From Nitrospinales bacterium (GTDB lineage Bacteria; Nitrospinota_A; UBA7883; JACRGQ01), in assembly GCA_023248535.1 (NCBI GenBank), contig JAHFEJ010000022.1, positions 1 through 41,016 of the forward strand: a stretch of 41,016 bases of DNA. The letters run 5' to 3'. The notes beneath the pieces are model-generated. The model made no database searches, was not told the origin of the DNA, and was given only the letters and a program-made list of their open reading frames with translations. Of the stretch, positions 1 to 41,016 are shown piece by piece. A program made the position numbers and the translations under genes. Numbering within the stretch: the first letter of the stretch is position 1; each line of letters begins with the position of its first letter.

Positions 1-118
1 CCTTCTTCGACAGCACTTCCGTGATCGACGCCGTCAACGTGGTTTTGCCATGGTCGACATGGCCGATCGTGCCGACGTTTACGTGCGGCTTTGTCCGCTC
101 AAATTTCTCTTTCGCCAT
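1..118 (-). CDS. tuf: Elongation factor Tu, N-terminal fragment (cut by window edge)
   Basis: Only the first 39 codons are present; the rest lies beyond base 1. The protein begins [20 protein letters not shown] and contains the G1 P-loop [11 protein letters not shown], which is diagnostic of EF-Tu, the GTPase that delivers aminoacyl-tRNA to the ribosome. The ATG at 118 follows an AGGAGGAG ribosome-binding site in the 27-base gap after fusA. It is the last visible gene of the rpsL-rpsG-fusA-tuf operon. Confidence 0.97.
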
Positions 119-145
119 TTTTTTACTGCTCCTCCTGGAAAGCCT

Positions 146-2254
<2,109 letters not shown>

Positions 2255-2263
2255 GACTGTTTA

Positions 2264-2734
2264 TTACCAGCGGTAATGGGAGAAAGCCTTGTTCGCTTCC
2301 GCCATCTTGTGGGTGTCTTCTTTTTTCTTGATCGCCCCGCCGGCCCCGTTGGCGGCGTCCATGATCTCGGCGGCAAGCTGATTCGTGAATCCGCGCTCGG
2401 CGCGGTCGCGGGCCATGCTGATGATCCAGCGGACGGCCAGGCTGGTCTGGCGCGCGGGGGCGACCTCGACCGGCACCTGATAGGTGGCGCCGCCTACGCG
2501 GCGCGATTTCACTTCCAGCATGGGACGGGCGTTCTGCACCGCTTTTTTGAAGATCGGGAGCGCGTCCTTGCCGGTTTTTTCCTTGACGATCTCCAAGGCG
2601 CCGTAGAGGTGCCCTTCGGCCGGGCTTTTCTTGCCCTGGATCATGATGGCATTGACGGTGCGGGTGATCAGCACATCGTTGTAAATCGGATCCGGGAGGA
2701 TTTCCCGTTTAATGACTCTTCTTCTGCGCGGCAT
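2264..2734 (-). CDS. rpsG: 30S ribosomal protein S7
   Basis: The 156-residue protein begins [20 protein letters not shown] and contains the family segment [11 protein letters not shown] followed by the R..A.RW.. stretch. This is S7, which nucleates assembly of the 3' major (head) domain of 16S rRNA and contacts the E-site tRNA. Its length matches the bacterial family. It lies 17 bases downstream of rpsL and immediately upstream of fusA. In many bacteria S7 binds the rpsL-rpsG junction of its own mRNA; I cannot confirm such a site here. Confidence 0.98.
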
Positions 2735-2751
2735 ACCTTAAATCCCCTTTA

Positions 2752-3174
2752 CTACTTCTTGGCGCCCTTTGCGCCTTTTTTGACATCCGCGGCACCGCCG
2801 CCGGCCTTCGGCCGTTTCGCGCCGTACTTCGAACGCGACTGTCTCCGGGCGTCGACACCCTGGGTATCCAGCGTGCCGCGCACGATGTGGTAACGCACGC
2901 CGGGAAGGTCCTTCACGCGGCCTCCGCGGATCATGACGATCGAGTGTTCCTGAAGATTGTGTCCGACGCCCGGAATGTAGGACGTCACTTCATACTTGTT
3001 GGTGAGCCGCACGCGGGCCACTTTGCGGAGCGCCGAGTTCGGCTTCTTGGGCGTGGCGGTGTACACGCGGGTACAGACGCCGCGCCGCTGCGGGCACGAC
3101 GTGAGCGCGGGGCTCTTCGTCTTGTAGTTCAGTTTCTCCCGTCCATGACGGACAAGCTGGTTTATCGTCGGCAC
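2752..3174 (-). CDS. rpsL: 30S ribosomal protein S12 (GTG start)
   Basis: S12 is the decoding-centre protein of the small subunit. The chosen GTG at 3174 gives 140 residues beginning [13 protein letters not shown], exactly the family N-terminus, and is preceded nine bases earlier by a perfect AGGAGG. An in-frame ATG eleven codons upstream (3207) lies before that ribosome-binding site and is unlikely to be used. The [13 protein letters not shown] and [11 protein letters not shown] loops, which touch the A-site codon, are intact, so no streptomycin-resistance substitution is obvious. The C-terminus carries a longer than usual Lys/Ala/Gly-rich tail. Confidence 0.97.
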
Positions 3175-3241
3175 AGTATAAGTCCTCCTAAGTCTTTCCT
3201 CCATCACGCGGCATGTGCGCGACTTCTAAAAAGAAAAAAAG

Positions 3242-3270
3242 ATTCTATGCAGACCGGGCCGCAATGTCAA
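3242..3270 (-). promoter_or_regulatory. sigma70 promoter of the str operon
   Basis: On the minus strand a perfect TTGACA (-35, 3265-3270) is separated by exactly 17 bases from TAGAAT (-10, 3242-3247). Transcription would start near 3235, leaving a leader of about 60 bases before the rpsL GTG. The strength fits an operon for abundant translation proteins. Confidence 0.85.
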
Positions 3271-3414
3271 ACTATTTTTATTCTATTTTTCGCCTTCCCC
3301 CCGGATCACCCCTGCAACCACCCCGAAGCAGGCGCAGTCTTATAGGTGCAAAACCGGGAAAGTGTTATATACAATGGTGCCCGTCAACCACAACCGGAGG
3401 CCGGAAGAACACCG

Positions 3415-5157
3415 ATGACCAAACGATTGCGATCAGCCGCCCTGCTCGTCCTGCTGGCGGCGGGGCTTCCCCTTATGCCCGCGGCGGCGGCGGATCAACC
3501 CCAACTGTCCCTTTCAGCCGACAAAAATAAAGCCGGCGTGGACGATACCGTTGAACTGCAACTCACCATCAGCGGTTCCGGCGCCTCTTCCGCCGGCGAG
3601 CCGGTCATCGAGGGGGTGGAGCATTTCGACCTGCTGGGCACCAGCCACGGGGACCAGCTTTCCATCGTCAACATGAACATCACCCGGTCCACAACCTGGC
3701 GTTATACGCTCCGCCCCAAAAAGGCGGGGGAATCGGTAACCCTGCGCGCAAAAGTGCCGGTGGGGGGAACCAATTACCTTTCCGGCACCGTGACGATTGA
3801 AACAACGAAGGGGGGCGGCGGGCCGGCCCAGCATCCCCCCGGCATGTTCAACCTTCCGCCGGGAGTATTCAATTTCCCCTCCCCCTTCGATACGCGAGGC
3901 CCCCGCAAGGACGATTTCATCCTGCAGGCGCGGGTGACGCCCGCGGCGGTCTACGCGGGTGAAGAAGCGGTTTACACCCTCGCGTTCTACCAAGGGGCCG
4001 ACGTTTACTCCAATGTCAACTTTGGGCCGCCAACGCTCAAGAACATCTGGAGCGAACAACCCGAAGACGGCCAGAGGCACGAGACGAAGCCCGCGCGGCT
4101 GGGCGGACGCGATTACACGCTGACCGAAGTGAGGGTGTTGCTCTACCCGATGTCGGCGGGAGAGGCGGCGATCCCCGCCGCCACCGTTTCGTTCCAGCCA
4201 AGCCCCTTCTCCGCGCCGGTGACCATCAAGAGCAATGAACTGGCGCTGAAGGTTAAACCGCTTCCCGAGAAAGGGAAGCCGGCCGGATTCAGCGGGCTGG
4301 TTGGAAATTTCGCCATCGCATCGGCGGTTCCACAAAAAAGCGCCGCCGCCGGACAGCCGCTCACGCTTGCCGTTACGGTATCGGGACGCGGCGCGTTACA
4401 CGCCATTCCAAAACCGGAGGAGCCGGCCATCGACGCGGAACGGTACGATCCGGAAATAAAAGACGCATTCCACCGCGGCGCGCACGGAAATGAAGGGAGC
4501 CGCACCTTCAGCTACATCATTGTGCCGAAGAAAGAGGGAACGCTTGCCATCCCCCCGTTCTCCCTCGCGTTCTTCAACCCCGTATCCGCCGCCTACGAAA
4601 CGGTCAAATCCGCGCCGCTGACCCTGACCGTGGCCGCTGCGGCGGCGGGATCCGCCGCGCCAACCGCCCCCCCTCCTCCCGCGCCGGATGTTAAATCGCC
4701 CGCCACGGCGGAGGAAAAACCGTTTTACCGGCAACAACTTTTTTACGCGGTTGTGGCGGTATTATTGGTGGCGGCGCTCGGCATCATGCTCCACAAACGC
4801 CGCCGGCCCGCAATCAGCGGCGGCACCGCCGCCGAACAGGCGCTTCGGGCGGAACCGGTTGCCCTTGAACGGCTGGCCCGGGCCGAGGAGTTTTTACGCC
4901 GCAATGAAACCGCCGCCTTTCTGGGCGCGGTGGAACATGCCATGCGGGCTTACCTGTCCGCCAAGCTGGCCATTCCACCGTCGGCAATCACCCCCGACGA
5001 CATCGCCCTCCGGTTGCCCGCGGAAACGTTGGCCCGTTACCGGGAATGCCTTTCGGTGTTACAGGCATGCTTTGACGCCCGCTACTCTCCCGGCACTGTT
5101 GAAAACGCCACGGCCCTTCTGGAACAGGCAAAAAAAGCGGTCACAATAAAGATTTAA
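3415..5157 (+). CDS. batD: BatD-like membrane-anchored protein
   Basis: The start at 3415 gives 580 residues opening with a clear signal peptide (MTKRLRSAALLVLLAAG, then PAAAA); an in-frame ATG at 3346 would bury that signal. The mature protein begins with the beta-sandwich typical of BatD ('oxygen tolerance') proteins, including LSADKNKAGVDDTVELQLTI. One transmembrane helix (about residues 441-460) is followed by a basic stop-transfer KRRR and a cytoplasmic helical tail. BatD normally works with the von Willebrand-domain proteins BatA/BatB and a MoxR ATPase in the envelope, but none is present here, so it is an orphan and its role is open. It is divergently transcribed from the str operon. 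Confidence 0.8.
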   Translation: MTKRLRSAALLVLLAAGLPLMPAAAADQPQLSLSADKNKAGVDDTVELQLTISGSGASSAGEPVIEGVEHFDLLGTSHGDQLSIVNMNITRSTTWRYTLRPKKAGESVTLRAKVPVGGTNYLSGTVTIETTKGGGGPAQHPPGMFNLPPGVFNFPSPFDTRGPRKDDFILQARVTPAAVYAGEEAVYTLAFYQGADVYSNVNFGPPTLKNIWSEQPEDGQRHETKPARLGGRDYTLTEVRVLLYPMSAGEAAIPAATVSFQPSPFSAPVTIKSNELALKVKPLPEKGKPAGFSGLVGNFAIASAVPQKSAAAGQPLTLAVTVSGRGALHAIPKPEEPAIDAERYDPEIKDAFHRGAHGNEGSRTFSYIIVPKKEGTLAIPPFSLAFFNPVSAAYETVKSAPLTLTVAAAAAGSAAPTAPPPPAPDVKSPATAEEKPFYRQQLFYAVVAVLLVAALGIMLHKRRRPAISGGTAAEQALRAEPVALERLARAEEFLRRNETAAFLGAVEHAMRAYLSAKLAIPPSAITPDDIALRLPAETLARYRECLSVLQACFDARYSPGTVENATALLEQAKKAVTIKI

Positions 5158-5355
5158 CCATGCGCGGATACTCTCATACCACAATTGGGTTATGTCCTCC
5201 CGGATGATAACTCGAAGTAAGCCCCTCAATGTCATTTGTCTTGAGCTGTAACAATAAGCCTGGGAACAAAACCCCTCCAATGTTTTTAATATACCTGTTT
5301 TATTACATATGGTAAATTGCCGTTACATGACTGGCGGGAAAAAAAGGAGCGGGTG

Positions 5356-6216
5356 TTGAAGATAGATAAAGACCGGCGGCGGATCACCATCCAGAACATT
5401 CAGGATTTGCCGACGCTTTCAGTGGTTATGGCCAAAATGGTGGAAATGCTGGACAGCCAGGAGGCTTCCCCCAAAGAACTGGCCGACCTGATCGCGGAGG
5501 ACCAGTCGATACTTTCAGCGATCCTTAAGCTGGTGAACTCCGCATTTTACGGCTTTCCCCGCAAAATCACCTCGGCGCACCAGGCAGTGGTGATCCTGGG
5601 ATTCAGCACGGTGAAAAGCATTGCGCTGGGAGCCTCCATCTTCAAGGCGAAGCCGCGCAAGGGGGGGAAAGAGGTATTCGACCGGAGCGGACTATGGGTA
5701 CACTCACTAGGAGTGGCCACCGCCTCAAAACTGATTGCGCAAAAAATCGGCCACGGCGATACCGACGAAGCATTTGTGGCCGGCCTTCTGCATGATGTGG
5801 GCAAAGTGGTGTTCGACACCCAATTTCCCGCCGAGTTTCTCGAAGTGGTGGAAAAGGCCGAAGACGAGAATATCCTGATCCTTGAAGCGGAGCGGGGAAT
5901 CCTGGGCCTGAATCATGCCGAGGCGGGACAAATTCTGCTGTTTAAATGGCAACTGCCGCTGCCGGTGGTGAATGCGGTGGGCTTTCACCATGACCTTGAA
6001 AAAGCCCCCGCCACCTACCTCCGGCTTGCGGCCATCGTGCATTTGGCCGACATCATCTGCCGCAAGCTCAAAATCGGGTCCGGCGGGGACACCCGCATTC
6101 CAAAAGCCGACCGCAACGCCATGAAAACGCTCCATATCACCACGCCGATGCTGGAAGAAGTGCTGAAGGAAACCCGTGCCCAAAAAGAACTGATCGAACT
6201 GTTTAGGGATATCTGA
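5356..6216 (+). CDS. HDOD-domain signalling protein
   Basis: The protein is about 286 residues and almost entirely an HDOD domain, a degenerate relative of HD phosphohydrolases used in bacterial signalling. Seen in sequence: the N-terminal LPTLSVVMAKMVEML segment, LKLVNSAFYG, the VVILGFSTVKSIALG helix typical of HDOD proteins, and an HDVGK motif with downstream histidines that keeps part of the HD metal site. A TTG at 5356 (MKIDKDRRR) sits six bases after AGGAG. GTG at 5353 and TTG at 5317 are alternative starts in the same frame. The stop codon overlaps the kinase start (TGATG), so the two are translationally coupled. Confidence 0.85.
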   Translation: MKIDKDRRRITIQNIQDLPTLSVVMAKMVEMLDSQEASPKELADLIAEDQSILSAILKLVNSAFYGFPRKITSAHQAVVILGFSTVKSIALGASIFKAKPRKGGKEVFDRSGLWVHSLGVATASKLIAQKIGHGDTDEAFVAGLLHDVGKVVFDTQFPAEFLEVVEKAEDENILILEAERGILGLNHAEAGQILLFKWQLPLPVVNAVGFHHDLEKAPATYLRLAAIVHLADIICRKLKIGSGGDTRIPKADRNAMKTLHITTPMLEEVLKETRAQKELIELFRDI

Positions 6217-8087
6217 TGAGCGAAAAAACATCCGGCGTTTCCGCCACCCTGCGGCGCAGATTGGCGGCCGCCGTCCGCGAGCGCACGATGTTCGGCAAAG
6301 CGCTTGCCGAAGCCAACGCCCGCTTCGCCGAAAAGGTAAAGGAACTCTCGCTCCTCCGCCGCATTGGCGATTCCATCAGCAGCAATCTGGACGAACGGGC
6401 CGTCTGCGAAAGCCTGGTGAACATTATCACCTCGGAGATGACGGCTGAAAACTGCTCCGTGATGCTGCTGTCGGATGACGGGGGACACCTGACGCTCCGC
6501 GCCGTCCAGGGACAAACGGACGAGACGCCCCGCTTTTTCGATGCCGGCGATCCCGCGGCCCCCCGCATTCCCATCGGCAAAGGGGTGGCCGGCATGGTGG
6601 CAAAAACGGGCAAACCGATGTTGGTGAAAAATGCCGCTGAGGAGCGGCATTTCAGAAAAATCCCCGGCCGCCTTAAAAATATCAGCTCGCTGCTCTGCAC
6701 TCCGATCGCCGGCGAAAAAGGAACCGTCATCGGGGTGCTGAACCTTTCCCACCCGGACATCGGCCAGTTCTCGCGCGAAAACGAGCGGCTGCTGCGCCTG
6801 ATCGTCAATCATGCGGCGCTGGCGTTCAACAACATCCGGCTTTTCACCCGCATACGCAAATTCAACGAAGAGCTTGAACACGCCGTGACGGAGCGCACCA
6901 AAGAGCTGCGCGACTCCGAAGGCAAATACCGCGCCCTGATGCAGCAGAGTTCCGAGGGGATCGTGATCGCCGGACGTGAAGGGGTGATACGGGAATGCAA
7001 CGGCGCCGCGGGGGCGCTGACCGGCCAAAAACCGGCGGCGTGGGTGGGACGGCATCTTGAAGCGATGATGCCGGATGCCGCGCCAGCCATCCTGAAACAT
7101 TTGGGGAGCGCCGCCCCGAAGCGCCGCGCGCCGGTCGCCGTGGAAACCGTTCTGCGCGCCCCGCGCGGAAAGCGTGAAACGCCGGTCAGTATCGGGGCGA
7201 ACCTCATCGCGCTGGCCGCGGAGCCGGTCATCCACATAACCATGCGGGACATCACCCAGCGCGCCCTGCTGGATGAAAAACTGCGGAACTATTCGCGCAA
7301 TCTCGAAGAAGAGTTCCGGCGGCGCACACGCGAACTCAAAGCGGCGCAAAACGAATTGATCCAGGCCGCGAAACTGGCCGCGCTGGGCGAACTTGCGTCG
7401 GGCGTCGCCCACGAGATCAACAATCCCATCGCCATCATCGCTGGCTACACCGAAGACCTGAAAGACCGCCTCCTCAAGGGGGAATCGCCCGGTATGACAA
7501 CCCTTATCCGCACCCTCAACCTGATCACGGAGAGCGCGCAGCGCGCCCACGCGATCACCCAGGAGATCCTTGACTTTTCCACGCCCCGCGCCACCCGCTT
7601 CGCGGTGTATAATATCCGCGAGTTGCTGGAGACCCCGCTGGCGATGGTGCGGCAGCGGATGAAGAACCTGGGGCTTTCCATCATAGTGAAGGGAAGCGCG
7701 TTAAATAGCAATATCCGTACCGACAAAAGCCATGTCGTGCAGGTGATGATCAACCTGCTGAACAACGCCATCGACGCCTCGCGGAAAAATGACACAATAA
7801 ATGTAACCGCCAACATATGCAACGGGTTGCTGGAAATCACCGTCACCGACAGCGGCGGCGGCATTCCGAAGGAACTCATGGGTAAAATTTTCGATCCCTT
7901 TTTCACGACAAAAGAACCGGGCAAGGGGACGGGCCTGGGACTTTCCATTTCGTACCGCATCGTCCAAAAACTGGGAGGGCACTTAACCGCCGCATCCCGC
8001 CCCGGAAAAACCGCTTTTACCGTGCAATTGCCCTTTGAGGCAGGAACGGCTGCGGATTCGTATATAGGAACCCAAACAAATGGCTGA
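6216..8087 (+). CDS. GAF-PAS sensor histidine kinase, NtrB-like
   Basis: The 623-residue protein has no transmembrane segments, so it should be a soluble sensor. Order of domains: a short coiled region, GAF (about 50-205), a coiled linker, PAS (about 230-345), a second coiled linker, HisKA with the phospho-acceptor His399 in GVAHEINNPIA, then HATPase with the N box (INLLNNAIDAS), G1 box (DSGGGIP) and G2 (GKGTGLGLS). All catalytic boxes are intact. It overlaps the HDOD gene by one base and the response regulator by eight, so the three form one operon and the regulator is its probable partner. The ligand of the GAF and PAS domains is unknown. Confidence 0.92.
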   Translation: MSEKTSGVSATLRRRLAAAVRERTMFGKALAEANARFAEKVKELSLLRRIGDSISSNLDERAVCESLVNIITSEMTAENCSVMLLSDDGGHLTLRAVQGQTDETPRFFDAGDPAAPRIPIGKGVAGMVAKTGKPMLVKNAAEERHFRKIPGRLKNISSLLCTPIAGEKGTVIGVLNLSHPDIGQFSRENERLLRLIVNHAALAFNNIRLFTRIRKFNEELEHAVTERTKELRDSEGKYRALMQQSSEGIVIAGREGVIRECNGAAGALTGQKPAAWVGRHLEAMMPDAAPAILKHLGSAAPKRRAPVAVETVLRAPRGKRETPVSIGANLIALAAEPVIHITMRDITQRALLDEKLRNYSRNLEEEFRRRTRELKAAQNELIQAAKLAALGELASGVAHEINNPIAIIAGYTEDLKDRLLKGESPGMTTLIRTLNLITESAQRAHAITQEILDFSTPRATRFAVYNIRELLETPLAMVRQRMKNLGLSIIVKGSALNSNIRTDKSHVVQVMINLLNNAIDASRKNDTINVTANICNGLLEITVTDSGGGIPKELMGKIFDPFFTTKEPGKGTGLGLSISYRIVQKLGGHLTAASRPGKTAFTVQLPFEAGTAADSYIGTQTNG

Positions 8088-9426
8088 AAAAATAAATCTC
8101 TTGGTAGTGGACGATGAAGGACCCTTTCGCGAGCTGTTGGTGGAGCGCTTCTCCCGGCAGGAATTTACCGTCACCGGCTGCGCCAGCGGGGAAGAGGCTG
8201 TGGCCGCCGCGGCGGCGCAGGAATTTGATGTCGGCGTCATCGACATCCGCATGCCGGGGATGAGCGGCATCGACCTGTTCCGCGCCATCCGTAAAACGCA
8301 ACCCCAGTTCGAAGCCGTGGCGCTTACGGGACAGGCGACCATCGACAACGCCATCGAGGCGATGAAACTGGGCTTTTATGACTATATCGCCAAACCGACG
8401 AAGCTGTACGAGCTGGAAATAATCATCCGCAAAGCCTATGAAAAGAAAATGCTGGCGCTGGAAAACATGCGCCTGAAGGGCCGCATCGGCCTGCATGGCG
8501 TCCACTACGAGATTGTGGGCAAAAGCGGGAAGATGGCTGAAATCCGCGGCACCATCCGCAAGATCGCCGATTCCACCGCGCCAGTGCTCATCACGGGGGA
8601 AACCGGTACCGGCAAGGAATACGCCGCCCGCGCTATCCATCAGGCGGGCATGGCCAAGGACGCCCCCTTCATCCCCGTCAACTGCGGCGCCCTCCCGCAC
8701 GGCATACTGGAAACGCATCTTTTCGGTCACGAGGAAGGGGCCTTCACCGGCGCAGTCGGAAAAAAAGAAGGTTGGCTGGAAATGGCGGCGGACGGGACCA
8801 TCTTCCTGGAAGAGATCGAGGACCTCCATCCCTCCACGCAGGTCAAATTGCACCGCTTCCTCGAATCGGGCAGTTTCCAGCGTGTGGGCGGCAACAGCAA
8901 TATCGGCAGCACCGCACGGGTGATCGCCAGCACCCAGGCCGATCTGCGCGAGTTGACACTTAAGAAGGCGTTCCGCGAAGACCTCTATTACCGCCTGGGC
9001 GTTGTAACGGTCCATATGCCGCCCTTGCGCGAGCGCCGGGAAGACATACCGGAACTGATCACCGCGTTTCTGAATGGAACGGGGAGCGGCAATAAAAAAT
9101 TCAGCGTCAAAGCGGTTAACGCCATGCTGAAATACGACTGGCCGGGCAACCTGCGCGAGTTGCACAATGTGGTGGAGCGGACCGCGCTGCTTGCATCGAA
9201 AAACACCATTCAGGCCAAAGACGTGCCGCTTTCGCTGGATAAGAAATCCAAAGGCGGCAAACTGCGCCACCTGATGTCGCTTGCGGAAGTGGAGAGGGAG
9301 CATATTCTCTACGTTTTGAGCGCCTGCGGCGGCAACATCTCGCGGGCTTCGCGCATCCTGGGGGTCAGCCGCCCCAAGCTTTACCGCAAAATCGGCCAAT
9401 ACAAAAACGGCGGAAAAAAGGACTGA
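8080..9426 (+). CDS. NtrC-family sigma54-dependent response regulator
   Basis: The 448-residue protein has three domains: a receiver with the acidic pair DDE near residue 11 and phospho-acceptor Asp55 (VIDIRMPG), an AAA+ ATPase with Walker A GETGTGKE (about 172) and the sigma54-contact loop GAFTGA (about 220), and a C-terminal Fis-type helix-turn-helix (ISRASRILGVSRPKLYRKI). The intact GAFTGA means it should activate sigma54-RNA polymerase. Phosphorylation by the overlapping upstream kinase is inferred from gene order. I found no convincing -24/-12 sigma54 promoter in the window, so its targets are probably elsewhere. Confidence 0.95.
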   Translation: MAEKINLLVVDDEGPFRELLVERFSRQEFTVTGCASGEEAVAAAAAQEFDVGVIDIRMPGMSGIDLFRAIRKTQPQFEAVALTGQATIDNAIEAMKLGFYDYIAKPTKLYELEIIIRKAYEKKMLALENMRLKGRIGLHGVHYEIVGKSGKMAEIRGTIRKIADSTAPVLITGETGTGKEYAARAIHQAGMAKDAPFIPVNCGALPHGILETHLFGHEEGAFTGAVGKKEGWLEMAADGTIFLEEIEDLHPSTQVKLHRFLESGSFQRVGGNSNIGSTARVIASTQADLRELTLKKAFREDLYYRLGVVTVHMPPLRERREDIPELITAFLNGTGSGNKKFSVKAVNAMLKYDWPGNLRELHNVVERTALLASKNTIQAKDVPLSLDKKSKGGKLRHLMSLAEVEREHILYVLSACGGNISRASRILGVSRPKLYRKIGQYKNGGKKD

Positions 9427-9435
9427 CCGCTTGTT

Positions 9436-9467
9436 CCGCCAGGGGAAAAGACGTCCCTTGGCGGTTT
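9436..9467 (+). terminator. Likely terminator after the HDOD/kinase/regulator operon
   Basis: A 10-bp stem (9436-9445 with 9455-9464, one G-U pair, nine-base loop) begins nine bases after the regulator stop and is followed by only three T residues. The short U-tract makes it a moderate candidate. Its end overlaps the -35 box of the next promoter. Confidence 0.5.
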
Positions 9468-9494
9468 GACTCGCCGCCGGTGCGGCCTTATAGT
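9466..9494 (+). promoter_or_regulatory. sigma70 promoter of the first Cys-rich secreted protein
   Basis: TTGACT (9466-9471) and TATAGT (9489-9494) are separated by exactly 17 bases, a near-consensus promoter. The expected start point, about 9501, is only some three bases before the ATG at 9504, so the transcript may be essentially leaderless. No Shine-Dalgarno sequence is visible. Confidence 0.7.
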
Positions 9495-9503
9495 GGATGA
9501 TCT

Positions 9504-9920
9504 ATGGCGAAATGGATTTTTGCGGCCTTCCCGATTCTGTTGCTTATGCCGCTCTCCGCGATGGCGGTGGAGCACTGTCCCCACGGGCAGAACCCCGGTA
9601 TCCGCCACATGGCGCGCGCCGGATCCGTTGAAAGCGTCCCGGCCGCCAGAACCGCCGCGCCCTGCCCGGATCATTCGAATCAGCCATGCACAATCAACGC
9701 GGGAATGATGCCCAAATGCAGCATGGAAGGGTGCTGTATAAAATCGGACGGCCCGCGCTCCACCGGCCTCAGCAACCGCCCTCCCGCCAACGACGACCAT
9801 GCATTAAGCAGTTCCATCAGCCCGCCCCAAACCGGCGGACGGCTGATCGGCGCCGCTCCCCATTCCTGGTATCCCCCGCGGGACCGGATCGAACCGGCCC
9901 TGCGCCCCCCTGCTGCCTAA
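9504..9920 (+). CDS. Small secreted Cys/His/Met-rich protein, copy A (CCIKS family)
   Basis: The 138-residue product matches no family I recognise. It has a good signal peptide (MAKWIFAAFPILLLMPLSAMA) and a mature N-terminus with a CPH motif. The core reads Cx2H...C...M.KCSMEGCCIKS, followed by a Pro-rich tail ending YPP...RPPAA. The protein at 16702-17181 shares the same three blocks in the same order (C-H-H near the N-terminus, KCGMHGCCIKS core, YPP..RPPSA tail) but little else. That conservation supports this frame being real and argues that the thiol, thioether and imidazole groups matter, most likely for binding a soft metal such as copper(I) in the periplasm. It is the first gene of the plus-strand half of the island. 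Confidence 0.75.
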   Translation: MAKWIFAAFPILLLMPLSAMAVEHCPHGQNPGIRHMARAGSVESVPAARTAAPCPDHSNQPCTINAGMMPKCSMEGCCIKSDGPRSTGLSNRPPANDDHALSSSISPPQTGGRLIGAAPHSWYPPRDRIEPALRPPAA

Positions 9921-10021
9921 CCTCCCCTTTTTAACCGGTTTTTCAAGTAAACCCCCGCCTGAAAGCCCGCATTGCGGAGTTAGGGCGGAACGAAATAACA
10001 ACTTATACGGCAGGAGAATTC

Positions 10022-10459
10022 ATGAACAGACGCGAAATGCTTACCACCGTCGGCGGCATCGCCGCCATAGCCGCGACTTCGGGCATCGCCTTCGCCGCCG
10101 AGAAGGGGCACGAACACCACGCGGCCGCCCCGGCGAACGCCGCGCTGGCAACCGCCGCGTTTGAATGCGTCCGGGTGGCGGAAGCGGGCATACGGCATTG
10201 TCTGGTGGAATTGGGCAAAGGGGACAAATCGCTTGCCGAATGCGCGGCCAAAATGAACGAACTCAAGACCGCCTGCACCGCCCTGGGGCTGCTTTCCTCC
10301 TTTGAATCGGCCCATGCGAAGGCCATGGCCCAGCTCACCATAAAGGTGTGCGAGGACAGCGAAAAGGAATGCCGGAAATTCGACAAACATAAAGAGTGCG
10401 TGGATTGCGCCGAATCGTGCAAGAAATGCATCGAGGAATGCCGCAAGTTCGCCGCATAA
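10022..10459 (+). CDS. Four-helix-bundle copper-storage protein, Tat-exported (Csp1-like)
   Basis: The 145-residue protein begins MNRREMLTTVGGIAAIAATS, a twin-arginine signal ending at AFAAE, so it should be exported folded. A short His-rich linker (GHEHH) follows, then a helical bundle lined with eleven cysteines, many in Cx2C, Cx3C or helical i/i+4 spacing, ending CVDCAESCKKCIEEC. This matches the Csp1 / DUF326 family, in which cysteines inside a four-helix bundle hold many copper(I) ions; Csp1 of methanotrophs is also Tat-exported. The start has a good CAGGAG six bases upstream. The barrel gene follows 86 bases downstream and is probably co-transcribed. Confidence 0.88.
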   Translation: MNRREMLTTVGGIAAIAATSGIAFAAEKGHEHHAAAPANAALATAAFECVRVAEAGIRHCLVELGKGDKSLAECAAKMNELKTACTALGLLSSFESAHAKAMAQLTIKVCEDSEKECRKFDKHKECVDCAESCKKCIEECRKFAA

Positions 10460-10472
10460 CCTTTGAATTGCC

Positions 10473-10506
10473 GCGCGCGTTTCCCAAACAGGGGAGACGT
10501 GCGCGC
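10473..10506 (+). other. GC-rich hairpin between the Csp-like and barrel genes
   Basis: GCGCGC at 10473-10478 pairs with GCGCGC at 10501-10506, and the inner TTCCC/GGGGA segments extend the stem imperfectly. No U-tract follows, so it is more likely an RNA processing or stability element than a terminator. Confidence 0.4.
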
Positions 10507-10545
10507 CACAAACACCTTTAAAAAAACTGTAAGGACAAATAACCA

Positions 10546-11442
10546 ATGAAACGTATCGCCATTCTCGCGCTGGCGCTTATCGCGGCCTATGCCCCGGCAA
10601 GCCATGCCTGCGAATTCTGCACCCTGCATAACGGGCTGGGACAATACAACAACCAGGGGGATTTCGTCAGTCTCACCTACCGCATCACCACCGCATCCAC
10701 CGTCGTTGACGGCGGCTCGGCCGTGCAGCCTTCAACCGGCCAAAAACTGGTCATCAACACCACGCAGCTTTATTATCAACACGCGTTTTCAGACGCGCTG
10801 AAGTTGCAGGTGGTGCTGCCGAATATCCAGAAAACCGCATCGACGAACGGAACCACGAACGACTCGTCCTCCGGTATCGGCGATGCCATCGTAATGGCCC
10901 GCTACGCGTTCTGGGGCGATGACAACCAGTTCGCCGGCGCAATCGTGGGGTTGAAGCTGCCGACGGGAGCGAAGAAAGAAGCCACCGGCACCACCACCTT
11001 TTCACCCGACCTGGCCCTTGGCACCGGCAGCACGGATCCGCTCATCGGGATCGTGTACAACCACAACATCGGCAACTGGAACTACTCCGCCGATGCCCTC
11101 TACAAGATAGCCGGGAAGGGATATGACGGCTATCAGTTCGGCAACGTTCTGAATCTGGGATTAAGCGGCTATTACGGTTTTCATGAATACTTCAACGCCG
11201 GCATCGGGCTGAACGGCGAGATCATGGCGGCGGATAAAGACAACGACGGCACGGTGACCGGAACATCCGGCACGGTGGTCAACACCGGCGGCACCGTATT
11301 CTTCGCCAGTCCGGCCTTGCAATTTACCATGCAGAACTTTTATGCCGAGTTGGCGTACCAGATTCCGGTCTACCGCAATTTCATCGGCACCCAGCTGGTG
11401 GTGGATAACAAGCTTATCGTCAGCGTCAGATACGCGTTCTAG
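10546..11442 (+). CDS. Outer-membrane beta-barrel protein with CEFC N-terminus
   Basis: The 298-residue protein has a signal peptide ending at SHA, and its mature N-terminus immediately shows CEFCTLHNGLG, a CxxC that could bind metal or form a disulfide. The rest is rich in alternating polar/aromatic beta strands and ends ...LIVSVRYAF, with the C-terminal Phe required for BAM recognition of outer-membrane barrels. It resembles the broad 'transporter / MetA-pathway' barrel group of about 300 residues. It follows the copper-storage gene and likely shares its transcript. Transport of metal or of metal complexes is inferred only from that neighbourhood. Confidence 0.75.
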   Translation: MKRIAILALALIAAYAPASHACEFCTLHNGLGQYNNQGDFVSLTYRITTASTVVDGGSAVQPSTGQKLVINTTQLYYQHAFSDALKLQVVLPNIQKTASTNGTTNDSSSGIGDAIVMARYAFWGDDNQFAGAIVGLKLPTGAKKEATGTTTFSPDLALGTGSTDPLIGIVYNHNIGNWNYSADALYKIAGKGYDGYQFGNVLNLGLSGYYGFHEYFNAGIGLNGEIMAADKDNDGTVTGTSGTVVNTGGTVFFASPALQFTMQNFYAELAYQIPVYRNFIGTQLVVDNKLIVSVRYAF

Positions 11443-11465
11443 TTAAACGTTACGCAGCGTACTAT

Positions 11466-11494
11466 CCGTTCCCCGCACTAGCGGCGGGGAACGG
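11466..11494. other. Perfect 11-bp inverted repeat between convergent genes
   Basis: CCGTTCCCCGC (11466-11476) and its complement (11484-11494) flank a seven-base loop, midway between the barrel gene and tonB, which converge here. Transcripts in either direction would form a strong hairpin, but neither has a U-tract after it (AAAAAA follows on the plus strand). It probably marks transcript 3' ends or blocks read-through; a canonical intrinsic terminator is not supported. Confidence 0.6.
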
Positions 11495-11504
11495 AAAAAA
11501 TCAG

Positions 11505-12179
11505 TCAGCTAACCTGGAAATTGAACGGTATCCGCACCTTGACGGCGACCGGCTTTCCCGCCATATATCCCGGCTCGAATTGGCTTTGTTTCAGCGCGGC
11601 TATCACCGCGGCATCGAATTCCTCGCCGCCGCTCTGGGCTATGCGGACGTCGTCCACTCCCCCTTTTTCATTGATAAAAACTTCAACAACCACGCGGGCT
11701 TTCCGTCCCGATCTAAGCGCCGATCTGGGATAGGCCGGTTTTATGTTCGTCCGGAAATACGGAAGGTTCGTTAGCTGATCCGTCTCCTGATATGCGGGCG
11801 CGGCGGGAAGGCTATCCATCTGCGGCGCGGGGGGCACATTTTGAGCCACCGTTTCGGGGGCCGGGGCGACATCCGGTTGCGGCGCCGGGGACGGGGCTTC
11901 CTCCTTTGTTTGCACCGGTTCCGGTGTTACAGGGATTGGTGGCGGTTTGGGTAGAGCCGCGGCCTTTGGGAGCGGCGCCGGTGCGCGCTCCATTACCGGG
12001 GTGTGGGAAACAGGTTGCGCCCTGCGCGCCACCATCGGCGCTTCCCGAAGCCGGAATAGCTCCGTCGGCACATACTCCTTTTTAGCGCCCAGCGCCCACG
12101 CGGCGCAAGCGAACACCGCGCAGTGAACCGCCAGTGAAACGGCGGCGGCCGGGAACCAGCCGGCATTTACTTTCTTCAT
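11505..12179 (-). CDS. tonB: TonB family energy transducer
   Basis: The chosen ATG (12179) gives 224 residues and lies five bases after GGAGG; upstream in-frame ATGs at 12182 and 12191 are alternatives. The protein has an N-terminal membrane anchor (AAAVSLAVHCAVFACAAWAL), a long Pro-rich spacer of P-A-P repeats that would span the periplasm, and a C-terminal TonB domain (NIKPAYPRSALRSGRKARVVVEVFI cut short here as YPRSALRSG...GGVDDVRIAQSGGEEFDAAVI) ending IPFNFQVS. It couples the proton-motive force, with ExbB and ExbD, to the outer-membrane receptor. Being in one operon with a receptor, it is probably dedicated to it. Confidence 0.93.
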   Translation of the reverse strand: MKKVNAGWFPAAAVSLAVHCAVFACAAWALGAKKEYVPTELFRLREAPMVARRAQPVSHTPVMERAPAPLPKAAALPKPPPIPVTPEPVQTKEEAPSPAPQPDVAPAPETVAQNVPPAPQMDSLPAAPAYQETDQLTNLPYFRTNIKPAYPRSALRSGRKARVVVEVFINEKGGVDDVRIAQSGGEEFDAAVIAALKQSQFEPGYMAGKPVAVKVRIPFNFQVS

Positions 12180-12195
12180 CATTTCCTCCATCCCC

Positions 12196-12600
12196 TCAAA
12201 CAGGATTCTTGGGCCGGGTAATGATATCGATATTGTGTATCCCCCGTCCCCTGAGAGCGTCTATGACGCCCATAAAATCGCCGTGACGGCAGTTCTCGTC
12301 CGCTCCCAATACCACTTCCGCTTCGGGGGACAGGCTTTGAACCGCTTTTTCCAACTCTTCCCGCGATACCTTCCGCTGGTCGATGTACATCGCCCCCCCG
12401 CCATCGATGTTAATGACTGTTTTCGGCTTTGTCTGATCCGGCGCAACGGCGCTGGAGGCCTCGGGAAACGTCATCTCTATGAGCTTCAGGTTCAGGAACG
12501 TGGTGCTGGTAATGAAAAAAATGAGGAGGATCAGCACGAGGTCTATCAGGTTCACCGGGGCCATCTCGATATGGAACTCGGGCCTTCTCCTGCGCCTCAC
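12196..12600 (-). CDS. exbD: ExbD/TolR family biopolymer transport protein
   Basis: The 134-residue protein has an Arg-rich N-terminus (MRRRRRPEFH), a single membrane helix containing the essential aspartate (VNLIDLVLILLIFF, Asp near residue 20) and a periplasmic domain with the ExbD fold. It supplies the proton-conducting element of the ExbB-ExbD motor. Its start overlaps the exbB stop by four bases and its stop lies just before tonB, giving the order exbB-exbD-tonB. The short length and intact Asp are typical of the family. Confidence 0.93.
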   Translation of the reverse strand: MRRRRRPEFHIEMAPVNLIDLVLILLIFFITSTTFLNLKLIEMTFPEASSAVAPDQTKPKTVINIDGGGAMYIDQRKVSREELEKAVQSLSPEAEVVLGADENCRHGDFMGVIDALRGRGIHNIDIITRPKNPV

Positions 12601-13190
12601 GGTTTTTCCCCCTGTGTCCGCGAGTCAACATTCCCCAGAAGGCGGTAAAGCTTTTCCTCCACCGCGAGGGAAACTTTCGAAGCGTGCACCTCGAACGATT
12701 TGTAAGCCACCATGGCCGGAATCGCCACCACCAGCCCGCCAACCGTATCCAGCAACACCTCTTTGATGCCGTGAGCCACGGTTTTGGGGTCGGTCAACCC
12801 CAAAGACGAAACCCCTTCGAATACATGGAAGACCCCGATGAATGTGCCGATAAGCCCTATCATCGGCGCAAGCGTGGCGATGAGGCCCAAAATGGTCACC
12901 CGTTCCATCAGCTTCCCGTCGAGTACGCCGAGCTTGGTCTGGATGAACGGTTCCCGCGAGCTGCCGTTGTCGTATGCCGCTATCTCGCCAAATACCTTCT
13001 TGATGATCCCTTCCGGCAGTTGTCCCGTTTGATCCAGCCCTGTGATCCGGTCGAGCGCCCGCAACTCCCGCCCGATTTTCCTAAACTCGGCGATTTTTGC
13101 CACCATAACCGTTATCGAGCCAACGCTGATGGCCATCAGCAGCCTCATGCAGTAATCGCTGTGGGCGATAAACTCCATCATGTATTGCAT
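12597..13190 (-). CDS. exbB: ExbB/TolQ family proton channel protein
   Basis: The 197-residue protein has three membrane helices: one near residues 12-32, and two in the conserved C-terminal MotA/TolQ/ExbB domain (VTILGLIATLAPMIGLIGT and TVGGLVVAIPAMVAY). ExbB forms the pentameric channel around ExbD that energises TonB. The ATG at 13190 follows AAAGAGG. It begins 25 bases after the BNR-protein stop codon and overlaps exbD by four bases, so it is translated from the receptor operon. Confidence 0.93.
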   Translation of the reverse strand: MQYMMEFIAHSDYCMRLLMAISVGSITVMVAKIAEFRKIGRELRALDRITGLDQTGQLPEGIIKKVFGEIAAYDNGSSREPFIQTKLGVLDGKLMERVTILGLIATLAPMIGLIGTFIGVFHVFEGVSSLGLTDPKTVAHGIKEVLLDTVGGLVVAIPAMVAYKSFEVHASKVSLAVEEKLYRLLGNVDSRTQGEKP

Positions 13191-13215
13191 AAAACCTCTT
13201 TCCGCGCCCCCGCTA

Positions 13216-14448
13216 TCACCGGGCCATGCGCATTAACGAGCGGGCATTCCGCATCTCATCCTTGGACCACGCCACCGCCACCGCGCCGGCCGCGTTCGTA
13301 ATGACCACCGGTGAGGAAGATCTCCGCACTCCATCGCTCAAGCGCCGCGCCGCCGGGGCGGACGCCGCCTTGAACATGATGTGTCCGAAAACAGGGGTCA
13401 CTTCCTCCCACGCCAGATAAACCTTGCCGCCAGCCACCGCGAGAGCCGGATGGTCCGGGAAAAACCCGGCGGTGGTGACAACTTCTTCCTTCGTGAAGGT
13501 CACGCCGCGGTCTTGCGACACGGCGTAATAGATGGCCGGTTTTCCGCCCCCTTCCGAATACCAGATGATGTGCAGTTTGCCGGCGGCATCCACGCCAAGT
13601 CCCGCCCCGCGGTGGGGGCAGCCGGCGATGACCCACTTATCGTTGCCTACTATGGCGGGGAGGCTGAATGTTTTGCCGCCATCGCGCGACGAAGCGGCCA
13701 CCATCTCCCTCACATCGTTTGCAAAGACCTTGCGCCACGCGGCGTAGATCGTGCCATCCGGGGCGACGGCCAACGCGGTGCGGCAACAGGGGCAGGAATT
13801 GCCGTCTATCTTCACGTTCGGCGAGAAGCTTTTGCCGCCATCGCGCGAAACGGCGAAGTATGTCGCCGATCCGGCGGTCGCCTTTTCCCGCCCATCGAGC
13901 CACGCAAGATAAATGGAGCCATCGGGTCCCACCGCCATCGACTCAAACCCGGCGGATGCGGGCTGCGGCGAATCGCTCACTTTCATGGAGGGGGAAAAGG
14001 TTTTGCCTCCGTCAGGCGAACGGCTGAATCTAAGCTCCGCCGCAAACGGCGCCCCCGCGCGGGGCGTTGTCCACGCCACGTAAAGTTCGCCTTTTGCCCC
14101 GATGGCAAGCATGGGGGAACCATGTATGCCGGCCGGCTCATCGCTTCCGCCATTCACCAATACGGGAGCCGGGAAATCTTTTCCATCCGCGGATGCGGCA
14201 ATGTAAAGGAGGTTGCGGTCCTTTTCTTCTTCAAACCATGCCATGTAAACCGCGCCCTTCGCGTCCATCGCCATCGCGGGGGTGGAAACCCCCTTTGAGG
14301 GATGCGTTATGCCGGCGATTTCCGAGAATTCCATCTCCCTGGAGGTCTCGGCAGACCAGCCCGGAGCGGCGCAAGCGAGTATCAGGATGGAGGCCGCCAG
14401 CGCGGCGGCCCCCATTTTAGTTATCCCAAACATGGTTGCGCTTCTCAT
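13216..14448 (-). CDS. Exported BNR/sialidase-fold beta-propeller with CPCC motif
   Basis: The 410-residue protein has a signal peptide (cleavage likely near GWSAE; the ILAC within it could also be a weak lipobox). It then carries repeated Asp-box units of the S.DGGKTF type (DGGKTFS several times) and repeating AVxPDGxIYxAW strands, which predict a six-bladed propeller. Proteins like this are often labelled exo-alpha-sialidase, but I see no sialidase active-site set. The notable feature is a CPCCR motif in a loop between blades plus a later GCPHRG, which together could make a thiol/His metal site. Its start overlaps the receptor stop (ATGA), so the two are coupled. A periplasmic or surface metal-binding partner of the receptor is my inference. 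Confidence 0.8.
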   Translation of the reverse strand: MRSATMFGITKMGAAALAASILILACAAPGWSAETSREMEFSEIAGITHPSKGVSTPAMAMDAKGAVYMAWFEEEKDRNLLYIAASADGKDFPAPVLVNGGSDEPAGIHGSPMLAIGAKGELYVAWTTPRAGAPFAAELRFSRSPDGGKTFSPSMKVSDSPQPASAGFESMAVGPDGSIYLAWLDGREKATAGSATYFAVSRDGGKSFSPNVKIDGNSCPCCRTALAVAPDGTIYAAWRKVFANDVREMVAASSRDGGKTFSLPAIVGNDKWVIAGCPHRGAGLGVDAAGKLHIIWYSEGGGKPAIYYAVSQDRGVTFTKEEVVTTAGFFPDHPALAVAGGKVYLAWEEVTPVFGHIMFKAASAPAARRLSDGVRRSSSPVVITNAAGAVAVAWSKDEMRNARSLMRMAR

Positions 14449-16580
14449 TTGAAGCGGTATTCCACGCCCGCCGAGAACGTGCGCGGCATGCCGGGGGCGA
14501 ACTGTTCGCCCGACGCGGCGGTGTAGGCCGACAACATGGCGTAGCGCTGGTCTGTCACGTTGGCGATGCGGCCAAAGAACTCCAGGTTGTCGCCAGCCTT
14601 GTAGGAAGCCCGAAGGTGGAACAGGTCGTGCCCGGGGTATTTGTGGGTGTTGTCATCATCCATCCAATAGCTGCCGAGACGCTCCCATTCGGCTTCAACA
14701 CGGCCGCCGTGGAGCGCCGCTGGACGCCAGTTAAACCGCACGTTGCCGATCTCGTTCGGGGCGGATGCCTGTTCTTTGCCGTCGTAGGTCACGCCGGTTT
14801 TCGGGCTCCAGTTCCCGTAGGTGTGCTTGGCGTAGGAATAGGCGATCTCCATTCCCACGGTTTCGGTCAAACGGGTGGTGATCCCCGTTTCGACGCCGCG
14901 ATGCAGCGTTTCGCCGGCATTGAGCGTTTCGCGGGTATTGTCCGTGGTGTTGGTGTAGCTGACGATGTCGTCTTTTTTCGTCATGTTGTAAACGGAGATT
15001 TCCCAGCCAAAACCCTCCCCCACCTCGCCGCGCAGGCCGAGGTCGTAGCTATCGACTTTGACCGGCATAAGGTTGACCGTGCTGACCGCCTGCCCTTGGC
15101 GGAAAAGCTGCCCTTCGGAAGGGGCGCGGAACGCGTGGCGGTACGAAAAAAAACCGTTCAGCGAATCTGCGAAGCGGTAGGTGAGGCCCGCCTTCGGGCT
15201 TAAATGCGTGAAGCTGACGTTTGTGCTGCCGGGGCGCAGGTGTTTGTTGTCGACGGCCGGGCCGGTAAGGTTATCGTTGTAGTTGTATCCCATGTTGTCG
15301 TAACGCAGCCCAACGTTCAGGCGCAGGTTATCCGTGGGGGAAAGCTCCGTATGCACATAGGGGGATATTCCCTGATAGGTAACCTTGTAATCATACGTCT
15401 TCACGCCAAGGGTGTATGCGGTATAGATGCTTCCGGTCTTGGTGGTCGTCAGTTTATCCTCGTCATAGCGGCCGGGACTGTAATCGACGTCCGCTCCCAC
15501 GATAATGCGTGTCCGCAAAGACTCCAAATCGACGCGGTATTTCGCCTGCGCGCCAAGCGAGTTGTTGGCGGTGGTGTAGCGCTGGGCGTCATAGGAGAGC
15601 GACCAGTTTGGCAGAATATCCATGCTGTTCGACCGCACGTAAGGGGTGATGCTGACCAGCGTATTGCCCGATTCTTTTTCGTACGCGGAGGAAAGGCGGA
15701 TCGCCTGAACCTTCCGGTAGGAGATCGGCGTGTAGTTGGTGGTGGGGCTGTTCTGGTAATCGGCAGCCGAAATTTGCGAAGTGCCGGCGGTCTGCTGATC
15801 GATACCCGAATAGGTGGCCACCGTTTTGAACTGCGAGCCGCTTTCGGTTTCCGCATCCCAGCGGAAAGTGCCGGCCTGGCGGTCGAACTTGGTCGAGTCG
15901 CGCCAGCCGTCGGTGTGGGTCGAATTCAGATTGACGCCAAGGCCGTGGGCGCCCGCCGATACCAGCCCGCGCCGGAAACCGAAGCCACCCATCTCCAATG
16001 TCAGATCCAGCTCCGGGTCAACCGGCGCGGGGCGGGTGAGCACGTTCACGGTGCCGCCTATCGCGTCGCTTCCGTACAGCGCGGTGCCAGGCCCCTTGAC
16101 CACTTCGATGCCGCCCGATTGCGGGATGTTCACTTCATACAAAGCATTGTGATTGAAAAACCCGGTGGAGCGGGTCGGAATGCCGTCTTCCAGAAAGAGA
16201 TACACCGGGCTGGTGGTCATCGGCTGGCGGATGGATGTCATATGCCCTTCGCCGCCGGTCACGTTCACATACACGCCGGGCACGCGTCCCATGATTTCCG
16301 CGGGATGCTGCGGGCGCACTTCCTGCACTTCCTTTTCCTTCACGCCGCCGACCGCCAACGGCGTCTCCGCCTTGGTTTCCTTTTCGCGCGTGCCGGTAAC
16401 GACGACATCTTCAAGAACCAACGCCGGGCCTTTGTGTTTTTCCTGTTCCGCCGCCGGGACCGCCGGTTTTTCCACAACCGCTGGCGCCTCTGCCGCCGTT
16501 TCTTCCGCAAATGCGGGTATCGCCATCGCCGCGCAAAGGGCGGCGCTCAATATCAGTTTTTCAAAAAATCTTCTGTGCAT
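14445..16580 (-). CDS. TonB-dependent outer-membrane receptor
   Basis: The 711-residue protein has a signal peptide (cleavage after IPAFA), an acidic/Pro-Ala linker, a TonB box around EDVVVTGTRE, a plug domain (VKGPGTALYGSDAIGGTVNV is the conserved plug end) and a 22-strand-type barrel ending AGVEYRFK. The ATG follows GAGGAATT. The substrate cannot be read from sequence. The plug includes GHMTSIRQPMTTS and FFNHNALYE, which offer Met and His side chains but no Cys. Operon mates are a Cys-rich secreted protein, a CPCC propeller and a private ExbB-ExbD-TonB, so a copper or copper-complex receptor is the leading guess; a siderophore or other chelate remains possible. Confidence 0.92.
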   Translation of the reverse strand: MHRRFFEKLILSAALCAAMAIPAFAEETAAEAPAVVEKPAVPAAEQEKHKGPALVLEDVVVTGTREKETKAETPLAVGGVKEKEVQEVRPQHPAEIMGRVPGVYVNVTGGEGHMTSIRQPMTTSPVYLFLEDGIPTRSTGFFNHNALYEVNIPQSGGIEVVKGPGTALYGSDAIGGTVNVLTRPAPVDPELDLTLEMGGFGFRRGLVSAGAHGLGVNLNSTHTDGWRDSTKFDRQAGTFRWDAETESGSQFKTVATYSGIDQQTAGTSQISAADYQNSPTTNYTPISYRKVQAIRLSSAYEKESGNTLVSITPYVRSNSMDILPNWSLSYDAQRYTTANNSLGAQAKYRVDLESLRTRIIVGADVDYSPGRYDEDKLTTTKTGSIYTAYTLGVKTYDYKVTYQGISPYVHTELSPTDNLRLNVGLRYDNMGYNYNDNLTGPAVDNKHLRPGSTNVSFTHLSPKAGLTYRFADSLNGFFSYRHAFRAPSEGQLFRQGQAVSTVNLMPVKVDSYDLGLRGEVGEGFGWEISVYNMTKKDDIVSYTNTTDNTRETLNAGETLHRGVETGITTRLTETVGMEIAYSYAKHTYGNWSPKTGVTYDGKEQASAPNEIGNVRFNWRPAALHGGRVEAEWERLGSYWMDDDNTHKYPGHDLFHLRASYKAGDNLEFFGRIANVTDQRYAMLSAYTAASGEQFAPGMPRTFSAGVEYRFK

Positions 16581-16701
16581 AATTCCTCAAGATGTATAAA
16601 ACATGCCTAAAATCCCACTGTTGACGCCTCATGGGCCGTCTTGCGCGGAACCCGCGCGTAAAAGGCGTACCTTGGACGTTACTTAAGGCCGATTGAGAAA
16701 A

Positions 16702-17181
16702 TCAGGCGGAAGGAGGACGTGGAACAGGCGGGTAATAGTTGGAAATGGTTTCGAGGAGATAAGGGGAGACAGGCCCCTTTAGGGAAAACGGATTAAGCCC
16801 CTCATGGACGTCAATCGCCATTTCGGGGGAAACTTTGGGTGAGAATCCGCTGTCAGCAGCAGGCAATTCGCTTTTTATGCAGCAGCCATGCATGCCGCAT
16901 TTCATGAGGGCGCGTTGCGAAGAACACGAATGAGTGACACCAGGATGGAAGGCACAGGCCTCTTTCATGTTGTGGGCTTCGGTTGTAGATACAGGCGCGG
17001 TTTGGGGAACCTCTTCCATACCACCGGAAAGAGCCGTGGAATGTTTGTGACCAGCGTGATGCCCCTCGTCAATTGCGTCCGCGCCAGCCACGATGGTTTC
17101 CGCGTGGTGACAGGATTCCGCCGCCCAGGCAAATCCCGGCAGCAGAAAGGCAACCGCAAACGCCATGAACAGTTTGAACAC
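16702..17181 (-). CDS. Small secreted Cys/His/Met-rich protein, copy B (CCIKS family)
   Basis: A GTG at 17181 lies five bases after GGAGG and gives 159 residues with an ideal signal peptide (FKLFMAFAVAFLLPGFAWA). An in-frame ATG at 17193 is the alternative. The mature part opens ESCHH, then has a His-rich stretch (GHHAGHKH), a Cx2H...C...KCGMHGCCIKS core and a tail ending YYPPVPRPPSA. The same blocks occur in the protein at 9504-9920, so the two are diverged paralogues that begin the two oppositely oriented halves of the island. It is first in the operon with the receptor, 121 bases upstream of it. Metal binding is inferred from composition; I know no named family for it. Confidence 0.78.
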   Translation of the reverse strand: MFKLFMAFAVAFLLPGFAWAAESCHHAETIVAGADAIDEGHHAGHKHSTALSGGMEEVPQTAPVSTTEAHNMKEACAFHPGVTHSCSSQRALMKCGMHGCCIKSELPAADSGFSPKVSPEMAIDVHEGLNPFSLKGPVSPYLLETISNYYPPVPRPPSA

Positions 17182-17236
17182 CCGCTCCTCCATTACCTTT
17201 ACAGGGAAGGCCCCCGCCTATTTTCACTTAAAGCGC

Positions 17237-17265
17237 AGTATATCAAAATACGCCAAATTTGAAAA
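17237..17265 (-). promoter_or_regulatory. Putative promoter of the receptor/Ton operon
   Basis: On the minus strand TTTTCA (17260-17265) and TATACT (17237-17242) are 17 bases apart. The -10 matches five of six consensus bases and the -35 four of six, which is compatible with an activated or regulated promoter. The leader to the GTG at 17181 would be about 50 bases. No recognised metal-regulator operator is evident. Confidence 0.45.
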
Positions 17266-17323
17266 GTTGCTGGAGCAGCCCTTGGAAATAAAGGAGGTTA
17301 GGAATTATAAAGATGAGATAAGA

Positions 17324-18304
17324 CTACAAACGGACTAAGAGTGAACCCCAGGTAAAACCGCCGCCGAAGGTTACCATCAGCACGAGATCGCCTTTGGCGA
17401 CCAGCCCCTGCTCCAACGCCTCATCCAGGGCTATCGGAATACTGGCGGCGGCGGTATTGCCGTACTTTTGCAGGTTGCTGAAGAAATGTTCCTCCGGCAT
17501 GCCAAGCTGTTTCGCCACCGCGTTAATTATCCGCAGGTTCGCCTGGTGGGGGATCACCAGCTTGATGTCGGCGGGCGTTACGTTGTTTTCCTTCATCGCC
17601 TTGGTGGCGGCGTCGGCCATCATTTTGACCGCGATTTTGAAGGTGCTGTTGCCAACCATCGCGAGTGTGTACCTTTTTTCGGCGACCAGTTCCGGCGTAA
17701 AGCGGGAACGGCTGCCGCCGCCGGGAGCAAAGAGAAGTTCACTTTTCGAGCCATCCGAAAAAATATTGGCGGCAAGTATGCCGTCCGCCGTATCGGAAGC
17801 CTTCAGTACCACCGCCCCGGCGCCATCCCCGAACAGGACGCACGTGGCCCGGTCTTCCCAATTAAGTATGTGGCTGTAAACCTCCGCGCCGATCACCAGC
17901 ACGGTCTTGTGTTGGCCGCCGCGGATGAATGCGTTGGCAACCGACATTCCATAAACCCAGCCGCTGCATGCGGCAAGCATATCGAATGCGGCGGCGTTGA
18001 CGCATCCCAGCTTCGCCTGAACAAAACAGGCGGTGGAAGGGAAAAACATGTCGGGCGTACTGGTGCCGACAAGGATGAGATCGACTTCCTCCGGCGCGAC
18101 CCCGGCGGCGGCCAATGCCTTTTTCGCGGCGGGTACCGCCAGATCCGAGGCGCTTACATCTTTACCGGCTATGCGCCGTTCCTGGATGCCGGTCCGTTCC
18201 ACAATCCATTGGTTGGACGTTTGGACCATTTTTTCCAGGTCGTGGTTGGTCAATATGTTGTCGGGAAGGTAGCGTCCGGTCCCTGCGATAATGGCGTGCG
18301 GCAC
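17324..18304 (-). CDS. fabH: 3-oxoacyl-ACP synthase III (KAS III)
   Basis: The 326-residue enzyme condenses acetyl-CoA with malonyl-ACP to start type II fatty-acid synthesis. The catalytic triad is visible: Cys113 in DMLAACSGWVYG, His in IPHQANLRI (about 253) and Asn in KYGNTAAAS (about 283). The C-terminal GGGFTWGSLLVRL is the standard FabH ending. The GTG start at 18304 sits just after AGGAGGAG. It follows plsX by eight bases, the common rpmF-plsX-fabH arrangement that links lipid and ribosome synthesis. Confidence 0.97.
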   Translation of the reverse strand: MPHAIIAGTGRYLPDNILTNHDLEKMVQTSNQWIVERTGIQERRIAGKDVSASDLAVPAAKKALAAAGVAPEEVDLILVGTSTPDMFFPSTACFVQAKLGCVNAAAFDMLAACSGWVYGMSVANAFIRGGQHKTVLVIGAEVYSHILNWEDRATCVLFGDGAGAVVLKASDTADGILAANIFSDGSKSELLFAPGGGSRSRFTPELVAEKRYTLAMVGNSTFKIAVKMMADAATKAMKENNVTPADIKLVIPHQANLRIINAVAKQLGMPEEHFFSNLQKYGNTAAASIPIALDEALEQGLVAKGDLVLMVTFGGGFTWGSLLVRL

Positions 18305-18312
18305 GGCTCCTC

Positions 18313-19341
18313 CTACGCGGGTTCTTGTTGCCCGTCGGCGGGGTGGAACTGGGCGTTTTTTTCCATCCCCAGCCGGATTTTGTTGATAACATCCGTTTCA
18401 ATGTAGAGTTCCGCCTGCTTTATGGCGTTCTTGATCGACTTCGCCTTGGACGAGCCGTGCGAGATGATAACCCCGCCATTGATGCCCAGCAGCGGCGCGC
18501 CGCCATATTCATGGTAATCGATTTTCTTTTTGAAGGCGGCGAGCTGCGGCTTTATCAACAGGTACGCCAGCTTGGTGCGCCAGTTCGCGCTGAAAATATC
18601 GCGCAGGGCGTTTTGCAAAAATTCCGCCAGCGATTCGCTTACTTTCAGGGTGATGTTCCCCAGCAGTCCGTCGCAGACGATAACGTCGGCGATGCCCCGG
18701 TAGACGTCCTTGGCCTCCACGTTGCCGATGAAATTAACCGAACTTGCCTTCAGCATGGAGGCCGCTTCGCGGATAACGTCGGTTCCTTTGCCCTCTTCCT
18801 CGCCGATGGAAAGGGTTCCCACCCGCGGATTATCGATACCGAGGACGAACGAAGCGTAGACCGACCCCATGATGCCGAACTCGAACAGCGTGCCGGGTTT
18901 GACATCGACATTCGCTCCGGCATCCAGCAGCACGGTGAATCCGCGCGCGGTCGGCAACATGACGGCTATCGGCGCGCGGCCGACGCCGGGGATTGTCCGG
19001 AGCTTCAACAAGGCCGCGGCCATCACCGCGCCGGTATTGCCGGCGCTGACGAAAGCGGCCGCCCCTCCCGTTTTAAGGAGGTCGATCCCTACCGATATTG
19101 AGGAGTTTTTCTTCTTCCTGATGGCTACGGCGGGGGATTCATCCATGCCAACCACTTCCGTGGCCGGAGTGATCTCCAGCCCCGCGTCAGCCCCGCCCAA
19201 CCGGTCCAGCTCCGCCCGGATATGTTCTTCGATGCCAACAAGCACGATGCGGCTTTTGACCTCTTTCGAGGCCTGGATCGCCCCCTCGACAATAGCCCCG
19301 GGGGCGTGGTCGCCCCCCATGGCGTCAACGGCGATTTTCAA
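18313..19341 (-). CDS. plsX: Phosphate acyltransferase PlsX (TTG start)
   Basis: The 342-residue protein begins MKIAVDAMGGDHAPGAIVEG, the hallmark PlsX N-terminus, and includes the SAGNTGAVMAAAL and DGLLGNITLKVSE segments. PlsX makes acyl-phosphate from acyl-ACP, the donor that PlsY uses to acylate glycerol-3-phosphate. It acts peripherally at the inner membrane. The start codon is TTG at 19341; its AAGG ribosome-binding site overlaps the rpmF stop codon, so it is translationally linked to rpmF. Confidence 0.97.
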   Translation of the reverse strand: MKIAVDAMGGDHAPGAIVEGAIQASKEVKSRIVLVGIEEHIRAELDRLGGADAGLEITPATEVVGMDESPAVAIRKKKNSSISVGIDLLKTGGAAAFVSAGNTGAVMAAALLKLRTIPGVGRAPIAVMLPTARGFTVLLDAGANVDVKPGTLFEFGIMGSVYASFVLGIDNPRVGTLSIGEEEGKGTDVIREAASMLKASSVNFIGNVEAKDVYRGIADVIVCDGLLGNITLKVSESLAEFLQNALRDIFSANWRTKLAYLLIKPQLAAFKKKIDYHEYGGAPLLGINGGVIISHGSSKAKSIKNAIKQAELYIETDVINKIRLGMEKNAQFHPADGQQEPA

Positions 19342-19347
19342 GATGCC

Positions 19348-19530
19348 TTATTCCAGTTCTACTTTGATAACTTCCTTGCCGTTGTAAGCGCCGCAAGAGG
19401 GGCACACCTGGTGCGGCGGCTTTACCGCATGGCAGCTGGGGCAGGTGGACATGCCCGGCGTTTTCAGAAAGTGATGGGCGCGGCGAAAGCCCTTTTTCCG
19501 TGCAGTGGTTTTCTTCTTTGGTTGAGTCAT
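19348..19530 (-). CDS. rpmF: 50S ribosomal protein L32, zinc-ribbon form
   Basis: The 60-residue protein has the basic N-terminus (KKKTTARKKGFRRAHHFLK) and four cysteines as CPSC and CPSC, the zinc-binding 'C+' version of L32. An AAGGAAGG precedes the ATG by eight bases. It lies between the DUF177 gene and plsX, the most common bacterial context for rpmF. Confidence 0.96.
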   Translation of the reverse strand: MTQPKKKTTARKKGFRRAHHFLKTPGMSTCPSCHAVKPPHQVCPSCGAYNGKEVIKVELE

Positions 19531-19563
19531 TACATTAACCTTCCTTTCCTAGTGGATGTGGCA

Positions 19564-20103
19564 TTATAGCCTTTCTTTCAGTTTTTGCAGCGCGGCAAGA
19601 CGCGCGTCCGGTTCTTTCGGTTTGCAGCCGCAAGGAGCGGCGTTCAGATCGGCCCCGCATTTGGGGCAAAGCCCCTTGCAATCTTCCTTGCAAAGCGGCT
19701 TGAAGGGAATGGCCAGCAAAAGATGATCGTGCAACAAAGGGAAGAGATCGAGCTTCTCCCCATCGTGGTAATTAACGTCCCCATCATCCTCTTCCGCGCC
19801 TTCAGAGGATTCCGCGCTATGCGGGAAAAAAGGGGCCTCGATTGACGGGGTGAGGGCCAGTTCGTATTCCGCCAGGCAGCGGCTGCATTGCAGCTTTACC
19901 GTCCCCCCGGCCGGGCCCGACACAAAAATATCGTCACCGGCTTTTGTGAGGGCCAAGTCCGCTTTCACGTCCCCCACGCCGTTAACCCCGTCGCCCTCAT
20001 TGAAAAAGTAACTGAACGGCTTCTCCAACTGAAGCGCAAGTCCGTTTTCGGGATCGATACTGTCAATATCGACTTCGATGCGGTTTTTATGCTCTATTTT
20101 CAC
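19564..20103 (-). CDS. yceD: DUF177 / YceD family protein
   Basis: With the GTG at 20103 (eight bases after GGAG) the protein is 179 residues; another in-frame GTG lies at 20109. It shows the family's central LQCSRCLAEYEL segment and the C-terminal cysteine-rich part CKEDCKGLCPKCGADLN followed by CGC. Members sit directly upstream of rpmF in many phyla; in E. coli and plants the family has been linked to 23S rRNA accumulation. The biochemical activity is not established. Location between pth and rpmF is typical. Confidence 0.92.
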   Translation of the reverse strand: MKIEHKNRIEVDIDSIDPENGLALQLEKPFSYFFNEGDGVNGVGDVKADLALTKAGDDIFVSGPAGGTVKLQCSRCLAEYELALTPSIEAPFFPHSAESSEGAEEDDGDVNYHDGEKLDLFPLLHDHLLLAIPFKPLCKEDCKGLCPKCGADLNAAPCGCKPKEPDARLAALQKLKERL

Positions 20104-20165
20104 GATCACAGCTCCACATTTCCTCTACACGCCGCCGCCGCGGCGGATAACATCATCACTACAGT

Positions 20166-20687
20166 TCACTTAAAATCCAGCGCCCGCAGGCAGGATTCCT
20201 CAATGGCGGCTTTCAGCGCCAATCGTTCGTTTTCTTCAAAAGGGGCCAAAACGTAATCGGCGGCGTCCTCCCCCGCGGGGGGCCGTCCAACACCGATGCG
20301 AATCCTCCGGAAATCCGGCGTTCCCAAATGTTGGGCGACGGACGAAACCCCGTTGTGGCCTCCCGCGCCGCCGCCGATCTTATCCTTCACTTTTCCCAGC
20401 GGCACATCAATGTCGTCATGCAAGACGGTGACGCCATCCGGCTTAACCGAAAGCTTGCGGGCCAAGGCGGCAACCGGGCCACCGCTCAGATTCATATACC
20501 CCTGCGGTTTGGCCAGCACCACCTGATTCCCGCCCGCTTCCCCGCGCGCCACAAACGCGCCGAGCATCTCGCGGTCGAAACGGATACCGAGCATTTCGCC
20601 AAGGCGGTCAATCGCCATAAAACCGGCGTTATGCCTTGTTCGGGCATACTTCGGCCCCGGGTTTCCCAGGCCGACCAGCAATTTCAC
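20166..20687 (-). CDS. pth: Peptidyl-tRNA hydrolase
   Basis: The enzyme cleaves peptidyl-tRNA released from stalled ribosomes. Key residues are visible: Asn9 in GLGNPG, catalytic His19 in RTRHNAGF, the Asp in HDDIDVPLG and Asn in GGHNGVSS. At 173 residues it is slightly shorter than the usual 185-195, losing part of the C-terminal helix region. The start is GTG at 20687 with only a weak GGA upstream, 15 bases after rplY, so coupling with rplY is likely. Confidence 0.96.
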   Translation of the reverse strand: MKLLVGLGNPGPKYARTRHNAGFMAIDRLGEMLGIRFDREMLGAFVARGEAGGNQVVLAKPQGYMNLSGGPVAALARKLSVKPDGVTVLHDDIDVPLGKVKDKIGGGAGGHNGVSSVAQHLGTPDFRRIRIGVGRPPAGEDAADYVLAPFEENERLALKAAIEESCLRALDFK

Positions 20688-20702
20688 GTTCCGACGGCAA
20701 GA

Positions 20703-21455
20703 TTATTTCTTGCCGCCCTCTTTTCCGCCGCCTTTAGCCGGCGCCGCGCCTTTGCCTGCCGCAGCCGGCGCCGCTCCTTTACCCGGCGCGGCCGGTGCCG
20801 CGCCTTTACCCGCCGCGGCCGGCGCCGCTCCCGCGGCCGCCGCGCCTTCAGCCGGCGCCGCGCCTTCAGCAACAACCGCCGCCACAACTTCTTCCTTCTT
20901 CGGCGTGATACAGGAAACTATCGCCATCTCCGGCGCATCGGTGGCCTTGATGCCTTCGGGCAGCGTGAGGTCGGAAAGGTGCCATATCTTGTTGATGTCC
21001 AGAGTGGATATATCCACCTTGATGTCGCGCGGCATCACCGAGGGCATGCACTCGACGTGGAGATCGCGCGCGTGAATGCGGATTTCGCCGCCGCTCACCT
21101 TTACGCCGACGGATTCGCCGCTGACCACGATCGGCAGTTTGACGCGGATCGGCTTGTTCAGGTCGATCTCCAAAAGGTCGGCATGAATGAACTGGTCGGT
21201 GATCGGGTGGAACTGCAATTCCTTAAGCAGGGCGTTGTGCAAGCCCTTGCCATCCCCCATCTCGAGCTGAAGGATGACGTGGGTGCCGCTGGGGCCCGAA
21301 AGGGCCTTCTTGAACGCTTTTGCGTCAAGGGTGAGCTTTTGCGATGCCGACATGCCGTAAATGACCGCAGGCATCCGGCCCGCCTTCCGCAGCGCGGCGG
21401 ATACCTTTTTTCCCGAATCGGCACGTTTATCAACCTGTAATGTTATCGTTTCCAT
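20703..21455 (-). CDS. rplY: 50S ribosomal protein L25 (Ctc/TL5 form) with repetitive tail
   Basis: The 250-residue protein has an N-terminal L25 domain (RADSGKKVSAALRKAGRMPAVIYG) that binds 5S rRNA, then the Ctc/TL5 beta domain (about 95-185, with VECMPSVMPRDIKVDIS). The C-terminal fifty or so residues are low-complexity Ala/Pro/Gly/Lys built on a nine-residue GKGAAPAA(A/P) unit. Extended C-terminal tails on this L25 form occur in several bacterial groups. It lies between prs and pth, the usual operon order. Confidence 0.95.
   Translation of the reverse strand: METITLQVDKRADSGKKVSAALRKAGRMPAVIYGMSASQKLTLDAKAFKKALSGPSGTHVILQLEMGDGKGLHNALLKELQFHPITDQFIHADLLEIDLNKPIRVKLPIVVSGESVGVKVSGGEIRIHARDLHVECMPSVMPRDIKVDISTLDINKIWHLSDLTLPEGIKATDAPEMAIVSCITPKKEEVVAAVVAEGAAPAEGAAAAGAAPAAAGKGAAPAAPGKGAAPAAAGKGAAPAKGGGKEGGKK
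20733..20837 (-). repeat. 27-bp tandem repeats encoding the L25 tail
   Basis: Within rplY three in-frame 27-base units (20733-20756 partial, 20757-20783, 20784-20810) encode GKGAAPAA(A/P), with a further degenerate unit to 20837. The unit number could vary by slippage. Confidence 0.75.
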
Positions 21456-21500
21456 TGCGTATGTTCTCCCTGCGTGTATTGAGGTTCAATCTTCAAAAGT

Positions 21501-22445
21501 TTAATATTCAAAAAGGCCGCTCACCGAGCGTTCAAGGTGTATCCGTTCAATGGCGTCCGCGAACATCGGGGCGATATCAAGCACTTCCAGCTTGGCGCAT
21601 TGCTTTATGCGGTCAACCTGATTGATGGAATTCGTGCAGTACAGCTTTTTCAGCGGCGATGTATTGATCCGCTCTATCGCCTTGCCGCTCAGAACCGCAT
21701 GGCTGCACAGGGCCTGCACCGTTTTGGCGCCGTTTTCCAAAAGGGCGTTCACCGCTTCGGTCAAGGTGCCGGCGGTATCCACCATGTCGTCCACGATCAA
21801 GACATCTTTCCCCTTTACATCGCCTATGATGTGATAGGCCTTTGCCTGATTCTTTCCTTCCCGCCGTTTGTCGATGATGCCGAGGCCGCATTCGAGATAT
21901 TTGGCATAGGCGCGGGCGCGTTCCACGCCGCCGGCATCCGGTGAAATCACCATCAGGTCGGGGAGCGGGTGTTTGCGCAGATGATCGATCATCAGTGGCG
22001 CGCCGTAGAGGTGGTCAACCGGCTTGCCAAAAAAACCCTGTATCTGGCCGGCGTGCAAATCCATAAAAAGCGCCCGGTCAATGCCGGCCGCTATGAGCAG
22101 ATCGGCCACGAGGCGCGCGGTGATCGGCGTGCGGCTTTGCACCTTGCGGTCCTGCCGGGAATAGCCGAAGTAGGGAAGCACGGCGGTGATGCGGCGGGCC
22201 GAGGCGCGTTTGACCGCGTCGATCACGATGAGAAGTTCCATCAAGTTGTCATTCACCGGCGGACAGGTGGACTGGACAATGAAAACGTCGCCGCCACGGA
22301 TGTTTTCCATGATCTGGCAAAATATTTCGCCATCGGAAAAGTTCACAATTTCGGTCTTGGTCAGATTTATCCCGATCCCTTTTGCGATCCCTTCCGCCAG
22401 CGTGGGGTTTGATCTGCCCGCAATGATAATAGGATTGTCCGCCAT
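21501..22445 (-). CDS. prs: Ribose-phosphate pyrophosphokinase
   Basis: The enzyme makes PRPP from ribose 5-phosphate and ATP for nucleotide, His and Trp synthesis. The 314-residue frame starting MADNPIIIAGRSNP has family length and follows GGAAGG; an upstream in-frame ATG at 22484 abuts the tRNA 3' end and is unlikely. Visible motifs: the catalytic flexible loop YFGYSRQDRKVQSRTPIT, the metal/ATP site MDLHAGQIQGFF and the PRPP loop VDDMVDTAGT. It stands between tRNA-Gln and rplY. Confidence 0.97.
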   Translation of the reverse strand: MADNPIIIAGRSNPTLAEGIAKGIGINLTKTEIVNFSDGEIFCQIMENIRGGDVFIVQSTCPPVNDNLMELLIVIDAVKRASARRITAVLPYFGYSRQDRKVQSRTPITARLVADLLIAAGIDRALFMDLHAGQIQGFFGKPVDHLYGAPLMIDHLRKHPLPDLMVISPDAGGVERARAYAKYLECGLGIIDKRREGKNQAKAYHIIGDVKGKDVLIVDDMVDTAGTLTEAVNALLENGAKTVQALCSHAVLSGKAIERINTSPLKKLYCTNSINQVDRIKQCAKLEVLDIAPMFADAIERIHLERSVSGLFEY

Positions 22446-22484
22446 AACGCCTTCCTTTAAACTATATAAACCAGTTTCATGCAT

Positions 22485-22559
22485 TGGTTGGGGTGGTAGG
22501 ATTCGAACCTACGAATGCAGCTTCCAAAGAGCTGTGTCTTACCGCTTGACGACACCCCA
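22485..22559 (-). tRNA. tRNA-Gln (anticodon TTG), CCA encoded
   Basis: Read on the minus strand, the 72-base body folds as a cloverleaf: acceptor TGGGGTG/CACCCCA, D arm GTC...GAC, anticodon stem CAGCT/AGCTG with loop CTTTGGA (anticodon UUG) and T arm GTAGG-TTCGAAT-CCTAC. A discriminator A and the CCA end (22485-22487) are encoded. It lies 39 bases upstream of prs and is probably in the same transcript. Confidence 0.97.
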
Positions 22560-22606
22560 TCAAAATTTCCTTTACCGCCGAAAGAATCTTCCTCCAAAAG
22601 CCATTA

Positions 22607-22635
22607 ATAATAACAAATCAGGGCTTTATGTCCAA
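22607..22635 (-). promoter_or_regulatory. Promoter for tRNA-Gln and the prs operon
   Basis: On the minus strand TTGGAC (22630-22635) and TATTAT (22607-22612) are 17 bases apart, each close to the sigma70 consensus. The start point near 22600 would give a leader of about 40 bases before the tRNA. Confidence 0.6.
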
Positions 22636-22760
22636 CATAAAATAATTGCGGCCAAAATTCACTTGCAACCCCATATTTTTGAGCCACATCATAAGAATAC
22701 CGCAAAAACTTGGGCATAGGAAAAACGCATAGACTATCAAAATAACCGCCCCCTTTCGCG

Positions 22761-22907
22761 ATGCCATCCATCCACACTCAATTGCAGCAGCTTGCTTCTA
22801 TCAGCAACATTTGGCAATATCCCTATCAACCGGGGCTTTTGGGTTCGCCGAACGGGATGGCGGATGAAGATACGGACAAATATGGCAAAGTCGTGGAAAA
22901 TCATTAA
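22761..22907 (+). CDS. Possible 48-residue leader ORF
   Basis: An ATG-to-TAA frame ends three bases before the phosphoesterase ATG and encodes a peptide with a mixed, protein-like composition (for example NIWQYPYQPGLLGSPNG). No Shine-Dalgarno sequence precedes it and I know no homologue. It may be a real small protein, a leader that couples translation, or chance. Confidence 0.3.
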   Translation: MPSIHTQLQQLASISNIWQYPYQPGLLGSPNGMADEDTDKYGKVVENH

Positions 22908-22910
22908 TAT

Positions 22911-23765
22911 ATGAAACTTGTTTCCAGCCGTTTGTTGGCAGTGTTGTTATTGGGCATTCCGATTTTGGCATCGCCGCTTTCAGCGCAACCCGCGGCTGAT
23001 CGGCCCAACGGCAGGAAGTTTGACCAAGTGCTGATCATCGTTCTGGAAAACCAGGATGCCGCCAACGTTTTAAAAGACCCCTATATGCAAGCGCTGGCGC
23101 AACGGGGAGCATATTTTACCAACTATCATGGTATCGGCCACCCCTCCTATCCAAACTATCTTGCCATGACCGGCGGTTCAACGTTTGGCGTGACCAGCAA
23201 CGCGCAAAAAGAGCTGGACATGACTTCCATAGCCGATCTTTTGGAAATAAAAAACCTCAGTTGGGCACAGTTCGCCGAAGATTATCCGGGCACTTCAACA
23301 AAATGTTTTACCGGCGATTACAAAGGCCTGTATGCCAGAAAGCATGCCCCCTTCCTTTCCTATACCGCCATTACCGGGGGCCCGCGTTGCTTAGAGCATG
23401 TGGCAAACGCCGCCAACCTCCCGTACCCCTTGCCGAATTATTCTTTATACGTGCCTAACATGGATAACGACGGACACGATACGTCCGTAGCGTTTTCATC
23501 GAATTGGCTAAAAGGATTTTTAGAGCCGCTTCTCGGCCGCCCCGAGTTGAACAAAACCCTGGTGGTGGTCACATACGATGAAAGCAAAACCGGAGACAGC
23601 CCGATCTATACCGTTTTTCTCGGCTCCATGATCCGGGCGGGAGCAACGGATGATACGGCCTATGGCCATTACAGCCTGCTGCGAACCATCGAAGATAATT
23701 TTCGGTTGGGAAATCTGGGACGTGAGGATGTAACGGCTTCCCCGATCATCACTATCTGGAAATAA
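22911..23765 (+). CDS. Secreted phosphoesterase (acid phosphatase / PLC superfamily)
   Basis: The 284-residue protein has a signal peptide (cleavage near LSAQPA). The mature protein has the alkaline-phosphatase-like fold signatures of the phosphoesterase family that includes bacterial phospholipase C and AcpA: IIVLENQDAANV with the metal-binding Glu-Asn, the GHPSYPNYLAMTGG segment carrying the nucleophile-region Ser/Tyr, PNMDNDGHD and a late VVTYDES. It should hydrolyse phosphate esters in the periplasm or outside the cell; the substrate is unknown. At 284 residues it is a short form without the C-terminal domains of true PLCs. The neighbours do not explain it. Confidence 0.85.
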   Translation: MKLVSSRLLAVLLLGIPILASPLSAQPAADRPNGRKFDQVLIIVLENQDAANVLKDPYMQALAQRGAYFTNYHGIGHPSYPNYLAMTGGSTFGVTSNAQKELDMTSIADLLEIKNLSWAQFAEDYPGTSTKCFTGDYKGLYARKHAPFLSYTAITGGPRCLEHVANAANLPYPLPNYSLYVPNMDNDGHDTSVAFSSNWLKGFLEPLLGRPELNKTLVVVTYDESKTGDSPIYTVFLGSMIRAGATDDTAYGHYSLLRTIEDNFRLGNLGREDVTASPIITIWK

Positions 23766-23810
23766 AAACCGCGTTCAACCTTTGATAACGGGCGAACGCC
23801 GGGGAAGTCC

Positions 23811-26066
23811 TTAGGCGTCCCCCGGCTCCACGGCCGGCGCTTCTCCCTTATATGCCCCCCAAAAAGAAACCGCCGCAGCCCATATTTGCAGCGGAAGACC
23901 CTTCATCATGGACCATAGAACCTCAAACACGGCCTTTACGCCCAACCCCAAGAACAGCAGTATAAGCTTGCCTGCGTTCCCCGGCGCCTCCGTCTTTTTC
24001 CAGTAGTCAATCCACCGTTCGCTGTCGCCATAGATGAACCCCACGGTTTTCGCATAGGTCTCGTAATTCAATGGCAAAAGGGTGCCGAGGAAATATTTGG
24101 CTCCCCGCTTGAAGGCGCGGGGAATCGTCGCGTCAAACTCAAAGACCGTGCCATCGCTGTTCCTTACGGTCAGATGTACCTCTTCGTTCGGTTTCGGCTC
24201 CCATGGCAGATCGGCGTCAAAACCCAGACCGGCCAGCGACACGTCTTTCAGTTCACCAGTGCAACGGTAATTCATGCGGGGAAAGAACGCATCCACTTTC
24301 CCGCTGGCGGAGATGCGGTGGTAGTAACGGACCTGCTTGCGTTCCCAGAAAGCCCCCATTGAAACAATCACGAGGAATGTATTGTAAACACACCACACGC
24401 CGGTAACGGTGATGACATCGCGATAGACCGGAAAATATATCCATTTATACACCGCCATGCTTAGCGCGATGGAGTTGATAATGATGATCGCCAGAAACGG
24501 GACGGCCATGGGATTCAGCGATTCTTCAAGATTGGTCTGCCCTTTTGGGGTAACTTTAAACGTCGGCTTGCGGGGATGGAGAATAACACCTAGCACCGCC
24601 GGGATAAGCACCAGGGCCTGCACCGTTTCGTAAATTTCGGAAAACAGCGGTTTGCGGGACCGGCCGTATAAAAAGTCCATAATGAAAAAGGTGCTGAAAA
24701 GGTGCGGTACCGCATAAGCCAATATCGGGGTCATGGTGGCGTGGTATACCTTCAACCCGAACATGAGGAATGCCGACGGCGCGAGAAAATAGATGATACG
24801 CGGGATGCCGAAAAACCAGAACACGCAGGAATTAAAATAGCACAACCTCTGCGGCCAGGTAAGCCCCTTGATGGTGAGGGGATTTTTCAGGATGAATATC
24901 TGCACCATCCCCTGCGCCCAGCGGGTGCGCTGGGTGATGTAATCGTTGAACGTTTCAGGCTGAAGCCCGCACACCATCGGACGGTTGATATATACGCTGT
25001 TGTAACCCTTGGCGTGCAGTTGCAGCGAAGTCTCGGCGTCTTCGGTGATCGTGTCGCCGCTGACACCGCCCACCTCTTCCAGATATGTTCGCCGCAACAA
25101 CGATGCGGAACCGCAGAAGTAGCTGCTGTTCCACGAATCGAACCCGAGATGCATGGTACGGAAGAACATGTCGTTCTCCGACGGCACGCTGCCGGCGGAA
25201 GAAAGGTTTTTCTCCACCGGCGTGGGGTTGATAAAAAAATGGGGGGTTTGCACAAGGAACAGTTTCGGATCGGCCAAAAATCTCCCCACGGTCGCTTTGA
25301 GGATGTCCCGCGTCGGCACATGGTCGCAGTCCAATATCAGCACCAATTCGCCGTTCGTGTGCGCCAACGCGGCGTTGATATTCCCCGCTTTTGCGTGGTT
25401 GTTCTGTTCGCGGGTAAGGTAATGCACGCCGATCCGGCCTGCGATTTTTCTCAGGGTGTAATGCCGCGCCCACGCCGCCTCGGAAGTGGCGGGGTTGTTG
25501 CGCCTGTTCACGGTGCTGCCGTCATTAATGATGTAAATGTTCAGCTTGTCGGCCGGATAATCGATCTGTTTGCACGCCACCGCCGTCGTTTTCACGATGT
25601 CTTCCGGTTCGGTGTAGGTGGGGATAAGAATGTCGACCGTGGGGTACCCGCTGGCATCTTCGGCAAGGGGGATGATACGGTGCACCAGCGGGGATGCGTT
25701 GATAAGAAGCCCCATCATATGGATCATGACGGCGTACCACTCGGCAAGATACAAAAGGGTCATGCCTATGAAATCGGCAAACCCGGTGTACATCAGCGTA
25801 TCGAAGGTACGCCAAATGATATAGCGAAGGCTGATGAACGCCCCCAGGAAAAGGAAAAGTATCCGCCAAACCGGGTTTTCATGCACAAGGGGGCGCTGGA
25901 ACAGCAACACGATGATTGCCAAAAGGCCCCAGCCGATGGCCATGCGGTGAAACGCGCTCAGATAGCTTTCAACAAAAAACAGGGCGTAAAGGGAAAACCC
26001 GAAGGCCGCCGCGATAACAATCCACTTATTGACCGCCCGCAATTTTATTGGCATATATTGCCGCAT
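23811..26066 (-). CDS. bcsA: Cellulose synthase catalytic subunit (BcsA-like) with PilZ domain
   Basis: The ATG at 26066 gives about 751 residues; a TTG at 26120 extends it by 18. Membrane helices flank a family 2 glycosyltransferase with NDGS, LDCDH (about 245), TEDAET (about 342) and QRTRW (about 380), all the processive cellulose-synthase residues. A PilZ domain follows (RKQVR about 574; DVSLAGLGF about 608), the c-di-GMP switch that relieves inhibition in BcsA. It should polymerise UDP-glucose and extrude the chain through the inner membrane. No bcsB, bcsZ or bcsC is adjacent, so either these lie elsewhere or the polymer differs from canonical cellulose. Confidence 0.9.
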   Translation of the reverse strand: MRQYMPIKLRAVNKWIVIAAAFGFSLYALFFVESYLSAFHRMAIGWGLLAIIVLLFQRPLVHENPVWRILFLFLGAFISLRYIIWRTFDTLMYTGFADFIGMTLLYLAEWYAVMIHMMGLLINASPLVHRIIPLAEDASGYPTVDILIPTYTEPEDIVKTTAVACKQIDYPADKLNIYIINDGSTVNRRNNPATSEAAWARHYTLRKIAGRIGVHYLTREQNNHAKAGNINAALAHTNGELVLILDCDHVPTRDILKATVGRFLADPKLFLVQTPHFFINPTPVEKNLSSAGSVPSENDMFFRTMHLGFDSWNSSYFCGSASLLRRTYLEEVGGVSGDTITEDAETSLQLHAKGYNSVYINRPMVCGLQPETFNDYITQRTRWAQGMVQIFILKNPLTIKGLTWPQRLCYFNSCVFWFFGIPRIIYFLAPSAFLMFGLKVYHATMTPILAYAVPHLFSTFFIMDFLYGRSRKPLFSEIYETVQALVLIPAVLGVILHPRKPTFKVTPKGQTNLEESLNPMAVPFLAIIIINSIALSMAVYKWIYFPVYRDVITVTGVWCVYNTFLVIVSMGAFWERKQVRYYHRISASGKVDAFFPRMNYRCTGELKDVSLAGLGFDADLPWEPKPNEEVHLTVRNSDGTVFEFDATIPRAFKRGAKYFLGTLLPLNYETYAKTVGFIYGDSERWIDYWKKTEAPGNAGKLILLFLGLGVKAVFEVLWSMMKGLPLQIWAAAVSFWGAYKGEAPAVEPGDA

Positions 26067-26406
26067 TTTTAACCATAAGGCCTTATTTGTCCATAACTCT
26101 TTCTTGCGTCGCCAGGCCAATAGCCGTGTAGGCGATTTGGCCGATTACTGTTCCGTGGCAATCACTGAATTTCTTGTGGTTACCGTACCGGCAAGGCGGA
26201 AACGGAAATGCCCTTAAGGGATGTCCGGATATATGGAAATGTTCTATAATCGTGACGGCTTTATTTATGTTATTGGAAATATGTCCGCACTGGAATAACC
26301 GGGAGCCGCCGCCGATAAACGCGGCATCAACATGTGGGATGGGGAATTAGGGATGTTAAGTTTCATGCAACGTAACTTGCATCCTGGAAAAGATGGAGAA
26401 AGTGGG
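26067..26406. other. Divergent intergenic region between bcsA and the TPR gene
   Basis: About 340 bases contain a perfect 10-bp palindrome CCCTTAAGGG (26211-26220) and, on the plus strand, a perfect TATAAT at 26245-26250. I see no c-di-GMP riboswitch or other RNA gene here. The upstream in-frame extensions of both flanking genes are probably untranslated. Confidence 0.5.
26222..26250 (+). promoter_or_regulatory. Possible promoter of the TPR gene
   Basis: TATAAT at 26245-26250 is a perfect -10; 17 bases upstream lies only TGTCCG, a poor -35. The leader to the ATG at 26407 would be about 150 bases. Confidence 0.35.
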
Positions 26407-28200
26407 ATGCGGAGGGGAACCTTTTGGCTGGCTTTGCTTGTTGCGGGAGTACTTTCAGGAGTACTGGGGGATGTTTGCCGGCCCGCCATCGCAACCGCGG
26501 CGGAACCTACCGCGGCGCAAGAGCCAAGCGCCTCGGACTGGTCCAATAAGGGGTTTGAATTTCTTGCGGGGGGGCAATTTCAGGAGGCGGTCGACGCCTT
26601 TTCCAAAGCGGTTGAACTGAAACCGAATGACGGGGATTTCCGGCGCAACCGGGGTCTCGTGTATGGCAAACTTGGCGACAACAAACGGGCGGTAGAGGAT
26701 TACAGCAAGGCGGTAGAACTGAATCCGCGGGATTTGGCGGCCTACCGCAACCGGGCGTTCGCGCATAGCGGCCTGGGCGACTATAAAAAGGCGGTTAAAG
26801 ACTTTGACAAGGTCACGGAAATGGATCCGAAAGACGCCGACGCATACCGAAACCGGGCGTTCGCCTACAGCAACCTCGAAGACTACAAACAGGCAATTAG
26901 AGACTTCGACAAAGCCATAGAACTGAACCCGAAAGATGTGGCGGCCTACCGCAACCGGGCGTTCGCTTACGGCAACCTCGGCGACCACAGGCAGGCTATT
27001 AAGGATTTTGACATGGTCGCGGAACTCAGTGCTGATGATGGAGACACCTACCGCAACCGGGGACTTGCCTACAGCAACCTGGGGGATCATAACCAGGCGA
27101 TCAAAGATTTCGGCAAAGCGGTGGAACTGAATCCGAAGGACGCGGACGCCTATCGCCACCGGGGCCTCGCGCATAGAAGCATCGGCGAAGACAGGCAGGC
27201 AATCAAGGATTTTGACAGGGCGATCGGATTGAATTCGAAAGACACGGTCGCCTTCCGCAACAGGGCGTTCGCTCACGTAAAACTGAATGACACCCAACAA
27301 GCTATCAAGGACTTTGATGTGGTGGTGCAACTGAACCCGAATGACGGGGATGCCTACCGCAACCGCGGACTCGCATACGCCAACCTGGGGAACTACAAGC
27401 AGGCAATCATGGATTTCAATAAGGCCGTGGAGCTGAACACGAAAGACATTGATGCGTACCGCAACCGCGGCCTCGCGTACGCCAACCTGAGAAACTACAA
27501 GCAGGCAATTGTGGATTTTGACAGCGCGGTGGCGCTGGATCCAAAAGACGTGGCCTCTTACCGTAGCAGGGCGTTCGCCTATGGCAACCTTGATAAATAC
27601 CAGCAGGCGGTCAAGGATTTTGATATGGTCGCAGAGTTGGATACAAAGGACGCGGATGTCTACCGCAACCGCGGGCTTGCGTACGCCAATCTGGGTAACC
27701 TCAAGCAGGCGATCAAGGATTTCGATACCGCGGCGGAACGGAACCCCAAAGACGTGGAGGCTTACCGCAACAGGGCATTCGCCTACATCAAACTGGGGGA
27801 TGACAAACAGGCGGTTGCCGATTTTGACAAGGTGATTGAGTTGGCTCCGAAAGACGTGGAGGCCCACCACCGGCGGGGGCTTGCCTATCACCGTTTGGGA
27901 GATTACCGGCAGGCGATCGCAAATTTCGACAAAATGGCGGAATTGAGCCCGCAAAACTCAGCCGCCTACACGGACAGGGGCATTTCTTATGTCGCCCTCG
28001 GTGAATACAAGAGGGCGCTTGAAAGCTTCAATAAAGCGGTGGAACTGAACCCAAAAGACGCGGAGGCCCGCTACAACCGCGGATTCAGCTATAACACCCT
28101 AGGTAAATTTCCGCGGGCGGTTGAGGACATGAAAGCCGCGTCCAAGTTGGGGCATGATGGCGCGCAGGAGTTCTTGAGAAAAGAGGGCATTACCTGGTAG
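26407..28200 (+). CDS. Exported protein of sixteen tandem TPRs
   Basis: The ATG at 26407 follows GGAG by eight bases and gives 597 residues: a signal peptide (MRRGTFWLALLVAGVLSGVL), a short linker and then sixteen consecutive 34-residue TPRs that fill the rest of the chain. The units are unusually alike, reading ..YRNRAFAYxNLGDYKQAIKDFDKAVELNPKD, and fall into two subtypes, RNRAFAY and RNRGLAY. This predicts a regular periplasmic superhelix for protein binding. An upstream in-frame ATG at 26332 lacks a ribosome site. It is divergent from bcsA; BcsC carries TPRs in cellulose systems, so a link is conceivable, but this protein has no outer-membrane barrel. Confidence 0.9.
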   Translation: MRRGTFWLALLVAGVLSGVLGDVCRPAIATAAEPTAAQEPSASDWSNKGFEFLAGGQFQEAVDAFSKAVELKPNDGDFRRNRGLVYGKLGDNKRAVEDYSKAVELNPRDLAAYRNRAFAHSGLGDYKKAVKDFDKVTEMDPKDADAYRNRAFAYSNLEDYKQAIRDFDKAIELNPKDVAAYRNRAFAYGNLGDHRQAIKDFDMVAELSADDGDTYRNRGLAYSNLGDHNQAIKDFGKAVELNPKDADAYRHRGLAHRSIGEDRQAIKDFDRAIGLNSKDTVAFRNRAFAHVKLNDTQQAIKDFDVVVQLNPNDGDAYRNRGLAYANLGNYKQAIMDFNKAVELNTKDIDAYRNRGLAYANLRNYKQAIVDFDSAVALDPKDVASYRSRAFAYGNLDKYQQAVKDFDMVAELDTKDADVYRNRGLAYANLGNLKQAIKDFDTAAERNPKDVEAYRNRAFAYIKLGDDKQAVADFDKVIELAPKDVEAHHRRGLAYHRLGDYRQAIANFDKMAELSPQNSAAYTDRGISYVALGEYKRALESFNKAVELNPKDAEARYNRGFSYNTLGKFPRAVEDMKAASKLGHDGAQEFLRKEGITW

Positions 28201-28258
28201 CGCAGGCTGGTCTGTAAATCAACGCCAGGCCGCCCGCCGGAATGCTGCCCGCGCCTCC

Positions 28259-29473
28259 TCACTCCCCCTCTGAATATTTGTGGAGCTTTACCTCCACTTT
28301 GTGTTCAAGGGAATCGTAATACTCCTTAAGTATCGTCAATACCTCCGGCCTGCTGAATTCCGCCGAGACGGGTTCGCCGTCCGAAAGCATTTTGCGCAGC
28401 TTGGTGCCGCTCAGTAAAATCCTGTCGTCCTTGCCATGCGGGCAGGTGCGCATGGAAGCCATGCCGTCGCACTTCCGGCAGAAAAACGTCCAATCGATTT
28501 TCAACGGCTGTATCAGCAGCGCGTTTTTTGGAATTTCATCGAAGATTTTATGCGCGTCGAACGGGCCATAGTATTCGCCCACCCCTGCATGATCGCGCCC
28601 GATTATGAGATGGGTGCAGCCGAAATTTTGGCGGAACAGGGCGTGCAACAGCGCCTCACGCGGCCCCGCATACCGCATGTCCAGCGGGTATCCGCCCATC
28701 AGGTATGTGTTCGGCACGAAATATTTTTCCGTAAGCGCATTAATCGCCTTAACGCGGACAGGCGCGGGGATATCCCCCTCTTTCAGCTTTCCGACAAGCT
28801 GGTGGATAAAAACGCCGTCGCAGATTTCAATGGCGATTTTGGCCAGATACTCGTGCGAGCGGTGCATCGGATTCCTCAACTGGAGGGCCGCCACCGTCTC
28901 CCACCCCTTTTCCATGAAAATCCGCCTGCTCTCCTCCGGCCGCATGTACAGCCCTTTGAAGTTTTCGGGGAACCCCCCTTCGCTGAAAACCTTCACCGGA
29001 CCTCCGACATTTACGGGTTTTTGCGCCATCACGTTGGCGACACCCGGATGCGCCTTATCGATGGTACGAAAAACCATTTTGCATTCGTACTCCAGATCCG
29101 GCTCGTACATGTCTTTGATGTGGATGCTTCCCATCAGCTCGCCGGTCTCATCGTCCACCAGCGCCGCTTCGCTGTTTTTCCGAAGCCCTTTCGCCTTCTC
29201 GCGTGAAACCGAAAGGGTGATCGGTATGGGCCAAAAAAGGCCGTCCGCCATTTTGTAATTGGCGCAGACCCCTTTCCAGTCGCGCTTCCCCATAAAACCG
29301 TCAAGCGGCGTAAACGCGCCAATGCCCATCATTATCAGATCGCACGTTTCGCGCGAGGTCATGCGCAGCTGCGGCATTTTTTCGGCTTTTTTGCGGGCGG
29401 CTTCGAGTTTCGGGCCGCTGAGAAGCAGGGACTTTAAATTTTTGGCGCCGTGGGGGGCAATCAAAGCGGGCAT
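28259..29473 (-). CDS. sat: Sulfate adenylyltransferase (ATP sulfurylase), dissimilatory type
   Basis: The 404-residue homo-oligomeric enzyme interconverts sulfate plus ATP with APS plus pyrophosphate. The nucleotide site motifs are intact: [12 protein letters not shown] and [13 protein letters not shown]. The C-terminal region keeps a Cys-His cluster ([16 protein letters not shown]), the zinc site typical of dissimilatory Sat. The ATG follows GAGGAG. It is the last gene of the apr-qmo operon, 12 bases after qmoC, so it is co-expressed with the APS reductase that uses or makes its product. Direction of the pathway cannot be decided from this gene. Confidence 0.97.
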
Positions 29474-29485
29474 GGTTTCATCTCC

Positions 29486-30595
29486 TCAATTGTTTTTTCC
29501 ATTCGACCCCGCGTAAATCATGGCGGCGGTTCGGTAAAGCATGTGGGCGAACTTGGAAAACGGCAGGTACGCAATAAGGAAGAACACGAAAACAAGGTGC
29601 GTGAAATAAACGGGATACGCGGCGGCTGGAATATCGGCAAGCCGGGCCGACTCCGCCAGGATGCCCGTAATGATGGCGGCGTACAGGGTCAAAATAAACG
29701 TCCAATCCTGATAGGAGGTTTTTCCCGTTTCATCCGGAGCCGCAAGCCGCCGCGCGATTATGTAGCTCACCCCCGCAAACGCCGCCAGCGCGCCGGCGTT
29801 GCCAAGCAGTTTCACCGGGTCCCCCAGGGCGAGTGGCGTTTCCCGGCCGAGCAGGTAGTGATACATCATCACCAAATTTGTTGTGGCGAACAGCGCCAAA
29901 AAGCCGAAGAAGATCAACAGGTGCCCGGTGTAGCGCGGCCTGTTTGTCCGGCATTGGGCGAACTTTTTGTGGAGCAGAATATCTTTGACGGCCCCGAAAA
30001 CAGCCGCCGCGTCCGGGTCCCCTTTTCCCGGGCTGTTGCGCTTCATGCCGCTCCAGAGTTTTTTCAGGCTCAATATCGAGGTGATGAGGGCAAACAGCGC
30101 GGCGGGAATAAATATGGAATCGATCACCGCCAAGGGGAAGAAGCGCGAATACACTATCTCCCCCTCCGGCATCACAAGGCCGTTTGCATATATCGCCGCA
30201 AGAAGCAAAACGGCGGCGGGCAGGGCGAACAACGCCACAAGCGCGGCGGGGGATGAATGCATTTTCCCCAAAAATCCGGGCACGGCGTACTCGATAAACG
30301 AAAGATTCCGCACCGCCGCAAGCACGTCGGACGGTTTCGCGCCCCGCGGACAATGCGTGGAACAATCGCCGCACTGGTGGCATAACCATACGTCAGGGTT
30401 GTAAAACAGCTTTTCCTTCAGCCCCCACTGCGCCCATATCATTTCCTTGCGCGGAAACGGCCGGTCGGATTGGGTTACATCGCACACCGCCACGCAGGTG
30501 GCGCACTGGAAACATTTTTTCACGCTCTCCCCGCCCGCGCGTTTCAGCCGGGCGACGAACGCCAAATCAGGTTCCAGATATTCAGTATTGTTCAT
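29486..30595 (-). CDS. qmoC: QmoC, membrane subunit of the quinone-interacting oxidoreductase
   Basis: The 369-residue protein combines an HdrC-like N-terminus binding two [4Fe-4S] clusters (CFQCATCVAVC near 38 and CHQCGDCSTHC near 73) with a membrane part of about six helices resembling the heme b subunit of nitrate reductase/HdrE. It links QmoAB to the quinone pool and exchanges electrons with APS reductase. An AAGGTG precedes the ATG, eight bases after the qmoB stop. Fusion of HdrC and HdrE parts is the normal QmoC architecture. Confidence 0.95.
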   Translation of the reverse strand: MNNTEYLEPDLAFVARLKRAGGESVKKCFQCATCVAVCDVTQSDRPFPRKEMIWAQWGLKEKLFYNPDVWLCHQCGDCSTHCPRGAKPSDVLAAVRNLSFIEYAVPGFLGKMHSSPAALVALFALPAAVLLLAAIYANGLVMPEGEIVYSRFFPLAVIDSIFIPAALFALITSILSLKKLWSGMKRNSPGKGDPDAAAVFGAVKDILLHKKFAQCRTNRPRYTGHLLIFFGFLALFATTNLVMMYHYLLGRETPLALGDPVKLLGNAGALAAFAGVSYIIARRLAAPDETGKTSYQDWTFILTLYAAIITGILAESARLADIPAAAYPVYFTHLVFVFFLIAYLPFSKFAHMLYRTAAMIYAGSNGKNN

Positions 30596-30603
30596 GCATC
30601 ACC

Positions 30604-32742
30604 TTAATCCGCAAACTCCTTGAACGGGTTCGGCCCCACCCGTTCGATCACCTTCATGAAATCGCCGATAATGCCCGGCAGCGCGTACGCGTCGTCTATG
30701 GCGATCGGGACGAAGCGGACGCGCTCCGGCTCCAGCGACATGCGCCCCAGCGTTTCCTCCAGCTTCGAGAGCCGCTCCGACGCCAGCTCGCTCCCCTTCA
30801 TGTTGTGGCACTGGTACTCATCGCCGAACTTGCAGCCGAAAAGCAGCACGCCGTCCAGTCCTTTGGCAAATGCGTCGTTCAGCCACACCATGTTCATCGA
30901 GCCAAGGCACCGCAGGCCGATGACGCGGATATGGGGGCTGAGCTTTAACCGGAGCTTCGCCGCCATCTCGAAGGCCGGCATCGAATCGTTTTCGCAGGCG
31001 AGGATGAGTACGCGCGGCCTGTTCTCCTCTTCCCCCGGAACGCCAATGGCCTTGATCATGGCGCTGAACATATCCACGCTGTAATTCTTGAATGAGATGA
31101 TCCTTTGCGGACAGGCTCCCATGCAGGTGCCGCAACGGCGGCACCTCAGCGGGTTCGGCTGCGGAGTCCCCTTGGCGTCTTCATCATACATACCGTAGGG
31201 GCACTCCTCGGTGCAGCGCTTGCATTGGGTGCACCGCTCGAAGGCGATATCGGGATAACTGGTGTCGCCAGACCGGGGGTGGGCCGATTTGCCGGCCGCC
31301 GCGAGAGTGATGCACTGTATCGCCTTGAGAGCCGCCCCCGCCGCATCGGTTTCCGACTGTGCGGCATCCATGGGATGACGCACCGCCCCGGCGGCGTATA
31401 TGCCGGTGCGCCGCGTTTCGTAGGGGAAGCAGACAAAATGCGAATCGGGAAACCCGTAATTCAGCTCCGGCAGTTCCGGCCCCTGCCGGTAGGCAAGGTG
31501 CAACGCCCCGCCGTTTTTGGCGGCGCTCTCCATGCCGACGGCAAGCACGGCCATATCCGCCTTCACACGGATGGTTCCGCCCAGCAGGGTGTTATTCACC
31601 ACGATCTCAACGCCGCCGTCGACACCGGCAACCGACACCACATCCCCCTTGGTCATGAACACGCCATCGTCGTCCTGCATTTGTTTATAGAAAAGCTCGT
31701 ACTTGCCTGGCGTTCTCATGTCGCGGTAGAAAATATAAACTTTCGCGTCCGGGTTCTGTTCACGGATGTAGCGGGCCTGCTTCAGCGAGGTCATGCAGCA
31801 AAACGAGGAACAATACGGAAGATGTTTTTCATCCCGCGACCCCGCGCATTGGATGAAGGCAACACTCGACGGCTCTTTGGAATCCGAAGGGCGGCGTATC
31901 CGGCCCGACGCGGCGATCTCCTCGAACCGCGCGCTGGTGATAACGTTATCAACCGTCCCGCCGCCGAGGTGACCGAGCTTTGAAATATCGTAGGGCCTGA
32001 ACCCCGTCGCCTGGACTATCGCCCCGGCCCTGACGGCGATCTCCCCTTCCGGCGTTTTGATCCGCACATCAAACTCGCCCGGCTGTCCCGAAATGGAAAC
32101 GACCTCGGAAGAAAGATGGAGCGCTACCGCCGGATGGTTTTTGACTTCTTCGGCCATCGCCACGATGTTGGTCTCAACCGGATTCCCTGTGCCATCGATG
32201 GGAAAACGCCGTTTGAGCTTCCGCACGAAGCCGCCAAGAACCGCCTCTTTTTCCACCAGCCGCACCCGTTTGCCGGCATCCGTGGCGGCGAGGGCGGCGG
32301 TCATTCCGGTTATCCCGCCGCCGACCACCAATATCGTATCGTCCAGCTGGTGTATATACGGCTCCGGCTTTTCGGATTTTTGCAGCTTAACGATCCCCAT
32401 CTTGAGATAGTCTTCCGCCAACAGTTGGGTGTCGGGGTCGTTCGGCGTGGAGACCCACAACGCTTCGCGCAGCGCGGTACGCTCCACCATAACGTCTTTT
32501 CCGAAATCAAACCGATCCGCATATACCCTGCCCGAACAGGCGGCGATAAGGATGCGGCCGGCCCCTTCGGCCACCTCTTTGCGTAAATATTGCAGCCCCT
32601 CTTCGCCGCACAAGAACGGGTGACGCTTAGCCTGCGGCACGCCAAACTCAGCCGGTATTTTGCACAGCTTGTCCACATCCACCGACGCGCCGATATCGCA
32701 ACCGGTGCAAATATAAACGCGCGGTGCATTCACTTGAGTCAT
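30604..32742 (-). CDS. qmoB: QmoB, HdrA-like flavoprotein with MvhD domain
   Basis: The 712-residue protein starts with a small Cys domain (YICTGCDIG), then an HdrA-like FAD domain (VVGGGITGMTAALAATDAG near 138), two [4Fe-4S] motifs (CTQCKRCTEECPYG and CRRCGTCMGACPQR, about 500-545) and a C-terminal MvhD/FlpD-type domain with conserved Cys (GLRCLGSMN, FGCKFGDEYQC). This is the standard QmoB layout. It is cytoplasmic and relays electrons between QmoA/APS reductase and QmoC. It overlaps qmoA by four bases (ATGA). Confidence 0.96.
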   Translation of the reverse strand: MTQVNAPRVYICTGCDIGASVDVDKLCKIPAEFGVPQAKRHPFLCGEEGLQYLRKEVAEGAGRILIAACSGRVYADRFDFGKDVMVERTALREALWVSTPNDPDTQLLAEDYLKMGIVKLQKSEKPEPYIHQLDDTILVVGGGITGMTAALAATDAGKRVRLVEKEAVLGGFVRKLKRRFPIDGTGNPVETNIVAMAEEVKNHPAVALHLSSEVVSISGQPGEFDVRIKTPEGEIAVRAGAIVQATGFRPYDISKLGHLGGGTVDNVITSARFEEIAASGRIRRPSDSKEPSSVAFIQCAGSRDEKHLPYCSSFCCMTSLKQARYIREQNPDAKVYIFYRDMRTPGKYELFYKQMQDDDGVFMTKGDVVSVAGVDGGVEIVVNNTLLGGTIRVKADMAVLAVGMESAAKNGGALHLAYRQGPELPELNYGFPDSHFVCFPYETRRTGIYAAGAVRHPMDAAQSETDAAGAALKAIQCITLAAAGKSAHPRSGDTSYPDIAFERCTQCKRCTEECPYGMYDEDAKGTPQPNPLRCRRCGTCMGACPQRIISFKNYSVDMFSAMIKAIGVPGEEENRPRVLILACENDSMPAFEMAAKLRLKLSPHIRVIGLRCLGSMNMVWLNDAFAKGLDGVLLFGCKFGDEYQCHNMKGSELASERLSKLEETLGRMSLEPERVRFVPIAIDDAYALPGIIGDFMKVIERVGPNPFKEFAD

Positions 32743-33995
32743 GGCCGCCCCCCGTAGACCGCTTTAAGCGCGGCGGCGGTGGCATCCATGATCGACGAGC
32801 TGACATCCTGCGGCAGCCGCGCCGTGCCCGCCGCGTAAATTCCGCGGGCAAGGGCGGCGTTTGTAAAAAATCCGTTTTCATCCGCCTTTAAACCGCCCAC
32901 CCCATTTTGCGCGGCGGGCTGCATGCCGGTGGCAATGACGAGCAGATCGGTCTTGCGCGTGATTTTCTTCCCCGCAAGCACATCCTCGGCCGTGATGATC
33001 ACCCCTCCCGTTTCCGGATCGTGTTCCGCCTTGGCGATCTTTCCTTTTATCAGCGTCACATTCGGTTCGGCGGCGATCTTCCGGTAAAACCGCTCATATT
33101 TGCCGGGGGTTCTGATATCGATGTAGTAAATGAAAATTTTGGCGTCCGGCGCGGCTTCGCGCACATACGCGGCCTGCTTCAGCGAGGCGAGGCAGCAGAC
33201 CGATGAACAGTACGGCAGATGGTTTTCATCACGCGAACCCGCGCACTGGGCGAACACCACATCGCGGACTTCCTTTCCGTCCGAGGGCCGGACCAGCTTT
33301 CCCTTTGCCGGGCCTTCCGGCGATGCAAGGCGCTCCATCATGACATTGCTAATCACGTTCGGCGATACGCCAAAAGAGAGGCCTTGCAGCTTCGCGCCGT
33401 TATATGGATCCCAGCCGGTCGCCACTACGATTGAATGCGCTTTCAATTCCAAAACGGTTTCACGCGCATCGAGGTTTATCGCGCCGTATTCGCAAACCTG
33501 CACGCACTTGCCGCACTCCTTCCCGATGCACGCTTTTTGGCTTATGTTGTACCGCTGCGGAAAAGCCATCGGGTGCGGCATGTAAATCGCCTTTGTTGTG
33601 CCCATGCCGTAGTTGTAATGATCCTGCCGCTCGACCGGGCATACCTCGGCGCACTTCCCGCATGCGGTACAGTTGGCGTTCACCATCTGCGGTTGCAGCC
33701 TCACCTTCACGGTGAAATCGCCGTATTGCCCTTTGATCTCCGCCACCTCCGCCCGCGTATGGACGGCGATAGCCGGGTTTTCCCGGATGCGGCGGAAATT
33801 AAGTTCGAGGCCGCAATACGGGGCGCAGAGTTTCGGAAAATATTTATGCATCCGCGCAACCCTGCCGCCGAGGTGGGCCCGCTTTTCCAGCAGGATTACG
33901 TTCGCGCCGCACTCCGCCGCTTCGACCGCGGCGGTGATCCCGGCGATGCCGCCGCCGATCACCACTACCGGATTTTTTGGGGCTGGCGTCGCCAT
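32739..33995 (-). CDS. qmoA: QmoA, HdrA-like flavoprotein
   Basis: The 418-residue protein has an N-terminal FAD Rossmann motif (VVIGGGIAGITAAVEAAE), the HdrA signature cysteines near LCAPYCGLE, and two ferredoxin-type [4Fe-4S] motifs (CTACGKCAEVCPVE and CIGKECGKCVQVCEYG, about 133-190). It forms the soluble Qmo core with QmoB and docks with AprAB. The ATG follows CGGAG. It comes 61 bases after aprA, and that gap contains a strong hairpin. Confidence 0.95.
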   Translation of the reverse strand: MATPAPKNPVVVIGGGIAGITAAVEAAECGANVILLEKRAHLGGRVARMHKYFPKLCAPYCGLELNFRRIRENPAIAVHTRAEVAEIKGQYGDFTVKVRLQPQMVNANCTACGKCAEVCPVERQDHYNYGMGTTKAIYMPHPMAFPQRYNISQKACIGKECGKCVQVCEYGAINLDARETVLELKAHSIVVATGWDPYNGAKLQGLSFGVSPNVISNVMMERLASPEGPAKGKLVRPSDGKEVRDVVFAQCAGSRDENHLPYCSSVCCLASLKQAAYVREAAPDAKIFIYYIDIRTPGKYERFYRKIAAEPNVTLIKGKIAKAEHDPETGGVIITAEDVLAGKKITRKTDLLVIATGMQPAAQNGVGGLKADENGFFTNAALARGIYAAGTARLPQDVSSSIMDATAAALKAVYGGRP

Positions 33996-34019
33996 ATAGC
34001 TCCGTATTCCGTTGTATGC

Positions 34020-34049
34020 CGCGGCGCGGCTTTTTCGGGCCGCGCCGCG
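34020..34049 (-). other. 11-bp all-GC stem-loop between aprA and qmoA
   Basis: CGCGGCGCGGC (34020-34030) is perfectly complementary to 34039-34049 with an eight-base loop. No U-tract follows on the minus strand, so termination is unlikely to be complete. Its position inside the operon suggests an mRNA-stability or processing element that protects the upstream aprBA message. Confidence 0.65.
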
Positions 34050-34056
34050 TGGTTCA

Positions 34057-36006
34057 TTAATCGGGGATTATCTGTTTATACTCGCGTTTGAAAACATCCC
34101 ACTTGCCGGTTTTCGGATCGTACTTTGAATTCACAAAACAGCGCCAGTCCTGGTCGTTAAGCGCAAGGAAATCGCCGCGGTAGTAATAGCCGGGATAGCG
34201 CGTTTCTTCCCGGAAGTGGATATGGCGGGCATGGGCCTCGGCCGCCCAGAGGCGATGGTAGTTTTCCCATGCGCGCAGAAGCTCGTGCAGATCGGCCGCG
34301 CCCAGTTTCACGCTGTCCTCTTTCAGCTTCTCCAGATGTTTCAGGCCCGCCTCCAGCATCGTCTTGCTGGTCATGTACCAAGTGGATATGCCGCCCACGT
34401 ATTCGTCCATGATCTTTTGCAGGCGCATCTGGAACATGTTCGGCTTGATGTAGTTCGGATTGATGTCCTCGGCGGTGGTGTAGTTCTTGTGCTGGGCGAA
34501 ATTTTCCAGCGGCCGGTACACCTCGTAGGCCAGGTCGTCCGCGCTGGCGGCGACAGATGGCTTGTAGCCGGCGTTATCCAATATCCAGGAGACCATCGAT
34601 TTGCCGGCGATCCTCCCCTCCGCGTGCGAGCCGGAGGAGAACTTGTGTCCCGAAGCCCCCACGCCGTCGCCGGCGGTAAAAAGGCCTTTGACCGTCGTCA
34701 TACGGTTATAGCCCCAGCACCATTCCTTGGGCCCGAAATCCTCCGGACCGCTCACCCACAATCCGGCGCAACCGGCGTGGGAACCAAGCAGATATGGCTC
34801 CGACGGCATGATCTCCGACGGGGTTTTTTCCGGCTCGATGTTGTTGGCGGCCCATACCCCGGCCTGGGCGATGGTCATATCGAGGAAATCCTCCCACGCT
34901 TCCGCCTCGAGGTGCTTTATCTCCTTGGGCGTCATGGTCTCCGCCAGTTTTTGGAGGGCGGTGTGGGTGTTCATCAGGATCGGCCCCTTGCCCAGCTTCA
35001 TGTCTTCCATCATCATGTGGTTCCTGATGCAGGTGCCCAGCCGCTCGGCCCACTTGCCGTAAAGTTTTTTGGCGGCCTCGAAGTGGGTAACGCAATAATC
35101 CTCGCCGAGCGAGTTGGTCGCCTTCGCCTTGAAGAGCAGGAACCACGCGCCGACCGGACCGTACCCGTCCTTGAACCGCGCGGGCACAAACCGGTTCTCC
35201 ATCATGGTCAATTCAGCGCCAACTTGCGTCATCATGGCGTAGGTGGAGCCGGCATTCCAGACCGGGAACCACGCCCGTCCCTGGCCTTCGCCGGTGGAGC
35301 GGGTCTTGAACACGTTTACGCATCCGCCCGCGACGGTCAATACCGCGTTCGCGCGGAAGATGTAAACCTTGTTCTCGCGCACACTGAAGCCGACGGCCCC
35401 GGCGATGCGGTTTTCCTCTTTGTCGTCCATGAGAAGTTTTACAATGAACACCCGCTCGAAGAGATTCTGCTCAACGCCGGTTTCCTGCCGGTTTTCCTCG
35501 AGAGCTTTTTTGGCGGCCTCGGCGACAATGACCTTGTACGATTCCCCGTTGATCATGATCTGCCACGGGCCGGACCGCACCGGCTTGCCCCCGTCGCGCA
35601 ACTTCTTCCCTTTATACGATCCGTCGTGCCCCTTGCCTTCGTCGTCGGTTTTCCAGACGGGCAGGCCCCAGTCCTCGAAAAGGTGAACGCTGTCGTCGAC
35701 ATGCCTGCCGAGATCGTAGACGAGGTCCTCGCGGGTGATCCCCATGAGGTCGCCCCGGACCATCTTCACATAATCCTCGGGCTTTTTCTCGCCGAGGTAG
35801 GTGTTGATCGCGGAAAGGCCCATCGCCACGGCGCCGCTTCGGTCGGCGGCGGCCTTATCCACCATGGTTATCCTGATTTTTTTTCCTTTTGCCCAGCGGC
35901 ACGCTTCGTAAACGGCGCCGCAGGCCGCCATGCCGCCGCCAATGGCGAGGAAATCGGTTTCAATTTCGACAATCTCCGGCTTCTGGATATGCTTGAAATC
36001 GGCCAT
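34057..36006 (-). CDS. aprA: Adenylylsulfate reductase, alpha subunit
   Basis: The 649-residue flavoenzyme carries out the APS/sulfite plus AMP interconversion at its FAD. Visible features: the FAD-binding GGGMAACGAVYEACRW and SGAVAMGLSAIN near the N-terminus, FKDGYGPVGAW, the PYLLGSHAGCAGLWVSG substrate region with its His, and TAGDGVGASGHKFSSGSHAEGR. Length and motif order match AprA of sulfate reducers and sulfur oxidisers. It starts 15 bases after aprB, with which it forms the heterodimer. Confidence 0.98.
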   Translation of the reverse strand: MADFKHIQKPEIVEIETDFLAIGGGMAACGAVYEACRWAKGKKIRITMVDKAAADRSGAVAMGLSAINTYLGEKKPEDYVKMVRGDLMGITREDLVYDLGRHVDDSVHLFEDWGLPVWKTDDEGKGHDGSYKGKKLRDGGKPVRSGPWQIMINGESYKVIVAEAAKKALEENRQETGVEQNLFERVFIVKLLMDDKEENRIAGAVGFSVRENKVYIFRANAVLTVAGGCVNVFKTRSTGEGQGRAWFPVWNAGSTYAMMTQVGAELTMMENRFVPARFKDGYGPVGAWFLLFKAKATNSLGEDYCVTHFEAAKKLYGKWAERLGTCIRNHMMMEDMKLGKGPILMNTHTALQKLAETMTPKEIKHLEAEAWEDFLDMTIAQAGVWAANNIEPEKTPSEIMPSEPYLLGSHAGCAGLWVSGPEDFGPKEWCWGYNRMTTVKGLFTAGDGVGASGHKFSSGSHAEGRIAGKSMVSWILDNAGYKPSVAASADDLAYEVYRPLENFAQHKNYTTAEDINPNYIKPNMFQMRLQKIMDEYVGGISTWYMTSKTMLEAGLKHLEKLKEDSVKLGAADLHELLRAWENYHRLWAAEAHARHIHFREETRYPGYYYRGDFLALNDQDWRCFVNSKYDPKTGKWDVFKREYKQIIPD

Positions 36007-36021
36007 TTTGATTTCCCCTTT

Positions 36022-36465
36022 TTACTGTTTGCCCGGAACCGGCAACTTTACGCCGCTTCCCTGGTGGGTATAAAAGCCCGGGTTCTTGATGTTTTTCAGA
36101 TCGGCTTCCGGCATCCCCGCCCAGAGGTCTATCGACCCCTCCGGCGTGGTCCGTATCGGAAATTTAAACCGCTTGATCGATCCGTTGCGGAATTTCACCG
36201 TCCACATGATCGAGTCGCTCCCGCGCAGAGGCAGAACGGCCGCGCCAAGCGGAACAAAATCGGCATAGCCCCGGACTTCTATCGCCTGTTGCGGACAGAT
36301 TTTCACGCAGTTGTAGCATTCCCAGCACTGCTCGGGCTCTTGATTGAAGGCCTTCATCCGCTCCTTGTCGAGCTTCATCAGGTTGTGGGGACAAATGTAC
36401 ATGCAGGCGGTCTTGTCGCGCCCCTTGCAACCGTCGCATTTGTCCGAAATTACAAAACTCGGCAT
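36022..36465 (-). CDS. aprB: Adenylylsulfate reductase, beta (Fe-S) subunit
   Basis: The 147-residue protein carries eight cysteines for two [4Fe-4S] clusters: CDGCKGRDKTACMYIC near the N-terminus (with the unusual AprB insertion) and CWECYNCVKIC near residue 50, followed by a beta region and the C-terminal arm that wraps AprA. It passes electrons between the AprA flavin and the Qmo complex. The ATG lies nine bases after GAGGAGG. It is the first gene of the aprB-aprA-qmoA-qmoB-qmoC-sat operon. Confidence 0.98.
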   Translation of the reverse strand: MPSFVISDKCDGCKGRDKTACMYICPHNLMKLDKERMKAFNQEPEQCWECYNCVKICPQQAIEVRGYADFVPLGAAVLPLRGSDSIMWTVKFRNGSIKRFKFPIRTTPEGSIDLWAGMPEADLKNIKNPGFYTHQGSGVKLPVPGKQ

Positions 36466-36503
36466 GTGTGAAAACCCTCCTCAATAAAGTTTAAGGCCGG
36501 CAC

Positions 36504-36532
36504 CTTATCCCGCGGCACTGTTGAACCTTCAA
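36504..36532 (-). promoter_or_regulatory. Possible promoter of the apr-qmo-sat operon
   Basis: On the minus strand TTGAAG (36527-36532) and GATAAG (36504-36509) are 17 bases apart, each matching four of six consensus bases. A small symmetrical TTGAA-GG-TTCAA overlaps the -35. The leader would be about 30 bases. Confidence 0.35.
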
Positions 36533-36874
36533 TGAGCGCGGCATCTCTTCCCCTCAACGATTTTCCATGACTATCAAGAATCGAATTCAATTAATGGGCA
36601 ATATTAGTGCCAACACGATATGCCATGCCTGGCATTAGAAAATTCGAAGAATCCCGCGCAATTCAATGAGCTGCAGACCTGCCGGAGAATTGTTATATAT
36701 TTTCGCCATCCGGCTTGATGGCATCAAAGCTATCCTTATGGCAAATGAACCATGCAGGCCCTAAGGCGCCAGGCCAAACCTGATCACTACCAAATATCCC
36801 CAAAAAGATGCGAAACCGCAGTGTATGCACTTTGATTTCCAGCTAAATTTTCGTCCATTGGAGAGGCTCGGTAT

Positions 36875-36899
36875 TTTGACGGCAAAAAGTCAGTATAAT
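36875..36899 (+). promoter_or_regulatory. Possible promoter of the CheD/CheR-like gene
   Basis: A perfect TATAAT (36894-36899) lies about 60 bases before the ATG. A TTGACG occurs just upstream but only 12 bases away, too close for a standard sigma70 promoter, so the -35 is uncertain. Confidence 0.35.
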
Positions 36900-36959
36900 C
36901 GTTGCGGTGCCCTAAAATCCTGATGACCGGCTGGAACCGTTAATTACAGAAAAACAGAC

Positions 36960-38078
36960 ATGATCGGTTTTAAATTATTACACGAAAAAAACCACTCATC
37001 CGCAACCCATAAAGGAACCGGAGCGTGGTTTGGCTCAAAACCCATCAACGTGGATATCGGGCAAAACCCCGTGTTTCTTCTGCGCGCCCCCGATGGTTCC
37101 GTTGGCGCGGCCATCAGCTCCAATGATAGCGCGAACGCATACAAACAGGCATTGATCACGCTCGTAAAAAATACATTGGACCGGTTTTCCCGCGGGGGAT
37201 TTTCCGCCGCATCGTTGGAAGCCGCCATGCTGGGAGGCGCGGAAAACGCGCGATGGAAATGGGACCGGATGCTGGAGATCGTCAGGAACGATTTTACAAA
37301 TATCAAAAAGTTCGACGAGGGGGGCCTCTACTACAGGATAATTCACTTCGATCCAAAATCCGGCCTTGCCGCGGTCTCCAGAAAAAAAGCCAATCCGGAT
37401 GACTGGAATCCCGCTTCAGCCAAGCTATCCATCGAATCGGGAACCAAGGGTTTCAGCGAAGGGCATGCCGGGGGAGTGGTGGCAAACGCCACGCGTTTTT
37501 TCAGGGAAAAAACCACCTTTACCGCATTGCGGGAAGTGGTCATTCCAGCGCACCTTGCCGAAACGCCGGATGCGCCGTTTCTTTTCTGGAGCGCCGCATG
37601 CAGCGCGGGAGCCGAAGCATACTCCTACGCCATGTATATCCACCGGCTGCTGACCCGCGCCAAAGCAACCTGCCCGTTCAAGGTATTTGCGACGGATATC
37701 AACCAAAAGCTGGTTGAAGGGGCGAAAACCGGCGTATATAAAGCAAACAAAAACGATATCGGAGAGTATCGGGCATATTTCCGCCGGTATGGAGAATTGG
37801 ATGGCGATACGGTACGGTTCGGGAAGGAAATACGGCAGTTCATCTCATTCAACACCTTCGACCTGAAACAGAGGCCGCGCAAGAAAGGGTTCCGCATGGT
37901 GGTCTGCGCGAATGTTTTCCAGTACTATGACGATGCGGCGCGGAGCCACTTCCTTGAAAACTTCATGTCCGCCGTAACACGGCCCGGCTATATTTTTGTC
38001 GGGCCAATGAGAGACCCCATCATCCATGCCTTGGGGCTGAAAAAGCTCACCAAGTACAAAATGTTCATGGTGGAATAG
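36960..38078 (+). CDS. Apparent fusion of a degenerate CheD domain and a CheR-like methyltransferase
   Basis: The 372-residue protein reads as two parts. Residues about 20-145 follow the CheD pattern: a helix pair (YKQALITLVKNTLDRF), LEAAMLGGAENA in place of LEAKVFGGA, then DEGGLYYRIIHFDPKSGLAAV in place of the conserved DLGG...FDP.TG end. The CheD catalytic Cys (usually GSC or GTC) is replaced in DIGQNPVFLL and the catalytic His is not seen. Residues about 165-350 resemble the CheR catalytic domain: TRFFRE, SAACSAGAEAYSYAM for the SAM loop, VFATDIN, FDLKQRP and VVCANVFQYY. The SAM loop lacks the usual GEEPYS acidic residues. No other chemotaxis gene is nearby. Domain assignments are by eye. 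Confidence 0.65.
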   Translation: MIGFKLLHEKNHSSATHKGTGAWFGSKPINVDIGQNPVFLLRAPDGSVGAAISSNDSANAYKQALITLVKNTLDRFSRGGFSAASLEAAMLGGAENARWKWDRMLEIVRNDFTNIKKFDEGGLYYRIIHFDPKSGLAAVSRKKANPDDWNPASAKLSIESGTKGFSEGHAGGVVANATRFFREKTTFTALREVVIPAHLAETPDAPFLFWSAACSAGAEAYSYAMYIHRLLTRAKATCPFKVFATDINQKLVEGAKTGVYKANKNDIGEYRAYFRRYGELDGDTVRFGKEIRQFISFNTFDLKQRPRKKGFRMVVCANVFQYYDDAARSHFLENFMSAVTRPGYIFVGPMRDPIIHALGLKKLTKYKMFMVE

Positions 38079-38111
38079 CCGCGCAATGCCCGCGGAAACG
38101 GGCCAGCCTTT

Positions 38112-38333
38112 TTACTTGCGCGGTGCCGGCTCCGGCCACTCAACCTCTATGCCGTTGGGATATTCATCCAAACAGGGCTGACAGCGTTCATTTTCTTGGA
38201 TGACCGCCCCATACCGCAGGCAGACTGAGGTTATCTCCCCCTTTTCCAATCCCACATTCTGCATGGGACATTCGATAACGTCATCCTCGTTAAACCCATC
38301 GCAGTGAGTGCCATTGGCAACCTGTATCTTCAT
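38112..38333 (-). CDS. Small Cys-containing protein of unknown function
   Basis: The 73-residue protein matches no family I know. It has no signal peptide or membrane segment, is acidic, and has five cysteines, including a CQPC pair that could bind a metal or act as a redox pair. A GGGGG-rich ribosome site precedes the ATG. It converges with the CheD/CheR-like gene and lies 57 bases downstream of the Tim44-like gene, possibly in the same transcript. Confidence 0.6.
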   Translation of the reverse strand: MKIQVANGTHCDGFNEDDVIECPMQNVGLEKGEITSVCLRYGAVIQENERCQPCLDEYPNGIEVEWPEPAPRK

Positions 38334-38390
38334 CGCCGCCCCCTTATTATATTCTATTAAAGAACCATCCGGCCGATCCCCCGCCGGCCT

Positions 38391-39359
38391 TCAGTTGGCA
38401 ACCTGATTGATCGCGGCCAACTGCCACGGGTTGCTCCCCACCTTTCTGGTGAAAGTCCAATACTCCTCGAATTTTACCGGCTCCGTTTTGCTTCCCGCCA
38501 CTATCGCCCCGGTGGAATCGTCCGTTGTGTAGTCGAGAAGGTTCGCCGTGAAAAGAACGGTTATGAAATCGCTACCCTCTTCCTGAAAAGCCTCGGCTAT
38601 CTCCACTTTTCTCACCGCGATATTTTCGAGGCGGTTGGTCTTTTTATCCCGCAACAACCCCTCGATATCGCCTTGAATGAACTTCGCGGCCTCATCCGTC
38701 ATGAGCGCCCGCAGGGGAGCAATATTCCTGTTCATCCAGGCCCCCTGGATTTTAAAAAAAGTATCGGTGGCATTTTCATTGAACCTGTTTTCATCAAACG
38801 ATGCGTCCATGCGCCGAATATATGAAAGCCCCTGGCTGATGCCATTATCCTGCGGCTGAACCGGTTCCGCCTGATATTCCCGGCTTGCAACCGGCTCGTA
38901 AGCCGGAGCGGGAGTTTGGCGGCTGTTTTGCACCATCCTGAAAATCAAATAGCCGATACCGGCGGCAAGGATGATCTCAAAGAGGCCGATGCCGCTTCCG
39001 CCAAGTCCACCGCCGCCCATACCGCCGCCCCAGCCCATGTGGCTGAAAAGCATTCCGCCGAGAATTCCCCCGGCGAGACCACCCAGCAATCCTCCACCCA
39101 GTCCGCGCATAAACCCGCCCGCGGGCTGGGGCTGCTGGGGCATTCCCGTTGGCACCGGCGGACGATTTAGGGTTTCCTGCCCCGGAGGGGCCATTTCACG
39201 CTGCATGGGCCGCGATGGCGGGGAGTAACTTCTGGTGCCCCTGCCGCCGAACGAACGTCCCCCGCCAGCCCTGGCATCGGCATCTTTGATAAGCAAAGCG
39301 GAGGCCATTATCACAATTAAGGAAAACCTCATCGCCACTTGAATGTATCTTTTGTTCAT
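38391..39359 (-). CDS. Tim44-like domain protein
   Basis: The 322-residue protein has an N-terminal signal or anchor (RFSLIVIMASALLI), a Gly/Arg/Ser-rich and Pro-rich stretch, a glycine-zipper region (GGGLLGGLAGGILGGMLF) and a membrane helix (IGLFEIILAAGIGYLIFRMV, about 125-145). A C-terminal Tim44-like domain follows (about 190-320), with the typical QGAWMNRNIAPLRALMTDE and ending WQLAAINQVAN. Bacterial members are envelope proteins of unclear role. Neighbours give no hint. Confidence 0.8.
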   Translation of the reverse strand: MNKRYIQVAMRFSLIVIMASALLIKDADARAGGGRSFGGRGTRSYSPPSRPMQREMAPPGQETLNRPPVPTGMPQQPQPAGGFMRGLGGGLLGGLAGGILGGMLFSHMGWGGGMGGGGLGGSGIGLFEIILAAGIGYLIFRMVQNSRQTPAPAYEPVASREYQAEPVQPQDNGISQGLSYIRRMDASFDENRFNENATDTFFKIQGAWMNRNIAPLRALMTDEAAKFIQGDIEGLLRDKKTNRLENIAVRKVEIAEAFQEEGSDFITVLFTANLLDYTTDDSTGAIVAGSKTEPVKFEEYWTFTRKVGSNPWQLAAINQVAN

Positions 39360-39518
39360 GTTTTTCCTGAAACTTCGCTTTTTTAACCTTACGGCAACCG
39401 CGCAATCAACCTATTCTAACATCAGAACCGTTCATTAATGCGGTGATCGCAACTCTGGCCGAATTGCCCTCCAGTATTGAGATCTGCCATGTGACGCACT
39501 CCCCGGCCGAGATCGGAA

Positions 39519-39971
39519 TTAAATGGATATTTTGATGGTCACTTTTTTTATTTTACCGCGTTGCCCATCGGCAATTTGGCACGGCCGATGCACGTCGTCC
39601 GGAAAAAAAACCGCAAAAACCCCGTTGCCGACTTTCAGTGCGATTCCAGTTATCGTTTTATCGTAATATTCCACGTCTTTTTCGGGATTGTAGTCGGTTA
39701 TTGGCGCGAGGCCGATTTTGGGCATCCACTCGGTTGTTTCCACCCCGCTGGCGCAAAATTGAATATCGATGACGTTCCGGTGGGCCTCCCATTTGGTATC
39801 TTCGCGAGGCTTCGTATCGTATTCAGATACAATCACCTTGACCGAATCGTTCAGCCAGTGAACGCCGGGGGGCATCTCCGTTGGAAGATATCTCAGATAA
39901 TTAAAACTTGCAACAAAGTTCGGACCAAGGTTTTCATATAAATTTGAATTCCTAATTGTGTCGATTATCAA
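39519..39971 (-). CDS. YhcH/YjgK/YiaL family protein (TTG start)
   Basis: The TTG at 39971 lies eight bases after AGGAGG and gives 150 residues starting (M)IIDTIRNSNLY, the family's usual N-terminus; the in-frame ATG at 40010 lies upstream of that ribosome site. Family motifs are present: EAHRNVIDIQFCASG and VFAVFFPDDVHRP, whose His and Glu residues form the cupin-like metal site. E. coli relatives sit in sugar-acid and sialic-acid operons, and the family is also labelled beta-galactosidase beta subunit. No sugar genes are adjacent here, so the substrate is unknown. Confidence 0.88.
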   Translation of the reverse strand: MIIDTIRNSNLYENLGPNFVASFNYLRYLPTEMPPGVHWLNDSVKVIVSEYDTKPREDTKWEAHRNVIDIQFCASGVETTEWMPKIGLAPITDYNPEKDVEYYDKTITGIALKVGNGVFAVFFPDDVHRPCQIADGQRGKIKKVTIKISI

Positions 39972-40116
39972 AACAATTGCCTCCTCATCATCATTTTTTG
40001 CCACCGGCATGAACCATTATTGGTTCCGGGGCTATTTCGCTGGGAAATAATATCAAATCGGCGCAAAATTCGGCAATTTCAGCCCGCATCTCTAAAGCGC
40101 CATAAAAAGTTATGGG

Positions 40117-40314
40117 TCATTTCATATTTACATTGATATGGACTGCCGCTATCTCAAGGAGAACAAGCCTCCAAAAAATCGCATCCCTATTGAAAAGGCG
40201 CCATTCCTCCTCGCTGGCGGTTATTCCATTCTCCGGTGGTGAAAATCCATGTCCATCCGGCAAGACGATTAGCTGTTTCAACCCTTCCGTAAACCACATG
40301 CCCCGTTTGCCCAT
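40117..40314 (-). CDS. Doubtful 65-residue ORF
   Basis: The frame MGKRGMWFTEGLKQLIVLPDG... looks moderately protein-like, but it lacks a ribosome-binding site and any family I know. An overlapping plus-strand frame (40112-40336) is no better. It follows the RRM-gene terminator, so it would need its own promoter. Confidence 0.25.
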   Translation of the reverse strand: MGKRGMWFTEGLKQLIVLPDGHGFSPPENGITASEEEWRLFNRDAIFWRLVLLEIAAVHINVNMK

Positions 40315-40367
40315 TTTGATAGGGATATTAATATGAAAAAAACGCTGAACGCACTGGGGTGGGACAT

Positions 40368-40401
40368 AAAAAAACCCCGTGGCCAGAGCACACGGGGTTT
40401 T
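40368..40401 (-). terminator. Rho-independent terminator of the RRM gene
   Basis: A perfect 11-bp stem, AAAACCCCGTG (40371-40381) with its complement (40391-40401), closes a nine-base loop and, read on the minus strand, runs into seven T residues. It begins 16 bases after the RRM stop codon. A TTTT on the other side makes it partly bidirectional. Confidence 0.93.
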
Positions 40402-40416
40402 GATGTTCGTTATCGG

Positions 40417-40743
40417 TTAGTAGCGTCCGCCGCCACCGCCGTAGCCGCCGCCACGGCCGCCACGGCCGCCACCACCGCCACCGCCGGTGCGGGGTTCTTG
40501 CGGTTTTGCCTCGGCCACGCGCAACGCCCGGCCGTCAATGCTTTGGCCGTTGAGCTGAGTGATTGCCGCTTGTGCTTCCTCGTCAGATGCCATCTCCACG
40601 AATCCGAACCCTTTACAGCGGTTGGTTTCGCGGTCGATGATTACTTTTGCCGATTCCACCGCTCCCGCCTGCTCAAAGTGCTCACGAAGCGCCTCGTCGG
40701 TTATGGAATACGGAAGATTACCCACATATAGTTTCTTACCCAT
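40417..40743 (-). CDS. RRM RNA-binding protein with Gly-rich tail
   Basis: The 108-residue protein has one RNA-recognition motif (residues 1-80) with RNP2 LYVGNLPY and RNP1 KGFGFVEM, whose aromatic residues stack on RNA. It is followed by a Gly/Arg/Tyr tail (GGGGGGGRGGRGGGYGGGGGRY). Such small proteins are common in cyanobacteria, deltaproteobacteria and relatives, often cold-induced and thought to act as RNA chaperones. GGAG precedes the ATG by five bases. It is a single-gene unit with its own promoter and terminator. Confidence 0.95.
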   Translation of the reverse strand: MGKKLYVGNLPYSITDEALREHFEQAGAVESAKVIIDRETNRCKGFGFVEMASDEEAQAAITQLNGQSIDGRALRVAEAKPQEPRTGGGGGGGRGGRGGGYGGGGGRY

Positions 40744-40791
40744 TAGAACTCCAAAAAAACACCTGACATAATTGACCCCGCCGACCGGAAT

Positions 40792-40807
40792 TTAAGCCCA
40801 CGCTTAA
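40792..40807. repeat. Inverted repeat in the RRM-gene leader
   Basis: TTAAGC-N4-GCTTAA is a perfect 6-bp inverted repeat about 50 bases upstream of the RRM start. It lies inside the predicted leader, so it could act as an RNA hairpin or an operator. Confidence 0.4.
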
Positions 40808-40841
40808 TGGATCCCTAAATGCGGGGTGTACCTAAGCGATT

Positions 40842-40847
40842 ATTATA
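40842..40847 (-). promoter_or_regulatory. -10 element of the RRM gene
   Basis: A perfect TATAAT on the minus strand lies about 95 bases before the ATG. No good -35 is 17 bases upstream. The resulting leader of roughly 90 bases would be long, as in cold-regulated genes. Confidence 0.4.
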
Positions 40848-40901
40848 ACCTATTTTTTACCAATAGTGTTCCTTAATTCATACGCGCGCGCATGGCGCGA
40901 A

Positions 40902-40986
40902 TTGCCTCATATTAAATGTAACCGAAGGATTGGTCTGATTTTACGGAAAATGCTTCGTTGCCTCATATTCCATGTAACCGAAAGGA
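40902..40986 (+). repeat. Pair of 28-29 base direct repeats, 56-base period
   Basis: TTGCCTCATATT..ATGTAACCGAA(A)GGA occurs at 40902-40929 and 40958-40986, differing at two bases and one indel. The second copy ends in the AGGAG ribosome site of the gene starting at 40996. Possible explanations are a duplicated leader or binding sites. Confidence 0.8.
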
Positions 40987-40995
40987 GCGTGGAAA

Positions 40996-41016
40996 ATGGG
41001 GCATGTATCGAGAAAA
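40996..41016 (+). CDS. Start of a truncated gene at the window edge
   Basis: An ATG eight bases after AAAGGAG opens a frame MGHVSRK that runs off the window. Seven codons are too few to assign a product. The good ribosome site makes a real gene plausible. Confidence 0.45.

Follow-up and report, generated by a model that had tools for sequence, protein, structure and literature searches.

We identified two small exported-type ORFs, A and B, within a 41,016-nucleotide stretch of Nitrospinales DNA (the whole stretch analysed, hereafter the window) and propose, with a probability of roughly 0.77, that they are regulatory leader ORFs whose products sense a metal, most likely copper, as nascent chains during export. 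Their features, together with those of their relatives, jointly match leader peptides that act while they are being synthesised, and on this basis we propose a pause at a terminal RPP motif with metal-dependent opening of a downstream hairpin. A and B are diverged paralogues of one family, and each heads an operon of metal-type genes.

Proposed leader ORFs, operons and relatives

Both ORFs were present as originally described (Table 1), and their relationship was confirmed by a BlastP match between them (E = 4e-10, 30% identity) and by the family profile, which recovered A and B from their own genome (2.87 Mb in 132 contigs, 98% complete) at E-values of 7e-41 and 9e-45, respectively. The same genome encodes a third copy (C97:13336-13818; core HCKMTGGCCIKG, tail SPIPRPPSA); a weak further match at C19 was judged to be chance. 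ORF B was read from a GTG, with an ATG at 17193 as a possible alternative start. The operon layout was also as predicted, with A ahead of a Csp1-type copper storage protein and a PF13557 barrel, and B ahead of a TonB-dependent receptor, a BNR-repeat protein, ExbB, ExbD and TonB.

Table 1. Features of the two operons and their leaders, in positions of the window
Feature	Position	Strand	Basis or detail
Leader ORF A	9504..9920	+	138 aa; signal peptide, CPDHSNQPC, KCSMEGCCIKS core, tail LRPPAA-stop
Candidate pause site of A, RPPAA-stop	9903..9920	+	tail sequence; putative pause
Predicted hairpin, stop of A to csp start	9918..10024	+	9922-9927 pairs with Shine-Dalgarno 10009-10016
Copper storage protein of Csp1 type (four-helix) with a twin-arginine leader	10022..10459	+	TIGR04401, 126.6 bits (cut-off 100)
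Outer-membrane barrel, begins CEFCTLHNGLGQYN after signal peptide	10546..11442	+	PF13557
TonB	11505..12191	-	PF03544
ExbD	12196..12600	-	best matches ExbD/TolR models, below cut-offs
ExbB	12597..13190	-	best matches TolQ/ExbB models, below cut-offs
BNR-repeat exported protein, CPCC and GCPHRG motifs	13216..14448	-	
TonB-dependent receptor	14445..16580	-	PF00593, PF07715
Predicted hairpin, stop of B to receptor start	16578..16704	-	16700-16693 (TTTCTCAA) pairs with Shine-Dalgarno 16590-16583 (TTGAGGAA)
Leader ORF B	16702..17181	-	159 aa from GTG; signal peptide, KCGMHGCCIKS core, tail VPRPPSA-stop

Profile searches identified homologues in 11 further genomes, all from one class, which is Nitrospinota-like: three belong to the genus of the leaders' own genome (G001, G002 and G003), four to its family (G005, G007, G008 and G009), and the remaining four share its class (G012, G013, G017 and G021). 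These homologues are mostly encoded directly ahead of genes for Csp1, CEFC/CCGG outer-membrane barrels, TonB receptors or YtkA lipoproteins; co-occurrence with the first three kinds was the check that the original prediction had set. The G012 member scored only E = 0.002 against the profile, yet it keeps the core, the spacing described below and an LDPRPPSL tail. Beyond these 11 genomes and the leaders' own, no convincing homologue was found among the other sampled genomes; a match in G331 looks NosL-type and hence was not counted as a member. The suggestion that no named family exists held up, as neither Pfam nor NCBIfam yielded a family match, even at an E-value of 10 for 16 members, and solved structures gave chance-level matches only. 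Membership of DUF2946 was considered and rejected: the best member reached E = 4 against that profile, none of the three own-genome copies was recovered at E 0.001, and the profile-profile probability against four DUF2946 proteins was 3%. These searches support an undescribed, exported-type family with a consistent link to copper/metal genes, some members of which may already stand, uncommented, in the CutF-like lists of PMC9973294.

In most cases, and in operons of different make-up, the leader immediately precedes a metal-type gene. Csp1 and a CEFC barrel follow window A and leaders in G001 and G008, and Csp1 without the barrel follows in G003; the order TonB receptor, BNR protein, ExbB, ExbD and TonB follows window B and leaders in G001 and G003 and, up to the contig end, in G002, and a TonB receptor is the next gene on G008 contig C51 and G017 contig C42. 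Elsewhere the next gene encodes a barrel (G005, G007, G009 and G013) or a YtkA-type lipoprotein (G002, G003, G017 and G021, the lipoprotein alone having been looked at in G021); the lipoprotein is followed by a CCGGG barrel in G002, G003 and G017, and thioredoxin-type proteins also follow at the YtkA-type loci of G002 and G003. Two contigs of G008, when combined, suggest the arrangement leader-Csp-barrel-receptor-BNR-ExbB-ExbD-TonB-leader. The exceptions are the C97 copy and G007a, which adjoin a small downstream CxxC protein of unknown function, and G003-C5 and G002-C233, which adjoin a downstream protein without a Pfam match.

Protein anatomy

An alignment of 16 core members (A2) showed a common block order of signal peptide (an aligned hydrophobic segment and AxA site, judged by inspection), a variable and often His-rich stretch, E[EST][VI]P, CPxHxGxxC, KCxMxGCCIKx, a linker, and a terminal -PxPRPPxA, with C-x4-CC as the Cys core; members span 136–164 residues. 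The three blocks first noted in A and B (a Cys/His motif, the CCIKS core and the proline-rich tail) are real, although the block E[EST][VI]P before the Cys core and how exactly -PxPRPPxA-stop is kept at the C-terminus had been missed, and the soft-metal type of conservation of Cys, His and Met residues was borne out by this alignment. The segments between blocks had been described as diverged in length; this is true of the N-terminal spacer (sd 8.8), but not of the segment from CC to PP, which is 57 residues in A, 55 in B and 55–58 in 16 of 16 core members (sd 0.9). The linker has the lowest identity of any segment in A2 (19%). By hand count the CC-to-PP distance is about 54–58 residues in the remote members G013, G017b, G021 and G012, and it is 52–53 in G005 and G009.

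The PP lies two residues from the C-terminus in all 16 core members except G003 A, where the stop codon is lost and the ORF runs on, through genuine decay or an error of assembly. Tail codons differ at synonymous sites between members, which argues for selection on the peptide. In a set of 250 proteins encoded on stretches of the leaders' own genome, an RPP or HPP within the last six residues was confined to family members. Genome-wide there are 11 DNA matches to RPPxA-stop, of which the only exported-type ORFs were the three family genes. AlphaFold2 returned no confident fold for A2 (mean pLDDT 52, pTM 0.13), which is weak evidence given the 16 sequences.

Predicted pairing between stop region and downstream start signal

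The regions between leader and next gene are 97–219 nt long (mostly 97–148 nt), and in the predicted folds the stop-codon and post-stop bases pair with the downstream Shine-Dalgarno to close a long hairpin whose inner stem is GC-rich, e.g., TTCCTCAA/TTGAGGAA in the B group, AATCCTCTTT/AAAGAGGATT in G017 and GATCTTCCC/GGGGGAGATC in G008a. For A, 5.3 pairs are expected versus 1.1 in shuffles. Overall, at least 4 expected pairs between stop region and Shine-Dalgarno were predicted in 17 of 18 members, whereas none of 43 control gene pairs, taken from about 0.37 Mb of the same genome, reached this number (Mann-Whitney 1e-9, and 2e-7 when each unlike locus contributed a single member). In this comparison related members are not independent of one another and downstream start codons are predictions. 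The leaders' stop regions pair on average better with their own Shine-Dalgarno than with those of other members (permutation P = 0.017 with the region fixed as post-stop; P = 0.0007 if the stop codon is counted in, as was decided once the folds were known), and window leaders A and B are not top-ranked for their own. Pairing is weak in G007b; in a later test on four remote members it was present in G012 and G013, and G017b and G021 showed none with the likely start codon. Covariation within the B group is too small to inform by itself. Neither window intergenic region contains an intrinsic terminator, and an Rfam search over the window returned tRNA only.

These results bear on whether a nascent-chain regulator might act through transcription instead, with Rho-dependent termination in the intergenic region, and not Shine-Dalgarno uncovering, as the output and the hairpin secondary. 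CruR does this upstream of a TonB receptor over an intergenic region of 162 bases (PMC9426467), and both the intergenic lengths seen here and the two remote members lacking the pairing speak for such an arrangement. It needs no Shine-Dalgarno pairing, yet nearly every member (17/18) has it, with partner-specific complementarity, and we therefore regard termination by Rho as an unlikely explanation.

Proposed co-translational model and comparison with CutF and CruR

Under the nascent-chain model that we favour, in which Shine-Dalgarno uncovering would be the output, the signal peptide would direct the nascent chain to the Sec channel, and with the ribosome at the terminal RPP codons the CCIKS cluster would lie 55–58 residues back, about the length of ribosome tunnel plus channel, so that it would be able to meet periplasmic metal. 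The pause in translation would fall at RPP, with two sense codons left ahead of the stop, and its duration would be altered by metal that we infer the CCIKS cluster to hold. By covering the bases around the stop codon, the paused ribosome would keep them from pairing with the next gene's Shine-Dalgarno; the hairpin would open and that gene would be translated, i.e., Csp1 and the barrel after A, and the TonB receptor and Ton motor after B. In A metal may lengthen the pause (the sign of CutF) such that storage is induced, and in B it may shorten the pause (the sign of CruR) such that uptake is shut. Against this proposal, the tail is PRPP and differs from the proven RAPP and RGPP, Shine-Dalgarno pairing is absent from G017b and G021 and weak in G007b, G003 A is stopless, some of the next genes are of unknown function, and a CutF proline tail gave no arrest in a LepB test construct (PMC9973294). 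We also tentatively raise the possibility that a single sensor design was duplicated to serve opposite sides of copper balance, A driving storage at high periplasmic copper and B uptake at low copper, minor alterations of the nascent chain deciding the sign and the ribosome/hairpin switch remaining unchanged.

Copper itself we infer from the neighbouring genes only, and the same leader mechanism could conceivably answer to another soft metal or to thiol redox state. CutF-like families include types adjoining nickel/cobalt genes (PMC9973294), a copper-receptor model found no match in the TonB receptor of the window, and Cys clusters with thioredoxin-type neighbours could report on thiols; however, the Csp1-type storage protein directly downstream of A, the YtkA-type neighbours and the Cys/Met-rich ligands favour copper, and we consider a different signal doubtful. 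The free periplasmic or extracellular metallopeptide of the original prediction, or a metallochaperone whose finished form would hand copper to Csp, barrel or receptor, would suit the conserved Cys, His and Met residues, the exported-type protein adjoining metal genes and the X-X-His that about half of the members could have at their mature N-terminus, but it is quite improbable, as it leaves the constant length of a linker of free sequence, the invariant RPP by the stop and the Shine-Dalgarno-pairing RNA unexplained, no fold is predicted, and CutF was first read likewise (PMC8456105) and later shown to be co-translational (PMC9973294). A co-translational regulator fits the fixed CC-to-PP spacing, terminal PP, position ahead of metal genes, Shine-Dalgarno hairpin and lack of a predicted fold much better.

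As co-translational regulators, A and B would widen the reach of leader peptides in three ways, adding a further lineage, copper storage as a target, and a pair of paralogous sensors at one locus, one on a storage operon and one on an import operon. To our knowledge, experimental cases of copper-sensing leader peptides are few and come from Pseudomonadota. The family lends itself to testing through its clean geometry (an arm fixed at 55–58 residues, a terminal RPP, and predicted pairing of the stop-codon region with the start signal that follows), and the proposed reading sets right the understandable habit of annotating proteins like these as metallochaperones.

CutF of Rhodobacter capsulatus is exported co-translationally, senses copper via a Cys motif, has a proline-rich end, and controls a stem-loop hiding the Shine-Dalgarno of the next gene (PMC9973294). 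The family shares with it a small Sec-exported first ORF, a central Cys motif, a proline-rich extreme C-terminus and copper-type downstream genes (PMC9973294, PMC8456105), as well as an intergenic stem-loop over the downstream Shine-Dalgarno, here a prediction for all but one of the 18 members. PP falls within the last 15 residues, as in the CutF-like rule, in the 16 core members except G003 A, and the length rule of <150 residues takes in A (138) and leaves B (159) outside, in a family of 136–164. No sequence similarity to CutF was shown, and the family has C-x4-CC and a Cys/His block where CutF has CxxxC, a tail of PxPRPPxA versus PEPEGPPPRL, and Csp1, barrels and TonB receptors as next genes versus a multicopper oxidase.

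CruR of Bordetella pertussis (DUF2946 / PF11162) heads a TonB-receptor operon, depends on a CXXC, a RAPP at the C-terminus and the distance between the two, and likewise gave its authors no confident fold (PMC9426467); arrest at RAPP was shown in vitro (PMC12992588). CruR and the family are alike in being exported first ORFs, often upstream of a TonB receptor, poorly structured, and with a Cys motif and C-terminal PP at conserved spacing. They differ in that the family has no DUF2946 profile match, C-x4-CC and PRPP rather than CXXC and RAPP, 55–58 residues from CC to PP versus 48 in CruR (C93 to P141), and a predicted Shine-Dalgarno-hiding hairpin versus Rho termination. The family also resembles RAPP/RGPP and SecM-type arrest peptides, which are small and exported, carry an arrest-type proline motif near the C-terminus and are encoded ahead of TonB-receptor, copper or thioredoxin-type genes (PMC12992588, PMC10951233), whereas the family motif PRPP[SAL]A, at which arrest would occur, lies outside the surveyed RAPP/RGPP set. 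Based on these comparisons, A and B are probably of greater interest as regulators than as metallopeptides, with an anatomy known from CutF and CruR and a sequence family that is new.

Promoters and neighbouring genes of the leaders

Sigma-70-like promoters are predicted close upstream of both leader ORFs, that of leader A being so placed that an almost leaderless mRNA would be expected. The histidine kinase and NtrC-type regulator genes preceding leader A are kept in the related genome G001; as unrelated genes take their place in G003, this pair is probably outside the module. At the same G003 locus (L030), the leader A orthologue has lost its stop codon, the ORF extending 46 residues beyond RPPA, and the barrel gene is likewise absent. 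In the leader B operon, the BNR-repeat protein has conserved CPCC and GCPHRG motifs, found in G008 as well; it may bind metal as a partner of the receptor.

Coordinates of features in the window and in related stretches
Feature	Position	Strand	Remark
Histidine kinase, NtrC-type regulator	6216-9426	+	close upstream of leader A
Predicted promoter, leader A	9466-9494	+	10/12 match
Candidate X-X-His start	9567-9575		cleavage at AxA site
BNR-repeat protein	13216-14448	-	between TonB receptor and ExbB
Predicted promoter, leader B	17265-17237	-	9/12 match
G003 leader A orthologue	L030:4570-5190
Third own-genome leader copy, small protein	L008:623-1711		contig C97
G007 leader copy, small protein	L032:287-1015

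Small Cys-containing ORFs

A small unknown protein of ~56 residues (MCGKRAYRDRLSAM... CxxC ... WHLTS), conserved between the own genome and G007, directly follows the C97 leader and one G007 copy. Further small Cys-rich exported-type ORFs with terminal PP motifs (L126, L129, L076, L079) end in DHPPESLS, SPPPEMDHLV, YHPPKA and YHPPRP; the first two endings belong to ORFs close upstream of PF13557-type barrels, and in L126 and L129 the barrel homologues that follow come from other lineages. The switch may extend beyond the CCIKS leader family.

Predicted mature N-termini

Assuming signal peptide cleavage at the AxA site, about half of the members would start with X-X-His, a candidate motif in a His-rich region; besides leader A (9567-9575) these include L034, L035, L038, L029, L039, L066 and C97, with the variants VEH, AEH, MEH, MTH, HTH, QEH and NGH. 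X-X-His at an N-terminus is a Cu(II)/Ni(II) motif.
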